From contig NZ_JAFEUP010000002.1 of assembly GCF_016901015.1 (NCBI RefSeq), positions 310,001-374,000 of the forward strand: 64,000 bases of DNA. The letters run 5' to 3'. This DNA comes from Zestomonas insulae. Lineage in GTDB: Bacteria > Pseudomonadota > Gammaproteobacteria > Pseudomonadales > Pseudomonadaceae. The notes beneath the pieces are model-generated. The model was given only the letters and a program-made list of their open reading frames with translations. It did no database searches and was not told where the DNA came from. Made by a program: the position numbers and the translations under genes. Positions 1-64,000 of the stretch are shown piece after piece. Each line of letters starts with the position of its first letter. The stretch's first letter is position 1.

Positions 1-786
1 ACCGCAGGCGGCTTCCTTGGCGTGCTGGGCATGTGGTGCCGAATCGGTGCCGAGGAAGAACTTCGGATTGCCGCTGGTGGCGGCATCCAGCAGCGCTTCC
101 TGGTGGGTGTTGCGCTTGAGGATCGGCAGGCAATAGAAGTGCGGGCGGATGCCGCCGACCAACATGTGATTGCGGTTGTACAGCAGGTGGTGGGCGGTGA
201 TGGTCGCGCCGACGTTGGCCGAGGCATCCTTGACGAACTGCGCGGCGTCGGCGGTGGTGATGTGTTCGAACACCACCTTCAAGGTCGGGAAGCGCGCGAC
301 GACACGGGTCATGTGCTCGTCGATGAAGGCCTTCTCGCGGTCGAACACATCGATCTCGCTGCGGGTGACCTCACCGTGAACGAGCAACGGCAAGCCTACC
401 TCCGCCATGGCTTCGAGCACCGGGAAGATCTTGTCGATGCTGGTTACGCCGGAATCGGAGTTCGTCGTGGCGCCGGCTGGATACAGCTTGGCAGCGTGGA
501 CGAAGCCGCTGGCCTTGGCGGCGCGCACCTCATCGGTGCTTGTGCGGTCGGTGAGGTAGAGCACCATCAGCGGCTCGAAGCGGCTGCCAGCCGGACGCGC
601 GGCGAGGATGCGCTGGCGGTAGGCGTCGGCCTCCTCGGCGTTGCGCACCGGCGGCACGAGATTGGGCATGATGATGGCGCGGCCGAAATTGCGTGCGGCA
701 TCGGCGACGGTGTGGGTCAGCGCAGCGCCGTCGCGCAGGTGGATGTGCCAATCGTCGGGGCGCAGCAGGGTCAAGCGGTCGGACAT
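1..786 (-). CDS. pyrC: Dihydroorotase PyrC (3' part missing at window edge)
   Basis: Dihydroorotase makes dihydroorotate from N-carbamoyl-aspartate in cytosolic pyrimidine synthesis. The minus-strand frame is open from an ATG at 784-786 to the edge, giving 262 residues of a family usually near 345, so roughly the last quarter is cut off. The N-terminus contains HIHLRDG, with the HxH zinc ligands typical of the short PyrC class. Further in are AAKLYPAG, with the lysine that is carboxylated to bridge the zincs, then LLVHGE, VFEHITT and ATITAHHL with further histidine ligands, and GTDSAPH with the aspartate. It is divergent from motY, the arrangement I recall in P. aeruginosa. Family identity is secure; only the truncated end is unseen. 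Confidence 0.95.
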
Positions 787-936
787 GGGGAGTTCCAGGC
801 GGGTAAAACGTGGCTGAATGCTACCGGAAAAGGCCTCCGGCCGGTTGGCGTATTTTCGCCCGCAAGCCACGGGATTGGGCGACCGGCTATCAAGTTCTGC
901 CTGGCGCGACCGATACCAAGAGGAACCCGTATTACC

Positions 937-1926
937 GTGGAGCTCGCCGTGCGCCAGCGTTGTTTCGTCCTGCTTAGCCTGTTGGCGTGTTTGCCGGCGC
1001 AGGCCATCACCTTTCAGACCCGCCTGGAGCAGGCGGAATGGAAGGTCGAGGGCGATCAGTTCGAGTGCCGGCTTTCGCAAAGCGTCACCGATTTCGGCGT
1101 CGGCGAATTCGTCCGCCGTGCCGGCGAACAAGCGACCTTCCGTTTGCAGGCGCGTGAGCGCTGGATGGGGGCGGGCTCGGCGACCCTGCTGGCGGCGGCC
1201 GCGCCCTGGCAGCCGGGGCGCGGCGACATCAACCTCGGTGCGGTCAGTGTCGGCGGCGGCGAGGTGCCGTTCAACAGCTCCCAGCTGCAAGCCGGGCGCC
1301 TGCTCAGCGGTTTGCTCGACGGGCGCAGTCCGCTAGTCCGTCACCGAACTTTGCAGGGTGGCGAAACCCTCGAAGTGCGCCTGTTGCCGGTGAAATTCAC
1401 CAAGGCCTACGACGACTATCTGGGCTGCACGCGCAAGCTGTTGCCGGTCAATTTCGACCAGGTCAAGCAGCGGCAGCTCGGTTTCCCCGACAACGGCACG
1501 GCGCTGGACGGCATGGCGCGGGCTCAGCTGGACATCATCCTGCAGTACCTGCAGGCCGACCCCAGCGTCAATCACATCGAGCTCGATGGCCACTCCGACA
1601 ACAGCGGCAGCCGGCTGAGCAACCGCGACCTGTCGCGGCGGCGGGCGGTGGCGGTGCAGGATTACTTCCAGGCCAATGGCGTGCCGGCCGAGCGCATCGT
1701 GGTGCGCTTCTATGGCGAGCAGTTCCCGTTGGTCGCCAACAACAGCACGGCCAACCGGGCGAAGAACCGCCGAGTGACCGTCCACCTGTCGCGCGTCGCC
1801 GAAGCTGCTCCCACCGCATCGCCGGTGGCTGTCCCGGCACCCACTCCGGCCCCGGCTGCCGCGCCGGCAGCCGTTCCTCCAGCCAGCCCTAGCGCGCCGG
1901 CGAACAAAACCGCCTCCGCCTCCTGA
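937..1926 (+). CDS. motY: Sodium-type flagellar motor-associated protein MotY
   Basis: MotY forms the T-ring around the flagellar basal body and helps anchor the stator to peptidoglycan. The protein has a signal peptide (about residues 5-25, hydrophobic with an AQA cleavage-like end), a MotY N-domain beginning [15 protein letters not shown], then an OmpA-type peptidoglycan-binding domain with [11 protein letters not shown] and [12 protein letters not shown]. It ends in an Ala/Pro-rich tail of about 40 residues. The frame is open far upstream, but that part is antisense to pyrC. No ATG fits: GTG at 937 lies 11 nt after AGGAA (921-925), and GTG at 949 matches what I recall of the P. aeruginosa start but is far from that Shine-Dalgarno. 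I chose 937; either is possible. Position between pyrC and argG supports MotY. Confidence 0.9.
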
Positions 1927-1979
1927 CGTCGCGGCGCTGCAAATATATGTCGCCTCGTCGTCTCAAGCTGTCGCGCCCC

Positions 1980-2008
1980 TGTAAATTGGCTTTCAGGGCC
2001 AGTAGAAT
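1980..2008 (+). promoter_or_regulatory. Candidate sigma-70 promoter of argG
   Basis: TGTAAA (1980-1985), a 17-bp spacer and TAGAAT (2003-2008) sit about 37 bp before the argG start. The -35 element is weak and the call rests on spacing alone. Confidence 0.35.
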
Positions 2009-2044
2009 CGCCGGTTTTCGGTAACACCCCCTGGAGTTGATGGC

Positions 2045-3262
<1,218 letters not shown>

Positions 3263-3286
3263 TAAGCTATACGCCCCGTGCCAGAC

Positions 3287-3318
3287 AAACCCCGGCCACG
3301 AGCCGGGGTTTGCTTTTA
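3287..3318 (+). terminator. Rho-independent terminator after argG
   Basis: AAACCCCGGC (3287-3296) and GCCGGGGTTT (3302-3311) form a perfect 10-bp stem with a 5-nt loop, followed by GCTTTTA, 24 bp after the argG stop. Confidence 0.9.
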
Positions 3319-3353
3319 TAAGCCCGCAAAGGGCGAACGATGAGGAAGATCAG

Positions 3354-3746
3354 ATGAGACTGCTGCATACCATGCTGCGGGTCGGCGACCTGGATAAATC
3401 CATCGCCTTCTACACCGAAGTGCTCGGCATGACCCTGCTGCGCCGCAAGGACTATCCGGACGGTCAGTTCACCCTGGCCTTCGTCGGCTACGGCGATGAG
3501 GCACACAACAGCGTGATCGAGCTGACCTTCAACTGGGGCGTGGACAGCTATGAACTGGGCACTGGCTACGGCCACATCGCCCTGGAAGTGGCGGACGTCT
3601 ACAAGGCCTGCGAGGACATCCGCGCGCGCGGCGGCAAGATCACCCGTGAGCCGGGGCCGATGAAGCACGGCAGCAGCATCCTGGCGTTCGTTGAAGACCC
3701 GGACGGCTACAAGATCGAGTTGCTCTCGCCAACTCGTGGCGACTGA
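3354..3746 (+). CDS. gloA: Lactoylglutathione lyase (glyoxalase I)
   Basis: Glyoxalase I isomerises the methylglyoxal-glutathione hemithioacetal to S-lactoylglutathione for detoxification in the cytosol. The 130-residue product is of the short, usually nickel-dependent bacterial type. It opens [20 protein letters not shown], with metal ligand His5. [10 protein letters not shown] near residue 56, GYGHIALEV near 74 and IELLSP near 122 carry the expected Glu, His and Glu ligands. It lies between two terminators, so it is probably transcribed alone, and GAGGAAGATCAG before the ATG supplies a ribosome site. Pseudomonas usually has several gloA paralogues; this one's position after argG suggests gloA1. 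Confidence 0.95.
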
Positions 3747-3759
3747 GCTCCGGCGCACA

Positions 3760-3789
3760 AAAAAGCCCCGCATTGGCGGGGCTTTTTCT
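3760..3789. terminator. Bidirectional terminator between gloA and the PA3496-like gene
   Basis: GCCCCGC (3766-3772) and GCGGGGC (3777-3783) with loop ATTG are flanked by an A-tract on the left and a T-tract on the right, so the hairpin can end transcription from both sides. Confidence 0.92.
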
Positions 3790-3801
3790 TGAGCGCAATG
3801 C

Positions 3802-3984
3802 TCACAGATCGAAATCGTATTCGGCGAGCTGCTTGTTGAGACGACGCTCTTCCAGCAGGTTGTCGATGATGCGGCGCTTTGTCAGATTGGTCTTTGCCAC
3901 TTCAACGGTGGCAACGGCGGCATCCTCAGAGTCGTCTGCGGTGACGTCGTCTTCGAGTTCGATCTCTTCTTTGCCAGTACTCAT
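3802..3984 (-). CDS. PA3496-family small acidic protein, putative envelope integrity protein
   Basis: A 60-residue protein with an acidic N-terminal half (MSTGKEEIELEDDVTADDSE) and a basic C-terminal half containing KRRIIDNLLEERRLNKQL, with no signal peptide or membrane segment. It resembles the small Pseudomonas family named after PA3496, which sits beside nth. That name and its proposed envelope role come from memory of the family, not from visible motifs. I chose ATG at 3984, which has GGGAG 8 nt upstream, over an in-frame GTG at 3993 that would abut that Shine-Dalgarno. Same strand as nth, about 100 bp from it. Confidence 0.75.
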   Translation of the reverse strand: MSTGKEEIELEDDVTADDSEDAAVATVEVAKTNLTKRRIIDNLLEERRLNKQLAEYDFDL

Positions 3985-4090
3985 GATGTGCACTCCCGGC
4001 TACCAGGGCCATTTGCGCACCTTATATCGGCAATTGCTGGGCCGGTAAAAAAGATTTTTTCAATCGATCGGTCAACAATTTATCAATCGC

Positions 4091-4729
4091 TCAATCGTCC
4101 GACGTTTTGCTCTTGTACTCGCACAGATCTTCGATCCGGCAGCTGCCACAGCGCGGTTTGCGCGCCTGGCAGACATAGCGGCCATGCAGGATCAGCCAGT
4201 GGTGGGCATCCAGTAGATAATCCTTGGGCACGAACTTGAGCAGCTTTTTCTCCACCTCCAGCACGGTCTTGCCGGGGGCGATGCCGGTGCGGTTGCTGAC
4301 CCGGAAAATGTGTGTGTCCACGGCCATGGCCGGCTGGCGGAAGGCGGTGTTGAGCACCACGTTGGCGGTCTTGCGGCCCACCCCGGGCAACGCCTCGAGG
4401 TCCTCGCGGTTGTCCGGCACCTGGCTGCCGTGTTTTTCGATGAGCAGCCGGCAGGTCTCGATGACGTTCTTCGCCTTGCTGTTGAACAGGCCGATGGTCT
4501 TGATATAGGCCGACAGCCCGTCGACGCCCAGCGCGTAGATCGCCTCCGGGGTGTTGGCGACCGGATAGAGCTTGGCGGTGGCCTTGTTGACGCCGACGTC
4601 GGTGGCCTGGGCGGAGAGGATCACCGCGATCAGCAGCTCGAACGGTGTGCTGTAGTCCAGCTCGGTGCGTGGTTCCGGATTGTCCTCGTGCAGGCGGCGG
4701 AAGATTTCCAGGCGTTTGGCAGCGTTCAC
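4091..4729 (-). CDS. nth: Endonuclease III (DNA glycosylase/AP lyase)
   Basis: Nth removes oxidised pyrimidines in base excision repair and nicks by beta-elimination. The 212-residue product is full length. The helix-hairpin-helix [16 protein letters not shown] (about 112-127) contains the catalytic lysine, AVDTHIFRV (about 137-145) the catalytic aspartate, and the C-terminus has the C-x6-C-x2-C-x5-C [4Fe-4S] cluster. The start is GTG at 4729, overlapping the rsxE stop as GTGA, so it is translationally coupled as the last gene of the rsx operon. This linkage is known in other gammaproteobacteria. Confidence 0.97.
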
Positions 4730-5436
4730 TCAATCACTCCGGTTACCCGCACGCGGCGGCTGGCCACCGGCGCGGCGTCGTCGGCCGGGCGCGGGGCTCG
4801 GGCGGCGACCAGTTCGTCGATATGGTTCTTCAGGGCGATCAGCAGGCCGAGCACGAGGAACGCGCCGGGCGGCAGGATGGCCAGCAGAAAGCCCTGGTAA
4901 TGCGGGAACAGGGTGATCTGCCAGTCGGCGGCGGCTGCGCCGAACAGCAGCTGCATGTTGCCCAGCAGCGCGCCGGTGCCGAGCAGCTCGCGCGCGCTGC
5001 CGAGCACCAGCAGCACGGCGGCGAAGCCCAGGCCCATCATCAGGCCGTCGAAGCCGGCGTGCAGCACGCCATTCTTCGCCGCGAACGCCTCGGCGCGGCC
5101 GAGGATGATGCAGTTGGTGGTGATCAGCGGGATGAAGATGCCGAGGATCTGGTACAGCTCGTAGGTGTAGGCGCGCATCAGCAGTTCGATGCAGGTGGTC
5201 AGCGCGGCGATGATCATGACGAAGATCGGCAGGCGCACAGTGTCCGGCACGCTGTGGCGGATTAGCGCCACGGCGGCGTTGGAGCAGGCCAGCACCAGGG
5301 TGGTGGCGAGGCCCAGGCCGAGTGCGTTGACCATCGAATTACTGGTGCCGAGCAGCGGGCACAGACCGAGCAGTTGCACCAGGCCCGGGTTGTTCTTCCA
5401 CAGGCCGTTGACGGCGATCTCGCGGAAACTAGCCAT
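4726..5436 (-). CDS. rsxE: Electron transport complex subunit RsxE/RnfE
   Basis: RsxE is one of the two homologous six-helix membrane subunits of the Rsx/Rnf complex, which couples ferredoxin/NADH electron transfer to ion movement and, in E. coli, re-reduces SoxR. The 236-residue protein starts [20 protein letters not shown]. It contains [13 protein letters not shown] and the matching inverted [14 protein letters not shown] segment; each carries one of the conserved cysteines now thought to hold a membrane [2Fe-2S] cluster. The start at 5436 overlaps the rsxG end by 8 nt, and its stop overlaps the nth GTG. A longer upstream extension of the frame is antisense to nothing useful and was rejected. 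Confidence 0.96.
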
Positions 5437-6079
5437 GCGTGTCGCTCCTCGCCGCCAGCAGCTGCTCTTTATGTTTGTCGAAGTACTGCAGCGCGCGCTG
5501 CACCGCCTTGACCACCGCACGCGGGGTGATGGTGGCGCCGGCGAACTGGTCGAACTGCCCGCCATCCTTCTTCACCGCCCAGCCGCTCTCGCCAGGATCG
5601 CTCAGGCTGCGCCCGTCGAAACCGTGCATCCACGGGCTCTTGGTCAGCTCGATGCGGTCGCCGAGGCCCGGCGTTTCGCTGTGTTTGACCGCGCGCACGC
5701 CGGCCAGCCGGCCATCGGCGAGCACGCCGACCAGCAGGTGGATGGCGCCGCTGTAGCCGTTCGGCGCGGTGACCTGGAGGATCACCGCGGTCGGCTGGCC
5801 GCGCAGCGTCGCGACGTAGGCGGGCAGCGGCTTGGCTTTGCCGAGCAGCTCGGGGTCGAAGGCTTCCACGCTGTCGTCGAGCAGGTGGTTGTCATAGCTG
5901 CCGGCGGGCAGGATCTCGCCGAGGGTGCGGCCCTGGGCGTCGCGTTCGGCCTGCTGGATGCGCGTGGCGGTGCCTTGCTGGGTGACGGCGACCAGGCCCA
6001 CGGTGACGATGGCGAACAGCCCGAGCAGCAGGGCGTTTTTCAGCATCGAACGAGTGATCTCGGTGACGGGCACGGTCAT
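5429..6079 (-). CDS. rsxG: Electron transport complex subunit RsxG/RnfG (covalent FMN)
   Basis: RsxG is the periplasmic flavoprotein of the Rsx/Rnf complex, anchored by one N-terminal helix. The 216-residue product has that helix at about residues 12-32 ([20 protein letters not shown]). Near residue 185 is [12 protein letters not shown], the S/A-GAT-x-T motif whose threonine carries FMN through a phosphoester bond. [12 protein letters not shown] is another conserved family block. The start at 6079 overlaps the rsxD stop as ATGA; the frame remains open upstream but that part is antisense noise within rsxD. Confidence 0.96.
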
Positions 6080-7107
6080 TCCCCGATCTTGAAGCCGCGG
6101 TCGGCCTTGCGGTGGCCGTAGGTGCGCGGCCGCGTGTAATAGTCGATGGTCGGCGCGGCAAGGTTCATCAGCAGCACGGCGAACGCCACGCCGTCCGGAT
6201 AGCCGCCCCAGGTACGGATCAGGTAGATCAGGATGCCGACCCCGGCGCCAAAGATCAGCCGGCCGCGGTTGCTGGTCGCGCCGCTGACCGGGTCGGTGAC
6301 GATGAAGAACGCGCCGAGCATGGTCGCACCGCTGAGCAGGTGAAACAGCGGCGAGCCGTTGGAGTCCGAGCCGTTGCCGTTCCAGCACAGCAGGCTCAGC
6401 ACCGCCAGCGCGGCGAGCATGCCGACCGGCGCGTGCCAGGTGAACAGCTTGCGATACAGCAGGTACAGGCCGCCGGCGAGGAATGCCAGGTTGACCCATT
6501 CGGCGCCCGCGCCGCCGAAGCCGCCAAATGCCGGGTTGCTGCTGCGCAGCTCCTCCATGGTCAGGCTGTGGTTGTGCTGCAGGGCATCCAGCGCGGTGGC
6601 GTGGCTCCAGCCGTCCGGCAGGCTGGTGATGCCGAGAATCTGCTGCAGGGCATCCCAGGGGCCGACGAATTGCGCCTGCGGCCAGGTGCTCATGGCCATC
6701 GGGAAGGACACCAGCGCCACCACGTAGCCGACCATCGCCGGGTTGAACGGGTTCTGTCCGAGGCCACCGTACAGCTGCTTGCCGAACACGATGGCGAAGG
6801 CGGTGGCGATCAGCGTCAGCCACCAGGGCGCGTAGGGCGGCAGGGCCAGGGCCAGCAGCACCGCGGTGACCAGCGCACTGCCGTCACGCAGGAAGAACTG
6901 CACCGGCCGGCCGCGCAGCTTGAGCATCGCCGCTTCGCAACCGAGCGCCACGGCGCTGGCCCAGAGCAGGTTGATCAGCGTGCCGAAGCCGTACAGCCAG
7001 CACAGCACGAAGGCCCCGGGCGCTGCCGCGAGCAGCACCTGCAGCATCACGCGCTGGGTGCGATTGCTCCCCGTGGTGTGGGGCGAGGTGATGCGGGGCA
7101 GGGCCAT
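6076..7107 (-). CDS. rsxD: Electron transport complex subunit RsxD/RnfD
   Basis: RsxD is the large multi-helix membrane subunit of the Rsx/Rnf complex, related to NqrB. The 343-residue sequence has about ten hydrophobic segments. [14 protein letters not shown] (about residues 170-183) fits the S-x-A-T motif in which Thr binds FMN covalently. [18 protein letters not shown] and [15 protein letters not shown] are conserved RnfD/NqrB blocks. It starts [11 protein letters not shown] and is coupled to rsxG by ATGA. About 100 bp separate it from rsxC, the only real gap in the operon, and that gap holds a REP-like palindrome. Confidence 0.96.
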
Positions 7108-7181
7108 GGGGGCTCCGGTGGGTTGCTGGTTGCCTGGATGGCCTGTGCCGGTCCGGGCGATTGCGAGGTTGCGAGTTTGGC

Positions 7182-7210
7182 GGGTGGATTGAGCGGCGCT
7201 CGATCCACCC
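7182..7210. repeat. REP-like palindrome between rsxC and rsxD
   Basis: GGGTGGATTGAGC (7182-7194) and GCTCGATCCACCC (7198-7210) pair over 13 bp with one G-T wobble and a 3-nt loop. The right arm touches the rsxC stop codon. The GTGGAT...ATCCAC form is typical of dispersed Pseudomonas palindromes and may stabilise the upstream mRNA. Confidence 0.7.
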
Positions 7211-9489
7211 TAGGGTTCGTTCTGATGTTCCTGCAATTTATGTTCGGCTTCGGCCAGCCGCGTCTGCGCCGCCTGCAGTGCTGTGGCGTCGGCCTGCGGG
7301 TCGCGCTCGAGTTTGCGCAGGTCGGCGCGGGCGAAGGCCAGTTCGGTTTTCAGCGCCCTAGTGATTTCGTCGATCGGGCGCTTGTCGGTGCGCACCAGTA
7401 CTGGCGCGGGCTTGCCGGACGCGTCTTCGGCGGCATGCAGGGCCTGCTCGGCGGCGCTGAGCGCGGCGCGCAGTGGCTCAAGTTCTTCGGCCGGGGCGTT
7501 GGCCTGTTCGGCCTTCTTCAGTTCGGCGCGCTTCAGCGCCAGCTCGATCTTGGCGCGCTTCAACGCGCTATGGTCCGCCGCCGGGGACAAGGTTGGCGCG
7601 ACGACAGCGGCGGCTTCGAGCGCGCTCAATTCGCTGCGCAGCTCCTCCAGCTGCGCCTGCTGCTCCGCGCTGGGCGTTGCACCGGCGGCGCTTTCCAGCT
7701 TCTTCAACTGTACGCGCAGCATGGCGCCGCGGATCTTCGCCTGCTTGCGCGCCGCCTCGTCGTTGCCGGTCGCAGGCGGAATCGCGGCGGCGGCCGGCTG
7801 AATGGCGTCGAGTGCCTGTTGCGCGGCGCTGGCCGCCTCGCGCAGTTGCTCGACCTGCGCCTGCAGCACCGGCGTGGCGTGCACGGCGAACTGTTTTTCG
7901 GCTTTGCTGAGGGCGACCTGCGCCATGCTTGCGGCGATCTTCAGGCGCTTCTGCTCGTCGCTGAGTCCGGGCTTCTGCGCCTGTACGCGGGCGATGTTGT
8001 CGCCGGTCGGTGGCGCGCTGGCGGTGTCCTCGGCCGGCGCGCGGACGCGTTCGGCCCGCGCGAGACGCGCCTGGCGTTCGCTGTCGCGGCGCTCCTCGTC
8101 GCGGCGCAAGCGCTCCTGGCGCGATTCGAAGCGCTGCCGCGCCTGTTCTGCCTTGAGCTGCTTCTGCTCCTGCTCGCGAATCTCCGCCTTGGCCGCGCGG
8201 TAGTACTGCACCAGCGGGATGCTCGACGGGCACACATAGGCGCAGGCGCCGCACTCGATGCAATCGAACAGGTTGTGCGCGCGCAGTTGCTCGTGCTCTT
8301 CGCCGAGGGCGAAGAAGTGCAGTTGCTGCGGTAGCAGGCTGGCCGGGCAGACCTCGGCGCAATCGCCGCAGCGGATGCACGGCAGCGCCGGCGTCGGCGC
8401 GGGCAGTTCGGCGGCGGTGGCGGCGATCAGGCAGTTGGTGGTCTTGATCAGCGGCACGTCGCTGGACGGCAGGGTTATGCCCATCATCGAGCCGCCCATG
8501 ATCAGGCGGTCCAGCCGCTCGTGGTGCAGGCCGGCGAACTCGAGCAGCTCGGCGACCGCAGTGCCGAGCAGCGCCTCGACGTTCATCGGCCGCTCTAGCG
8601 CGGCGCCGGTGAGGGTGACGATGCGCGAGATCAGTGGCTGGCCGAGCACCACGGCGCGGTATACCGCCACGGCGGTGCCGACGTTCAGGCAGAGCATGCC
8701 GATGTCCGCCGGCAGGCCGCCGCTCGGTACCTCGACGCCGGTGAGGATCTGGATCAGCTGCTTTTCGCCGCCGGACGGGTACCTGGTCGGGAACTCGCGC
8801 AGCTGGTAGGGCCGCTCGCCCAACGCGGCGCGCACCGCGGCGATGGCCTCGGGCTTGTCATCCTCGATGCCGATCAGCACCTGCTCCGGTTGCAGCAGGT
8901 GGGCGAGCACGTCGATGCCGCCGAGCAGTTCGGCGGCCTGTTCGCGCATCAGCAGGTCGTCGGCACTGATGTACGGCTCGCATTCGGCGCCGTTGATCAC
9001 CAGGGTGTGAATCTTCTCCGCCGGCCGCGCGCTGAGTTTGACCTCGGTGGGGAAACCGGCGCCGCCCAGGCCGTTGATCCCGGCGCCGCGAATCCGTGCG
9101 AGCAGCTCACCGGGCGCCAGGCTGCGGAACTCCGCGCAGGGCTGCAGTTCGCACCATTGGTCGAGGCCGTCGCTGTCGATGACGATGGCCGGCGCTGGCA
9201 GGCCGGAGACGTGCGGGTAGGGCTGCGCGCCGATGTAGCTGACCGTGCCCGAGGTCGGCGCGTGCAGCGCCAGGCTGACGAAGCCGCTGGCGGCGGCCAG
9301 CAGCTGGCCCTTGAGGACCCGCTCGCCAACCTGCACCAGCGGTTCGGCCGGTGCGCCGATGTGCTGGTTGAGTGGCAGCACCAGACGCCGCGGCAGCGGC
9401 GGGCGCTGCAGCGGCAGCGCGGTGGACTGGCGCTTGTTGATCGGCGGGTGGATGCCACCGGGCATCGCCCACAGCTGCATGGCCGTCAT
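7210..9489 (-). CDS. rsxC: Electron transport complex subunit RsxC/RnfC with repeat-rich C-terminal tail
   Basis: RsxC is the peripheral NADH- and Fe-S-binding subunit of the Rsx/Rnf complex. It starts [19 protein letters not shown] at 9489, coupled to rsxB by ATGA. Residues about 1-450 are the NQR/RnfC core with [17 protein letters not shown] (glycine-rich, FMN/NADH binding) and [13 protein letters not shown]. Two 4Fe-4S motifs follow, [12 protein letters not shown] and [12 protein letters not shown]. After about residue 450 comes a roughly 300-residue Ala/Lys/Glu/Gln tail of degenerate repeats ([18 protein letters not shown]-type), likely a long helix or coiled coil. Such tails vary in length among gammaproteobacteria. 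Total 759 residues. A long antisense ORF on the plus strand is a composition artefact. Confidence 0.95.
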
Positions 9490-10061
9490 GCCGCCTGCTC
9501 CCGGTCGGTGGCGATCAGGCGCGCCGGTTGCGGCCACTTCCAGCTGCGCAGGTCGCTGGCCAGCGGCAGCATGTCGATGCAGTCGACCGGGCAGGGCTCG
9601 ATGCACAGGTCGCAGCCGGTGCATTCGCTGGCGATCACCGTGTGCATCAGCCGCGCCGCGCCGACGATGGCGTCGACCGGGCAGGCCTGGATGCACTTGG
9701 TGCAGCCGATGCACTCGGCCTCGCGGATGAAGGCCACCAGCGGCGGCTTCTCGCCGCCCTCGCCGCCCTCGGCGTCCAGCGGCTCCGGCTCCAGGTCGAG
9801 CAGGTCGGCCAGCGCGGCGATGGTCGCGGCGCCGCCGGGGGGGCACTTGTTGATCTTGTCGCCGGCGGCGATCGCCTCGGAGTAGGGCTTGCAGCCGGGA
9901 TAGCCGCACTGGCCGCACTGGGTCTGCGGCAGCAGCGCGTTGACCTGTTCGGCGATCGGGTTGCCCTCGACGCGAAAGCGCACCGCCGCATAGCCGAGCG
10001 CGGCGCCGCACAGCAGGCACAGCACCAGCACCACAAGGACCGCGCTGAGGATCAGGCTCAT
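9486..10061 (-). CDS. rsxB: Electron transport complex subunit RsxB/RnfB
   Basis: RsxB is the membrane-anchored ferredoxin-like subunit of the Rsx/Rnf complex. The 191-residue product has an N-terminal helix (residues 3-25), then the [16 protein letters not shown] cluster motif of the Fe-S (Fer4_4) domain near residue 48. Two 4Fe-4S ferredoxin motifs follow, [16 protein letters not shown] and [16 protein letters not shown]. The start at 10061 overlaps the rsxA stop as ATGA and its own stop overlaps rsxC in the same way. The upstream open frame is inside rsxA and is not used. Confidence 0.97.
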
Positions 10062-10642
10062 GGCTTGATCAACCCGGAGAAGCCCATGAACGCCAGCGAC
10101 ATCAAACCGGCGGTGATCATGCCGATCGCCGCGCCCTGGAACGGCTTGGGCACGTCGGCGATGGCGATGCGCTCGCGCATGGCGGCGAACAGCACCAGCA
10201 CCAGCGAGAAGCCGAGGCCGGCGGCAAAGCCCTGCACGGTGGCGGTGAGGAAGTTCAGCTCGCTCTTGTTGGCGTTGAGCAGCGCTACGCCGAGGACGAT
10301 GCAGTTGGTGGTGATCAGCGGCAGGAAGATGCCCAGCACGCGGTACAGCAGCGGGCTGGTCTTGTTCACCACCATCTCGGTGAACTGCACCACCACGGCG
10401 ATCACCAGGATGAAGGCGATGGTGCGCAAGAACTCGAGGTCCAGCGGCTTGAGCACGTACTGCTGGACCAGGTAGCTGCACATCGCCGCCAGGGTCAGCA
10501 CGAAGGTGGTGGCCAGCGACAGGCCGATGGCCGTTTCGATCTTGCGCGACACGCCCATGAACGGGCACAGGCCGAGGAACTGCACCAGCACGAAGTTGTT
10601 GACCAGGATCGAGCTGACCAGGATCAGGGCGAGTTCAGTCAT
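10058..10642 (-). CDS. rsxA: Electron transport complex subunit RsxA/RnfA
   Basis: RsxA is the partner of RsxE, a six-helix inner-membrane protein with inverted topology. The 194-residue product contains [14 protein letters not shown] and [14 protein letters not shown], the two half-repeat cysteine motifs believed to ligate an intramembrane [2Fe-2S] centre. It is the first gene of the operon rsxABCDGE-nth, which runs leftward with ATGA overlaps at A/B, B/C, D/G and G/E contacts. The promoter should lie in the roughly 110 bp before metG's end; I saw no clear box. Confidence 0.97.
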
Positions 10643-10691
10643 CGACGCTACCGAAGCCGGGGAGGGAGGACACCTGTTAAGGCTAGCCGGT

Positions 10692-10748
10692 GGATGCCCG
10701 CTTGGGCATCCATCCGGCCGAAGCGGGCGGCGCTGTGCGGCCGCCCGC
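10692..10748 (-). terminator. Two tandem hairpins downstream of metG
   Basis: GCGGGCGGC (10723-10731) pairs with GCCGCCCGC (10740-10748), and GGATGCCC (10692-10699) pairs with GGGCATCC (10704-10711). They lie between the metG stop and the rsxA start and lack a clear T-tract, so termination may be weak or factor-assisted, allowing some read-through into rsx. Confidence 0.55.
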
Positions 10749-10756
10749 TGCCCGGG

Positions 10757-12799
10757 TTACTTGACGCGCTGGCCCGGCTTGGCGCCGCTGTCCGGGCCGA
10801 GCAGGTAGATCTCCTCGCCACCGGGGCCGGCGGCCAGGACCATGCCTTCGGAAACGCCGAACTTCATCTTGCGTGGCGCCAGGTTGGCCACGTAGAGGGT
10901 CAGGCGACCTTGCAGCTTGGCCGGGTCGGGGTAGGCGCTCTTGATTCCGGAGAACACGTTGCGCTTGGCGTCGCCGATATCCAGGGTCAGGCGCAGCAGT
11001 TTGTCGGCGCCTTCGACGAACTCGGCCTTCTCGATCAGCGCGATGCGCAGGTCGACCGCGGCGAAGGCGTCGAAGTTGATCTCGGCGGCCAGCGGGTCTT
11101 TCGTTAGCTCGCCGTTGCCTTGAGGAGCGTTGCCGGCTTCGCTGGCGGCCAGGTCTTCCTTGGAAGCGTCGACCATCGCTTCGATCTTCGCCGGCTCGAT
11201 GCGCGTCAGCAGCGGGGTGAAGGGGTTCAACTGGTGGTTGGCGAGCGGCGTGGCCAGGTCGTTCCAGCTCAGCGGGGCGACGTTGAGGAATGCCTCGGCG
11301 TCGCGCGCCAGGTTCGGCAGCACCGGCTTGAGCAGGATCACCAGCTGGCGGAACAGGTTGACGCCCAGTGCGCAGATGTCCTGCACCTCGGCCTGCTTGC
11401 CTTCGACCTTGTTCAGCGCCCACGGCGCCTTGTCGGCGATCCAGGCGTTGGCGCGGTCGGCCAGGGCCATGATCTCGCGCATGGCGCGGGAGAAGTCACG
11501 CGCCTCGTAGGCTTCGGTAATGCTCGGTGCGGCGGCCTGGAAGGCGTCCCACAGCTCGGGCTCAGGATTCGCCTGTACCAGCACGCCAGCGTTGCCCTTG
11601 TGGATAAAGCCGGCGCAGCGGCTGGCGATGTTGACCACCTTGCCGACCAGGTCGGAATTGACCTTCTGCACGAAGTCCTCGAGGTTCAGGTCGAGGTCAT
11701 CGACGCCACGGCCGAGCTTGGCCGCGTAGTAGTAGCGCAGGTACTCGGGGTTGAGGTGATCCAGGTAGGTGCGCGCCTTGATGAAGGTACCGCGCGACTT
11801 GGACATCTTCTGCCCGTTGACGGTCAGGTAGCCGTGCACGTTGACCGCGGTCGGCTTGCGGAAGCCCGCCCCTTCGAGCATGGCCGGCCAGAACAGCGCG
11901 TGGAAGTTGACGATGTCCTTGCCGATGAAGTGGTACAGCTCGGCGCTCGAGTCCTTGCCCCAGAACGCGTCGAAGTCCAGTTCCGGGCGCTTGGCGCAGA
12001 GGTTCTTGAAGCTGGCCATGTAGCCGATCGGCGCGTCCAGCCAGACGTAGAAGTACTTGCCCGGCTCGTCGGGAATCTCGAAGCCGAAGTACGGCGCGTC
12101 GCGGGAGATGTCCCACTCCTGCAGGCCGCCATCCAGCCATTCGGCGATCTTGTTGGCCACCGCGTCCTGCAGGGTGCCGCTGCGAGTCCAGCTTTTCAGC
12201 ATGGCCTCGAAGTCCGGCAGCTTGAAGAAGAAGTGCTTGGACTCCTTGAGCACCGGCACTGCGCCGGAGATCGCCGAGCGCGGGTTCTTCAGTTCGGTCG
12301 GCTCGTAGGTGGCGCCGCATTTCTCGCAGTTGTCGCCGTACTGGTCCTCGGCCGCGCATTTCGGGCAGGTGCCCTTGATGAAGCGGTCGGCGAGGAACAT
12401 GCCCTTCTCGGGGTCGAAGTACTGGGTCACCGCGCGCGTGGCGATGTGGCCGGCGTCACGCAGCTTGAGGTAGATGGCCGCGGAGAGCTCGCGGTTTTCC
12501 TCGGCGTGGGTCGAGTGGTAGTTGTCGAAGTCGACCAGGAAATCGGCGAAGTCGGCGGTGTGCTCGGCCTGCACGTTGGCGATCAGCTGTTCCGGGGTGA
12601 TGCCTTCCTTTTCCGCACGCAGCATGATCGCCGAGCCATGCGCGTCGTCCGCGCACACGTAGATCGCCTGGTTGCCGCGCAGCTTCTGGAAACGCACCCA
12701 CATGTCGGTCTGGATGTACTCGAGCATGTGGCCGAGGTGGATCGAACCGTTGGCATAGGGCAGGGCGCTGGTAACGAGAATCTTGCGGGCTTCGGACAT
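10757..12799 (-). CDS. metG: Methionyl-tRNA synthetase
   Basis: MetG charges tRNA-Met in the cytosol. The 680-residue product is the long dimeric form. [17 protein letters not shown] (about 14-30) holds the HIGH motif and KMSKSRGT (about 330) the KMSKS loop. The connective peptide has a CPKC...CEKC zinc knuckle near residues 145-160. The C-terminal domain after about residue 575, with [23 protein letters not shown], is the tRNA-binding/dimerisation EMAP-like domain. Divergent from apbC across 214 bp. Unambiguous. Confidence 0.98.
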
Positions 12800-13013
12800 G
12801 GTGATCGGCCGTTCGGGGAAATCGAAGGAAGTCGGCCACTATATAGGCGCGGCGGTTTTTTTTCATCCGCAGCGCCGCTGGCGGCCCTGACAGGAGTGAC
12901 TTGTGGGGCGAAGGAGCGGGCGGGTTGGCGAATAAATTCGCGGCCACGACGAGCCGGCCTGCCTCGGCTGGTATCATGCCCACCTGTTTTGCTCAGCCTT
13001 TCGGAGTCGCCCC

Positions 13014-14108
13014 ATGAGCTCTATCACCCGCGAAGCGGTTGAAGCCTGCCTGCGCCAGTTCACCGACCCTCATTACAACCAGGACCCGGTCAGCGCCGGC
13101 TGCCTGCGCGAAGTCGACATCCAGGGCGGCAGCGTCCGCGTGCGCCTGGAGCTGGGCTACGCCGCCGCGCTGTTCAAGAATGGCTGGGCGCAGATGCTGC
13201 AGATGGCCCTGGAGAACCTCGACGGCGTGAGCGCCGCCCAGGTGCAGGTGGACTCAGTGATCGCGGCGCACAAGGCGCAGGCCCAGGTGCCGGCGCTGGC
13301 CAACGTGAAGAACGTGATCGCCGTGGCCTCCGGCAAGGGCGGGGTCGGCAAGTCGACCACCGCTGCCAACCTGGCGCTGGCGCTGGCCCGTGAAGGTGCC
13401 AAGGTGGGCATCCTCGACGCCGACATCTACGGCCCCAGCCAGGGCATCATGTTCGGCATCCCCGAGGGCACCCGGCCGCAGGTCAAGGACCAGAAGTGGT
13501 TCGTGCCGCTCAAGGCGCACGGCGTGGAGGTCATGTCGATGGCCTTCCTCACCGACGACAACACCCCGGTGGTGTGGCGCGGGCCGATGGTTTCCGGTGC
13601 GCTGTTGCAGCTGATCACCCAGACCGCCTGGGACGATCTCGACTACCTGGTGGTCGATATGCCGCCGGGCACTGGTGACATCCAGCTGACCCTGGCGCAG
13701 AAGGTCCCGGTGGCCGGCAGCGTGATCGTCACCACGCCGCAGGACCTGGCCCTGCTGGATGCCAAGAAGGGCGTGGAGATGTTCCGTAAGGTCAATATTC
13801 CGGTGCTCGGTGTGGTGGAAAACATGGCCGTGCACATCTGCTCCAACTGCGGGCATGCCGAGCACCTGTTCGGTGAGGGCGGTGGTGAGAAGCTCGCCGC
13901 GCAGTACGGCGTCGACCTGCTGGCCTCGCTACCGCTGTCGATGGCCATCCGCCTGCAGGCCGACGGCGGCAAGCCGACTGCGATCGCCGACCCGGAAAGC
14001 CAGATCGCCATGATCTACCAGCAGATGGCGCGTACCGTCGGGGCGCGCATCGCGCTCAGCGAGCAGGCCGCGCCGGCGATGCCGACCATCATGGTTTCCG
14101 ACGACTGA
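13014..14108 (+). CDS. apbC: Iron-sulfur cluster carrier ApbC/Mrp
   Basis: ApbC (Mrp/Nbp35 family) is a cytosolic P-loop ATPase that binds and passes on Fe-S clusters. The 364-residue protein has an N-terminal MIP18/DUF59 domain (about 1-90), then VASGKGGVGKSTTAANLAL, the deviant Walker A motif near residue 105. VVDMPPGTGDIQLTLAQ is the family Walker B region, and HICSNCGH near residue 280 is the CxxC that holds the bridging cluster. A Gly/Glu-rich VGEGGG-like loop follows. The ATG at 13014 follows GGAGTCGCCCC. dcd lies 99 bp downstream. Confidence 0.96.
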   Translation: MSSITREAVEACLRQFTDPHYNQDPVSAGCLREVDIQGGSVRVRLELGYAAALFKNGWAQMLQMALENLDGVSAAQVQVDSVIAAHKAQAQVPALANVKNVIAVASGKGGVGKSTTAANLALALAREGAKVGILDADIYGPSQGIMFGIPEGTRPQVKDQKWFVPLKAHGVEVMSMAFLTDDNTPVVWRGPMVSGALLQLITQTAWDDLDYLVVDMPPGTGDIQLTLAQKVPVAGSVIVTTPQDLALLDAKKGVEMFRKVNIPVLGVVENMAVHICSNCGHAEHLFGEGGGEKLAAQYGVDLLASLPLSMAIRLQADGGKPTAIADPESQIAMIYQQMARTVGARIALSEQAAPAMPTIMVSDD

Positions 14109-14207
14109 GCCGGGTGCGGGTGACCGTCGACCTTTGCCGGTCGGCAGTCACCCCGGTAAGATGCGCGCTCACTTTTTCACCAATCGCGACTCAGGACGAC
14201 ACCAGCC

Positions 14208-14774
14208 ATGAGCATCAAATCGGATAAATGGATTCGCCGCATGGCCCTGGAGCACGGCATGATCGAGCCCTTCGTCGAGCGCCAGGTGCGCGGCGCGGAC
14301 GACAGCCGGGTGATCTCCTACGGCGTCTCCAGCTACGGCTACGACGTGCGTTGCGCCGCCGAATTCAAGGTGTTCACCAACATCCACTCGGCGGTGGTCG
14401 ACCCGAAGAACTTCGACGAGAAGAGCTTCGTCGACATCAACAGCGACGTCTGCATCATCCCGCCGAACTCCTTTGCCCTGGCCCGCACCGTCGAGTACTT
14501 CCGTATCCCGCGCGATGTGCTGACCATCTGCCTGGGCAAGAGCACCTACGCGCGCTGTGGCATCATCGTCAACGTCACCCCGCTCGAGCCGGAGTGGGAA
14601 GGCCATGTAACCCTGGAGTTCTCCAACACCACCAACCTGCCGGCGAAGATCTACGCCCATGAAGGCGTGGCGCAGATGCTGTTCCTGCAGTCCGACGAGG
14701 CCTGCGAAGTGTCTTACCGAGACCGCGGCGGCAAGTACCAGGGCCAGACCGGCGTGACCCTGCCGAAAGCCTGA
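14208..14774 (+). CDS. dcd: dCTP deaminase
   Basis: Dcd deaminates dCTP to dUTP, the main source of dTTP precursor in gammaproteobacteria. The 188-residue product has [13 protein letters not shown] at the N-terminus, [14 protein letters not shown]-type substrate loop near residue 35, and [35 protein letters not shown] contains the catalytic glutamate. Length is typical for the monofunctional enzyme. It follows apbC on the same strand and ends at a good terminator. Confidence 0.97.
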
Positions 14775-14793
14775 TTGCGCTGCATGCTGAACG

Positions 14794-14818
14794 AGCCGGG
14801 CCACTGCCCGGCTTTTTC
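14794..14818 (+). terminator. Rho-independent terminator after dcd
   Basis: AGCCGGG (14794-14800) pairs with CCCGGCT (14807-14813), followed by TTTTC. Confidence 0.9.
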
Positions 14819-14935
14819 ATGCCTGCGATTCGCTGACCGTAGCTGGCCGACGAAGTACCTGGAATTCCCTGGCGTCCCGCTCACTCTACTGGTGAACACT
14901 GCGGCCGGTTGGCGGCCGGGCATGGGAGGTGAAGG

Positions 14936-15103
14936 ATGGTCAGATCGAACCTGAAGGCTGGCGCGGCGCAGCTGCATATCTCTGGCGGAATTCCCGGACA
15001 GCCAGACCCGGATGTCCCCGATCTGCCGGGCAAACCGGCCGAGCCGACGGAGCCGGGTGAACCCACGGTGCCGGATCAGCCGCCACCGGCGCCGGTGGTC
15101 TAG
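14936..15103 (+). CDS. Short proline-rich ORF with strong ribosome site
   Basis: A 55-codon ORF beginning MVRSNLKAGAAQLHISGG, then a repetitive Pro/Asp/Glu/Gly stretch (PGQPDPDVPDLPGKP, PTEPGEP, PDQPPPAP) to the TAG at 15101. GGAGG (14925-14929) lies 6 nt before the ATG, which is ideal. There is no signal peptide, membrane segment or known domain, and I do not recognise a function. The tail has few hydrophobic residues and is probably unstructured. It lies between the dcd terminator and a hairpin, so it has its own transcript if expressed. Codon use is in keeping with the neighbours. Real-gene status rests on the Shine-Dalgarno and the coherent composition. Confidence 0.6.
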   Translation: MVRSNLKAGAAQLHISGGIPGQPDPDVPDLPGKPAEPTEPGEPTVPDQPPPAPVV

Positions 15104-15104
15104 A

Positions 15105-15130
15105 CAAAAAAAGGCGCCCCGTGGGGCGCC
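15105..15130. terminator. Terminator for the minus-strand quiP transcript
   Basis: GGCGCCCC (15113-15120) pairs with GGGGCGCC (15123-15130) with a 2-nt loop. The A-tract at 15105-15112 becomes a T-tract on the minus strand, so it faces quiP. It also abuts the stop of the proline-rich ORF. Confidence 0.8.
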
Positions 15131-15202
15131 TGGAGTATTAATCAACGATGCAGGGTTGTGAGTCCTGCAGCGTCGCTAAAGTTCAGCAAATTTCTTCCGC
15201 GG

Positions 15203-15239
15203 CCGGTCGAAGGGCGCGTCGGCGCCCTGAACGACCGGC
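15203..15239 (-). terminator. Hairpin directly after the quiP stop
   Basis: CCGGTCG (15203-15209) pairs with CGACCGG (15232-15238) and an inner AGGGCGC/GCGCCCT stem, all within 10 bp of the quiP stop. No T-tract; probably transcript-stabilising or part of the downstream terminator. Confidence 0.55.
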
Positions 15240-15244
15240 TTTGC

Positions 15245-17785
15245 TCACTTGCCGGGGATCAGCGTCAAACGCTTGCTGCCATAGACCCGGTCGATGTTCT
15301 GCGACTGGAACGGGAAGCTCTGGTACTGCCCCTTGAGCCACGGCTGGATGCCGTCGGCGTAGTGCGGACTGGCCGGGTTGCCGGACTGGCCGGAGCTGTT
15401 GATGCCTTGCATCGGTTCGGCCTGGCCGAAATCAACCACGATGCGCATCGCCGGAATCAGCCAGGTGTCGAAGTCCTGACCCCAGTGATAGGCCGACACG
15501 TTGAGCGTGCTGTGGTCGCCGCCGGCGGCGTACGGGCCGCGGTCCAGGTAGTCCTTGATGGTGTTGATCCCGGCCCGGTCGCTGGCGCTCATGTAGGGCG
15601 CCATCTGCGTGGTTTCGGTGGTCCAGCTGTAGGTGTGCAGCTTGCCCCACTGCCAGGCCTTGCGGTCGCTGCCCAACTTGCTCTCGGCGAAGCTCACCGC
15701 GGCGGCCAGGCTGCGGGCGAGGATCGCCGGCTTGTCTTCCTTCTGCGGCGTGCTCAGGTCGTCCCAGAACGGGCTGTCCTCGCGGCCGAGCAGGTGGTCG
15801 GCTTGCGCCGAGTAGGACAGGTTGGCGGTCTCCACCAAGGCTTGCCAGGCCGGACTGTTGTCCGGGCCGAGCTCGTCGAGGAAGATCTGTCGCGCGCTTT
15901 CGTGGAGGAACGCAGCGTACAGCGCGGCGTCGGCCGAGGTGGCGGCGAGGCGGCCGTCGAAGGCGCGCAGCCGGTCGTAGGCTTCGCGAGCCTTGGCGCG
16001 CTCGGTGGCCGGCAGCGCGTCGATGGCCTTCTGCAGCGGCTGGGCCATGCCGGGTGCTTCGAACATCGCCTGCAGCTTGGCCACGAACGGCGAGGTCTGG
16101 TCCATCTGCATGGCCATCATGCTGCGCGCGTCGTGCTTGCCGTTGCCGGCCAGTTGGGCGATGCGCTCGCCGCGCTCCGGGTAGTACCAGGAGTTGGACA
16201 ACTGCATGCCGTAGCCCTTCGGCACGGTGCGGTTGTTGGCGGTGCCCAGCCAGCCTTGCTGCGGGTCCTGGTCGTAGGGGTGGAGCATCGCGTCGGCGAA
16301 GCCGTCCCAGTCGTAGCGCCCATCCCAGCCCGGCGAGGGCAGCAGACCGATGCCGTCACGACGGTTCGGGTAGCGTCCGGTGACTTGCCAGCCGATATGC
16401 TGGGCGTCGGCGAACACCATGTTCAGGGCGATGGCGCGAATCTCGCGGCTGGCCTCGAAGGCGGCGTCCACCGACTGCGCGCGGGACAGGTTGAAGAACG
16501 CATCGAGGGTCTTGTCGTCATTGACCGGCGCGCTCTGCAGCGCCAGGCCATAGCCGGAACTGAGCTGCAGCGGCTGCAGCATGTGCTTTCGCTCACCCAG
16601 TGCGCTGTTCAGCAGCGGGCCGTGGCGGGTTTCGTAGATGGTTTCGCGCAGCGGCCGGCCGCCCTTGACGAAGAAGGTCTCCTGGCGCTCGCGGGCCGGT
16701 AGCCACTTGCCGTCGGCCAGGTAGTAGAGGCGATTGCCCTGGCGTTTGACCTGTTCGAGGAACAGGTCCTGGTTGTCGCCCATGACCATGGTCATGCCCC
16801 ACGCCAGCTTGCCGTTGTAGCCGGCCACCACGGCAGGCACGCCGGCGACGGTGACCCCGGCGGCCTGGAAGCGCGGCGCGCGAATCTGCACGAAGTTCCA
16901 TGCCGAGGGCATCGACAGCGGCAGGTGGGTGTCGTTGGCCAGCAGGCTCTTGCCGCTGCGGCTCTTCTGCGGGGCGATCGCCCAGTTGTTCGAGGCGGCG
17001 ACGCCGAGCATGTCCAGGTCGGCGATCTGGCTGGCGGCGGCGTTGACCGCGCTCAGCCCTTGAATCTGGCCGCTCAGGGCCAGGCCCTTGAGCTTATCCG
17101 CTTCGGCGAACGGCAGCGGTTCGTCCGGGTAGGTCGGCGTCAGCCAGGCCAGCTTGTCGGCACCGACCTTCTGCGCCAGCACCAGCGAGGCGATCTCCTC
17201 CTGCAGGTTGACCGCCAGGCCGAAGTTCATCAGGCAGAACACCAGCACCGAGTCTTCCGGCTTCCAGTAGGCCGGGCGGTAGCCGGATTCAGCCAGGTCC
17301 ATCGGCAGCTTGTCGCGGTAGCGGTACAGGTAGGCATTGACGCCGCGGGCGTAGACCTCGAAGAACTGCTTGAGGCGCGGTGAGGCGTTCTTGTATAGGG
17401 TTTCGGCGTTCTGCCGCAGGTTGACCGTGCGCATGAAACGGTCGATTTCCAGCACCCCGGGCCCAACCATTTCCGCCAGGCGTCCCTCGGCCATCAGGCG
17501 CATGCCGACCATCTGGCTGATGCGGTCGCTGGCATGCACGTAGCCCAGGCTGAATAGCGCGTCGTGGAAGGTGCTGGTCTCGATCAACGGCATGCCCAGC
17601 TCGTTGCGACGGATCGAGACGCTCTGCGCCAGGCCCTTGACCGGCTGGATGCCGGAAGTCGGCGGCAGGCTGTCGGCGTATTGGCTGTTCAGCCAACTCT
17701 GGCAGCCGGTCAGGCCGAGCGCGCCGAACAGGGCGGCAGCTGCGACGCAGCGGGGAAGGAAACGGGTAAGGGCTGGCGAGGCCAT
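15245..17785 (-). CDS. quiP: Penicillin-acylase-family Ntn hydrolase, QuiP-like acyl-homoserine lactone acylase
   Basis: An N-terminal-nucleophile amidohydrolase of the penicillin G acylase family. Its length (846) matches P. aeruginosa QuiP, which cleaves long-chain acyl-homoserine lactones, and so does its neighbour (a glutathione transferase). The precursor should split before Ser265 in [12 protein letters not shown]; the new N-terminal Ser is the nucleophile and the linker peptide precedes it. Later conserved blocks are [29 protein letters not shown] and TANNRTVP. The N-terminus has a hydrophobic stretch ending LGLTGC (Cys28), which fits a lipobox, so it may be a lipoprotein rather than soluble periplasmic. 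Actual substrate cannot be read from sequence. Terminators lie downstream. Confidence 0.85.
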
Positions 17786-17883
17786 GGGGTGCAGCTCCTG
17801 CGGATGAGCGTTAGGCGTTGGGCAGGCGCTACGTTAGTGAGCCGACCACCGCGGCGCAAGCCGCGGCGGACGGCAGTGCAACT

Positions 17884-18534
17884 TTATTTGCGGGCGGCGG
17901 CGGGATTGACCTGCTCGACCAGGGCATAGGCGCGCACGGTGGCCGGGCGGGCCTGGATTGCGGCGAACCAGCGCTGGATGTTGGGGAAGTCGGCGAGGTC
18001 CTGCTCCTGCCACTGGTGCGGCACGATCCACGGGTAGATCGCCATGTCGGCGATGCTGTACTGCTCGCCCGCGACGAACGCACGGTCAGCCAGACGCTTG
18101 TCGAGCACGCCGTACAGTCGGGCGGTTTCGTCGACGTAGCGCTTGATCGCGTAGGGCAGCTTGTCCGGGGCGAAGCGATTGAAGTGGTGGTTCTGTCCGG
18201 CCATCGGGCCGAGCCCGCCCATCTGCCAGAACAGCCATTGCAGGGCTTCCTGGCGGCCACGCAGGTCGTGGGGCAGGAATTGTCCGGTCTTCTCCGCCAG
18301 GTACAAGAGAATCGCCCCAGACTCGAACAGTGCGAGCGGCGGGCCGCCGTCGGCCGGCTGCGGGTCGACGATCGCCGGGATCTTGTTGTTCGGGGAGATC
18401 TTCAGGTAGTCGGGGGCGAACTGCTCGTTCTTGCTGATATTGATCGGGTGCAGGCGGTAGGGCAGCCCGGCTTCCTCGAGAAACAGGCTGATCTTGTGGC
18501 CGTTGGGTGTGGTCCAGTAGTACAGGTCGATCAT
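17884..18534 (-). CDS. Glutathione S-transferase, Nu-class / disulfide-bond oxidoreductase type
   Basis: A 216-residue cytosolic glutathione transferase. Residues 1-80 form the thioredoxin-like GSH-binding domain with YYWTTPNGHKISLFLEE at the start. The TTPNGHK motif is that of the YfcG/YghU (Nu) class, which uses a Thr/Asn pair rather than Tyr or Ser and has disulfide reductase activity. FESGAILLYLAEK gives the GSH gamma-glutamyl contact. The C-terminal helical domain contains YSIADMAIYPW, the conserved N-capping box. ATG at 18534 with GGAG upstream is preferred to a longer start. Divergence from quiP is about 100 bp on the same strand, so it could be co-transcribed with it. Confidence 0.9.
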   Translation of the reverse strand: MIDLYYWTTPNGHKISLFLEEAGLPYRLHPINISKNEQFAPDYLKISPNNKIPAIVDPQPADGGPPLALFESGAILLYLAEKTGQFLPHDLRGRQEALQWLFWQMGGLGPMAGQNHHFNRFAPDKLPYAIKRYVDETARLYGVLDKRLADRAFVAGEQYSIADMAIYPWIVPHQWQEQDLADFPNIQRWFAAIQARPATVRAYALVEQVNPAAARK

Positions 18535-18624
18535 CGCGCTCTCCGAAAATTCCAACTGCAGGCTCAGGGTAGCCCTGATCAGCCGACCGCACCGGCACCC
18601 CACCGTTCATCGCGCACCAAGCAA

Positions 18625-18648
18625 AAGGCCCGCATCAAGCGGGCCTTT
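18625..18648 (-). terminator. Terminator after the His-rich SEC-C gene
   Basis: AAAGGCCCGC pairs with GCGGGCCTTT across loop ATCAA; the A-run on the left gives the minus-strand T-tract. Confidence 0.8.
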
Positions 18649-18666
18649 GGGGTGTGACGGCGGTGG

Positions 18667-18867
18667 TCAGGCGCCGTGGCACTTCTTGTATTTCTTCTGG
18701 CTGCCGCAGGGGCAGGGATCGTTGCGGCCGACATCCTTCAGCGCGTTGCGTGCCGGCTCTTGCGGGCCGTGATTGCAGTGCGGGCCGTGCACATGGCCGT
18801 GATCGTGGTCGTGGTGATCATGGTCGTGGTCGCAATCGGGACCGTGGACGTGCGGTTGCTGGGTCAT
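18667..18867 (-). CDS. His-rich small protein with C-terminal SEC-C zinc motif
   Basis: A 66-residue protein. Residues 6-34 are very rich in His and Asp ([20 protein letters not shown]), a likely metal-binding segment. The C-terminus is [21 protein letters not shown], a complete SEC-C zinc motif (C-x-C-x8-C-H) as found at the SecA tail, where it contacts SecB and ribosomes. There is no enzymatic domain. It lies 7 bp after the stop of the upstream lipoprotein gene, so the two form an operon. Probable role is zinc or nickel binding/storage or a SecA-like adaptor; both are inference. A second SEC-C protein is 1.2 kb away. Confidence 0.85.
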
Positions 18868-18874
18868 GGTGAAA

Positions 18875-19369
18875 CTACTCCGGAATGAAATCGCCGGGAA
18901 TTATCTCGCCATTTCGACTCAGGTGCACGCTCGGGCCAAACAGGAAACCGGTCTTCACCTCGCCGGCGAGGCGATAGCGGATCGGTTGTTCAGGGGATTC
19001 GAGCAACTTGACGATGGGTTTGACGTGGCGCCACAGGTTGGTGCGCACCGGCACGTCGAACTGGTGATGACCGTACGCCGGGACGCTGAAGCTCACGTTG
19101 GATTCGCCCTCGGTGAGCTTCATCTCGTTCAGCGAGACGGCATACTTCAGCCCGCGCACTGAGAGGGCGAACGGGTTGGGATTGTCGATGCGGAAGCGCA
19201 GGACGAACCGTTGCTCCAGCAGCTTTGCTCTGACGACATCAACTTTAATGAGGCGGACATCCGGGTCCGTGAAACCTGAATAAAAGGTTGAGCATCCTGC
19301 GAGGCCGATCATGAGGCCAAAAACCATCAATAGGCTGATAATTCTTATGTTTCGCGCCCGGAACCACAT
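18875..19369 (-). CDS. LEA type 2 (WHy) family lipoprotein
   Basis: A 164-residue lipoprotein. The start [26 protein letters not shown] gives a signal peptide with lipobox LAGC, Cys near residue 26. The body has the LEA14/WHy pattern: [27 protein letters not shown], in which the NPNPF turn is the hallmark. WHy domains are beta-sandwich proteins linked to desiccation and stress; the bacterial role is unclear. I chose ATG at 19369 (GGAG upstream) over an upstream in-frame start that would add a hydrophilic extension before the signal peptide. First gene of a two-gene unit with the SEC-C protein. Confidence 0.82.
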
Positions 19370-19484
19370 ATCCACTGCTCCACTCGATTGCCGCAGTGTG
19401 TAACAAGCAACTGCTCGGCTGCAATGTTGTTCGATAGAAAAAAGCTGCGCCATACTGGGCCCTGAATGGGACAGGAGTGTGACC

Positions 19485-20021
19485 ATGAGTCTTTACGAGA
19501 TCGCTTTTTCCGGCCAGGTGGTGACTGGTGCCGCGCCGGAACTGGTCAGGGCCAATCTCGCCAAGTTGTTCCAGGCCGATGCCCAGCGCATTGCCTTGTT
19601 GTTCTCGGGGCGGCGCATCGTCATCAAGAGCAACCTCGATGCCGCGGCGGCGGAGAAGTATCGCGCGGCGATGGAGCGTGCTGGCGCCCGCGCCGAAGTG
19701 ATCGAGCTGCAAGTCGAGATCGAGGAAGTCGAGCTGGCGCCGCCGCCACCAGCGGCCGAGCCTGCGCCAGCCGCCGCACCGGGCCGCTTGCAGGTGGCAC
19801 CGCGCGACGAATACATGGCGGCGTTCAGCGACGTGGACGCTCCCGACTTCGGCATTGCCCCGTTGGGTGCCGACCTGCAGGACGCGCATGGCGAGCCGCA
19901 GGCGCCACAGGTCGACCTGTCGCAGTTCAGCCTGGCGCCAGTCGGTAGCGACATGGGCCAGGCCAAACCGGCGCCTGCCGCGCCGCCGCCGGACACTTCG
20001 CACCTGAAGCTGCAGCAGTAA
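19485..20021 (+). CDS. Conserved hypothetical protein with N-terminal alpha/beta domain and Pro/Ala-rich middle
   Basis: A 178-residue soluble protein. Residues 1-75 (MSLYEIAFSGQVVTGAAPE ... RAAMERAGARAEVIE) look like a small compact domain. It resembles an uncharacterised N-terminal domain seen in several proteobacterial proteins: a YEIAFSGQ opening, a KLFQ helix, and a GRRIVIKSNL strand ending in a helix with an AxAGA pattern. The rest is acidic, Ala/Pro-rich and low in order, and the end (TSHLKLQQ) looks like a short motif. GTG at 19479 is possible, but CAGGAG lies 7 nt before the ATG at 19485. No partner or function can be inferred. It is divergent from the lipoprotein gene and has its own terminator. 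Confidence 0.75.
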   Translation: MSLYEIAFSGQVVTGAAPELVRANLAKLFQADAQRIALLFSGRRIVIKSNLDAAAAEKYRAAMERAGARAEVIELQVEIEEVELAPPPPAAEPAPAAAPGRLQVAPRDEYMAAFSDVDAPDFGIAPLGADLQDAHGEPQAPQVDLSQFSLAPVGSDMGQAKPAPAAPPPDTSHLKLQQ

Positions 20022-20025
20022 CGCA

Positions 20026-20052
20026 CAGGCCCGCATCAGCGGGCCTGTTGTT
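20026..20052 (+). terminator. Terminator after the conserved hypothetical gene
   Basis: CAGGCCCGC (20026-20034) pairs with GCGGGCCTG (20039-20047), loop ATCA, followed by TTGTTT. Confidence 0.8.
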
Positions 20053-20060
20053 TGGTGCTC

Positions 20061-20528
20061 CTAGAAAAAGCCCGCACAGCACTTCTTGAATTTCTGCCCG
20101 CTGGCGCAGGGGCAGGGATCGTTGCGTCCCGCCTTGAGCGGCACCGTGGGGTCGAGGAAGTACCAGTGCCCCTGCTGCTGCACGAAGCCGGAGCGCTCGT
20201 GCTGGGCGTGTTCGCCCTGGGCGTCATGCCAGCGTGCGGTGAAGGTGACGAACGCATGCTCGGGCTTGCCGCCCAGCACTTCAGAACTCTCGACCTCGAG
20301 GCCCAGCCAGGTGCTCTGCGCACTCCAGGCTGCCATGGCGGCGCGGTCGACTGCGGATTGCTGCACCGGCAGCGTGGTGTTGACCAGATAGTCGGTCAGG
20401 CCGAGCACGTAGGCGCTGTAGCGCGAGCGCATCAGTTGCTCGGCGCTGGGGGCTGGGGTGCCGGCGTGGTAGCGACCGCAGCACTCATCCAGGTGCTTGC
20501 CGCTTCCGCAGGGACAGGTCGGTTCCAT
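20061..20528 (-). CDS. ychJ: YchJ/UPF0225 family SEC-C protein
   Basis: A 155-residue protein with SEC-C zinc motifs at both ends: [14 protein letters not shown] at residues 5-18 and [13 protein letters not shown] near the C-terminus. Between them is the UPF0225/YchJ core with [17 protein letters not shown] and [15 protein letters not shown], a NTF2-like fold. Function is unknown; E. coli YchJ is a small zinc protein. The start ATG at 20528 comes 2 nt after the upstream gene's stop; an in-frame GTG at 20537 would overlap that gene and is less likely. Co-transcribed with the methyltransferase-like gene. Confidence 0.9.
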
Positions 20529-20530
20529 GG

Positions 20531-21028
20531 TCACCACCAGTACTTTCCGAAGTTCTGCGGGTTGGCCCAGAACTTGGCGTTGAGCCAGTCCGGTACCTGC
20601 TTGTATTCGTGCAGATCGTAGGTGAACAGGGTCAGGGTCTGTTGGTCACGGCGGAAGCGCTCGCTGGCTTGTAAGGCGAGGGCGAAGAAATCGGTTTCCT
20701 TCCATTCGCACGCGGACAGGTCGACCAGCACCGCCAGGCGACTGGTGTTGAGGTTGCGAATGCCACCCAGCAGCTCCAGCGCGGTGCGCTTGGGCAGGTG
20801 CTCGAGGCAGTCGGCAACCACCGCGAGGTCGAAACGCTGCGCGGCTAGGTCGGCCGGCAACGGCCCGGCAGGCGCCTTGGCGACCTGGCTCTCCGGGTGC
20901 GCTTCACAGAAGGCCTGCAGCGCCGGTAGGTCGCTCGCGCCCACCTGCAGCAGGCGTTGCGGGGCATAGCGCGCGAGCAGGGCGGCCACGGCTTGTTGTG
21001 GCGTGCGGGAGGAATAGCTTTCAGTCAT
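20531..21028 (-). CDS. DUF6231-like, methyltransferase-fold hypothetical protein
   Basis: A 165-residue protein with a degenerate SAM-methyltransferase look: [22 protein letters not shown] resembles motif I, and [16 protein letters not shown] resembles the acidic motif II/III region. The glycine-rich loop is weak (VGAS instead of GxGxG) and the protein is short for a full Rossmann methyltransferase, so SAM binding is unproved. I think it matches a Pseudomonas DUF called 6231, but this is memory only. It is immediately followed by ychJ and is divergent from the OmpA gene. Confidence 0.7.
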
Positions 21029-21160
21029 CGAAAATCCTCGATCAGGGGCGCAAAGACTAGCGTGCGGTATAGAGATGGCCTAGTGCTGGCGATTTTTATT
21101 ACCGCCGTCTTTACTCAGAAAACCGTCGGTCTTCGGCCGATTCCCTGAGGAGACTTGCAG

Positions 21161-21853
21161 ATGAGCATTACAAGGACAGCTTTACCCCTGATTCTAGTCA
21201 GTACGCTTCTGGCCGGTTGCGCGGGACTGCAGAAGACCGATTGGCCGAAGTGCGCGGCGGTAGGTGGTGTGGTCGGCGCAGGACTGGGCTCAATCGAGAA
21301 CAGCACCTGGGCAGGCTGGGGTGCACTGATTGGTGGTGCGACCGCAGCGGCCTATTGCTGGGTGCATGGCGATGGTGACGAGGATGGGGACGGCGTGCTG
21401 GATAGCCGCGACAAGTGCCCAGGTACACCGCCGAACACCCCGGTCGACGCCAATGGCTGCCCGCCGGTTGCCGAAGCAGTGGTCGAAGAGGTCGTGGTGG
21501 TCAAGGAAGAAACCATCGTGGTCAACGATCTGCTGTTCGCCTTCGACTCGGCCAAACTCGATCCGGCCGACAAAGCCAAGCTGGATACCATCGCTTCGCG
21601 TTTGAAAAATGAAGCGCCGAGTGCCCGTATGACCATTACCGGGCATACCGACAGCGTCGGCTCCGATGCCTACAACCAGAAACTCTCCGAGCGCCGAGCT
21701 CAATCGGTGACGGATTATCTGGTCAGCTCGGGTGTGCCGCAGGCCAACATCGTGTCGGTGCAAGGTGCCGGTGAAAGTCAGCCGGTGGCCGACAACTCAA
21801 CCGATAGCGGTCGCGCGCAGAACCGTCGCGTGGAAATCCTGATTCAACGCTAG
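21161..21853 (+). CDS. OmpA-family lipoprotein with thrombospondin-type-3 repeat
   Basis: A 230-residue outer-membrane-associated lipoprotein. Signal peptide ends LLAGC (Cys near 20). Residues 35-65 have a glycine-zipper-like AVGGVVGAGLGS ... GALIGGATAAAY stretch. An acidic calcium-type loop follows, DGDEDGDGVLDSRDKCPGTP, matching TSP3 repeats in OmpA/OprF relatives. The C-terminal domain (about 115-230) has TITGHTDSVGSDAYN and SGRAQNRRVEI, the peptidoglycan (diaminopimelate) binding signature. ATG at 21161 has GAGGAG 8 nt upstream; the TTG 6 nt earlier is ignored. Likely structural link between outer membrane and cell wall. Confidence 0.9.
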   Translation: MSITRTALPLILVSTLLAGCAGLQKTDWPKCAAVGGVVGAGLGSIENSTWAGWGALIGGATAAAYCWVHGDGDEDGDGVLDSRDKCPGTPPNTPVDANGCPPVAEAVVEEVVVVKEETIVVNDLLFAFDSAKLDPADKAKLDTIASRLKNEAPSARMTITGHTDSVGSDAYNQKLSERRAQSVTDYLVSSGVPQANIVSVQGAGESQPVADNSTDSGRAQNRRVEILIQR

Positions 21854-21864
21854 CTCCCGCCTCA

Positions 21865-21900
21865 CCTGTTGCCGTGGCGCATCCGCGCCGCGGCAACAGG
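21865..21900 (+). terminator. Long hairpin after the OmpA gene
   Basis: CCTGTTGCCGTGGCGC (21865-21880) pairs with the 16 nt at 21885-21900 with a single G-T wobble and an ATCC loop, 12 bp after the stop. No T-tract follows, so it is a strong hairpin of uncertain terminator strength. Confidence 0.6.
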
Positions 21901-22019
21901 CTATATCCCGCCTGTTCTTCCGCTCTTGATCCAAGCCTCACCGTCTCGACTGATACGCTGGTTTCGCGCCTGCCCAACGGGTAAGGTGCGGGCTAACAAC
22001 AAGATCAGTGGGGGCGGGG

Positions 22020-22328
22020 ATGAAAGTCGTTCTGGGCGTGGGCAAGGCAGTGGCCTTGCTGTTCTGGTTGCTGGTGCTGGTCAATCTGTTTCAACCCTTC
22101 GCTCAGCCGTTCGCGTGGATGCTCTACCTCTTCGGGGCCAGCGTGCTGTTGCTGCACGGGCTGGAGCTCATGCTGTTCTCCGCGCGCCTTGCCGGCCATC
22201 CTAATCTCCCCCTACAGCGCCTGTGGGTGATGCTGTTTGGCATCCTGCACCTGCTCAGCCTGCCCGAGGCCGCGCCAGCTGAAGCGGTGGAGCAGCCTGT
22301 CGTCGCCGAGGAGGTAAGCCATGCGTAG
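22020..22328 (+). CDS. DUF1145 family inner-membrane protein
   Basis: A 102-residue protein, MKVVLGVGKAVALLFWLLVLVNL..., with two or three hydrophobic helices (about 5-24, 28-50 and a weaker one near 66-80) and an acidic tail. The pattern of LVNLFQPFAQPFAWMLYLFG and HGLELMLFS fits DUF1145 (YhhL) proteins of unknown function. ATG at 22020 follows GGGGCGGGG; an in-frame GTG at 22008 is possible but less likely. The stop overlaps the next gene by 8 nt, so the two are coupled. Confidence 0.78.
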   Translation: MKVVLGVGKAVALLFWLLVLVNLFQPFAQPFAWMLYLFGASVLLLHGLELMLFSARLAGHPNLPLQRLWVMLFGILHLLSLPEAAPAEAVEQPVVAEEVSHA

Positions 22329-23100
22329 CCTCGCCGTCTTCGCCCTGTTTTGCAGTTCCCTGGCATGCGCCGACGCTACCGTGGTGGTCGCGCCGCACAC
22401 CCTGTTACGCCTGCCGGCTACCACCGGCTTGCTGGTGCTCGATCGACTGGAAGTTGGCCATGCCGGCGCGCTGCTGATTCCCAGCACGGTGAATGAGCTA
22501 CGCGTCGGCGAGCTGCTGCTCGGCCAGGACGCGCGCATCGGCATCGCCCCCAGTGCCGAGGAGTTTCGCCTCGAGGCGCGGCATGCCGAACTGGCGGCGG
22601 GCAGTCAGATCAGCGCGCGGGGTGCCACGGGCACTGCGCAGAAGCCGGCCACAGCGGGACGCAACCTCAGCGTCCGCCTGGAGCAGGCCAGCCTGAGCAA
22701 CTTGACCCTGGACGTGCGCGGCGGTGTCGGGGCGCCCGGCTTTGCCGGTCTTGACGGTGGTAGTGGGCACGCTGGCGGGTGCCTGTGGGGCCAGGTAGCG
22801 CGAGGGGCTGATGGGCAGAACGGCGCCGACGGGCAGTCCGGTGGGGCAGGCGGTCAGGTGCGTTTGGAAGTGCCGGCGGACTTCCCCGCCGACAGCGTCA
22901 AGGTCCGCCTGGACGGCGGCGCAGGTGGTGAAGGCGGAATGGCCGGGCAGGGCGGGCGTGGTAGCTCCGGCAAGGGCTGCTTGCTGTATCGCACCGAAGG
23001 GGCACGCGATGGGCGTGCCGGCCAGGCTGGTCACGCCGGTGCCCAAGGTGGCGAAGGCAGCTTCAAGTTGGTGCGTTTCGCCCCCGCCGCGCCGCAGTGA
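22321..23100 (+). CDS. Exported collagen-like glycine-rich protein
   Basis: A 259-residue protein with a signal peptide (MRSLAVFALFCSSLACADA, cleavage near 18). Residues 20-110 show beta-rich repeats (RVGELLLGQDARIG, AELAAGSQISARGA) suggesting a beta-helix or sandwich. From about 130 on are collagen-like and glycine-rich tracts: GVGAPGFAGLDGGSGHAGG, GADGQNGADGQSGGAGG, GGAGGEGGMAGQGGRGS and GRAGQAGHAGAQGGEG. Two cysteines (in GGCLWG and KGCLLY) could form a disulfide. Bacterial collagen-like proteins are often surface exposed; the role here is unknown. It overlaps the DUF1145 gene, implying joint expression. Confidence 0.78.
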   Translation: MRSLAVFALFCSSLACADATVVVAPHTLLRLPATTGLLVLDRLEVGHAGALLIPSTVNELRVGELLLGQDARIGIAPSAEEFRLEARHAELAAGSQISARGATGTAQKPATAGRNLSVRLEQASLSNLTLDVRGGVGAPGFAGLDGGSGHAGGCLWGQVARGADGQNGADGQSGGAGGQVRLEVPADFPADSVKVRLDGGAGGEGGMAGQGGRGSSGKGCLLYRTEGARDGRAGQAGHAGAQGGEGSFKLVRFAPAAPQ

Positions 23101-23103
23101 GCT

Positions 23104-23571
23104 TCAGAAACTCGGGCGGATGGCAACCACGCTGACCAGCAGCAGCCCGAGCAGCAGATTGAAGCCGACCACCCGGCGAATGCGTCCCAGCGTCGCGCCG
23201 CCGGCTGGCCAGTCCTGGCTGGCAATGGCGCGGCGCAGTTCCGGCAGTTGCAGGGTCTGGACGCGCAGAAACAGCGCCAGCATGGCGACGTACAGACCGA
23301 TCATCATCTGCACGTAACGCGGCGGATGTTCGAAACCGCCGAAGTGCAGGTGCAGCATGCCGACGCCGGTGAACGGCAGGACCAGCACCGCCACCCAGAC
23401 CCAGACGAAGAAGCGGCGAAACACTTCGGCCCACAGCTGCAGGCGCGCCGGCGCGTCCAACGCGCTGACGGCGGCGGGGCGAAGGATCATCCAGGCGAAG
23501 AACATGCCGCCGACCCAGACCAAGGCGGCGAGCAGGTGCAGGGCGTAGACGAAGGCGTAGGGGCTGGGCAT
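23104..23571 (-). CDS. CopD-like four-helix membrane protein
   Basis: A 155-residue integral membrane protein with four helices, starting MPSPYAFVYALHLLAALVWVGGMFFAWMIL. The HLLAALVWVGGMFF segment and the later histidine-containing FTGVGMLHLHFGGF fit the CopD / copper-resistance D or DUF2269-like superfamily, whose histidines may bind haem or copper. Start at 23571 with GGAGATTG upstream is preferred over an upstream in-frame start. It is convergent with the collagen-like gene, stops separated by 3 bp, and divergent from dinG. Confidence 0.78.
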   Translation of the reverse strand: MPSPYAFVYALHLLAALVWVGGMFFAWMILRPAAVSALDAPARLQLWAEVFRRFFVWVWVAVLVLPFTGVGMLHLHFGGFEHPPRYVQMMIGLYVAMLALFLRVQTLQLPELRRAIASQDWPAGGATLGRIRRVVGFNLLLGLLLVSVVAIRPSF

Positions 23572-23668
23572 CAACAATCTCCGGTCGGCAGTCGGGGGAA
23601 CGCGCGCTATCATAGCCGCCCGGTTAAACTACTGAAAATTTATCCAGCTTTCCCCGCCGCAGGCCGTC

Positions 23669-25813
23669 ATGCTCAGCCCCGAACTCAAGTCCCAGATCCA
23701 GGGCGCCTATTCGCGCTTCCTCGAAGCCAAGAGCCTCAAGCCGCGCTATGGCCAGCGGCTGATGATCGCCGAAGTGGCCAAGGTACTGGGCGCGATCAAG
23801 AGCAATGACGAGGGGCATCGCGACGGTGAGCCGGCGGTCGTGGCCATCGAGGCCGGTACCGGTACCGGCAAAACCGTGGCCTACAGCCTGGCGGCGATTC
23901 CCACGGCGAAGGCGGCGGGCAAGCGCCTGGTGATCGCCACTGCGACCGTGGCCCTCCAAGAGCAGATCGTCCACAAGGACCTGCCCGACCTGATTCGCAA
24001 CAGTGGGCTGAACTTCAGTTTCGCCCTGGCCAAGGGCCGCGGCCGCTATCTGTGCCTGTCCAAGCTCGATGGCCTGCTGCAGGAAGGCCAGGCGCAGAGC
24101 GCCACGGCGCAGCTGTTCGCCGACGAAGGCTTTCGCATCGACGTCGATGAGCAGAGCCAGAAGCTGTTCACCCAGATGATCGAAAAGCTCGCCGGCAATC
24201 GCTGGGACGGTGACCGCGACAGCTGGCCGGAAGCCCTGGAAGACGCCGATTGGGCGCGCCTGACCACCGATCACAGCCAGTGCACCAACCGCCATTGCCC
24301 GAACTTCCAGCAGTGCTCCTTCTATAAGGCCCGCGAGGGGATGGGCAAGGTCGACGTGATTGTCACCAACCACGACATGGTCCTCGCCGACCTGGCCCTC
24401 GGTGGTGGCGCCGTGCTGCCCGACCCGCGCGAGACGCTGTACGTGTTCGACGAAGGCCATCACCTGCCGGACAAGGCGATCGGCCACTTCGCCCATTTCA
24501 CCCGCCTGCGCAGCACCGCCGACTGGCTGGGCCAGGTGGAGAAGAACCTCACCAAGCTGCTCGCCCAGCACCCTTTGCCGGGCGATCTCGGCCGCTTGAT
24601 CGAGAGCGTGCCGGAACTGGCGCGCGAGCTGCGCACCCAGCAGCAGTTCATGTTCACCGCTTGCGAGCAGATTGCCGACTTCAAGGCAGGCGAGGACATG
24701 GAAGGCCGCGAGCGGCCGCGCCATCGCTTCGACGGCGGGCTGGTGCCGGAGCACCTGCGTGAGCTGGGTATCGAGCTGAAGAAGGGTTTCGCCAAGCTCA
24801 ACGACGTCTTCACCCGTCTGACCGAGCTGCTCAAGCAGGCCATGGACGGCGAGGGTGGACTGGGCATCGCCAGCCATCAGGCCGAGGAGTGGTACCCGCT
24901 GTTCGGCAGCCTGCTGTCGCGTGCCCAGGGCAACTGGGAGCTGTGGACCGCGTTCACCACCGAAGACCCGCAGGACAGCCCGCCGATGGCGCGTTGGCTG
25001 ACTCTGGCGGAAAGCGGTGCGTTGTTCGACATCGAGGTTAACGCCAGTCCGATCCTCGCCGCCGAGACGCTGCGCCGTAACCTGTGGAACGTCGCCTATG
25101 GCGCGCTGGTGACCTCGGCCACGCTGACCGCGCTGAACAGCTTCGACCGCTATCGGATGCGCGCCGGCCTGCCCAAGGCGGCGGTCACCGCCGTGGTGCC
25201 GAGCCCGTTCCACCACGCCGAGGCCGGCGTGCTGCGCGTGCCCGACCTCAAGGCTGACCCACGCGACGCCGCGGCGCACACCGCGGCGATCATCCGCGAG
25301 CTGCCGCAGCTGGTTGACGGCGGGCGCGGCACGCTGGTGCTGTTCTCCTCGCGCAAGCAGATGCAGGACGTGTTCGACGGCCTCGACCGCGACTGGCGCA
25401 AGCGCGTGCTGATCCAGGGCAACCTGTCCAAGCAGGAGACCCTGAACAAGCACAAGGCGCGGGTCGACGACGGCGAGACCAGCGTGCTGTTCGGCCTGGC
25501 CAGCTTCGCCGAAGGGGTCGACCTGCCGGGCGCCTATTGCGAGCACGTGGTGATCGCCAAGATTCCCTTCGCCGTGCCGGATGATCCGGTGGAAGCGGCG
25601 CTGGCCGAGTGGATCGAGGCGCGCGGCGGCAACCCGTTCATGGAGATCGCCGTGCCCGACGCCTCGCTGCGCCTGGTGCAGGCCTGCGGCCGCCTGCTGC
25701 GCACCGAGGCCGACCGCGGCACTATCACGCTGCTCGACCGCCGGGTGGTCACCCAGCGCTACGGTAAGGCGATTCTCAACGCCTTGCCGCCGTTCCGTCG
25801 CGAGATAGCATGA
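23669..25813 (+). CDS. dinG: ATP-dependent DNA helicase DinG
   Basis: DinG is an XPD-type 5'-3' superfamily 2 helicase that removes R-loops and other structures. The 714-residue protein has Walker A EAGTGTGKT (61-69), the Fe-S cluster cysteines in GRYLCLS and CTNRHCPNFQQC, the DEGH Walker B motif in VFDEGHHLPD, and motif VI QACGRLLRTEADRG near the end. Length matches E. coli DinG. No LexA-type box was evident before it: the upstream 60 bp contain no CTG-N10-CAG. Start ATG 23669 lies after AGGCCGTC, a modest site. Confidence 0.96.
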   Translation: MLSPELKSQIQGAYSRFLEAKSLKPRYGQRLMIAEVAKVLGAIKSNDEGHRDGEPAVVAIEAGTGTGKTVAYSLAAIPTAKAAGKRLVIATATVALQEQIVHKDLPDLIRNSGLNFSFALAKGRGRYLCLSKLDGLLQEGQAQSATAQLFADEGFRIDVDEQSQKLFTQMIEKLAGNRWDGDRDSWPEALEDADWARLTTDHSQCTNRHCPNFQQCSFYKAREGMGKVDVIVTNHDMVLADLALGGGAVLPDPRETLYVFDEGHHLPDKAIGHFAHFTRLRSTADWLGQVEKNLTKLLAQHPLPGDLGRLIESVPELARELRTQQQFMFTACEQIADFKAGEDMEGRERPRHRFDGGLVPEHLRELGIELKKGFAKLNDVFTRLTELLKQAMDGEGGLGIASHQAEEWYPLFGSLLSRAQGNWELWTAFTTEDPQDSPPMARWLTLAESGALFDIEVNASPILAAETLRRNLWNVAYGALVTSATLTALNSFDRYRMRAGLPKAAVTAVVPSPFHHAEAGVLRVPDLKADPRDAAAHTAAIIRELPQLVDGGRGTLVLFSSRKQMQDVFDGLDRDWRKRVLIQGNLSKQETLNKHKARVDDGETSVLFGLASFAEGVDLPGAYCEHVVIAKIPFAVPDDPVEAALAEWIEARGGNPFMEIAVPDASLRLVQACGRLLRTEADRGTITLLDRRVVTQRYGKAILNALPPFRREIA

Positions 25814-25915
25814 ATCTGCTTGGCATCATTTCACCGGTCCGTGGTCTACTTCTGGTCGGTTTTTTTGGAGGCGCCCAGTGCGGCGCTTTCTGCGTTCCCT
25901 AGGAGCTCAATCCAG

Positions 25916-28351
25916 ATGATTCGCCGTTCCCTGCCTGCCCTGATCGCCCTGGCCTGCGCAGCCCCGCTGTGGGCCGGTGCTGCCGAGCAGCAGCTGTTCA
26001 ATTTCGTCACGCCCACCGACGCCGCGCAGGTCAGCCTGCAGAACGCCGCGCTGCCGCAGGTCAATGCGGAAACCACCGCCGATGGCGAGCCGCTGCGGCG
26101 CATCACCTTCAACGCCGGCGACCTGTCCAGCGTGAAGCTCACCCCTCCGAACGGGCAGTGGGACTGGTCGAAGGCCGGGGCGATGAACTTGCGCATCCAA
26201 AGCGCGATGGACTGGGCGATCACGCTGCTGATCAAGGTCGAGAGCGCCGACGGCAAGGTGCTGGTCAGCCGCGTGGCGCTGCCCGCCGGGCCGGCGCAGG
26301 ACGTGATCGTGCCACTCTGGCCGACCTCACCGCTGGCCCACGGCATGCGTGCCGCGCCGCCGATGCCGTGGAACTTCAAGGGCAAGCGCACCTTGCTGGC
26401 GACCACCGTCGAAGGCGCGCTCGACCCGGCCAAAGTGGTCGGCGTGAGCCTCGCCCTGGAGCGCCCGCAAGCCGCGCAGAGCCTGCTGGTCAGCCGCATC
26501 GCGGTGCGCGAGGGCAACGACGTCGAGCAGGCCGCGTACACCGGGCTGGTCGACAGTTTCGGCCAGTCCACCCGCCAGCAGTGGCCGGAGAAGGTCAACA
26601 GCACCGAACAACTCAAGGCCGCGGCCGCCAAGGAGCAGGCGCAGCTCGGCAAATGGCTGAAAGAGCAGCCGAAGCTCGACACCTACGGCGGCCTGCTCGA
26701 CGGGCCGCAATTCGAAGCGAGCAATTTCTTCCGCACCGAGAAACGCGATGGCCGCTGGTACCTGGTCACGCCCGAGGGCCACGGCTTCTTCTCGATCGGC
26801 GTGAACACCGTCAGCCCGGGCCACGGTGCGACCTATGTCGAAGGGCGCGAGGGCATGTTCCTCGACCTGCCCAAGGAAGGTGACGAGCTGGCCGCCTACT
26901 ACGGTTCCGGCGACAGCCGCAGCGGCACCGGCGCCAATAAGGGGCGCGCCTACGACCGCGGGCGCTGGTACGACTACTACCGCGCCAACCTCAGCCGCAT
27001 CTACGGCAAGCCGGCCTGCCCGGAAGTTGCCAGCGCGGCGAGCACGCCGAGCACGCCGAGCGAACCGAGCAAACCAGCCAGCAATGAACCCGCGAAGGCT
27101 CCGGTAGTGACCGTGGCGGTGCAGCCGCAGGTCGCCCCCTCGGCCAACTGCAAGCATCCGACGTTCGACATGGCGCGCTGGACCCGGCACAGCGTCGATC
27201 GTCTGCAGGCCTGGGGGTTTAACACCCTGGGCAACTGGAGCGAAAGCGAACTGGCGCCGCTCAAGCGCATGCCCTACACCATTCCGCTGTCGATCGGCGG
27301 TGACTACTCCACCATCAGCACCGGCCTGGACTGGTGGGGCGGAATCCCCGACCCGTTCGACCCGCGCTTCGCCATGGCCGCCGAGCGCGCCATCGCCATC
27401 GCGGCCCGCGATCACCGCGACGATCCGTGGCTGCTCGGCTACTTCGCCGACAACGAGCTGGCCTGGGCCGGCCCCGGCGAAGGTGCCCAGGGGCGTTACG
27501 CGCTGGCCTACGGCACGCTGCGCCTGACCACCGACGTGCCGGCCAAGCGCGCGTTCCTCAAACAGCTGCGCGACAAGTACCGCAACCAGCAAGGTCTGTC
27601 GGCGGCCTGGGGCATCGACCTGCCGGCCTGGGAGCTGATGGAAGACCCGGGCTTCCAGGCGCCGCTGCCGAACCCGGAGCATCCGGCCATCGAAGAGGAC
27701 ATGCAGCGCTTCCAGCGACTGTTCGCCGACACCTACTTCAAGACCATCGCCGATTCGCTGAAATGGCACTCACCGAACCACATGCTGCTCGGCGGCCGCT
27801 TCGCCAGCTCGACGCCGGAAGCCGTGGCTTCCTGCGCCCAGTACTGCGATGTGGTGAGCTTCAACTTCTATACCCGCGAGCCGCAGCAGGGTTACGACTT
27901 TGCCGCGCTGCGCCAGCTGGACAAGCCGGTGCTGATCGGCGAGTTTCACTTCGGCTCGCGCGATCGCGGCCCGTTCTGGGGTGGCCTGCAGGAGGTCTAC
28001 AAGGAAGAGGAGCGCGGCCCGGCGTACGCCAAGTACCTCAAGCAGGCGCTGGCCGAGCCGATCGTGGTCGGGGCGCACTGGTTCCAGTACCTCGACCAGC
28101 CAACCACCGGGCGCCTGCTGGACGGCGAGAACGGCCACTTCGGCCTGGTGAGCATCACCGACCTGCCGTACACCGGCTTCGTCGATGCAGTGCGCAAGGC
28201 CAACCTGGACGTCAGCAAGACCCTGGTCGCCAACGCGGCCGCAGCCGCCAAGCAGGCCGCCGCGGAGCAGGCCGCGAAACCGGCCGACGGTGCTGCTGCA
28301 CCGGCGCCAGCCAGCCCGACGCCGCCAGCCAACGACAAGGCCAAGCCATAA
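25916..28351 (+). CDS. Exported agarase-like (GH50/GH42-type) glycoside hydrolase
   Basis: An 811-residue secreted protein with signal peptide (MIRRSLPALIALACAAPLWAGA). It has an N-terminal beta-sandwich-like part (about 25-220), then a TIM-barrel beginning FFRTEKRDGRWYLVTPEGHGFFSIGVN. Candidate catalytic glutamates are in LLGYFADNELAW (acid/base) and LIGEFHFGSRD (nucleophile), the paired motifs of clan GH-A. Overall layout is closest to beta-agarase GH50-like proteins as far as I can tell. A Ser/Pro/Thr insertion (STPSTPSEPSKPAS) splits the barrel, and the C-terminus is an Ala/Lys/Pro low-complexity tail. The substrate is unknown. AGGAGCTC lies before ATG 25916. Next gene is an esterase. Confidence 0.72.
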   Translation: MIRRSLPALIALACAAPLWAGAAEQQLFNFVTPTDAAQVSLQNAALPQVNAETTADGEPLRRITFNAGDLSSVKLTPPNGQWDWSKAGAMNLRIQSAMDWAITLLIKVESADGKVLVSRVALPAGPAQDVIVPLWPTSPLAHGMRAAPPMPWNFKGKRTLLATTVEGALDPAKVVGVSLALERPQAAQSLLVSRIAVREGNDVEQAAYTGLVDSFGQSTRQQWPEKVNSTEQLKAAAAKEQAQLGKWLKEQPKLDTYGGLLDGPQFEASNFFRTEKRDGRWYLVTPEGHGFFSIGVNTVSPGHGATYVEGREGMFLDLPKEGDELAAYYGSGDSRSGTGANKGRAYDRGRWYDYYRANLSRIYGKPACPEVASAASTPSTPSEPSKPASNEPAKAPVVTVAVQPQVAPSANCKHPTFDMARWTRHSVDRLQAWGFNTLGNWSESELAPLKRMPYTIPLSIGGDYSTISTGLDWWGGIPDPFDPRFAMAAERAIAIAARDHRDDPWLLGYFADNELAWAGPGEGAQGRYALAYGTLRLTTDVPAKRAFLKQLRDKYRNQQGLSAAWGIDLPAWELMEDPGFQAPLPNPEHPAIEEDMQRFQRLFADTYFKTIADSLKWHSPNHMLLGGRFASSTPEAVASCAQYCDVVSFNFYTREPQQGYDFAALRQLDKPVLIGEFHFGSRDRGPFWGGLQEVYKEEERGPAYAKYLKQALAEPIVVGAHWFQYLDQPTTGRLLDGENGHFGLVSITDLPYTGFVDAVRKANLDVSKTLVANAAAAAKQAAAEQAAKPADGAAAPAPASPTPPANDKAKP

Positions 28352-28454
28352 CCCCCGCATCGCGCACGGCGCCGTCGCCCTTCCTCGGATAGGGGCACGG
28401 CGGCGCCTGGCACGGCGACAATCGCAAATCCTTCCCCACGACCAGGAGTACGGC

Positions 28455-29603
28455 GTGCAGATCCAGGGCTATTTCGATCTTCAGTTCGAAGCGGTGAAGG
28501 ATGCCTTCGCTGCGCTGTTCGATGACCCACAGGCACGCGGTGCCGCGCTGTGCGTGCAGGTCGGCGGCGAGACCGTGCTCGACCTGTGGGCCGGCAGTGC
28601 GGACAAGGAGGGCGCGCAGGCCTGGCAGAGCGACACGCTGGTTAACCTGTTCTCCTGCACCAAGGCGTTCGCCGCGGTGGCGGCTCTGCAACTGGTCGGC
28701 GAGGGCAAGCTGGAACTGGATGCGCCGGTGGCGCGCTACTGGCCCGAGTTCGCCGCCTCCGGCAAGGAGCGCGTGACCCTGCGCCAGCTGCTCAGCCACC
28801 GCGCTGGCTTGCCCGCGCTGCGTGAACTGTTGCCGGCCGAGGCGCTGTACGACTGGTCGGCAATGACCGCCGCACTTGCCGCCGAACAGCCTTGGTGGAC
28901 GCCGGGCGAAGCCCACGGCTATGCGGCGATCACCTACGGCTGGCTGGTCGGCGAGCTGTTGCGCCGGGTCGACGGTCGCGGCCCGGGCGAGTCGATCGTC
29001 GCGCGCACGGCGCGCCCGCTGGAGCTGGACTTCCATGTCGGCCTGGCCGACAGCGAGTTCCACCGCGTCTCGGATGTCTCGCGCGGCAAGGGCAACTTCG
29101 GCGACGCCGCGGCGCAGCGCCTGATCAAGGCCATGATGACCGAGCCGACCTCAATGACCACACGCGCTTTCGCCAACCCGCCGTCGATCATGACCAGCAC
29201 CAACAAGCCGGAGTGGCGACGCATGCAGCAGCCGGCGGCCAATGGACATGGCAACGCGCGGGCGCTGGCCGGCTTCTACAGCGGCCTGCTCGACGGCCGC
29301 CTGCTGGAGGCCGAGCTGCTCAACGAGATGACCCGTGAGCACAGTGTCGGCGACGACCTGACCCTGCTCACCCGCACCCGCTTCGGTCTGGGCTGCATGC
29401 TCGACCAGCCGGAGGTGGCCAACGGCACCTACGGCCTGGGGCCCAAGGCCTTCGGCCATCCGGGCGCCGGCGGCTCGATCGGCTTTGCCGATCCGGAGCG
29501 CGAGGTGGCGTTCGGCTTCGTCACCAACACCCTCGGCCCCTATGTGCTGATGGACCCGCGCGCGCAGCGCCTGGCCGTTGCGGTTAAGGCCTGCCTGGCT
29601 TGA
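28455..29603 (+). CDS. Beta-lactamase-fold esterase (EstB type)
   Basis: A 382-residue serine hydrolase of the class C beta-lactamase / family VIII esterase fold. FSCTK (67-70) is the S-x-x-K nucleophile/base pair. GEAHGYAAITYGW near 153-163 supplies the catalytic tyrosine, and GHPGAGGSIGF near 343 is in the position of the KTG/HxG strand. No signal peptide, so cytosolic. Start is GTG 28455, 6 nt after AGGAG. Family VIII members hydrolyse short-chain esters and usually not beta-lactams. It follows the glycoside hydrolase by 103 bp. Confidence 0.9.
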   Translation: MQIQGYFDLQFEAVKDAFAALFDDPQARGAALCVQVGGETVLDLWAGSADKEGAQAWQSDTLVNLFSCTKAFAAVAALQLVGEGKLELDAPVARYWPEFAASGKERVTLRQLLSHRAGLPALRELLPAEALYDWSAMTAALAAEQPWWTPGEAHGYAAITYGWLVGELLRRVDGRGPGESIVARTARPLELDFHVGLADSEFHRVSDVSRGKGNFGDAAAQRLIKAMMTEPTSMTTRAFANPPSIMTSTNKPEWRRMQQPAANGHGNARALAGFYSGLLDGRLLEAELLNEMTREHSVGDDLTLLTRTRFGLGCMLDQPEVANGTYGLGPKAFGHPGAGGSIGFADPEREVAFGFVTNTLGPYVLMDPRAQRLAVAVKACLA

Positions 29604-29729
29604 GCCATTCGTCAGTTACGTCTAATTAATCTTTGTGTATTAAGAGGTTGCGTCCAGAATTTAATGCACTGCGTGAAGCCAAGTGCCACCATTGGCGCCC
29701 GCGTTCGATTCTCTGACGGAGCCCCTGCC

Positions 29730-30437
29730 ATGCCATCGAAACTGCTCAAGACCGCCACCCTGGTCCTCTGCATGACCGTCGCCGGTTGCAGCACCCTCAG
29801 CCACGACAAAGCGGCCAGCGGTACCGCCAGCAAGGCCGAGCAGGCCGACGCCGGGCGTTCGTGGTGGCCGTTCGGTGCCGACAAGGCGGAAAAGCCGGCG
29901 GCGAAGATTGATCAGGCGGCCACCCAAGCCTGGCTCGACCAGTACGAGCCGCGCCTGCGTGCGGCGTTGAAGAGCAGCAAGTTCGAAGTCGAGCGGCGCG
30001 ACAACATCCTGGTGGTCATCGCGCCGGTGGATTCCTCGTTCAACGTCGGACGTCGTCCGGGCATGCTGTTGCCGGTGGCGCTGGGTCCGATTACCCAGGT
30101 CGCCAAACTGCTCGAAAGTGACCCGCAGACCGCAGTGCTGGTGCTCGGCCACGCCGACACCTCGGGCGATGCCAAGGGCAACCGCGAGCTCAGCCAGCAG
30201 CGCGCCCAGGCGGTGGCGGCGATCTTCCGCCTCAGCGGCCTGCAGCGCGATCGGTTGATGCTCAAAGGCATGGGTGCTGACATGCCGCGGGCAGCCAACG
30301 ACAGCAAGGAAGGCCGCGCGCTGAACCGGCGCGTGGAGGTCGTGCTGACCCCGCAGAACACCCTGGTGGCGCTGCTGGCCAAGTACAACCAGCCGGTGAT
30401 TGCCGAGCCGGCGCTTGCGTCAAGTCAATCCAAATAG
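29730..30437 (+). CDS. OmpA-family lipoprotein
   Basis: A 235-residue lipoprotein: MPSKLLKTATLVLCMTVAGC with lipobox VAGC (Cys20). Residues 45-95 are a short N-terminal region with WWPFGADKAEK. The OmpA-like C-terminal domain (about 100-220) has VLVLGHADTSGDAKGNRELS and GRALNRRVEVVLTP. Positions 29604-29729 upstream include an unusually AT-rich patch (CTAATTAATCTTTGTGTATTAA) that is a likely promoter. ATG 29730 was chosen for the signal peptide. pdxH follows on the same strand by about 50 bp. Confidence 0.9.
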   Translation: MPSKLLKTATLVLCMTVAGCSTLSHDKAASGTASKAEQADAGRSWWPFGADKAEKPAAKIDQAATQAWLDQYEPRLRAALKSSKFEVERRDNILVVIAPVDSSFNVGRRPGMLLPVALGPITQVAKLLESDPQTAVLVLGHADTSGDAKGNRELSQQRAQAVAAIFRLSGLQRDRLMLKGMGADMPRAANDSKEGRALNRRVEVVLTPQNTLVALLAKYNQPVIAEPALASSQSK

Positions 30438-30488
30438 CGCCTGATTGGATAAGCTAGGGTCATTCAGTCCGACAGGAAGTGTGCTGCG

Positions 30489-31136
30489 ATGACCCAGTCC
30501 CTGGCCGACATGCGCCGCGACTACACCCGCGATGGCCTCAGCGAAAGCCAAGCGCCGGATGAGCCGTTCGCCTTGTTCCGGCATTGGTTCGACGATGCCT
30601 TGAAGACCGAGCAACTGCCGGTCGAACCCAACGCCATGATGCTTGCCACGGTCGATGCCGACGGCCGCCCGCATTGCCGGGTGCTGCTGCTCAAGGGCCT
30701 CGACGCACGTGGCTTTACCTTCTTCACCAACTACGACAGCGCCAAGGGCGAGCAACTGGCGGCGACCGGCCATGCGGCGATGACCTTCTTTTGGCCGGCG
30801 CTGGAGCGTCAGGTGCGCATCGAGGGTGCGGTGGAGCGGGTCACCGCGGAAGAGTCGGATGCTTACTTTCAGGTCCGTCCGCTGGGCAGCCGCCTGGGCG
30901 CCTGGGCCTCGCCGCAGAGCCGGGTGATTCGCGATCGCGCCGAGCTGGAAGGCCTGTTGGCCGATACCGAACAACGCTTTCTCGACCAGGCGCCGCACTG
31001 TCCGCCGCACTGGGGCGGCTATCGCCTGCTGCCGGAGCGCATCGAGTTCTGGCAGGGGCGGGCAAGCCGTCTGCATGATCGTCTCAACTACCGGCGGAAG
31101 GCCGAAACCTGGCTGCGCGAGCGCCTGGCGCCCTGA
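30489..31136 (+). CDS. pdxH: Pyridoxine/pyridoxamine 5'-phosphate oxidase
   Basis: PdxH oxidises PNP and PMP to pyridoxal phosphate with FMN, in the salvage and de novo B6 pathways. The 215-residue product is full length, with [41 protein letters not shown] and [14 protein letters not shown] forming the FMN- and substrate-binding split barrel. [25 protein letters not shown] is the next conserved block, and [24 protein letters not shown] is the C-terminal signature. GACAGGAAGTGTGCTGCG precedes the ATG. Confidence 0.97.
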
Positions 31137-31142
31137 TAACGG

Positions 31143-31394
31143 CTAGAGCTGCTGCGCGGTGGAGGCCACGTACTCGTCGGCGGCGCGCTGCAGCCAGCGC
31201 GCCAGGTCGCGGCGTTTGACGCCACTGGCCTGGGCCTCCTGCAGGCGCTGCAACATGTAAGCGCGCTTGTGCGCATCGCCGCCAGCCAGCGACAGAGCGA
31301 GGTCGCGATCCATCCAGCGCTTGATGCGCACGTACAGCCACCAGTGGAAATACAGGCCGGCGACGGTCGTGATGAAAACGATGAAGTAGTCCAT
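31143..31394 (-). CDS. Small conserved membrane-anchored hypothetical protein
   Basis: An 83-residue protein with one N-terminal transmembrane helix (MDYFIVFITTVAGLYFHWWLYVRIK) and a cytosolic charged, helical part (KRAYMLQRLQEAQASGVKRRDLARWLQRAADEYV). No recognised domain. The conserved WWLYVRI(K)RW and the C-terminal helix suggest a membrane-tethered adaptor; this is speculative. It converges with pdxH, 6 bp apart. Confidence 0.7.
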   Translation of the reverse strand: MDYFIVFITTVAGLYFHWWLYVRIKRWMDRDLALSLAGGDAHKRAYMLQRLQEAQASGVKRRDLARWLQRAADEYVASTAQQL

Positions 31395-31506
31395 GGCGAC
31401 ACCCTAGCACGGGCCTGTGCTGGCAAGAATTGCCCGCGCAGCCTACCGTGACAGAAGGAGGGGCGCCGGGGTCTAATGGTGTATCTGTCCTTTCGGGAGA
31501 ACTGCA

Positions 31507-31971
31507 ATGCGTAAGTCCATCATTTTGACCGCCTCCGTCCTCGCCGTTGCCACGGTCCTGGGCGGCTGTCAGTCCAGCTTGACCGGTGACAGCTATTCGC
31601 GCGATGAGGCCCGTCAGGTGCAAACCGTGCGCATGGGCACCATCGAGTCGCTGCGTCCGGTCAAGATCGAAGGCACCAAAACCCCGGTCGGCGCTGGCGC
31701 CGGTGCGGTGGTCGGCGGTATCGGCGGTAGCGCCATCGGTCACGGTAAAGGCAGTGCCGTGGCAGCGGTGATCGGTGCGGTAGCCGGCGGCCTGCTCGGC
31801 GCGGCGACCGAGGAAGGCATCACCCGTACCCAGGGCGTGGAAATCACCGTGCGCGAAGACGACGGCACCATGCGCGCCTATGTGCAGGAAGTGCAGGAGA
31901 ACGAAATCTTCCGCGTCGGCGAGCGCGTGCGCATCATGACCGTCAACGGCACCAGCCGCGTCGCTCACTGA
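31507..31971 (+). CDS. SlyB-like glycine-zipper outer-membrane lipoprotein
   Basis: A 154-residue lipoprotein with signal peptide to LGGC (Cys21). Its central TPVGAGAGAVVGGIGGSAIGHG and AAVIGAVAGGLLGAATEEG are the paired glycine-zipper segments of the SlyB/PcpY family. The C-terminal domain (GVEITVREDDGTMRAYVQE) is the usual SlyB beta-rich part. SlyB-type lipoproteins help outer-membrane stability and are under PhoPQ in E. coli; regulation here is not visible. CGGGAGAACTGCA precedes the ATG and a terminator follows. Confidence 0.9.
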   Translation: MRKSIILTASVLAVATVLGGCQSSLTGDSYSRDEARQVQTVRMGTIESLRPVKIEGTKTPVGAGAGAVVGGIGGSAIGHGKGSAVAAVIGAVAGGLLGAATEEGITRTQGVEITVREDDGTMRAYVQEVQENEIFRVGERVRIMTVNGTSRVAH

Positions 31972-31990
31972 ACCTGATCGCAGCCTACAG

Positions 31991-32015
31991 AAGCCGGCCC
32001 CTGGGCCGGCTTTTT
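31991..32015 (+). terminator. Rho-independent terminator after the SlyB-like gene
   Basis: GCCGGCCC (31993-32000) pairs with GGGCCGGC (32003-32010) followed by TTTTT. Confidence 0.9.
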
Positions 32016-32117
32016 GTTGCCCGCCGAATGCCGCCAGCACAGTTCTGCTGCGCCACTGTGCCTGTGTCGCCGCTGAGGTGACTTCCTATACTGCTCGCAT
32101 TGATTTGGAGAACAACC

Positions 32118-33023
32118 GTGCAGCAGCAAGGACGGGCCCTGGCCCTCGGATGTCTGGTTCTGGCCATGGCCCTGTGGGGCAGTTCGTTCATCGCGCTGAA
32201 GCTGGCGTTTCAGGAAATGCCGCCGATGTGGGTGATCTTCGGCCGCATGGCGCTCGGCAGCCTGGTGTTCCTGCTCGCCTGGCGCTGGCGCGGGCGCATC
32301 GAATACCGCGCGGGCGACTGGAAGTACCTGCTCGGCCTGGGGGTGTGCGAGCCCTGCCTGTACTTCATCTTCGAGGCCCTGGCGCTGCAGCGCACCAGCG
32401 CCTCGCAGGCCGGGATGATCACCGCGTTGCTGCCGCTGCTGGTCGCGGTCGGCGCCTACCTGTTCCTGCACGAGCGGGTGGCGCGCACCACCTGGGCGGG
32501 TTTCCTGCTCGCAGTGCTCGGCGCGATCTGGTTGAGCCTGGCCGGGGAAAGTGACGCACATGCGAGCGAGCCGCTGCTAGGCAACTTCTACGAATTTGTC
32601 GCCATGCTCTGCGCCACCGGCTACACCTTGACGCTCAAGCACCTGACCACGCGCTACTCGGCGTTCTTCCTCACCGCGATGCAGGCCTTCATCGGCAGCG
32701 TGTTCTTTCTCCCGGTGGCCTGGGTCAGCGCGCCGCTGCCGAGTGAGCTGAGCCCGCTGGCGCTCGGCTCGGTGATCTACCTCGGCATCGTCGTCACGGT
32801 CGGCGCCTACGGTCTGTACAACTTCGGCGTCAGCCGCCTGCCGGCCAGCCAGGCGTCGGGCTTCATCAACCTGATTCCGGTGTTCACCCTGGTCCTCGCG
32901 GCGCTGTTCCTCGGTGAACGCCTGAGCGGCTGGCAACTGGTGGCGGCGGGGCTGGTATTCGTCGGCGTCGGGGTCAGTCAGTGGCGCAGCCAACCGCCGG
33001 CCCCGGCCGGCATTCTCGATTGA
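32118..33023 (+). CDS. EamA/DMT-family transporter
   Basis: A 301-residue membrane protein with about ten transmembrane helices in two EamA repeats. The first repeat starts LALGCLVLAMALWGSSFIALKLAF and contains RTSASQAGMITALLPLLVAVGAYLFLHER. The second contains NFGVSRLPASQASGFINLIPVFTLVLAALFLGER. The DMT family exports amino acids and metabolites. Start is GTG 32118 with GGAG 8 nt upstream; the TTG start further up is rejected. The next gene begins 9 bp after its stop, a cysteine-synthase-like enzyme, so a sulfur amino acid export role is plausible but unproved. Confidence 0.88.
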   Translation: MQQQGRALALGCLVLAMALWGSSFIALKLAFQEMPPMWVIFGRMALGSLVFLLAWRWRGRIEYRAGDWKYLLGLGVCEPCLYFIFEALALQRTSASQAGMITALLPLLVAVGAYLFLHERVARTTWAGFLLAVLGAIWLSLAGESDAHASEPLLGNFYEFVAMLCATGYTLTLKHLTTRYSAFFLTAMQAFIGSVFFLPVAWVSAPLPSELSPLALGSVIYLGIVVTVGAYGLYNFGVSRLPASQASGFINLIPVFTLVLAALFLGERLSGWQLVAAGLVFVGVGVSQWRSQPPAPAGILD

Positions 33024-33032
33024 GGACAGACG

Positions 33033-34130
33033 ATGAACACGACGCGACAGTGGGTGCGTGAGGCGGTCCGCATCATCGAGGCGGACTTTCAGCGCAGCGC
33101 CGACACCCACCTGATTCCCCTGCCGCTGGCCGGCGTGCCGGGCATCGAGCTGTACCTCAAGGACGAATCCAGCCACCCCACCGGCAGCCTCAAGCGTCGC
33201 CTGGCGCGCTCGCTGTTTCTCTATGCGCTGTGCAACGGCTGGCTCAAGCCGGGCGCGCCAGTGATCGAGGCGTCGAGCGGCTCGACGGCGATCTCCGAGG
33301 CCTACTTCGCGCGCCTGCTCAACCTGCCGTTCATCGCTGTGGTGCCGGCCAGTACTTCACCGGAGAAGATTGCCCAGATCGCCTTCTACGGTGGTCAGGC
33401 ACACCTGGTGCAGGACCCGACGCAGATCTACGCCGAGTCCGAGCGGCTGGCCCGCGAAACCGGCGGCCACTACCTCGACCAGTTCACCTACGCCGAGCGA
33501 GCCACCGACTGGCGGGCCAATAACAACATCGCCGAGTCCATCTTCCAGCAACTGCGCTTCGAGCGGCATCCGGTGCCGGCCTGGCTGATCTCCAGCCCGG
33601 GCACCGGTGGCACGCTGGCCACCCTCGGTCGCTACGTGCGCTATCGCCAGCACGACACTCGGGTGCTGTGTGCCGACGCCGAACGCTCGGTGTTCTTCGA
33701 CAGCTACGTCAGCGGCGATCGAGGCCTGACCCTGGACTACGGGTCGGGCATCGAGGGTATCGGCCGGCCGCGCGTCGAGGCGTCGTTCGTGCCGGAGGTG
33801 ATCGACGCCATGGTCAAGGTGCCCGACGCCCTGTCGCTGGCGGCCATGCACTACCTGGCGCGGCGTCTCGGTCGACGGGTCGGCGCGTCGAGCGGCACCA
33901 ACCTGATCGGGGCGATCCTCGCCGGGCGCTGCATGCTGCGCCGCGGCGAGCGCGGCTCGATGGTCTCGCTGCTCTGCGACAGCGGCGAGCGCTACGCCAC
34001 CAGCTACTACGACGCCGGCTGGTTGAGCGCCCAGGGCTACGCGCTGCAGCCGCTGATCGATGCGATAGAGGCCTGCGCCGAGCATGGCGCGCCGCTACCA
34101 GGCGAGTTGCCGCAGGTCGGTCTGGACTAA
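33033..34130 (+). CDS. PLP-dependent cysteine synthase-like / cysteine desulfhydrase-type enzyme
   Basis: A 365-residue fold-type II PLP enzyme of the CBS/cysteine synthase group. [19 protein letters not shown] (about 49-67) supplies the PLP lysine, and [19 protein letters not shown] (about 82-100) the phosphate or substrate loop. [17 protein letters not shown] (about 189-205) is the glycine-rich phosphate cup. The overall pattern matches the Cds1-like group, which can work as L-cysteine desulfhydrases instead of synthases. The gene is an operon partner of the EamA transporter and convergent with the GAPDH paralogue. Reaction direction cannot be told from sequence. Confidence 0.85.
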
Positions 34131-34136
34131 GCGGGC

Positions 34137-35135
34137 TCAGGGTTTCAGCCAGGCCAGCAGCACGTCGAGCATGCGGTTGGCGAAGGCCCATTCGTTGTCG
34201 TACCAGGCCAGCACTTTGACCAGATCGCCCTGCACCCGGGTGTGGTTGAGGTCGACTACGCAGGACACCGGGTAGCCGACGAAATCGCTCGACACCAGCG
34301 GCACCTCGTTGCACTCCATGACCCCCGCCGGCAGTGTCTGCGCGCCCTGGCGCAGGCAGTCGTTGATCGCCTCGCGGCTGGTCGGGCGTTCGGCGGTGAA
34401 GCTCAGGTCGAGCAGCGAGACGGTCGGCACCGGTACGCGGATCGCCAGGCCATCCAGGCGTCCGGCCAGTTCCGGCAGCACCAGGCCGATGCTCTTCGCC
34501 GCGCCAGTGCTGGTGGGAATCATCGACAGCGCGGCAGCGCGTGACCGGTAGAGGTCGTGGTGGGCCTTATCGAGCAGGTTCTGGTCGTTGGTGTAGGCGT
34601 GCACGGTATTGATCACCCCCTGGCGGATGCCCACCGCGCGGTGCAGCAGCATGGCCAGCGGTGCCAGGCAGTTGGTGGTGCAAGAGGCGTTGGAGACGAT
34701 CTGCTGGCTGCCCAACAGCTCATGGTTGACGCCGTAGACCACGGTCAGGTCGGCGCTGTCCAGCGGATGGGCGAGCAGCACGCGGAAGGCGCCGGCGGTG
34801 AGGTGTTGCTCGACCTGCGCGCGCTTCTTGAACTTGCCGGTGCATTCGAGCACCACGTCGATGCCCAGGTGCGCCCAGGGCAGGTTGACCGGATCGCGCT
34901 CCTGCAGCAGGGCAATCGACTGGCCGTTGATCTGCAACTTGCCAGCGTCAAGGCTGACCGCTCCGGCGAAACGGCCGAAGGTCGAATCGAAGCGGGTGAG
35001 GTGGGCGAGGGTGGCGGGGTCGCCGAGGTCATTGATGGCTTCGATGCGGATCTGCTGATCCAGACCGCGTTCGAACAGGGTGCGGACCAGGGCGCGGCCG
35101 ATGCGCCCGTAACCATTGAGGGCAATGCGTAGCAT
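34137..35135 (-). CDS. Glyceraldehyde-3-phosphate / erythrose-4-phosphate dehydrogenase paralogue
   Basis: A 332-residue NAD(P)-dependent dehydrogenase of the GAPDH family. The Rossmann NGYGRIGRALVR is at 7-18. The active site SNASCTTNCLAPL has catalytic Cys152, and HAYTNDQNLLD supplies the catalytic histidine's neighbourhood. WYDNEWAFANRML is the C-terminal signature. The coenzyme-binding INDLGDPATLAHL resembles both Gap and Epd. Pseudomonas carries several such genes (gapA, gapB, epd); this one is isolated beside the cysteine-synthase-like gene, so exact substrate remains open. GGAGAACTCC precedes ATG 35135. Confidence 0.88.
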   Translation of the reverse strand: MLRIALNGYGRIGRALVRTLFERGLDQQIRIEAINDLGDPATLAHLTRFDSTFGRFAGAVSLDAGKLQINGQSIALLQERDPVNLPWAHLGIDVVLECTGKFKKRAQVEQHLTAGAFRVLLAHPLDSADLTVVYGVNHELLGSQQIVSNASCTTNCLAPLAMLLHRAVGIRQGVINTVHAYTNDQNLLDKAHHDLYRSRAAALSMIPTSTGAAKSIGLVLPELAGRLDGLAIRVPVPTVSLLDLSFTAERPTSREAINDCLRQGAQTLPAGVMECNEVPLVSSDFVGYPVSCVVDLNHTRVQGDLVKVLAWYDNEWAFANRMLDVLLAWLKP

Positions 35136-35201
35136 GGAGTTCTCCTTCGGTACTGCTGCCTTCAGCTTAGGCGGGCAGACCGAAGGAGGGCGGCTTTACC
35201 C

Positions 35202-35873
35202 TCAGCTGCCGCGTTGGGCGCCGTAGTGGGCGCAGCCGCGCAGCACCTGGCCGTTGATGCGCAGCTCGGCGCTCAGGTGCTGCACCGCGCCGCTGGCGGC
35301 GTCCACGCAGTGCTGCGGCGCGACCCACAGCTCGAGGCGTTCGCCGTTGGCTTCGCTGCTGAAGTTCAGGCGGCCTTCCGGCAGTTGCTCTTCGACGAAT
35401 GGCAGCGCCTGCGGCTCCTGACCGGCGCGCTCGAGGACCATGCCGCCCTGGCTGACCCTGACGCTCCAGTCCGGCGCGTGACCGCTGGCGCGAACCGCCA
35501 GGCGCTTGAAATCCGGGTCGCTGCAGGCGTGACCTTCGCGCTGCACGCGGTACACCCGCTGCACGCTCAGGCGGCCATCGTTGCCGCCGTCCTGGCTGGC
35601 CGCCGGTACGCCGCGCAGATCGGCGAACAGCGGACCGGGGCCGTCGGCGAGCAGGCCGGCGGCGTCGCGGGCGAGGCTGGTGCTGCCGTCGTCACCGAGG
35701 ATCAGCTGACGTTGCTCGCCGCAGGGCTTGAACAGCATCTGCCCGGCATTGATGACCAGCTCGCCCTGCAGGCGGATCGGCAGGACGGTGGCCGAGGTGG
35801 ATTCTGGTTTGAACACCTGGCAACTGGCGAACAGGGGCAAGAGGGCAAACAATAAGGGACGGGCGGCGCGCAT
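35202..35873 (-). CDS. COG3650-type lipoprotein
   Basis: A 223-residue predicted lipoprotein: the start MRAARPLLFALLPLFASC places a lipobox FASC with Cys near 18. The remainder is beta-rich with several cysteines (KPCGEQRQL, HACSDPDFKRL, QHCVDAASG, RGCAHYG). It has two parts resembling the MliC/META-type small beta domains of COG3650 envelope proteins. Three in-frame ATGs exist; the third, at 35873, has GGAG 6 nt upstream and gives the shortest signal peptide, so I chose it. Function unknown; envelope stress or lysozyme inhibition are guesses. Confidence 0.72.
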   Translation of the reverse strand: MRAARPLLFALLPLFASCQVFKPESTSATVLPIRLQGELVINAGQMLFKPCGEQRQLILGDDGSTSLARDAAGLLADGPGPLFADLRGVPAASQDGGNDGRLSVQRVYRVQREGHACSDPDFKRLAVRASGHAPDWSVRVSQGGMVLERAGQEPQALPFVEEQLPEGRLNFSSEANGERLELWVAPQHCVDAASGAVQHLSAELRINGQVLRGCAHYGAQRGS

Positions 35874-35940
35874 GGTCATCTCCATTCGGGAGCGGCCACG
35901 TTACTCAGCGCGGCGGCGGAGCTCAAGGGCGGAGGCGCGG

Positions 35941-36339
35941 ATGATTCAATGCAAGCGGGTGTATGCCGCGGTGGCGGCTGGCGATGGCTACCGGGTGCTG
36001 GTCGATCGCCTGTGGCCGCGTGGCTGCAAGAAGGACAGCCTGCACCTGGATGCCTGGCTGCGCGAGCTGGCGCCGTCGGCCGCGCTGCGCAAGGCGTTCT
36101 GCCACGAAGCCGAGCGTTTCGAGGAATTCCGCCTGCATTACCGCAACGAGCTGGCCGCGCACCCGGAACACTGGTGGCCGCTGCTCGACAAGGCGCGCAG
36201 CGGCACCCTGACCCTGCTGTTCGCCGCGCGCGAGGAGCAATTGAACAACGCCACGGTGCTGGCGGAGTTCCTCGAGGACGAGCTGGATCGCCAGCAACCG
36301 GGCAGTTCGCCGGTCTGCTACGCCGATGAAGCGCACTAG
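35941..36339 (+). CDS. DUF488 family protein
   Basis: A 132-residue cytosolic protein matching DUF488: MIQCKRVYAA, then VLVDRLWPRGCKKDSLHLDAWLRELAPSAALRKAF near residues 19-53 and TLTLLFAAREEQLNNA near 94. The DRLWPRG motif is the family hallmark. DUF488 proteins are small and uncharacterised, sometimes tied to metal or uracil-related operons. The coding end overlaps the convergent minus-strand gene by 4 nt. GGAGGCGCGG precedes the ATG. Confidence 0.87.
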   Translation: MIQCKRVYAAVAAGDGYRVLVDRLWPRGCKKDSLHLDAWLRELAPSAALRKAFCHEAERFEEFRLHYRNELAAHPEHWWPLLDKARSGTLTLLFAAREEQLNNATVLAEFLEDELDRQQPGSSPVCYADEAH

Positions 36340-36866
36340 CGCTGGAAGTCCACCTGCCTGAGCTGCTGGAAGGTGGTGCTGAAACGGCCGTTGGCGTTGT
36401 AGCCGAACAGGTCGCAGTTGGCGTCGATGCTGTCCTCCAGCACCGTGCCGTCGAGCAGGGTGATGCGCAGGATGGCGCGGCCGTCGGCGGCGCCCATGGG
36501 ATCAGCCTCCAGCACCGCGAAGCTACGCATCCGCTCGAACGCCACGCTTTGGCCGCTGCGCAGATCGAAGCCGTGCTGCACGCTGATGCAGTGGCTGAGG
36601 CTGTCGGCGCGCACCTTCACCGTGCTGCCGTCGCGGCCGCTGAGCAGGGCCTGCGCCTCGCTTACCGGTGTGCGACTCGGCGCTGGCGTGCTGGCCTCCA
36701 CCGCCACCGGTGGTGCGCTGGGCGGTGCCTTGTCGGCGCCGCCCAGCACGCCGTGCTGGAACAACACCACCAGCAGGCCGCTGACGGCGGTGATCAGCCC
36801 GGCGGTGGCGGTGATCATGCCGGGCAGGGTCTGCCACCAGCTTTTCGCACCCGGCTCGTCGGCCAT
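36336..36866 (-). CDS. Conserved hypothetical membrane-anchored protein
   Basis: A 176-residue protein with a cytosolic N-terminus (MADEPGAKSWWQTLPG), one helix (about 17-38, ITATAGLITAVSGLLVVLFQHG), a Pro/Ala/Ser linker, then a periplasmic domain. The latter holds VKVRADSLSHCISVQHGFDLRSGQSVAFERMRSF and ILRITLLDGTVLEDSIDANCDLFGY, with two cysteines that could pair. I do not recognise the family. It converges with the DUF488 gene, overlapping by 4 nt. AGGAACCGCC precedes the ATG. Confidence 0.7.
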   Translation of the reverse strand: MADEPGAKSWWQTLPGMITATAGLITAVSGLLVVLFQHGVLGGADKAPPSAPPVAVEASTPAPSRTPVSEAQALLSGRDGSTVKVRADSLSHCISVQHGFDLRSGQSVAFERMRSFAVLEADPMGAADGRAILRITLLDGTVLEDSIDANCDLFGYNANGRFSTTFQQLRQVDFQR

Positions 36867-37024
36867 GGCGGTTCCTCCGCGTGTGCATCATCCAACAGCG
36901 TCTATTTGCTAATAGACCATCGGTGGCCGGCTGCAGACCCCGGCGGACGGGAGGCATGCGCCGACCTCGGCTGCGGCACGCGCTGAACTACGCTGAAACG
37001 GACGTCGCTACGGGAGGCCCGCCG

Positions 37025-37477
37025 ATGCGCCAGAACCTCTGTTTGCTCGCCGGCAGCCTGCTGGCGGCGAGCTCTACTCTGGCCGGGGCGGCTGCGGCGA
37101 GCGACGCCCAACTGGTCAGCGAAGCCACCGGTGGACGGCTCACCGCGCTCAAGGGCCAGTACTACGAAGAGAGCTGCAGCGCGGCGCAGGATTACGACGC
37201 CGAAGTGGTCGACCTCAACCAGGACGGCCAGCCCGAGGTGTTCACCCAGATTCACGGCATCTGCCTGGGCGGTGGCGCCGGCGTGCTGCTCGAGCTGTAC
37301 ATCAAGGGGCGCGACGGCCAGTGGCATGGCCAGTTCGGCTTCCCCGGCATGTACAACGTGCTGACCACCAAGCACCAGGGCTATCCGGACATTGAGATCG
37401 GCGGCCCCGGAACTTGCTTTCCGGTGTGGCGCTGGAACGGGCAGAGCTACGCGCTGCACAAGCCCTGCCCGCTGTAG
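37025..37477 (+). CDS. Exported hypothetical protein with FG-GAP-like acidic loop
   Basis: A 150-residue exported protein with signal peptide (MRQNLCLLAGSLLAASSTLAGAAAA). EVVDLNQDGQPEVFTQIHGICLGGGAG near residue 60 resembles calcium-binding FG-GAP/EF-hand-like loops in VCBS or integrin-repeat proteins. Cysteines in ESCSAAQ, GICLG, GTCFP and KPCPL suggest disulfides. No known family assigned. GGGAGG lies 8 nt before ATG 37025. A bidirectional terminator follows and separates it from the bra operon. Confidence 0.68.
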   Translation: MRQNLCLLAGSLLAASSTLAGAAAASDAQLVSEATGGRLTALKGQYYEESCSAAQDYDAEVVDLNQDGQPEVFTQIHGICLGGGAGVLLELYIKGRDGQWHGQFGFPGMYNVLTTKHQGYPDIEIGGPGTCFPVWRWNGQSYALHKPCPL

Positions 37478-37496
37478 CGGGCCGCTCGGCGCCCAT

Positions 37497-37527
37497 AAAA
37501 AAACGGCCCACATGGGGCCGTTTTTTC
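37497..37527. terminator. Bidirectional terminator between the exported hypothetical gene and braG
   Basis: AAAACGGCCC pairs with GGGCCGTTTT around loop ACATG, with A- and T-tracts on the two sides. Confidence 0.92.
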
Positions 37528-37542
37528 GGTGGGGCAGGGCGG

Positions 37543-38244
37543 TCAGCCGCCGAGGTAGGCGTCGCGCACCTTGGGGTCGTTGAGCAGCGCTTCACCGCTG
37601 CCCTGCATGACGATCCGCCCGTTTTCCAGCACGTAGGCACGGTCGGCCAGCTTGAGCGCCTGGTTGGCGTTCTGCTCGACCAGGAACACGGTGACGCCGG
37701 CTTTGCGCAGCTGTTCGATGATGTCGAAGATCTGCTGGATGATGATCGGCGCCAGACCCAGCGAAGGCTCGTCGAGCAGCAGCAGCTTGGGCTTGCTCAT
37801 CAGCGCACGGCCGATGGCGAGCATCTGCTGCTCGCCGCCGGACATGGTGCCGGCGCGCTGTTCGAAGCGCTCCTTGAGGCGCGGGAACAGGTGCAGGACC
37901 TTGTCGAGCATGTCCTGCTTCTCGGCCTTGGTGCTGAAGAACGCACCCATTGCCAGGTTCTCCTCGACCGTCAGGCGGGCGAACACGCGGCGGCCTTCCG
38001 GCACGACGGCGATGCTCTTGCGCATGATGTCGCAGGAATCCTGGCCGACCAGCTCTTCGCCCTCGAAGCGGATGCTGCCGCTGGCCGCGCGCGGCGAGCC
38101 GCACAGGGTCATCAGCAGGGTCGACTTGCCGGCACCGTTGGCACCGATCAGGGTGACGATCTCGCCCTGGCGAACTTCCAGGCTGACGTCATGCAGCGCC
38201 TGGATCTTGCCGTAGAAGGTGGAAACCTTGTCGAAATACAGCAT
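37543..38244 (-). CDS. braG: Branched-chain amino acid ABC transporter ATPase BraG/LivF
   Basis: One of the two cytosolic ATPases driving high-affinity uptake of Leu, Ile and Val. The 233-residue product has GANGAGKST (Walker A, about 34-42), MSGGEQQMLAIGRAL (signature), LLLLDEPSLGLAP (Walker B) and the H-loop-type EQNANQALK. It is the shorter LivF type. Its ATG overlaps the braF stop by one nucleotide (TGATG). Last gene of the bra operon, followed by the bidirectional terminator. Confidence 0.96.
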   Translation of the reverse strand: MLYFDKVSTFYGKIQALHDVSLEVRQGEIVTLIGANGAGKSTLLMTLCGSPRAASGSIRFEGEELVGQDSCDIMRKSIAVVPEGRRVFARLTVEENLAMGAFFSTKAEKQDMLDKVLHLFPRLKERFEQRAGTMSGGEQQMLAIGRALMSKPKLLLLDEPSLGLAPIIIQQIFDIIEQLRKAGVTVFLVEQNANQALKLADRAYVLENGRIVMQGSGEALLNDPKVRDAYLGG

Positions 38245-39011
38245 CAGGCTTCTCCCAGGTAGGCCTTGATCACCTCCGGGTTGCCACGGATCTGCTCCGG
38301 GGTCCCGTCGGCCAGGGGCGTGCCCTGGTTGATCACCACGATATGGTCGGAAATGCTCATCACCAGCTTCATGTCGTGCTCGATCAGCAGCACGGTGACG
38401 TTGTACTCGTCACGCAGCATGCCGATCAGCTGCTTGAGGTCCTCGGTCTCGCGCGGGTTGAGGCCGGCGGCTGGCTCGTCGAGCATCAGCAGGCGCGGGC
38501 GGGTCATCATGCAGCGGGCGATTTCCAGGCGGCGTTGCTGGCCGTAGGCGAGGGTACCGGCCGGGCGGTTGGCGAACTCGGTCAGGTTGACCTTGTCCAG
38601 CCAGTAGGCCGCGTGCTCCATGGCCGCGCGTTCGCTCTTGCGATAGTTCGGGGTCTTGAACAGGCCGGCGAAGAAGTTGGTGTTGAGGTGGCGATGTTGC
38701 GCCACCAGCAGGTTCTCCACCGCGGTCATGTCCTTGAACAGACGGACGTTCTGGAAGGTCCGCACCACACCCTTGTGGGCGATCTTGTGGCCGGGCAGGC
38801 CCTGAATCGCCTCGCCGTCGAGCACGATGCTGCCCGAGGTCGGCTGGTAGAAGCCGGTCAGGCAGTTGAACACGGTGGTCTTGCCGGCGCCGTTCGGGCC
38901 GATCATCGACACCACCTGCTTTTCCTGGACGGTCAGAGCCACACCGTTGACGGCCAGCAGGCCGCCGAAGCGCATGGTCAGGCCGCTTACTTCGAGAATC
39001 GGGCGGCTCAT
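38244..39011 (-). CDS. braF: Branched-chain amino acid ABC transporter ATPase BraF/LivG
   Basis: The second cytosolic ATPase of the branched-chain amino acid transporter. The 255-residue product has [12 protein letters not shown] (Walker A), [15 protein letters not shown] (signature) and [19 protein letters not shown] (Walker B plus D-loop), and ends [11 protein letters not shown], the LivG C-terminal tail. The start overlaps the braE stop by ATGA. Walker A is near residue 37. Confidence 0.96.
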
Positions 39012-40272
39012 GGTTTCAACTCCAGGTGCGGGCGTTGCATGGGCAGCAGGCCCTGCGGACGCCAGATCATCATCAGCACCATCAAGGCGCCGAAGATCAG
39101 CATGCGGTACTCGCTGAATTCGCGGGTCAGCTCCGGCAGCAGGGTCAGCACGATGGCGGCGAGGATCACCCCCAGCTGCGAGCCCATGCCACCGGCGACG
39201 ACGATGGCGAGGATGATCGCCGACTCGATGAAGGTGAACGACTCCGGCGTGATCAGGCCCTGGCGCGCGGCGAAGAAGCTGCCGGCAAAACCGGCGAAGC
39301 AGGCACCGAGGGTGAAGGCGGAGAGCTTGATGATGGTTGGGTTGAGGCCCAGCGCGCGGCAGGCAATCTCGTCCTCGCGCAGGGCTTCCCAGGCGCGGCC
39401 GATCGGCATGCGCATCAAGCGGTTGATCACGTACAGCGCAGCCAGGGCCAGCAGCAGGGCGATCAGGTAGAGGAAGATCACCTTGTTGATCGAGTCATAC
39501 GGCAGGCCGAAGAACTCGTGGAAGGTCTGCATGCCCTCCGGCGCGACACGGTCGAAGCTCAGGCCGAACAGCGAGGGCTTGTCGATGTTGCTGATGCCGT
39601 TGGGGCCACCGGTCAGGTCGGTCATGTTGCGCAGCAGGATGCGGATGATCTCGCCGAAACCGAGGGTGACGATCGCCAGGTAGTCGCCGCGCAGACGCAG
39701 CACCGGGAAGCCGAGGATGAAGCCGAAGAACGCCGCCATCAGGCCGGCGATCGGCAGGCACACCCAGAAGCCCAGGCCGTAGTAGTGCGACAGCAGCGCG
39801 TAGCTGTAGGCGCCCACCGCGTAGAAGCCGACGTAGCCCAGGTCGAGCAGGCCAGCGAGGCCCACCACGATGTTCAGGCCGAGGCCGAGCAGCACGTAGA
39901 TCAGCACCAGGGTGGCGATGTCCACTGCGCCGCGCGAGCCGAAGAACGGCCAGGCGAGGGCGATGACGATCAGGCCGAGGATGATCCAGCGTTGGGTCGA
40001 CGGCAGGGTCAGCTGGTAGCTGACGCCGGCCGGGACATGCGGCAGCCCAGGGCCGGCGCGCCAGGCGGCGGTGATGCGCTCACGGAACAATTGCCAGATG
40101 AACATCAGCACCGCACACGCGGCGATGATCGCCAGGGTGCTGGCGCTGGCGCCTTCGACTTGCAGGCGGATGCCGACAGTGGACAGCTTCAGACCGAGCA
40201 CCGGATAGGCCACCGCGAGCACCAGCAGGGCGCTGAAAAACGCGGTCTTAAGAGGTTTGTGCATGGGCGTGT

Positions 40273-40276
<4 letters not shown>
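39008..40276 (-). CDS. braE: Branched-chain amino acid ABC permease BraE/LivM
   Basis: One of the two permease subunits of the branched-chain amino acid importer. The 422-residue product has about ten helices. The LivM signature is [31 protein letters not shown] and later [21 protein letters not shown], which contains the EAA-type loop contacting the ATPases. The start at 40276 overlaps the braD stop (ATGA) and has GAGAAGG upstream. Confidence 0.95.
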
Positions 40277-41190
<914 letters not shown>

Positions 41191-41263
41191 TTGCCTACTC
41201 CTCGAGCCTGGCGCATGACAGCGCTTGTGGCGCAGCGCAGGACCCGTAAAGCGCGGATAGACA

Positions 41264-41293
41264 AAACCCACTGCCAAACTGGCCAGTGGGTTT
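41264..41293 (-). terminator. Hairpin between braC and braD
   Basis: AAACCCACTG (41264-41273) pairs with CAGTGGGTTT (41284-41293). It lies between the braC stop and braD and has only a short T-run on the minus strand. It probably attenuates, so that braC transcripts exceed those of the permease and ATPase genes. Confidence 0.7.
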
Positions 41294-41312
41294 CGGGTTC
41301 ATTGCATGCGGA

Positions 41313-42431
41313 TTACTGCGCGGCGGTCTTGGTACCGTCCTGGTGCCATTCGTAGACCACGAAGGTGAAGTCCTTCAGGTCACCCTTGTCGTCGAAGGCC
41401 AGGGTGCCGGTCGGGGTCTCGAAGCTGTTGGCGCGCAGCGCGGCAGCGACTTTCTTGGTGTCGGTGTCGCCAGCCTTGGTGATGCCTTCGGCGATCACCT
41501 GGACTGCGGCGTAGGCCGGGAATACGAACGGGCCGGTCGGGTCCTGGTTCTTGGCCTTGAAGGCTTCGACCAGCGCCTGGTTCTTCGGATCCTGGTCGAA
41601 CGACTTCGGCAGGGTGACCAGCAGGCCTTCGGAAGCTTCGCCGGCGATGGCGGAGATTTCCTTGTTACCCACACCTTCCGGACCCATGAACTTGACGTTC
41701 AGGCCTTTCTCTTTGGCCTGGCGCAGCAGCAGGCCCAGTTCCGGGTGGTAGCCGCCGTAGTAGACGAAGTCGACGTTGGCTTGTTTGAGCTTGGCGATCA
41801 GGGCGGAGAAGTCCTTGTCGCCGGCGTTCAGGCCTTCGAACACGGAAACCTTGATGCCTTTGCCTTCCACGGTCTGCTTCACGGCGGTGGCGATGCCTTC
41901 ACCGTACTGCTGCTTGTCGTGGATCACGGCGATGTTGGTCGGCTTGATCACGTCGGCGATGTAGTTGCCGGCGGTCGGGCCCTGCATGCTGTCCAGGCCG
42001 ATGGTGCGGAACACCAGCTTGTAGCCGCGGTTGGTGATGTCCGGGCTGGTGGAGGCAGCGGTGATCATCAGGATGCCGTCGTCTTCATAGATGTCCGAAG
42101 CCGGCTGAGTGGAGCTGGAGCACAGGTGACCGACCACGAACTTGATGTTGTCGTTGACGATCTTGTTGGCCACGGCAACCGCTTGCTTCGGGTCGCACGC
42201 GTCGTCGTAGACCACGCCTTCGAGCTGCTTGCCGTTCACGCCGCCGGCTTTGTTGATCTGCTCGATGGCCATCTTGGCGCCGATGAACTGCATTTCACCA
42301 TATTGGGCTACGGCGCCAGTGGTCGGGCCGGCCAGAGCGATCTTCACGGTGTCGGATTGTTTCGAGCAGCCGGTCAGGCCAATGGTGGCGATGGCGGCGC
42401 ATAGCAGTGTGCGGCGGATGGTTTTGTTCAT
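41313..42431 (-). CDS. braC: Branched-chain amino acid-binding protein BraC
   Basis: BraC is the periplasmic substrate-binding protein (Leu/Ile/Val, often Ala/Thr too). The 372-residue product has signal sequence MNKTIRRTLLCAAIATIGLTGC, which ends in a lipobox-like LTGC, unusual if the protein is freely periplasmic. The mature part begins DTVKIALAGPTTGAVAQYGEMQF and contains VYDDACDPKQAVAVANKIV, VVGHLCSSSTQPASDIYED and YYGGYHPELGLLLRQAKEKG. The two cysteines in DDACD and GHLCS form the conserved disulfide. It opens the braCDEFG operon. GGAGCACAT lies just before the ATG. Confidence 0.96.
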   Translation of the reverse strand: MNKTIRRTLLCAAIATIGLTGCSKQSDTVKIALAGPTTGAVAQYGEMQFIGAKMAIEQINKAGGVNGKQLEGVVYDDACDPKQAVAVANKIVNDNIKFVVGHLCSSSTQPASDIYEDDGILMITAASTSPDITNRGYKLVFRTIGLDSMQGPTAGNYIADVIKPTNIAVIHDKQQYGEGIATAVKQTVEGKGIKVSVFEGLNAGDKDFSALIAKLKQANVDFVYYGGYHPELGLLLRQAKEKGLNVKFMGPEGVGNKEISAIAGEASEGLLVTLPKSFDQDPKNQALVEAFKAKNQDPTGPFVFPAYAAVQVIAEGITKAGDTDTKKVAAALRANSFETPTGTLAFDDKGDLKDFTFVVYEWHQDGTKTAAQ

Positions 42432-42516
42432 ATGTGCTCCACTCTAACCCTTTAGTTTTATTGTCTGCCGCAAGGCGCGGCAGGCTCCCATGGATACGTC
42501 CGGACAGACCCCAGGA

Positions 42517-42532
42517 ACTGTACCGGTACAGT
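42517..42532. promoter_or_regulatory. 16-bp perfect palindrome upstream of braC
   Basis: ACTGTACCGGTACAGT is a perfect inverted repeat about 85 bp upstream of the braC start and 165 bp before the divergent DUF2288 gene. It is a typical operator shape for a GntR- or MarR-like dimer. It is not a LexA box, because the CTG and CAG are 8 rather than 10 nt apart. The protein that binds it is unknown. Confidence 0.55.
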
Positions 42533-42695
42533 GTAGGGTGCCACTTCGGCGCTTGGAAGCCGAGGCGGATGGGCTGGCCGGGCTGGTGTCGCTAAATCGC
42601 AATAAACGTACAGAAATACGGCGATTCAGCGACGTAGACGGCGGTATCATGGCGGACCCGTTTTTGTAGTCCCCAACGCCTGATCGAATCCGTCA

Positions 42696-43012
42696 TGACA
42701 GAGAACCCTAGCACCCTCTATGCCAAGCTGCTTGGCGAAACTGCCCGCATCGGCTGGCAAGAATTGCAACCCTTTTTTGCCCGTGGCGCGCTGCTCTGGG
42801 TCGAGCCTGGGTTGGACCTGATTGCAGTCGCCGTGGCGTTGGCGGAGAACGACCAGCAGACGCTGGCGGGCTGGCTGCAGAGCGGTCAGGTGAGCAAGGT
42901 CGAAGCGCCGCGCGCCGAGGATCTGCTGGCCCGCGATCCCGCTTTGTGGGCGGTGGTGGTGGCGCCCTGGGTGCTGATCCAGGAGCGTGAAGACGCGCCG
43001 ACGCAGCACTGA
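42696..43012 (+). CDS. DUF2288 family protein
   Basis: A 105-residue cytosolic protein with LLGETARIGWQELQPFFARGALLWVEPGLDLIAVAVALAEND, the DUF2288 signature, and acidic/basic helical remainder. No function known. It is divergent from braC across 264 bp that hold the palindrome described separately. Followed 97 bp later by a DUF5064 gene. Confidence 0.85.
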
Positions 43013-43109
43013 GCAGCCTGATCTAGACTCGATGGAGCGTTCCCCGCAGCGTTCCTCTTCAAGGTCCAGCGCCGGATTGCGCTTTACTCAGGATTTCAGG
43101 AGTGTCGCC

Positions 43110-43472
43110 ATGTTTGAACCGGGTCATCTGCATCTCACCAACCTGCCGGGGCTGGGCCAGCAGGATTTCGCCATCGACCTCTATTACGAGGTGCGCAAGG
43201 ACCCTGCCGAGGGCTCGGTGATGCACTTCCGCATGGTCGGCGAAATCGACGCCAAGCCGTTCGAGGAAGAATTCGAACTGCGCCGCGACACGGCCTTCAA
43301 CTTCGCCAGCGTCGCCACCCGCGTCGCCGCCAAGCACGGTTTGCATCCGAAGTTCGGGCCAGTGGTGCGCAGCCACAAGGAGTTCGACGCGATGTTCGAG
43401 GACATCCGCGAGAAGCTCAACGCGCATTCCGGCGAACCGGTCGATCTGGACCGCCTGCTGCGCGGCGATTGA
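43110..43472 (+). CDS. DUF5064-like hypothetical protein
   Basis: A 120-residue protein with MFEPGHLHLTNLPGLGQQDF and IDLYYEVRKDPAEGSVMHFRMVGEIDAKPFEEEFELRRDTAFNF, probably DUF5064, a small Pseudomonas family of unknown function (name from memory). ATG 43110 has AGGAG about 9 nt upstream. Soluble, no signal peptide. A terminator follows. Confidence 0.75.
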   Translation: MFEPGHLHLTNLPGLGQQDFAIDLYYEVRKDPAEGSVMHFRMVGEIDAKPFEEEFELRRDTAFNFASVATRVAAKHGLHPKFGPVVRSHKEFDAMFEDIREKLNAHSGEPVDLDRLLRGD

Positions 43473-43491
43473 CCCTCCAGAGTACTGTCCA

Positions 43492-43514
43492 GGGCCCGCC
43501 ATGCGCGGGCCCGT
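43492..43514 (+). terminator. Hairpin after the DUF5064-like gene
   Basis: GGGCCCGC (43492-43499) pairs with GCGGGCCC (43505-43512) with loop CATGC, followed by GTTGCATTCTT. Confidence 0.7.
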
Positions 43515-43587
43515 TGCATTCTTGTCGTCCGCTGCCGCGCACGCCGCTGCGCCCAGCCCAGTTTGAAGTCCAGTTGTGGAGTACCGC

Positions 43588-44478
43588 ATGACCACCGCTT
43601 TGCCCTCACTCGCCTTCGCCGGCATCGGCCTGATGGGCCTGCCGATGTGCCGTCGCCTGCTTGCCGCCGGCTATCCGCTGACCGTGTGGAACCGTTCGCC
43701 GGACAAGTGCGCGCCGCTGGTGGCCGCCGGCGCGCGCCAGGTGGCGACGCCCGCGCAGCTGTGCCAGGCGGCGGACGTGGTGATGCTGTGCCTGGCCGAC
43801 ACCGCGGTGGTGCGCGAGGTGGTGTTCGGCACCGACGGCATTGCCGCCGGCGCGCAGGCGGGGCAGCTGCTGGTGGATTTCTCCAGCCTGGAGCCGGCCG
43901 CCACGCGAGAGATGGCCGCCGCCCTGGAGGCCGCCAGCGGCATGCGTTGGCTGGACACCCCGGTGTCCGGCGGCACGCCGGGCGCCGAGGCCGGCAGCCT
44001 GGCGATCATGGCCGGTGGTCAGGCCGAGGACCTCACACGGGTGCGCCCGATCTTGGCCCATCTCGGCCAGCGGGTGACCCATATGGGCGCGGTGGGCGCT
44101 GGCCAGGTGACCAAGGTGTGCAACCAGATGATCGTCGCCTGCAATGCGCTGGTGATCGCCGAAGTGGTGGCCCTGGCCGAGCAGTCTGGGGTCGACGCGA
44201 GCCTGATCGCCGAGGCGTTGGCCGGTGGCTTCGCCGACTCCAAGCCGCTGCAGATTCTTGCCCCGCAGATGGCCGAGAGCCGCTTCGAACCGGTCAAGTG
44301 GCACGTGCGCACCTTGCTCAAGGACCTCGATACCGCGGTCACACTGTCCCGCGAGCAGGGGCGGGCGACGCCGATGAGCGGGCTGGCTGCGCAACTGATG
44401 CGCTTGCACGGCAGTCAGGGCAATCTGGGCCGCGATCCGGCGACCCTGGTGCAACTCTACCGGGAGGAACAGGCATGA
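43588..44478 (+). CDS. Tartronate semialdehyde reductase / 3-hydroxyisobutyrate dehydrogenase family
   Basis: A 296-residue beta-hydroxyacid dehydrogenase. AFAGIGLMGLPMCRRLLAAGYPLTVWNRS (about 10-38) is the Rossmann NAD motif. LDTPVSGGTPGAEAGSL (about 126-142) is the substrate loop, and GAVGAGQVTKVCNQMIV places the catalytic lysine near residue 175. The following gene is a hydroxypyruvate isomerase, joined by a 4-nt ATGA overlap, which points to the glyoxylate-to-glycerate route (GarR/GlxR reducing tartronate semialdehyde). Start ATG 43588 has GGAG 6 nt before it; the GTG 12 nt upstream would overlap that site. Confidence 0.88.
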   Translation: MTTALPSLAFAGIGLMGLPMCRRLLAAGYPLTVWNRSPDKCAPLVAAGARQVATPAQLCQAADVVMLCLADTAVVREVVFGTDGIAAGAQAGQLLVDFSSLEPAATREMAAALEAASGMRWLDTPVSGGTPGAEAGSLAIMAGGQAEDLTRVRPILAHLGQRVTHMGAVGAGQVTKVCNQMIVACNALVIAEVVALAEQSGVDASLIAEALAGGFADSKPLQILAPQMAESRFEPVKWHVRTLLKDLDTAVTLSREQGRATPMSGLAAQLMRLHGSQGNLGRDPATLVQLYREEQA

Positions 44479-45266
44479 AGATCGCCGCCAACCTGTCGCT
44501 GCTGTTCACCGAACGGCCACTGATCGAGCGCATCGTCGCCGCGGCGGCCGCCGGCTTCGACGGCGTGGAGATCCAGTTTCCCTTCGAGGTGCCCGCGCTG
44601 CGCCTGAAGGAGGCACTCGAGGCCGCCGGCCTGCCGCTGCACCTGATCAACGTTCCGGCTGGCGACCTGATGAGCGGCGGTCCCGGCCTGGCCGGGGTGC
44701 CGGGGCTGCGCGCGGAGTTCGCAGTGGCGCTGCAGGAGGCGCTGACCTACGCAGCGATGGTGCGGCCGAGCTACGTCAACGTGTTGCCCGGGCGCCTGGC
44801 CGAAGGCGTCACCCGTGACGACGCGCTGCACACCCTGGCCGACAACCTGCGCCTGGCCGCCGACGAGTTCCTGCTGCTCGGCATCCGCGTGGTGGTCGAG
44901 GCGATCAACCCGCTGGACATGCCCGGCTTCCTGATCAACACCCCGGAGCAACTCGCCGAGCTGCTCGACACGCTCAATCATCCCAACCTGGCCGCGCAGC
45001 TCGATCTCTACCACATGGCCCGTCAGGGTCTCGACCTGCCCACGGCGATTGCCACCTTGGCCGGGCGCATCGGTCATGTGCAGTTCGCCGACTGTCCCGG
45101 CCGTGGCGCACCGGGCAGCGGCGAGATCGATTTCAGCGCCGCGCTGCGTGCGCTGGCGCAAGCCGGCTACACCGGCTGGCTGGGCGCGGAGTACAAGCCG
45201 GATGCGCAGGGCACGGCGGCCAGCCTGGCCTGGCTGCCGCGCTGGCGCACCGCGCTGGCCGGCTGA
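44475..45266 (+). CDS. hyi: Hydroxypyruvate isomerase
   Basis: Hyi interconverts hydroxypyruvate and tartronate semialdehyde. The 263-residue product is a xylose-isomerase-like TIM barrel with MKIAANLSLLFTERPLIERI at the start, AAAGFDGVEIQFPFEVP and VVVEAINPLDMPGFLINTP, where Glu is a metal/catalytic ligand. LAAQLDLYHMARQG, IGHVQFADCPGRGAPGSGEIDF and WLGAEYKP follow. It overlaps the reductase by ATGA, and an MFS transporter follows by about 125 bp. No glyoxylate carboligase (gcl) is visible nearby. Confidence 0.9.
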   Translation: MKIAANLSLLFTERPLIERIVAAAAAGFDGVEIQFPFEVPALRLKEALEAAGLPLHLINVPAGDLMSGGPGLAGVPGLRAEFAVALQEALTYAAMVRPSYVNVLPGRLAEGVTRDDALHTLADNLRLAADEFLLLGIRVVVEAINPLDMPGFLINTPEQLAELLDTLNHPNLAAQLDLYHMARQGLDLPTAIATLAGRIGHVQFADCPGRGAPGSGEIDFSAALRALAQAGYTGWLGAEYKPDAQGTAASLAWLPRWRTALAG

Positions 45267-45391
45267 GCGAGCCGTGGTGGCCTGCCATCACACCCCTGAA
45301 TGGTGGCAGACAAGGGCGGTGCGATGGCTCTAGATTGAGCATCCCCGCGTGCCGCTCGGCGGCATGGTGATAACAAGAAGAGACTTCACCG

Positions 45392-46714
45392 ATGTCCAAC
45401 ACCCCGGTTGCTCCGAACGCCTGGCGCGTGCTGTTCCTGCTGTTTCTCGCCAACCTGTTCAACTTCTTCGACCGCACCATCCCGGCAATCATCATCGAGC
45501 CGATCCGCCTCGAATGGCACCTCAGCGACCTGCAGATCGGTCTGGTCGGCACCGCCTTCACGGTGATCTACGCGATCGCCGGCATCCCGCTCGGGCGCAT
45601 GGCCGACACCGGCCGGCGCAGCCGCATCATGGGCTGGGGCCTGGCGGTGTGGAGCGGGCTGACCGCGGTGAACGGCCTGGCCTGGAACTTCTGGAGCTTC
45701 CTGCTGGTGCGCATGGGTGTCGGCATCGGCGAGGCCAGCTACGCGCCGGCGGCCAACTCGCTGATCGGCGACCTGTTCCCGGCGCACAAGCGCGCTCGGG
45801 CCATGGGCATCTTCATGCTCGGCCTGCCGCTGGGCCTGCTGCTGGCCTACTTCACCATCGGCGCGATGGTCGAGGCGTTCGGCTCCTGGCGCGCGCCGTT
45901 CTTCATCGCCGCGGTGCCGGGGCTGATCCTCGCGCTGTTCATGTTCTTCATCCGTGACCCGCAGCGCGGCGCCGCGGAAACCGTGCAGGTCTCCGCGGTG
46001 GCGGTGGACAAGCCACTGCGCAAGGTGCTGGCGGTGCGCACCTTCTGGTGGCTGGTGGTCGCCGGGCTGTGCTTCAACTTCGCCACCTACGCCTGCAACT
46101 CGTTCATGGTGCCGATGCTGCAGCGCTACTACCTGATGCCGCTGGACCAGGCCGCAGTGGCCACCGGGCTGATCGTCGGGGTCACCGGGCTGATTGGCCT
46201 GACCCTAGGCGGCTGGGTCGCCGACAAGGCGCACCAGCGCTCTGAGCGCGGCCGCCTGTTGCTCGGCGCGGGTTCGATGCTGATCGCCGCGCTGGCCACC
46301 GGCATTGCGCTGACCCTCGACAAGGGTGACGTGGCGGTGTTCGTGGCGATCTTCAGCTTCGGCTGGCTGTTCTCCTACAACTTCTACACCTGCGTCTACA
46401 CGGCGATTCAGGACGTCATCGAGCCGCGCCTGCGCGCTACCGCGATGGCGCTGTTCTTCGCCGGCCTGTACCTGCTCGGCGGCGGCATGGGCCCGCTGGT
46501 GGTGGGCTTCCTCTCCGACCAATCGGCGCACGCGGCGATGCTCGCCGAAGGTGCCAGCACGCTGACCGAGGCGCACAAGGCGGTCGGTCTGCACGGCGCG
46601 ATGTTCCTGATTCCGGTGGCGATGTTCCTGACCATGCTGGCGCTGCTGCAGGCCTCGCGCAGTTTCGGCCGCGATGCGACGAGCATGCGCGTGGGGATGG
46701 CGGCGACGGCCTGA
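45392..46714 (+). CDS. MFS transporter
   Basis: A 440-residue major facilitator with about 12 helices. LFNFFDRTIPAIIIEPIRLEWHLSDLQIGLVGTAFTVIYAIAG and PLGRMADTGRRSRIMGWGLA give the MFS loop 2-3 motif (GRxxDxxRR). GEASYAPAANSLIGDLFPAHKRARAMGIFMLGLPLGLLLAY follows. The pattern suits the Spinster/sugar-acid-type subfamily of the MFS. It is probably the uptake system for the carboxylic acid used by the preceding reductase/isomerase pair, but that is inferred from position only. Terminator after the stop. Confidence 0.88.
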   Translation: MSNTPVAPNAWRVLFLLFLANLFNFFDRTIPAIIIEPIRLEWHLSDLQIGLVGTAFTVIYAIAGIPLGRMADTGRRSRIMGWGLAVWSGLTAVNGLAWNFWSFLLVRMGVGIGEASYAPAANSLIGDLFPAHKRARAMGIFMLGLPLGLLLAYFTIGAMVEAFGSWRAPFFIAAVPGLILALFMFFIRDPQRGAAETVQVSAVAVDKPLRKVLAVRTFWWLVVAGLCFNFATYACNSFMVPMLQRYYLMPLDQAAVATGLIVGVTGLIGLTLGGWVADKAHQRSERGRLLLGAGSMLIAALATGIALTLDKGDVAVFVAIFSFGWLFSYNFYTCVYTAIQDVIEPRLRATAMALFFAGLYLLGGGMGPLVVGFLSDQSAHAAMLAEGASTLTEAHKAVGLHGAMFLIPVAMFLTMLALLQASRSFGRDATSMRVGMAATA

Positions 46715-46730
46715 TCGTCTAAGGCTGGAA

Positions 46731-46765
46731 ACAACAAGGCCCGCATCTGCGGGCCTTGTTGTTTT
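46731..46765. terminator. Terminator between the MFS gene and rapA
   Basis: ACAACAAGGCCCGC (46731-46744) pairs with GCGGGCCTTGTTGT (46749-46762), a 14-bp perfect stem with loop ATCT followed by TTTAG. The stem is symmetrical, so it could also serve rapA. Confidence 0.85.
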
Positions 46766-46780
46766 AGGGGGATAGCCCGC

Positions 46781-49624
46781 TTAGCCGGCGACCATCACCC
46801 GAATCGCCTCAAGACGCAGCGCGGCCTTATCGAGCATGGCCAGGCCCTGCTCGCGCTGGTTGCGCACGGTGTCCAGCTCGCTTTCGCGGACGCTCGGGTT
46901 GACCGCCTGCAGCGCGCTCAGTCGCGCCAGCTCCTCGTCGAGGTCGGCGGCCAGGCGTTGCTTGGCTTCAGCGACGCGCTCAGCGTGGCGCGGGGCGATC
47001 TTCGCTTCGGCGGCGTTGATCTGCGCGGTCAGCTGATCGCGCTGGGCCTGTACGAACTTGTTGGCGCTGGCGCGCGGCACGGCTTCCAGTTGCTCGTTGA
47101 GCTTGTCGAAGGCGACCTTGGCGGCCAGGTCGTTGCCATTGGCATCGAGCAGGCTGCGCAGCGCCGCCGGCGGCAGGTAGCGGCCGAGTTGTAGGTGCCG
47201 CGGCGCCACCACCTCGCTCACGAACAGCAGTTCGAGCAACACGGTGCCAGGCTTCAGCGACTTGTTCTTGATCAGCGCCACCGCGGTGTTGCCCATCGAG
47301 CCGGACAGCACCAGGTCCATGCCGCCTTGCACCATCGGGTGTTCCCAGGTGAGGAACTGCATGTCCTCGCGCGACAGCGCCTGGGCGCGGTCGTAGGTGA
47401 CGGTGACCGCCTCGTCGTCGCCGAGCGGGAAGCTGGCGTCGAGCATCTTCTCGCTGGGCCGCAGGATCAGCGCGTTCTCCGAATGGTCCTCGCTGTCGAT
47501 GCCGAAGGCGTCGAACAGCGCTTCCATGTAGATCGGCAGGGCGTACAGGTCATCCTGCTCGGCGATCGCCTCGACCAGCGCTTCGCCTTCGCCGGCGCCG
47601 CCGGAGTTGAGTTCGAGTAGGCGGTCGCGACCGCTGTGCAGTTCGCCTTCCAGGCGCTCGCGCTCGGCCTTGGCCTCGCCAAGCAGTTGGTTCCAGCTGC
47701 TGTCGTCGCCTTCCTCGAGCAGCGGCAGCAGGCGCGGGCCGAACTGGTGCTGCAGGGCGTTGCCGGTCGGGCAGGTGTTGAGGAAGGCATTCAGCGCATG
47801 GTGGTACCACTGGAACAGGCGCTCCTGCGGGCTGCCTTCCAGGTACGGCACGTGCAGCTGGATGGTGTGCTTCTGGCCGATCCGGTCGAGGCGGCCGATG
47901 CGCTGCTCGAGCAGGTCCGGGTGCGTCGGCAGGTCGAACAGCACCAAGTGGTGGCTGAACTGGAAGTTGCGCCCCTCGCTGCCGATTTCCGAGCAGATCA
48001 GCACTTGCGCGCCGAACTCTTCGTCGGCGAAGTAGGCCGCCGCGCGGTCGCGCTCGAGGATGCTCAGGCCTTCGTGGAACACCGTGGCCGGGATGCCGGA
48101 GCGCACGCGCAGGGCGTCTTCCAGGTCCATGGCAGTCTCGGCGTGGGCGCAGATCACCAGCACCTTGAACTTCTTGAGCATCTTCAGGGTGTCGATCAGC
48201 CAGTCGACACGCGGGTCGAAGCGCCACCAGCGCGCGTCGTCGCCGTCGTCGGCCTGCGCCTGATAGCGCACTTCCGGATACAGCTCGGCGTGTTCGCCAA
48301 GCGGCAGCTCCATGTATTCGATCGGGTTGGCCAGCGGGTAGGGGTGGATCTGGCGTTCCGGGAAGCCCTGCACGGCGGCGCGGGTGTTGCGGAACAGCAG
48401 GCGGCCGGTGCCGTGGCGGTCGATCAGCTCGCGGGTCAGGCGCGCGCTAGCCTGGATGTCACCGTCGCTGACCGCAGCGAGCAGCGCTTCACCCTCGGCG
48501 CCGAGGAACTTGGCGATGGTCGCGTGGGCGGCCTCGGAGAGGCGGCCCTGGTCGAGCAGTTCCTGCACCGCTTCGGCGACCGGCTTGTAGTTGGCGCTTT
48601 CCGCGCGGAACGCTTCGAGGTCGTGGAAGCGCGCCGGGTCGAGCAGGCGCAGTCGGGCGAAGTGACTGTCCTGGCCGAGCTGTTCGGGGGTGGCGGTGAG
48701 CAGCAGCACGCCGGCGATGGTCTCGGCGAGCTGTTCGACCAGACGGTACTGCGGGCTGGCCTGTTCCGGGTGCCAGACCAGGTGGTGCGCTTCGTCGACC
48801 ACCAGCAGGTCCCAGCCGGCGGCGAACAGCGCGTCCTGCGCGCGCTCGTCGTCGACCAGCCACTCCAGGGCGACCAGCGCCAACTGGGTGTCCTCGAACG
48901 GGTTGCTGGCATCGCTCTCGGCAAACCGCTCGGCATCGAACAGCGCGACCTGCAGGTTGAAGCGCCGGCGCATTTCCACCAGCCACTGGTGCTGGAGGTT
49001 CTCCGGGACCAGGATCAGCACGCGGCTGGCGCGCCCGGAGAGCAGCTGGCGATGGATCACCAGGCCGGCTTCGATGGTCTTGCCCAGACCCACTTCGTCG
49101 GCCAGCAGCACGCGCGGCGCGGCGCGGTCGGCAACTTCGCGGGCGATGTGCAGCTGGTGGGCGATCGGTTGCGCACGCGCGCCGCCGAGGCCCCAGAGGG
49201 ACGACTGCCACTGCTGGCTGGTGTGCTCCAGGGTGCGGTAGCGCAGAGTGAACCAGGCCAGCGGGTCGATCTGCCCGGCGAACAGGCGGTCGCTGGCCAG
49301 GCGGAACTGGATGAAGTTGGACAGCTGGGTTTCCGGCAGCGTGACCGGCGCGTGCGTGCCGTTGAGGCCGTGATAGACCAGCAGGCCGTCGATGTCCTCG
49401 ACCTCGCGCACGGCCATCTTCCAGCCTTCGAAATGGGTGATCTCGTCGCCCGGGGCGAAGCGCACGCGGGTCAGCGGGGCATTGCGCAGGGAGTACAGAC
49501 GGGTCTCGCCGGTCGCTGGATAGAGCACGGTGAGCATGCGGTCATCCTGCGTCAGGATGGTCCCCAGCCCCAGCTCCGCCTCGCTGTCACTGATCCAGCG
49601 TTGCCCTGGTACGTACTGCGCCAT
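46781..49624 (-). CDS. rapA: RNA polymerase-associated ATPase RapA
   Basis: RapA (HepA) is a Swi2/Snf2 ATPase that recycles RNA polymerase. The 947-residue product has N-terminal Tudor-like domains ([21 protein letters not shown] and [13 protein letters not shown]), Walker [10 protein letters not shown] (175-183), [10 protein letters not shown] (motif II), [12 protein letters not shown] (motif III) and the helicase C-lobe [26 protein letters not shown] (motif VI). The C-terminal spacer domain completes the full-length protein. Single gene divergent from the 49800 gene. Confidence 0.97.
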
Positions 49625-49799
49625 GCCTGTCTCCCCGGTGAAAAAGCCGCGTATGGTAACGGATCACCGGGCCCAGGCCAAAGCCGCACGGCGGGGCCGG
49701 CGAGTCTTGTCGGAAAAGTGTAGCGAGCGCATCCTCAAGACGACGGGCCGTCGGCCGACAGTCTGACCAAAGGAAGCGTGCCAGGAGGCATGAACCGCC

Positions 49800-50102
49800 A
49801 TGTTGCCGCCCATCCCCCACAGCCTGGCGCCGATCACCGCGCAGCAGGACCCGGTCAAGCCGCGTCCCGACGTGCCGCCGGTGACGCCCGCGCAAGCCGG
49901 GGCCGGCGGCGATGGCGTCGGCCTCAAGCAGCGCGACCCGCAGGAAGAGGTCGAGCGCCAGCTGGAGCGCCAACGCGACCAGCAGCGCCGCCGCCAGCGC
50001 TACACCCCCGAGCAGTTGGCCGCCGGCGAGGTCGCCGAGGAGGACCGTGACCTGCTCGAGTACCTGCCGCGCCCGGGCTTGTGGGTGGATGTCGAGGTCT
50101 GA
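49800..50102 (+). CDS. Conserved small hypothetical protein with charged helix
   Basis: A 100-residue protein: Pro-rich N-terminus (MLPPIPHSLAPITAQQDPVK), a charged helix (QEEVERQLERQRDQQRRRQRY) and the end EYLPRPGLWVDVEV. No domain known, but the charged helix and final LWVDVEV look like a real protein; P. aeruginosa has a comparable gene between rapA and alkB, from memory. The alternative frame starting at 49790 has a better AGGAGG but codes a low-complexity Arg/Ala chain and is rejected. 3 bp before the alkB start, so co-transcribed. Confidence 0.72.
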   Translation: MLPPIPHSLAPITAQQDPVKPRPDVPPVTPAQAGAGGDGVGLKQRDPQEEVERQLERQRDQQRRRQRYTPEQLAAGEVAEEDRDLLEYLPRPGLWVDVEV

Positions 50103-50105
50103 GCC

Positions 50106-50708
50106 GTGAGCCTGTTCGCCGAGTGTCCGCTGACCCTGGCCGATGCCGAGTTGCGCTACCTGCCCGGCTGGGTTGCCGCCGCCGAGGCCGACCAGTGGCT
50201 GCAGGCGTTGCTGGCGCAGACCCCCTGGGAGCAGCCGCAGGTGTTCCTGCACGGACGCCACTACCCGGTGCCGCGCCTGGTCGCCTGGTACGGCGATCAA
50301 GAGGCGCGCTATCGCTACTCCGGGCTGATCCACACGCCGCTGCCGTGGACCCCACTGCTCACTGAGATCCGCCGGCGTGTCGCAGCCGAGTGCGGCCAGC
50401 CGCTCAACGGCGCGCTGCTCAACTATTACCGCGATGGCCAGGACTCGATGGGCTGGCACAGCGACGACGAACCCGAGCTCGGCGAGCAGCCGCTGGTCGC
50501 CTCGCTCAACCTCGGCGGCGCCCGGCGCTTCGACCTGCGCCGCAAGGGCTCGACGCGCATCGAGCATTCGCTGCAGTTGGAGCACGGCGCGCTGCTGGTC
50601 ATGGCCGGCGCAACCCAGCATTATTGGCAGCATCAAGTGGCGAAGACGCGCAGCCCCTGCGCGCCCCGTCTGAACCTGACCTTCCGCCTGATCCGGTCGC
50701 CCGCATGA
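50106..50708 (+). CDS. alkB: AlkB-type 2-oxoglutarate/Fe(II)-dependent DNA/RNA dealkylase
   Basis: A 200-residue Fe(II)/2-oxoglutarate dioxygenase of the AlkB family (closer to the ALKBH2/3-like group than to the E. coli Ada operon AlkB). It repairs N-alkylated bases by oxidative demethylation. GWHSDDEPELG holds the H-x-D iron ligands, and YWQHQVAKT the second histidine. RLNLTFRLIR has the 2-oxoglutarate-binding arginines (R-x5-R). The start is GTG 50106. Immediately followed by the small basic gene with an ATGA overlap. Confidence 0.92.
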   Translation: MSLFAECPLTLADAELRYLPGWVAAAEADQWLQALLAQTPWEQPQVFLHGRHYPVPRLVAWYGDQEARYRYSGLIHTPLPWTPLLTEIRRRVAAECGQPLNGALLNYYRDGQDSMGWHSDDEPELGEQPLVASLNLGGARRFDLRRKGSTRIEHSLQLEHGALLVMAGATQHYWQHQVAKTRSPCAPRLNLTFRLIRSPA

Positions 50709-50863
50709 GCACAGATGACAAGCTGATCGATTTCAGCGCCGAGCGCGGCAAGCGCATCCACGACATCAACGACAAGCGCCTCGACGAGATGCGCCAGGCC
50801 TTCGAGCGTGCCTTGCCGCTGCCGAAGGTGAAGAAGAAGGCCAAGAAGCCGAAGAAGCGCTGA
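50705..50863 (+). CDS. Small basic hypothetical protein coupled to alkB
   Basis: A 52-residue protein with MSTDDKLIDFSAERGKRIHDINDKRLDEMRQAFERALP (acidic/basic helix) and a Lys-rich end (KVKKKAKKPKKR). No motif. It overlaps the alkB stop by ATGA, so translation is coupled. The basic tail may bind nucleic acid, which is inference. It is short, but the overlap and composition support it. Confidence 0.65.
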   Translation: MSTDDKLIDFSAERGKRIHDINDKRLDEMRQAFERALPLPKVKKKAKKPKKR

Positions 50864-50978
50864 TCCGCCGTTCCTGATGCCGCCGGCGTGGCGTACGTCA
50901 GTACGCTGCTTTCCGGCACGCTGCTGGCCGAGTCCTCATTCCCTTCATAAAGACGCATCGCACCCGCCGCCGAGCCGC

Positions 50979-51144
50979 TAGGGGCGAATTAGTCGGCTGC
51001 GCCCATCGCGGATAAATCCGCTCCTACAGGGCGCGGTGCAACGGTCACGCCACTGAGGTGGCGCCCAGCCCCCGATCCCGTAGGCGCAAATTCATTCGCG
51101 ATAGCCGGCAGCTCCGGTCGTGGATAAATCCGTTCCTGCACGGG
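50979..51144. repeat. Cluster of Pseudomonas REP elements
   Basis: Four REP-type copies in alternating orientation: a degenerate reverse copy near 50979-50996 (TAGGGGCGAATTAGTC), a forward copy at 51005-51031 (CGGATAAATCCGCTCCTACA), a reverse copy at 51079-51102 (CGTAGGCGCAAATTCATTCG) and a forward copy at 51117-51144 (GTGGATAAATCCGTTCCTGC). The conserved core is GGATAAATCCGYTCCT. They form two inverted pairs (REPIN-like). A short direct repeat TGCAACGGT follows the two forward copies. The 450-bp gap 50864-51313 otherwise holds only the ANR promoter. Confidence 0.85.
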
Positions 51145-51232
51145 CGTCATGCAACGGTTGAACAGGAATCATCGGCCGCCTCGCCATCAGCTGCGGCGGG
51201 CTGCCGCACCCGCAAATGGAGTGCGGCGACTA

Positions 51233-51274
51233 TTGATCCAGATCAATTTTCCCCAAGGCGATCGCGAGTACCTT
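51233..51274 (+). promoter_or_regulatory. ANR/FNR box and -10 element (class II promoter) upstream of the ccoM-like gene
   Basis: TTGATCCAGATCAA (51233-51246) is a perfect FNR/ANR consensus TTGAT-N4-ATCAA. TACCTT (51269-51274) lies with its centre 32 bp from the box centre. That spacing puts the box at about -41.5 from the start of transcription near 51281, the layout of an FNR-type class II activated promoter. Low oxygen should induce the gene. Confidence 0.85.
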
Positions 51275-51313
51275 GAACCCATCGAATCAAGAACACCGAT
51301 GAGGAGGGCGAAA

Positions 51314-51424
51314 ATGTTCATGGATCATGCAGTTCTGGCAGGTATCGGTACGGTTCTGCTGATGTGCGCGTTTTTCGGCGGCGTCGGCTACTTCATCTGG
51401 AGCGACTCGCACAAACACAGCTAG
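51314..51424 (+). CDS. ccoM: CcoM-like small subunit of cbb3 cytochrome oxidase
   Basis: A 36-residue protein with a single transmembrane helix (DHAVLAGIGTVLLMCAFFGGVGYFIW) and the C-terminal SDSHKHS. Length, helix and tail closely resemble the CcoM subunit described for Pseudomonas stutzeri cbb3 oxidase, which packs beside the catalytic subunit and aids assembly. GAGGAGGG lies 6 nt before the ATG. The perfect ANR box upstream fits micro-aerobic control as for the cco operons. The cco genes themselves are not in the window. The exact alignment to CcoM is from memory. Confidence 0.78.
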   Translation: MFMDHAVLAGIGTVLLMCAFFGGVGYFIWSDSHKHS

Positions 51425-51454
51425 TCGTTTCACACAGGGCACGCAAGGCAACTT

Positions 51455-51480
51455 GGGCGACTTCGGTCGCCCTTTTTTTT
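51455..51480 (+). terminator. Strong terminator after the ccoM-like gene
   Basis: GGGCGAC (51455-51461), TTCG tetraloop, GTCGCCC (51466-51472), then eight T residues. Confidence 0.95.
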
Positions 51481-51546
51481 GCCTGCGCGAAAGGCGGGTA
51501 AATGCAGGAGCGGACGGGCGCCGCTCCTGTGCTGCAGGTGCTGCGA

Positions 51547-52017
51547 TCAGCCGATGGTGATCGGCGGCAGCTCGGCGGTGGTGACAGTCTGCAGGCTGCG
51601 CGGAGCGAGGATTTCCGCGGCGCCGTCGACCACCAGTTCGTCGTTCTGGTTGAACACTCGGGTGGCGATCTTGACGCGGAACTTCGGCAGCTTCTCGAGG
51701 ATTTCCAGGCGCACGGTCAGGGTGTCGCCGAATTTCACCGGACGGGTGAAGCTCATGGTCTGGCCAATGTAGATGGTGCCCGGACCCGGCAGGGTGCTGG
51801 CGACCGCCGCGCTGATCAGCGCACCGCTGAACATGCCGTGGGCGATGCGCTCCTTGAACGGCGTGCCGGCGGCGTACTCGGCGTCCAGGTGCACCGGGTT
51901 GTGGTCGCCGGACAGCGCGGCGAACAGCTGGATGTCGCGCTCTTCGACGGTCTTGCTGTAGCTGGCGGTCTGGCCGATTTCCAGGCTGTCATACGGAACG
52001 TTGGTGATCTGCGGCAT
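51547..52017 (-). CDS. phaJ: (R)-specific enoyl-CoA hydratase PhaJ
   Basis: PhaJ hydrates trans-2-enoyl-CoA to (R)-3-hydroxyacyl-CoA, linking beta-oxidation to PHA synthesis. The 156-residue MaoC-type hotdog protein contains ALSGDHNPVHLDAEYAAGTPFKERIAHGM, in which the Asp and His of SGDHNPVHLD are the catalytic pair. LPGPGTIYIGQTMSFTRPVKFGD follows, and ELPPITIG ends it. It matches my memory of P. aeruginosa PhaJ1, also 156 residues. ATG 52017 chosen; the upstream extension lacks a domain. It is opposite in orientation to the next gene, across 422 bp. Confidence 0.92.
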   Translation of the reverse strand: MPQITNVPYDSLEIGQTASYSKTVEERDIQLFAALSGDHNPVHLDAEYAAGTPFKERIAHGMFSGALISAAVASTLPGPGTIYIGQTMSFTRPVKFGDTLTVRLEILEKLPKFRVKIATRVFNQNDELVVDGAAEILAPRSLQTVTTAELPPITIG

Positions 52018-52236
52018 GCGGATTCTCTCTTGTAAGACGGTGACGGTGGGCGCGCCGCCGGAAGCGTCGCGCCGCAAATTGCCCGGGTCTTGTACCACAG
52101 TTGGCCGCGCTCCAGCCTCCTCCGAAGCGGGGGGCTAACTCCTTCTCTTACGCTTCGAACCCGCAGCAGCGATGCGACGCCTCTAGCACGGCCGACAGCG
52201 CGGCGATCCGCCGGAAAGGGGAGCGGTCTTGCCGGG

Positions 52237-52311
52237 TAATTCATATATTCAATTAAGTTTTGTAAGTAAAAGAAATAATTATTTATTTGGCATATGTCAG
52301 CGGCCTAGAGT
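52237..52311 (+). promoter_or_regulatory. AT-rich promoter region of the serine acetyltransferase gene
   Basis: Positions 52237-52288 hold 52 nt with only 6 G/C, exceptional in this ~65% GC region. TTATTT (52283-52288), a 17-bp spacer and TAGAGT (52306-52311) form a candidate promoter whose -35 is poor. AT-rich tracts covering the -35 are typical of CysB-activated promoters, so CysB control is a reasonable guess but no CysB consensus can be read. The rest of the 52018-52439 gap shows nothing else clear. Confidence 0.5.
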
Positions 52312-52439
52312 GGCCGGCAACAAGGCGCGGCCTCACCCGGTGTCCACGCCGGTCACGCGGTAGCTCGCTGTGCAGTGCTGCGCGCACGTTCTTTAATGAT
52401 CTGGGCGGACCGCCTGCATGCGGCCGGCAAGGAGCCTGT

Positions 52440-53417
<978 letters not shown>

Positions 53418-53454
53418 CTCCGCCCCGGCTCCAACGCTCCGCCGCGCAAAAACC

Positions 53455-53486
53455 AAGCCCCCGGCTGACAAGGCCGGGGGCTTTTG
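53455..53486. terminator. Terminator between the serine acetyltransferase gene and the ABC operon
   Basis: AAGCCCCCGGC (53455-53465) pairs with GCCGGGGGCTT (53473-53483) around TGACAAG, with TT after it and an A-run to the left, so it can act in both directions. Confidence 0.9.
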
Positions 53487-53498
53487 GGTTGCGGGGGC

Positions 53499-54293
53499 TC
53501 AGGCGCCGGTCAGCTCGGCGAGCAGCTCGTTCTTCAGCTGCTGCAAACGCGGCGAGTGGCGCTCGCGCGGGTGCGGCAGGTCGACCTGCACCTCATGCTT
53601 GATGCGCCCCGGGCGGGCGTCCATGACCACCACCCGGTCGCCGAGGTACAGCGCTTCCTCGACGTCGTGGGTGACCATGATCATGGTGCTGCGCTGCTGC
53701 ACCCAGATGCGCTGCAGCTCGCGCTGCAGATGCACGCGGGTCAGCGCGTCGAGGGCGCCGAACGGTTCGTCGAGCAGCAGCACCTTGGGCTTGGTGATCA
53801 GCGCCCGGGCGATCGCCGCGCGCTGCGCCATGCCGCCGGAGAGCTGGTGCGGGTAGGCCTTCTCGAAGCCGGTCAGGTTGACCAGCGCGAGGTGCTCGGC
53901 GACTAGCTCGGCCTTTTCCTTCTTGCCGAGGCGCTGGTTCTTCAGTGCCAGGGCGACGTTCTCCTCGACGGTCTTCCAGGGGAACAGCCGGTGGTCCTGG
54001 AACACGATGCCGCGTTCCAGGCTGGTGCCGGCGATGGGCTGGCCGTCGAGCAGGATGTCGCCGTCGTACTCGCTCTCCAGGCCGACGATCAGGCGCAGCA
54101 GCGAGGATTTGCCGCAGCCGCTGGCGCCGACGATGCTGACGAACTCGCCCGGCAGCACCTGCAGGTCGATGTTCTCCAGCACCGGCAGGCGCTGCTCGTC
54201 GATCCGGTACTGCTTGCTCAGGTTGCGCACCTGCAGGGCCCCGGGTTGGCGCACCACGGCGCCGATCAATTGCTGGTCAAGAATGGCAGTCAT
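53499..54293 (-). CDS. SsuB/TauB-type ABC transporter ATPase
   Basis: A 264-residue nitrate/sulfonate/taurine-type ABC ATPase. GASGCGKSSLLRLI (Walker A, about 55-68), QLSGGMAQRAAIARALI (signature) and LLLDEPFGALDALTRVHLQ (Walker B, D-loop) are intact, and VTHDVEEALYLGDRV is the H-loop. FQDHRLFPWKTVEEN is the Q-loop region typical of SsuB. ATG 54293 follows a modest AAGG site; a GTG lies one codon earlier. Last gene of the sulfur operon; the permeases precede it, 13 bp away. Confidence 0.92.
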   Translation of the reverse strand: MTAILDQQLIGAVVRQPGALQVRNLSKQYRIDEQRLPVLENIDLQVLPGEFVSIVGASGCGKSSLLRLIVGLESEYDGDILLDGQPIAGTSLERGIVFQDHRLFPWKTVEENVALALKNQRLGKKEKAELVAEHLALVNLTGFEKAYPHQLSGGMAQRAAIARALITKPKVLLLDEPFGALDALTRVHLQRELQRIWVQQRSTMIMVTHDVEEALYLGDRVVVMDARPGRIKHEVQVDLPHPRERHSPRLQQLKNELLAELTGA

Positions 54294-54305
54294 CACGGGT
54301 CACCT

Positions 54306-55076
54306 TTAACGAAGATTGCGCCAGCGCAGCAGATGGCGGCTGAAGCGGGAAAATGCCTGGTTCATGGCGTAACCGAGCAGGCCGATGCACAGCACGCCGA
54401 TCACTACGACTTCCATGCGCGAGCCGGTTTCGGCGTTCATCATCAGGTTGCCGAGGCCCATGCCGGTGGACAGGAACAGCTCGCAACCGACCGAGCTGAC
54501 CCAGGCGAACGCCAGGGCGTGCAGCACGCCGTTGGACAGGCTCGGCAGCGCACTGGGCAGCAGCACCTGGGTGAACTGCTGCAGCGGGGTCAGGGCGTAG
54601 ACCCGACCGACTTCGCGGTAGCGCAGCTCGACGTGGCTGAAGCCCTCGAAGGTGTTCAGGGTCATCGGGTAGAAGGCCGCCAGCGAGACGATCAGCACCT
54701 TGGAGAACTCGCCGCTGCCGAACCACAGGGCCAACAGCGGAATCAGGCCGAGGATCGGTACCTGGCGCAGGGTGTGGTAGAGCGGCGCGAGCAGGCGTTC
54801 GGCGACCTTCGACAGGGCCATCAGCGCGCCGACCGCGAAGCCGGCGAGCACCCCGTAGAGCAGGCCCAGGCAAGTGCGCTGCAGGCTCGCCCAGGTGCTC
54901 AGCCACAGCTCGCCGCTGGCCAGCAACTCGCTGAGGCCGGCGCCGATCTGGCTGAGCGGGACGAAGGCGTAGGCATGGCTGGCGCCCTGCCGCGAGGCGA
55001 ACTCCCAGGCGGCGACCAGCAGCAACGGCAGCAGCAGGCCGCGCAGAGGTTTGAGGTAACGCGTGACAGTACTCAT
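54306..55076 (-). CDS. SsuC/TauC-type ABC permease 1
   Basis: A 256-residue membrane protein with six helices, starting MSTVTRYLKPLRGLLLPLLLVAAWEF. The EAA loop equivalent is EGFSHVELRYREVGRVYALTPLQQFTQVLLPSALPSLSNGVLHAL, which contacts the ATPase. LYHTLRQVPILGLIPLLALWFGSGEFSKVLIVSLAAFYP is the typical SsuC core. It overlaps the start of permease 2's stop by ATGA (55073-55076), so the two permeases are coupled and probably form a heterodimer. Confidence 0.9.
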   Translation of the reverse strand: MSTVTRYLKPLRGLLLPLLLVAAWEFASRQGASHAYAFVPLSQIGAGLSELLASGELWLSTWASLQRTCLGLLYGVLAGFAVGALMALSKVAERLLAPLYHTLRQVPILGLIPLLALWFGSGEFSKVLIVSLAAFYPMTLNTFEGFSHVELRYREVGRVYALTPLQQFTQVLLPSALPSLSNGVLHALAFAWVSSVGCELFLSTGMGLGNLMMNAETGSRMEVVVIGVLCIGLLGYAMNQAFSRFSRHLLRWRNLR

Positions 55077-55834
55077 GAGCGCGGTTTCCAACGGAACAGA
55101 CGTTTTTCCAGGAGGCGGAAGCCATAGTCGAGGGTGAAGCCGATCAGTCCGGTGACCAGCACGCCGACCATCACCACGTCGATGCGCATCATCTGCCGGC
55201 TCATCTCGATCATCTGCCCGAGGCCGCTGTCGGCGGCCAGCAACTCGGCGGCGACCAGCACCATCCAGGCGCGGCTGAGGCTGATGCGCAGGCCGGTGAC
55301 GATCGGCGGCGCGGCGGCCGGGAAGGCCACGTCCTTGAGCAGGCTGCTCAGCGGCAGGCGGTATACGCTGGCGACATCGAAGTAGCTGCGCGGGATGCCC
55401 TTGACGCCCTCGCTGGCGGCCAGGGCCACCGGGAAAAACGCCGCCTTGGTGACGATCAGGATCTTGAAGGTCTCCTCGACGCCGAAGAACAGGATGAACA
55501 TCGGGATCAGCGCGATCGACGGAATCTGCCGCAGGGTATGGAACAGCGGCGCGCAGTAGGCCTCGACGTTCTTCGACAGGGCCATCGCGGTGCCGAACAG
55601 CAGGCCGCCCAGCGCACCGATGGAGAAGCCGATGGCCAGGCGCGACAGGCTGTTCTGCAGGTGCTCGCGCAGCTCGCCGCTGCCGAGCAGTTCGACGAAC
55701 GCCTCGTAGACGTGCTGCGGCGGCACCAGCAACTGGGTGGGGAACCAGCCGGCGTTGGCCACCAGCGCCCAGGCCAGCAGCACGACGAACGGCGAGATCA
55801 GCCAGCTCAGGCGGTTGAAGGAAAGGGTGAGCAT
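55073..55834 (-). CDS. SsuC/TauC-type ABC permease 2
   Basis: A 253-residue homologue of permease 1, also with six helices: MLTLSFNRLSWLISPFVVLLAWALVANAGWFP, FHTLRQIPSIALIPMFILFFGVEETFKILIVTKAAFFP and an EAA loop ASEGVKGIPRSYFDVASVYRLPLSSLLKDVAFPAAAPPIVTGLRI. Two different permeases suggest a heterodimeric pore. Start at 55834, 2 bp after the MFS stop; its own end overlaps permease 1. Confidence 0.9.
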   Translation of the reverse strand: MLTLSFNRLSWLISPFVVLLAWALVANAGWFPTQLLVPPQHVYEAFVELLGSGELREHLQNSLSRLAIGFSIGALGGLLFGTAMALSKNVEAYCAPLFHTLRQIPSIALIPMFILFFGVEETFKILIVTKAAFFPVALAASEGVKGIPRSYFDVASVYRLPLSSLLKDVAFPAAAPPIVTGLRISLSRAWMVLVAAELLAADSGLGQMIEMSRQMMRIDVVMVGVLVTGLIGFTLDYGFRLLEKRLFRWKPRS

Positions 55835-55836
55835 GC

Positions 55837-57048
55837 TTAGCCCTCCAGAGCGACGGCGGATGGGAGCCGGCGTTGCTTGCGCAGCCAGCAGAACAGGGCG
55901 GCCAGCAGTACCAGCGGCATCCAGCAGAGGAACAGGTTGCCGAGCCCAACCAGCTGGCTGATCACCCCGCCGAGCAGCGCGCCGGAGAAGCCGCCGAGCA
56001 TCCCGGCCAGGTTGAACAGCCCGGAGATCTTGCTTTTGTCGACGCTGTGCTCGCCGAGCTGGGCCATGTTGACCAGGTGGATCAGCGCCGCCGCCGCACT
56101 CAGCAGCACCCCGCCGGCGGCCAGCAGCCAGTAGCCGTGGGCGCTGCCGAGCAGCAGCAGGCCGAGCAGCGCGGCGCTCAGGCTGGCGATGTAGGCGAAG
56201 CGACGACCGCTGCGCTCGACCAGGTAGCCGAAGCCGAACAGCGCCACCACCGAGGCCAGGCCCTGGATCATCACCAGGCTCACCGCCTGGTTCTGCGACA
56301 GCTGGGCGACGTCCATGGCGAGCAGGATGATGAAGGTGCCGAACAGCGCGTTGGTGGCCCCGGACAGCAGCTCGATCAGGCAGCTCTCGGCGATCTCGAC
56401 GTGTGCGAGCATGGCCTTGACCTGGGCGAAGATGCCGCCCAGTTCGTCGGCCGCATCGGCGTCAACCGGGACGATCTGCTCCCCCTCCCAGAAGCCCAGG
56501 CTGTACACCGCCATCAGGCCGAAGCACAGGCCGATCACCACGAAGCCGAAGGTGAAGCCGCTGCTGCCGCTCAGCCAGTTGCCCAGCAGCGGGCCGAGCA
56601 GGCCCATGCCGAGGGTCAGCGAGCCGCGGTACCAGCCGGCCTTGTCGTTGCCGATGCGTTTCAGCTGGCGCAGGAACGCGCTGTTCATGGCGACGATGCG
56701 GAACGGGATGCACAGGCCGATCAACAGGCGCGCCACGGCCAGCCAGACCCAGCCGCCGAACAGCGGAATCGCCAGGTTGAGCAGCATCGGCCCGAGGCTG
56801 GCGAGGAAGTACACGCGGCGCGCGCCGTAACGGGCGATGACGAAGCCAGCGGGCAGGGTGAGCAGCACCATGCCCAGCGACTCCATGGCGGCGATGATGC
56901 CGAGCTGCATGGCGTTGGCGCCGATCTCGATGGCGTACAGGGTGGTGATGATCTTCGCCATGCCGATGGTCGCGCCGCTGAACGCGGCGAGCAGCATGAA
57001 GTTGGCGAGGAAGGCGGCGGGTCGCCGCGTGGAATCAGATTGCGACAT
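55837..57048 (-). CDS. MFS transporter within the organosulfur operon
   Basis: A 403-residue major facilitator with about 12 helices. The start MSQSDSTRRPAAFLANFMLLAAFSGATIGMAKIITTLYAIEIGANAMQLG is followed by a motif-A-like LPAGFVIARYGARRVYFLASLG. A second-half PVERSGRR-type loop (LVERSGRRFAYIASLS) is also present. It overlaps the end of the first DszB-like gene by 14 nt, so it belongs to the operon. It may export an end product or import an alternative organosulfur source. The longer upstream reading lies inside that gene and is rejected. Confidence 0.85.
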   Translation of the reverse strand: MSQSDSTRRPAAFLANFMLLAAFSGATIGMAKIITTLYAIEIGANAMQLGIIAAMESLGMVLLTLPAGFVIARYGARRVYFLASLGPMLLNLAIPLFGGWVWLAVARLLIGLCIPFRIVAMNSAFLRQLKRIGNDKAGWYRGSLTLGMGLLGPLLGNWLSGSSGFTFGFVVIGLCFGLMAVYSLGFWEGEQIVPVDADAADELGGIFAQVKAMLAHVEIAESCLIELLSGATNALFGTFIILLAMDVAQLSQNQAVSLVMIQGLASVVALFGFGYLVERSGRRFAYIASLSAALLGLLLLGSAHGYWLLAAGGVLLSAAAALIHLVNMAQLGEHSVDKSKISGLFNLAGMLGGFSGALLGGVISQLVGLGNLFLCWMPLVLLAALFCWLRKQRRLPSAVALEG

Positions 57049-58090
57049 TGACCTTCTCCAGCAACTGCTCGAAGGGGCTCGGCTCGATCCAGGCGCGCAC
57101 ATCGAAGCTGCGCGGGATGAATTCCCAGCGCTCGAGAAAATCGGTGAGGTCCTGCAGAGCGACGATCGAGCGCTCGGCGAGGTTGGTCTGCAGGCGCAGG
57201 TGCGCGTCGTCGCCGTAGGCGTTGGCCACCCAGTACTCGCTGGTGTTCAGTTCGCGGGCGAGGAAACGGCGGGTCTCTTCAGGATGCGCCCAGGCCCACT
57301 GCTCGGCACGCAGCACGGTATCGAGGATCAGCACCGCCGCCTCGAAATGGTTGTCGAGCAGCTGCTGGTCGACGGTCAGGGTGCGCGGCGTGCCGATGTT
57401 GGCGCGGATCAGCGGATCGGGGTGCGAGCCGATGTCGGCGACCACGCGCAGGCCGAACTCGTCGGCGATCTGCAGACCGTGCGCGCCCTTGAGGAAGATC
57501 GCGTCGATGTCGCCGCGCAGCAGGCCGATCAGCTCGTTGTTGCGCTTGCGCGCGCGGCTGGCGCCCAAGGTCACCTGGGCGCCGTGGATATGCCGGGTCG
57601 GCTCGTCGCTGTAGCTGCCGCCGTAGGGATAGTCGACCAGCTCGACGTCGCTAACCTGCAGGCCTTCCAGTTTGAGGGCGTTTTCCAGGCCACGGATGGC
57701 TTGGGCGCGGGTGAAATCGATCTGCACGTTGGCCCACTTGGGCAGGCCGAAACGGCGGTTCTTCAAATCACGGATGCTGCTCACCCCGCTGTCGGCGGTG
57801 GTGACGATCAGCTGCACCTCGTCGCTCCACGACAGGCCGAGCACGCGCGTGGCGCGGCCGCTGGCCTTGGCCCAAACGGCCGGAATGTTGCCACCGTGGC
57901 GTACCGAGTTGTGCAGGTGGTGGTCGAAATGCGCCTCGCGCACTTCGCGGTCGGAGGATTCGCGCAGTGCCTGGATGCGCGTGCCGAACGGGCGGAAGGC
58001 TTGTGCCAAACGGCCGGATTCGACGGCGATGCCGAGCCCTGTGGGTACCGGACTGTGGGTGTACCAGAGGGTATCGAGGGAGTGGGTCAT
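57035..58090 (-). CDS. DszB-like protein 1 (Ser in place of catalytic Cys)
   Basis: A 351-residue protein without a signal peptide, of the SsuA/NMT1-like fold. It aligns to Rhodococcus DszB (2'-hydroxybiphenyl-2-sulfinate desulfinase) around THSPVPTGLGIA (residues 11-22, cf. DszB SNCPVPNALLTA), EAHFDHHLHNSVRHGGNIP (52-70) and a typical FGLPKWANVQIDF block. In DszB the triad is Cys27, His60 and Arg70. Here those positions are Ser13, His54 and Arg64, so the nucleophile is replaced (AGT codon). It could be a solute-binding or chaperone-like homologue or use Ser. About 116 bp after the second copy, separated by two hairpins. Annotation pipelines tend to call it an ABC substrate-binding protein. 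Confidence 0.75.
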   Translation of the reverse strand: MTHSLDTLWYTHSPVPTGLGIAVESGRLAQAFRPFGTRIQALRESSDREVREAHFDHHLHNSVRHGGNIPAVWAKASGRATRVLGLSWSDEVQLIVTTADSGVSSIRDLKNRRFGLPKWANVQIDFTRAQAIRGLENALKLEGLQVSDVELVDYPYGGSYSDEPTRHIHGAQVTLGASRARKRNNELIGLLRGDIDAIFLKGAHGLQIADEFGLRVVADIGSHPDPLIRANIGTPRTLTVDQQLLDNHFEAAVLILDTVLRAEQWAWAHPEETRRFLARELNTSEYWVANAYGDDAHLRLQTNLAERSIVALQDLTDFLERWEFIPRSFDVRAWIEPSPFEQLLEKVNVAI

Positions 58091-58125
58091 AAAACTCGTA
58101 ATTCCAGAGATTGCTCGATCTAGTT

Positions 58126-58202
58126 CCCTCTCCCTCCGGGAGAGGGGAAGGTGTTGCCGGTTCTATTCGGACCTTGTCTCCCTCTCCCGGAGGGCGAGGG
58201 GA
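58126..58202. repeat. Paired CCCTCTCCC/GGGAGAGGG hairpins between the DszB-like genes
   Basis: CCCTCTCCC (58126-58134) pairs with GGGAGAGGG (58138-58146). A second, imperfect hairpin of the same sequence lies at 58177-58202 in the opposite sense (CTCCCTCTCCCGG ... GGGCGAGGGGAG). The element type recurs in Pseudomonas and Xanthomonas intergenic regions. It sits in the only sizeable gap inside the operon and may stabilise or process the transcript. Confidence 0.7.
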
Positions 58203-58206
58203 GAAA

Positions 58207-59262
58207 TCAACCCGCGCGCTTGGCCACCGCGCTGCGCAGGGCTTCCAGCGGCCGCGCGTCGATCCAGTCACGGACCGAGAAGCTCTGCGGGATGAAGTTC
58301 CAGCGCTGCAGGAAGTCGGTGAAGTCCTGCAGGGCCAGCTGCGAGCGCTCGTCGAGGTTGGTGCGCAGGCGCTGGTGGGCGTCGTCGCCGTAGGCCTGGG
58401 TGACCCAGTACTCGCTGCTGTTGGTCTCGCGGGCCAGGTAGCGGCGGGTGTCGTCCGGGTGGGTCCAGGCCCATTCCTCGGCGCGCAGCACCGAGCTGAG
58501 GATGCCGACCGCCACATCGAAGTGCTGGTCGAGCAGGTTGAGGTCGACGCTCAGGGTGCGCGGCGTGCCGTTGTTGGCGCGGATCAGCGGCTCGGGGTGC
58601 GAGCCGGTGTCGATCACCGTGTGCAGGCCGAACTGCTGAGCGAGCTGCGCGGCGCTGGCGCCCTTGAGGAAGATCGCGTCGACTTCGCCACGCAGCAGGC
58701 CGACCAGCTCGGCGTTCTGCCCGCCGCGACGGCGGCCGCCGAAAGTGGAGATGCCGTTGACGGTCTGCGCCGCTTCATCGCTGAAGGTGCCGCCGTGCAG
58801 GTAGTCGACCAGTTCGACGTCCTTGACCTCCAGGCCGTCGAGTTTCAGCGCGTTCTCCAGGCCGCGGATGGCCTGTGCGCGGGTGAAGTCGATCTGCGCG
58901 TTGGCCCAGTTCGGCAGGCCGAACTTGCGGCCCTTGAGGTCCTTGGCGGATTTGATGCCGCTGTCCGGGTTGGTGAGGATCAGCTGCACCTCGTCGGCCC
59001 AGGACAGGCCGATCACCCGCGTCTCGCGGCCGCTGGCGCGCGCCCAGATGGCCGGGATGTTGCCGCCGTGGCGTACCGAGTTCTGCAGGGTGTGGTCGAA
59101 GTGCGACTCGCGCACCGCCTGGTTGTCGGACTCGCGCAGTGACTTGATGGCGGTGCCCTGGGCGCCCAGGGTTTCCTCCAGCCAGCCTTTCTGCACGGCG
59201 ATGCCGAGGCCGGTCGGTACCGGGCAGCGGGTGTACCAGAGCGTTTCCAATTGTTGGCTCAT
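58207..59262 (-). CDS. DszB-like sulfinate desulfinase candidate (Cys/His/Arg triad intact)
   Basis: A 351-residue cytosolic paralogue of the downstream gene. It shows TRCPVPTGLGIAVQKGWL (residues 11-28) and ESHFDHTLQNSVRHGGNIP (52-70). Aligned by hand to DszB, Cys13, His54 and Arg64 match Cys27, His60 and Arg70, and the His-to-Arg spacing (10) is identical; the Cys-to-His spacing is 8 longer. DszB cleaves a C-S bond of a sulfinate to give sulfite. If active, this enzyme would release sulfite from a sulfinate made by the monooxygenase upstream. It has no signal peptide, so it cannot serve a periplasmic transporter. Common databases may list it as an ABC substrate-binding protein. Confidence 0.78.
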   Translation of the reverse strand: MSQQLETLWYTRCPVPTGLGIAVQKGWLEETLGAQGTAIKSLRESDNQAVRESHFDHTLQNSVRHGGNIPAIWARASGRETRVIGLSWADEVQLILTNPDSGIKSAKDLKGRKFGLPNWANAQIDFTRAQAIRGLENALKLDGLEVKDVELVDYLHGGTFSDEAAQTVNGISTFGGRRRGGQNAELVGLLRGEVDAIFLKGASAAQLAQQFGLHTVIDTGSHPEPLIRANNGTPRTLSVDLNLLDQHFDVAVGILSSVLRAEEWAWTHPDDTRRYLARETNSSEYWVTQAYGDDAHQRLRTNLDERSQLALQDFTDFLQRWNFIPQSFSVRDWIDARPLEALRSAVAKRAG

Positions 59263-59280
59263 GCTTCATTTCCTTCCTGG

Positions 59281-60456
59281 TCAGGCACTTTTCAGTGCGG
59301 CGGTTGATGCGATGGGTTGGCCGTTGCTTTGCGGCGCGCTGGCGTGCACCAGAGGCAACACTTCCTGACCGATGCGCAGGGCCTCTTCGAGGTGCGGATT
59401 GCCGGCCAGGATGAAGGTCGAGAAGCCGGCGTCGCGGTACTCGGCGAGGCGCTCGGCGACGTTCTCGTGGCTGCCGACCAGGCCGATGGTCGGCCCCGGC
59501 TTGGCCTTGCCGAAGCCGGCGAACAGGTTGGGGCCGATGATCAGGTCATCGAAGCGGTCGGTGTTCTGGTGGTAGGCGGTCTGCCGCGCCGCGCCGACCG
59601 AGTCGGAACCGGTGGCGAAGTGCTTGATGAAGGCGCTGGTCTTGGCGTCGATGCGCTCGTACTGGCGGCGCAGCTCGCTCCACGCGGCTTCCTCGGTCTC
59701 GCGGGCGAACAGGTCGATGCGGATGCCGAAGCGCACCTCGCGGCCCTGCTTGGCGGCCAGCTCGCGGACCCGATCGATGTGCGGCTTGAGCTTGTCGACC
59801 GGCTCGGCCCAGTTCAGGTAGACGTCGGCGTGCTTGGCGGCGACGTCCAGCGCCGGGTCGGAGAAGCCGGAGAAGTACACCCCGGGCTTGCGCTCGTTGC
59901 GCAGGCCGAGCGGCAGCGAACCGTTCTCCAGCTGGTAGATGTCGCCCTGGTAGCTGAACTGCTCGTTCGCCCACAGGCCCTGGATGATGTCGAGGAATTC
60001 GCCGGTGCGCTGGTAGCGCTTGTCGTGCTCGAGGAAGTCGCCGTTGGCGCGCTGACTGGCCGGGTTGCCGCCGGTGATGATGTTCCACTCCAGGCGCCCG
60101 CGGCTGAGGTTCTGCAGGATCGCCGCCTGCTGCGCGGCGTAGGCCGGCAGCGTCCAGGTGGCCTGGAAGGCGATCAGGAACTTGATCCGCCGTGTCTCGC
60201 GGGCCAGCGCCGCGGCGGCGATCCACGGCTCGGGGCCGGTCGGCAGCAACGCGCCTTCGAAGCCGGCCAGCTCGGCGGCCTTGGCCACCTGGGCGACGTA
60301 GTCGATGTAGGTGAAGCCGTCCGGCTCGCCATTCGGCAAGCGGCCGGGGGCGATGTTGCCCGGCCGGTACTGGGCGACGCCGCGGTTGTTCTTGTCCGAG
60401 GCGATTTGCGGGCCGTCGCTGCCGAGCGGCAGGCGCCAGAAGAATTCGGTACTCAT
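59281..60456 (-). CDS. SsuD-like FMNH2-dependent (alkane)sulfonate monooxygenase
   Basis: A 391-residue LLM-class flavin monooxygenase of the SsuD/DszA group. It starts MSTEFFWRLPLGSDGPQI, cf. SsuD MFWFLPTHGDG. AELAGFEGALLPTG, IKFLIAFQATWTLPAYAAQQAAILQNLSRGRLEWNIITGGNP, RFGIRIDLFARETEEAAW and LVGSHENVAERLAEYRDAGFSTFILAGNPHLEEALRIG are all family blocks. It is slightly longer than SsuD because of a loop near residue 30-45. It needs FMNH2 from a partner reductase not present here. First gene of the operon, 55 bp behind a sigma-54-type promoter. ATG 60456 chosen. Confidence 0.9.
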   Translation of the reverse strand: MSTEFFWRLPLGSDGPQIASDKNNRGVAQYRPGNIAPGRLPNGEPDGFTYIDYVAQVAKAAELAGFEGALLPTGPEPWIAAAALARETRRIKFLIAFQATWTLPAYAAQQAAILQNLSRGRLEWNIITGGNPASQRANGDFLEHDKRYQRTGEFLDIIQGLWANEQFSYQGDIYQLENGSLPLGLRNERKPGVYFSGFSDPALDVAAKHADVYLNWAEPVDKLKPHIDRVRELAAKQGREVRFGIRIDLFARETEEAAWSELRRQYERIDAKTSAFIKHFATGSDSVGAARQTAYHQNTDRFDDLIIGPNLFAGFGKAKPGPTIGLVGSHENVAERLAEYRDAGFSTFILAGNPHLEEALRIGQEVLPLVHASAPQSNGQPIASTAALKSA

Positions 60457-60521
60457 GAAGGGTGCTCCAGTGGCTGCTTGAGAGATCCGCAGCGGCTCGG
60501 CGCTGGGGGTGCAGGGTCTGG

Positions 60522-60537
60522 AGCAAGGGCTGTGCCG
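60522..60537 (-). promoter_or_regulatory. Sigma-54 (-24/-12) promoter of the organosulfur operon
   Basis: On the minus strand CGGCACAGCCCTTGCT matches the consensus TGGCAC-N5-TTGC except for the first base, with GG-N10-GC spacing exact (GG at 60536-60535, GC at 60524-60523). Transcription should start near 60511, about 55 nt before the monooxygenase ATG at 60456. Confidence 0.75.
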
Positions 60538-60600
60538 AAAGGCTGTAAGCCTTGTCTGGCGCGGCTTGCAGCGTTGTGGGTGGGCTCGCTGGAGGGGCGA

Positions 60601-60650
60601 TTGCTGATCCAGCAACACCTCGCCAGCAGCGGCTGCTGGGGCTGCAGCAG
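60601..60650. promoter_or_regulatory. Inverted-repeat cluster, candidate shared enhancer (UAS)
   Basis: TTGCTG-ATC-CAGCAA (60601-60615), CCAGCAGC-G-GCTGCTGG (60623-60639) and CTGCTG-N6-CAGCAG (60633-60650) are perfect inverted repeats of TGCTG/CAGCA half-sites. They lie between the two sigma-54 promoters, about 90-140 bp upstream of both expected start sites, where enhancer-binding activators usually sit. The rest of the 341-bp gap 60457-60797 shows only the two promoters and a short AAGGCT-GTA-AGCCTT repeat (60539-60553). Confidence 0.6.
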
Positions 60651-60721
60651 AATCGCTATCCGCGCCGTGCAGGTTGCTGAGCTATCTCTACAAGCTGTTG
60701 AAATAAAAGGGATTTACTGGC

Positions 60722-60737
60722 TGGCACAAGTCCTGCT
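60722..60737 (+). promoter_or_regulatory. Sigma-54 (-24/-12) promoter of the class II aldolase gene
   Basis: TGGCACAAGTCCTGCT matches the -24/-12 consensus with exact GG-N10-GC spacing (GG 60723-60724, GC 60735-60736). The start should be near 60748, giving a ~50-nt leader before ATG 60798. Confidence 0.78.
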
Positions 60738-60797
60738 CAGGACCCGGCAGAACCGCGCAACCGAGCGTGGCTTCCCTTACCAGACAGGAGCTCGACC

Positions 60798-61532
60798 ATG
60801 ACCGCCAGCCTCACTCCGCAACTGCTCGGCCAGCTCGACCAGGCCAAGCGCGACTTCGCCAAGGCATTTCGCGTACTCAGGGACACCCGCACGCTGACCG
60901 CCACCAACACCTACCAGGCCTATGTCCGCGTGCCGGACAGCGAACTGGTGATCGCCCTGCACGCGCCAGGCCCGTGGGCCGACGACCAGGAAATTCGCGC
61001 GGTGGTGGCCAGCTACGACGGCGTGGTGGCCCTCGACGAGAGCATCGACGGCAGCTCGCCGCTCAGCGGCAGCAAGGCCGGCGGCAATGGCAAGCGCTAC
61101 GCGGCGATCTTCCAGCAGCGTCCGGAAGTCAACGTGGTGATCCACGTGCACACCCCGTACCTCGGCGGCTGGGCCAGCGCGCACCGCGTGCTGCCGATCC
61201 GCTATGCCGCCTCGCAACGGGTGACCCTGGCGCGCGAGCTGCCGATCTACATCGACCGCCGCCAGCCGGAAGCCGACTACATCGTCGAGCAGATCCAGGC
61301 CAACCCGCACACCCCGGCGATCCTCGAAGCCAACGGCGGGGCGACCTTCTGGGGCACCGGCATCATCCAGGCCTCCAAGTTGATTCTGCTGATCGAGGAG
61401 GGCGCCTACTTCCAGGGGCTGGCCGAGATCTTCGGCGGCTCCAAGGAGTTCGGCCCCGGCGTGCTCGAGCAGCAGTGGAAGATGACCGGCCTGTGGCCGC
61501 AGGGGCAGAAGCTGCTCGAAGCCGTGGCCTGA
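60798..61532 (+). CDS. Class II aldolase/adducin-family protein
   Basis: A 244-residue protein of the class II aldolase/adducin family, a zinc-dependent fold. VNVVIHVHTPYLGGWASAHR (about 111-130) has the H-x-H zinc ligands and a further His. In typical members an SSE-type motif with the catalytic Glu lies just upstream; here the corresponding KAGGNGKRYAAIF has no Glu at that position, so aldolase chemistry is uncertain. It could instead handle the carbon skeleton released by desulfonation; this is inference. GACAGGAG sits 8 nt before the ATG. Divergent from the monooxygenase across the two sigma-54 promoters, and terminated by a good hairpin. Confidence 0.82.
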   Translation: MTASLTPQLLGQLDQAKRDFAKAFRVLRDTRTLTATNTYQAYVRVPDSELVIALHAPGPWADDQEIRAVVASYDGVVALDESIDGSSPLSGSKAGGNGKRYAAIFQQRPEVNVVIHVHTPYLGGWASAHRVLPIRYAASQRVTLARELPIYIDRRQPEADYIVEQIQANPHTPAILEANGGATFWGTGIIQASKLILLIEEGAYFQGLAEIFGGSKEFGPGVLEQQWKMTGLWPQGQKLLEAVA

Positions 61533-61542
61533 GTCCCGTCGC

Positions 61543-61578
61543 GCGCCGCCGTCGCCCTGACGGCGGCGCCATCTTTTT
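61543..61578 (+). terminator. Terminator after the class II aldolase gene
   Basis: GCGCCGCCGTC (61543-61553) and GACGGCGGCGC (61559-61569) form a perfect 11-bp stem, followed by CATCTTTTT. Confidence 0.88.
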
Positions 61579-61693
61579 CCGCCGCTAACCGGCGTTTCGT
61601 TGTCTCGGGACAGGCGCAGTCATGCCTGCCTCGCCTGCCCGACCTCCTTCCCGTACCTCTTCCTACAAAAAGCATCCATGCAAGGAGCCACCT

Positions 61694-62865
61694 ATGTCAT
61701 TCCTCCCCAGAGGCCGTTTGGGCCTAGCCGTGGCCGTGCTCGGCCTGTCCAGCGGCGCCTTCGCCGCGCCCACTGCCGATGCCCTGCGTGCGCAGGTGCT
61801 GGCGCGCAACGCCGAGCAGGCTGCCGGTGCCGGCCGGGGCACAGGTCATCGACCTCGGTGAACGGGCGCCGCTGCCTGGGCTGATCGATGCCCACGTGCA
61901 CATCGCCAACGGCGCCGGGCCCAACGCCGGCGTCGCGCGCGGCGTGCTGAAGGGCGCGGCCACCGTGCGCAGCATGGGCGGGGCCGAGCTTCTCCGGGGT
62001 GGCGCTGCGCGACGCGATCGCCGACGGCGATGTGGTCGGCCCGCGCATCCTCGACGCCGGCACCCTGCTGGCGGTGACCGGCGGGCACTGCAGCGGACCA
62101 CGCCTGGCGCCGGGCGTGACGGTCGACGCGCCGGGCGTCGCCGACAGCCCCGAAGGCTTTGTGCGCAAGGTGCGCGAGCAGGCCAAGTACGGCGCCGACT
62201 TCATCAAGATCTGTATCACCGGCGGCTTCGTCAGCGGCACCGATCCGACCACCACGCAGTTCGCCGAGGAGGAGGTGAGGGCGGTGGTCGAGACCGCGCA
62301 CCGCTACGGCGTTAAGGTCGCCGTGCACGCCCACGCCACCGACGGCGTGAAGCTGGCGGCACGCCTCGGCGTCGACTCCATCGAGCACGCCTCGCTGATC
62401 GACGACGAAGGCATTCGCCTGATCAAGGCCAACCGGCATCAGGTGGTGGTGCCGACCCTGTCGGTGTACGGCACCGCGCTGGCGCGCGCCAAGGCGGTCG
62501 GCGCCTCGCCGGCGGCGCTGGTGCAGCTGCAGAAGGTGCTGGAGGTCTACCAGAGCAACGCACAGAAGCTGGTCAAGGCCGGCGTGCCGATCATCTACGG
62601 CACCGACGGCCCTCCGGGCGAGAACGCCTCGGAGTTCCCGTTGCTGGTCGAGATCGGCCTGACCCCGCTGCAGGCGGTCCGCGCCGCGACTCTCGACGCC
62701 GCACGCTTCCTCGAACGCGACCAGGACATCGGCAGCATCGCAGTCGGCAAGTACGCCGACCTGATCGCCGTGGATGGCGATCCGCTGGCCGACGTGAAGC
62801 GCTTCGCCAAGGTTGGCTGGGTGATGAAGGGTGGGGTGGTCTACAAGGGCGCCGGCATACCGTGA
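61694..62865 (+). pseudogene. Frameshifted imidazolonepropionase-like metal-dependent amidohydrolase
   Basis: The three frames together read as one exported amidohydrolase. Frame 1 from ATG 61694 (AAGGAG upstream) gives a signal peptide MSFLPRGRLGLAVAVLGLSSGAFA and stops at 61861. From about 61830 a second frame gives VPAGAQVIDLGERAPLPGLIDAHVHIANGAG with the HxH zinc pair and runs to about 61985. The third frame then gives SFSGVALRDAIADGDVVGPRILDAG and continues to the stop at 62865. It contains FIKICITGG (Lys), VAVHAHATDG and SIEHASL (His) and IIYGTDGPPG (Asp). The N-terminal domain also lacks about 30 residues relative to intact relatives. It is either decayed or carries two 1-nt errors. 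Confidence 0.75.
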
Positions 62866-62898
62866 TTGATTGGAAAGCTGTGGTTCATCGTGTGCTTC

Positions 62899-62926
62899 GC
62901 CCAATCCTGGTGATTGGGCTTTTTTA
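62899..62926 (+). terminator. Terminator after the amidohydrolase pseudogene
   Basis: GCCCAATC (62899-62906) pairs with GATTGGGC (62912-62919), then TTTTTTA. Confidence 0.93.
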
Positions 62927-63126
62927 TGTCCGGCCTCCGGCCATGCGGGTGGGGCCGGTCCCCAGGGACTGCAGCCTGCGCCAGGGGTTTTGCAGGTCGT
63001 TCCATCGCCAATTGCCCGGTGGCGGTCTTTGGGTAGCCAGCCAACGGACAGGCCGGCGGGCTACTACGCTTTGCAGCGACCAAACCAACCCGCCGGGCAG
63101 AACCCGGTGCTAGCAGGGGACAAATC

Positions 63127-63921
63127 ATGCATATCAATTTGACTGGCAAAACCGCCCTGGTCACTGCATCGACAGGCGGCATCGGTTTTGCCATCGCGCA
63201 AGGCCTGGCGGCCACCGGCGCTACCGTGGTCATCAACGGCCGCAGTGACAGTTCGGTGCAGAAAGCCCTGGCGCGCATACGCGAAGCGCTACCGCAGGCC
63301 AGCTTGAGCGGGGCCGTGGCTGATCTGAGCAACGCGGACGGTGTTGACGCGCTGATCGCCGCGTTGCCGGCGGTAGATATTCTGGTGAACAACGCCGGAA
63401 TCTATGGTCTGGTCGATTTCTTCGAGACCGATGATGCGTGCTGGGAAAACTATTGGCAGACCAACGTGATGTCGGGGGTGCGGCTCAGTCGTGCATTAGT
63501 GCCGGCCATGGTCGAGCGCGGTTGGGGCAGGGTGGTGTTCATCTCGTCGGAGTCCGGCCTCAATATCCCGGCGGACATGATTCATTACGGAGTAACCAAG
63601 ACCGCGCAGCTGTCGTTGTCTCGCGGCTTGGCCAAGCGCGTCGCAGGTAGCGGCGTGACCGTCAATAGCGTGTTGCCTGGGCCGACCTTGTCAGACGGGC
63701 TGGCCCATATGCTTGACGAGGAGCGCGTCAGATCCGGGAAAACCCTGGAGGCTGTCGCTGCCGAGTTCGTCATGCAGCACCGCCCAACCTCCTTGATCCA
63801 GCGTGCGGCAACTGTCGAGGAGGTGGCCAATATGGTCGTCTATGTCTGCTCTACCCAAGCGTCCGCCACCAGCGGCGCGGCGTTACGGGTCGATGGCGGC
63901 GTAGTGGACGATATCGTTTAG
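63127..63921 (+). CDS. Short-chain dehydrogenase/reductase (SDR)
   Basis: A 264-residue classical SDR. TASTGGIGFAIAQGLAATGATVVINGRS holds the TGxxxGxG-type NAD(P) motif (residues 14-20), LVNNAGIYGL the NNAG strand, and VVFISSESGLNIPADMIHYGVTKTAQL the Ser-Tyr-x3-Lys active site. The end SGAALRVDGGVVDDIV is the usual C-terminal block. Substrate unknown. Start ATG 63127 follows CAGGGGACAAATC, a moderate ribosome site. It lies after a terminator, so it forms a separate unit; positions 63922-64000 hold nothing I can call. Confidence 0.9.
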   Translation: MHINLTGKTALVTASTGGIGFAIAQGLAATGATVVINGRSDSSVQKALARIREALPQASLSGAVADLSNADGVDALIAALPAVDILVNNAGIYGLVDFFETDDACWENYWQTNVMSGVRLSRALVPAMVERGWGRVVFISSESGLNIPADMIHYGVTKTAQLSLSRGLAKRVAGSGVTVNSVLPGPTLSDGLAHMLDEERVRSGKTLEAVAAEFVMQHRPTSLIQRAATVEEVANMVVYVCSTQASATSGAALRVDGGVVDDIV

Positions 63922-64000
63922 GTTGCCTCGATAGTAACCCGCGGATCAGACGTGCGCCCGGCCCTGACAGGCCGGGACGACGCGTCGTCCGAGCACTCAG

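Follow-up and report, generated by a model that had tools for sequence, protein, structure and literature searches.

A putative bidirectional sigma-54 control region with a shared five-half-site element and its probable SfnR2-type activator in Zestomonas insulae

The 341-bp intergenic region between a monooxygenase gene (start at 60456, minus strand) and a class II aldolase gene (start at 60798, plus strand) is predicted to be a bidirectional sigma-54 control region, in which an SfnR2-type enhancer-binding protein (EBP) on a shared element would co-activate the monooxygenase operon and the aldolase. We assign this reading a probability of about 0.85. Positions refer to the window, i.e. the whole 64-kb stretch analyzed (C3:310001-374000), and coordinates above 64000 are counted on past its right end. 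The promoters, the element, the spacing and the presence and linkage of the regulator are apparent from sequence and conservation. The relevant features are listed below.

53499-59262, minus strand: rest of the left cluster, i.e. two SsuA-like binding proteins, an MFS transporter, two ABC permeases and an ATPase (profile matches)
59281-60456, minus strand: FMN-dependent luciferase-like monooxygenase related to SsuD, first gene of the left cluster (PF00296)
60522-60537, minus strand: putative sigma-54 -24/-12 promoter of the monooxygenase/ABC-transporter genes, CGGCAC-AGCCC-TTGCT (read from 60537 to 60522)
60602-60649, minus strand: putative enhancer element, 48 bp, five half-sites
60602-60617, minus strand: enhancer dyad 2, TGTTG-N6-CAGCA (pattern search)
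60624-60628, minus strand: middle half-site TGCTG
60634-60649, minus strand: enhancer dyad 1, TGCTG-N6-CAGCA (pattern search)
60691-60703, minus strand: IHF-like site between enhancer and aldolase promoter
60722-60737, plus strand: putative sigma-54 -24/-12 promoter of the aldolase gene, TGGCAC-AAGTC-CTGCT
60798-61532, plus strand: class II aldolase/adducin-family gene, target of the right promoter (PF00596)
91393 to about 92475 (C3:401393-402472): candidate EBP, 360 aa, PF00158 from residue 22

Two opposed sigma-54 promoters

Sigma-54 promoters follow a -24/-12 consensus of the TGGCAC-N5-TTGC type with GG-N10-GC spacing. Two opposed sites with exact spacing of this kind had been described in the earlier note, and both are present, one for the monooxygenase on the minus strand and one for the aldolase on the plus strand. 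The aldolase promoter departs from the consensus at -15 (CTGC). The strict pattern YGGCAC-N5-YTGCT has two matches in the window, both at these promoters, compared with a mean of 0.31 in shuffled windows. In a hand-made scoring scheme the two promoters are the top-scoring sigma-54 sites of the window (15.9; next 15.4). Two matches in the window are, taken alone, only mildly improbable. Hence, it is their conservation that settles whether they are real.

If +1 is placed 12 nt past the C of the GC at -12, transcription would start at 60511 (minus) and 60748 (plus). A single PF04552 match in the genome represents rpoN (E 1.5e-69). By motif, conservation and the presence of rpoN, both promoters appear to belong to the sigma-54-dependent class. 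A coding origin of the region was considered and rejected: the left reading frame is open to 60618, but 21/21 orthologues begin with M[ST]TEFFWR at the position of 60456. Therefore, the region 60457-60797 is taken as intergenic.

Conservation of the promoters among relatives

Monooxygenase relatives (E <= 1e-100) were found in 21 genomes, the own genome included, of a genus sample of 149. All 21 orthologues carry a sigma-54 site scoring at least 15.4 at 47-82 nt before the start codon, which is the strongest forward site within 600 nt upstream. A search of named genomes kept 79 loci, 75 of them with enough upstream sequence. At a distance of 47-83 nt from the start codon, 72 of these 75 distinct upstream sequences hold a monooxygenase promoter scoring at least 15 (missing in L173, L180 and L192), compared with 0.5% of 2663 random 120-bp windows; since the sequences share common descent, this and the following counts are not independent and overstate significance.

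The departure at -15 would fit a reading in which the left promoter alone is sigma-54-dependent, the right site arose by chance and a different promoter drives the aldolase. This is very unlikely, because a site scoring at least 14.5 is kept in 32/32 named loci with a divergent aldolase (3.2% of random 290-bp windows contain one), and its distances to the element are grouped in 28/28 measurable cases. A search for a sigma-70-like site at 60400-60850 gave none, which counts for little since shuffles also gave 0. Among the named loci without a divergent aldolase, the opposed promoter was found in just 3/43. Its presence thus appears to track that of the divergent aldolase gene.

Flanking genes

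The best NCBIfam match of the monooxygenase is alkanesulfonate monooxygenase (303.5 bits), which is below the cut-off of 510. The protein also fails the SsuD equivalog TIGR03565 (300.5 bits, cut-off 518.2) and the SfnG equivalog TIGR04021 (150.2, cut-off 382.95). Co-transcription of the left cluster is presumed; the gene order is similar in relatives. Elsewhere on the contig, a stretch 32% identical to the monooxygenase contains one in-frame TAG (L030, G000:C3:72251-73243).

A putative shared element of five half-sites

Inverted TGCTG/CAGCA repeats had been noted about 90-140 bp upstream of each start. This description holds (91-138 and 99-146 bp upstream of the predicted minus- and plus-strand starts), but the repeats are better described as one 48-bp element with TGYTG at 0, CARCA at 11, TGCTG at 21, TGYTG at 32 and CARCA at 43, which is matched here with 0 mismatches. 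The element lies about midway between the promoters, 64 bp from one and 72 bp from the other. With up to three mismatches it was found once in the window, compared with 0 in 100 shuffles, and in two places of the 4.87-Mb genome, compared with 0 for the reversed control.

Of the 75 named relatives, 71 have a dyad with one mismatch or none (11.6% of random windows) and 54 have two or more such dyads (2.7%). The commonest spacing from dyad to dyad is 32 bp (41 pairs). The middle half-site was not a selection criterion for the 39 distinct elements aligned, which were chosen solely for two dyads 32 bp apart; nevertheless TGCT is found in 39/39 of them and the final G in 36/39. The whole element, with at most four mismatches, is present in 61/75 named relatives, compared with 7 of 972 random windows. 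Among the 14 relatives in which it is absent, four (L129, L151, L189 and L191) retain both promoters; their dyads are spaced differently, or there is just one.

In GC-rich, CTG-rich DNA, chance matches have to be considered: by itself, the dyad TGYTG-N6-CARCA has 90 matches in the genome, and 3 of 100 window shuffles contain two promoters. However, the reversed dyad control gives 24, the full element is found twice compared with no control match, and the arrangement is conserved across the 75 distinct upstream sequences. A chance origin, tested against shuffles, random windows and reversed patterns, is rejected; we regard its probability as negligible.

Across the 149 genus genomes, the element with at most two mismatches was found in 25 places in 16 genomes (control 0). 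All 16 are among the 21 with the monooxygenase gene, and none of the other 128 contains it. Fifteen copies precede the monooxygenase, five precede the EBP gene and five lie elsewhere, four of these near TonB-receptor-like genes and one near a gene similar to a binding protein. Since 15 of the 25 copies precede the monooxygenase itself, the restriction to these 21 genomes is partly built in.

Distances between element and promoters

In 57 of the 61 relatives with the element, its distance to the monooxygenase promoter is 41, 51-53, 62-65 or 73-75 bp; in the other four it is 119-132 bp and out of phase. The distance to the aldolase promoter is 42, 52, 72-73 or 82-83 bp in 28/28 relatives with element and divergent aldolase. 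Most of these classes differ by about one helical turn, as would be predicted for an enhancer that has to face its promoter. With each class value counted once, phasing gave P values of 0.03 and 0.01. Rayleigh tests at 10.5 bp on distinct distances gave 0.077 (all 13) and 0.0019 (the 10 under 100 bp) on the monooxygenase side and 0.0061 on the aldolase side; the best-fit periods differ between the two sides (about 11 and 10.25 bp). With repeated values removed, support for helical phasing is modest.

The grouped distances also bear on the nature of the bound protein. The repeats could bind another type of protein, e.g. CysB or a repressor, while an EBP acts on the sigma-54 sites from elsewhere or from solution, and a paper title does call SfnR CysB-regulated. 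We consider this very unlikely, because distances to two sigma-54 promoters are grouped, similar dyads are found at sfnG and msuE, and the element, with at most two mismatches, occurs only in genomes with the EBP among the 149 of the genus.

The IHF-like site on the aldolase side has one mismatch to the IHF consensus, WATCARNNNNTTR. Of 32 relatives, 13 contain an exact match (0.3% of shuffles) and 26 a match with no more than one mismatch (10.4% of shuffles).

The candidate regulator

In the earlier note it was stated that no enhancer-binding regulator is coded in the window. In agreement with this, none of the 24 PF00158 matches above cut-off in the genome (18 at E <= 5e-52) lies inside C3:310001-374000. 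The sole match on the contig is the candidate EBP at C3:401393-402472, 27.4 kb past the window's end and 31 kb from the control region. It contains no N-terminal sensory domain, and its C-terminal segment can be read by eye as a helix-turn-helix.

Members of the clade of this EBP (at least 84% identity, nearly full length) and the monooxygenase occupy an identical set of 21 among the 149 genomes, and the next full-length matches drop to 65% identity. Two partial matches were observed, a 184-aa piece at 91% in G075, a genome without the monooxygenase, and a 232-aa piece at 69% in G115. The sister (SfnR/SfnR1) clade is 59-65% identical to the candidate, and a further group 51-54%. A tree, built without the P. 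aeruginosa proteins and with long-branch warnings for some other rows, splits the SfnR2-type and SfnR/SfnR1 clades (support 95/92 and 100/100). The sister-clade EBP adjoins sfnG in L106 and, by eye, acyl-CoA-dehydrogenase-like genes in the five loci looked at.

In seven loci (L115, L116, L118, L125, L130, L190 and L193) the EBP shares one cluster with TonB receptor, binding protein, aldolase, monooxygenase and transporter, in the order EBP< TonB> SBP> ... aldolase< monooxygenase> SBP> SBP> .... The distance from EBP to monooxygenase is about 30 kb in the window's genome and 615 kb in G031.

An 82% identical EBP of 361 aa was found in a P. aeruginosa record (the best plasmid match), where tssA lies on one side of it and a hypothetical gene, then msuE, on the other. 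Its identity is 78-83% with the 21 clade members, compared with 60-64% with nine of the other clade. The candidate thus appears to belong with the SfnR2 (PA2359) orthologue group and not with SfnR/SfnR1. According to one source, PA2359 is sfnR2 and lies next to PA2360 hsiA3 (PMC9602442). Another describes Sfa3 as a protein of 361 aa encoded with the H3-T6SS, gives PA2359 as an example gene number and reports that mutation of sfa3 had no effect on H3-T6SS expression (PMC3804575). Presumably, PA2359, SfnR2 and Sfa3 are one protein.

A P. aeruginosa plasmid, pHPA0170-2 (L219, NZ_CP137515.1), carries type VI secretion genes, an SfnR2-type EBP, msuE and a gene named ssuD, as well as an acyl-CoA dehydrogenase and a second EBP; the stretch looks chromosomal in origin. 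Outside Pseudomonas, monooxygenase relatives with 77-81% identity (L178, L183, L184, L186) have upstream sigma-54 sites, and their loci also encode an EBP with 55-56% identity, at a distance of 1.4-8.3 kb in L178, L183 and L184.

Two observations count against the SfnR2-type link. The EBP gene is far from the control region, both here and in G031. Moreover, P. aeruginosa has an SfnR2-type EBP beside msu and type VI genes rather than a monooxygenase/aldolase pair, and consequently such an EBP need not imply this pair as a target.

A possible half-site code and comparison with known systems

The arrangement resembles that of SfnR-dependent sfnFG in Pseudomonas putida, where an FMN monooxygenase acting on organic sulfur is likewise preceded by a sigma-54 promoter. 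In the genus sample sfnG (E <= 1e-140) was detected in 66 of 149 genomes, with no match at this threshold in the window's genome (G000). Thirty sfnG loci were examined. In each of them a sigma-54 site lies in the 700 nt upstream, at 67-123 nt in 25 loci and at 657-684 nt in five, and the best dyad within 200 bp of this site has at most one mismatch in 26/30.

The sfnG loci share the N6 dyad with the window; there, the form is TGTTG-N6-CAACA within 200 bp upstream of -24. Unlike here, half-site position 3 is T in 25/26 sfnG dyads, whereas it is C in 91 of 122 dyads of the monooxygenase elements (T in 30, A in 1), and the EBP at sfnG is of a different clade. The C-terminal segments differ between the EBP clades, with NQLQTGRLLGISRNIVRARLEKIG in the window's genome and NQVHTAALLGLSRNVTRTRLIKIG in L108. 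These residue differences may read the C/T change at position 3.

In L151 the nearby EBP is of the SfnR1 clade (62%), and a dyad TGTTG-N6-CAACA, instead of TGCTG, lies at -207 upstream of the monooxygenase. This locus may represent a natural swap of EBP clade and half-site; with so short a contig, however, the genome may hold a further EBP elsewhere.

L151 would also fit a reading in which both promoters are sigma-54-dependent but activated by an SfnR/SfnR1-clade protein, by the short EBP at C6:328392-329306 or by another EBP of the genome. SfnR-type EBPs use similar dyads (TGTTG compared with TGCTG). The short EBP (L083, G000:C6:328392-329306) is SfnR-like, with 304 aa and 57% identity over 262 aa, and 17/21 genomes have another SfnR-type EBP at E <= 1e-90. 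On the other hand, with 13 candidates scored per genome, no second one was found at this threshold in the other four (G000, G013, G101 and G126), the SfnR2 clade matches the distribution of the monooxygenase gene and shares its cluster, and position 3 separates the two dyad types. We therefore regard activation by a different EBP as rather unlikely. As for its surroundings, the short EBP adjoins genes resembling, by eye, a sulfate-binding protein and a sulfate ABC transporter.

The SfnR2-type protein remains the preferred activator, and P. aeruginosa offers a comparable site. Upstream of msuE we find TGTTG-N6-CAACA, CAGCA, a further TGTTG and then a sigma-54 site (15.9), a half-site run that by eye mirrors the arrangement in the window. 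The suggestion of an SfnR-type activator in the earlier note thus gains support from promoter and element conservation, from co-occurrence with the SfnR2-clade EBP and from the similar dyads at sfnG and P. aeruginosa msuE. The likely regulator is, however, the SfnR2 (PA2359) paralogue and not the SfnR clade found beside sfnG and acyl-CoA-dehydrogenase-like genes.

Bidirectional sigma-54 control regions sharing one enhancer are a general class that includes other regulators and pathways. The control region resembles this class in its two opposed -24/-12 promoters around one enhancer. The mechanism is known in kind. As far as our literature search can tell, the particular promoter pair, the element and the link to the regulator are new: no title or abstract dealt with the monooxygenase/aldolase promoter pair, in a search mostly outside subscription journals.

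A wider organosulfur region

A second organosulfur cluster lies 16-28 kb past the window (L025:16399-19544 and L026:3607-8472, i.e. window coordinates 80399-83544 and 87607-92472). It contains an NtaA/DmoA-family monooxygenase, a paralogous class II aldolase, SsuA-like binding proteins, a TonB receptor and the SfnR2-type EBP. Between the two clusters, just past the window's right end, there is a sulfatase-family gene (PF00884; L025:1420-2991, window coordinates 65420-66991).

The genome holds a second divergent sigma-54 pair at 83585 (minus, 15.2) and 83969 (plus, 14.7), enclosing dyads spaced 31 bp. To one side of it lie the genes for an SsuA-like binding protein, the second aldolase and the NtaA/DmoA-family monooxygenase, to the other a TonB-receptor-like frame. 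The 83585 site fits only with a binding-protein start near 83541, not with the first start of the frame at 83604. Distances from dyads to promoters are longer here (about 144 and 177 bp).

Upstream of the EBP gene, the element is directed at a minus-strand sigma-54 site (14.5) that points to the TonB receptor gene; such a site, scoring at least 14.2, is found by the EBP gene in 17/21 loci. A site driving the EBP gene itself was sought in the 21 loci, with a best forward score of just 13.5. Dyads with at most one mismatch precede 18/21 EBP genes, compared with 1/9 in the sister clade; the full element, at up to four mismatches, is found in 6/21. The control region, the second divergent pair and the element at the EBP gene probably form one regulon for scavenging organic sulfur.

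Proposed mechanism and implications

We propose that the SfnR2-type EBP binds the five half-sites at 60602-60649 as an oligomer and would activate sigma-54 polymerase at either promoter by looping of the intervening DNA, perhaps helped by IHF on the aldolase side. Consequently, the monooxygenase and the sulfonate-type ABC uptake genes on the left and the class II aldolase on the right would be co-induced, presumably under sulfate limitation. The same type of element would serve the promoter facing away from the EBP gene (here that of the TonB receptor), and the variant spaced 31 bp the second divergent pair. We infer that the EBP binds and activates, that the DNA loops and that sulfur starvation induces the system; the type of substrate is likewise inferred.

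An ancestral role of the SfnR2-clade EBP as master switch for an entire organosulfur uptake-and-desulfurization island in many Pseudomonas, with stranding in P. aeruginosa (as Sfa3) between msu and H3-T6SS genes, is in our judgement about as likely as not. In that case, the island would consist of TonB receptors, SsuA-like binding proteins, two monooxygenases, two aldolases and an ABC transporter, and one five-half-site element would drive two operons at once. The stranding of Sfa3 would then also explain why no T6SS role was found.

The analysis puts forward a regulator, its binding element and a set of targets for a sulfur-scavenging island of many Pseudomonas that is poorly characterized. 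A half-site code that would distinguish two sister SfnR-type regulators by TGCTG and TGTTG becomes open to direct test, and the SfnR2/Sfa3 clade gains a possible role outside secretion.
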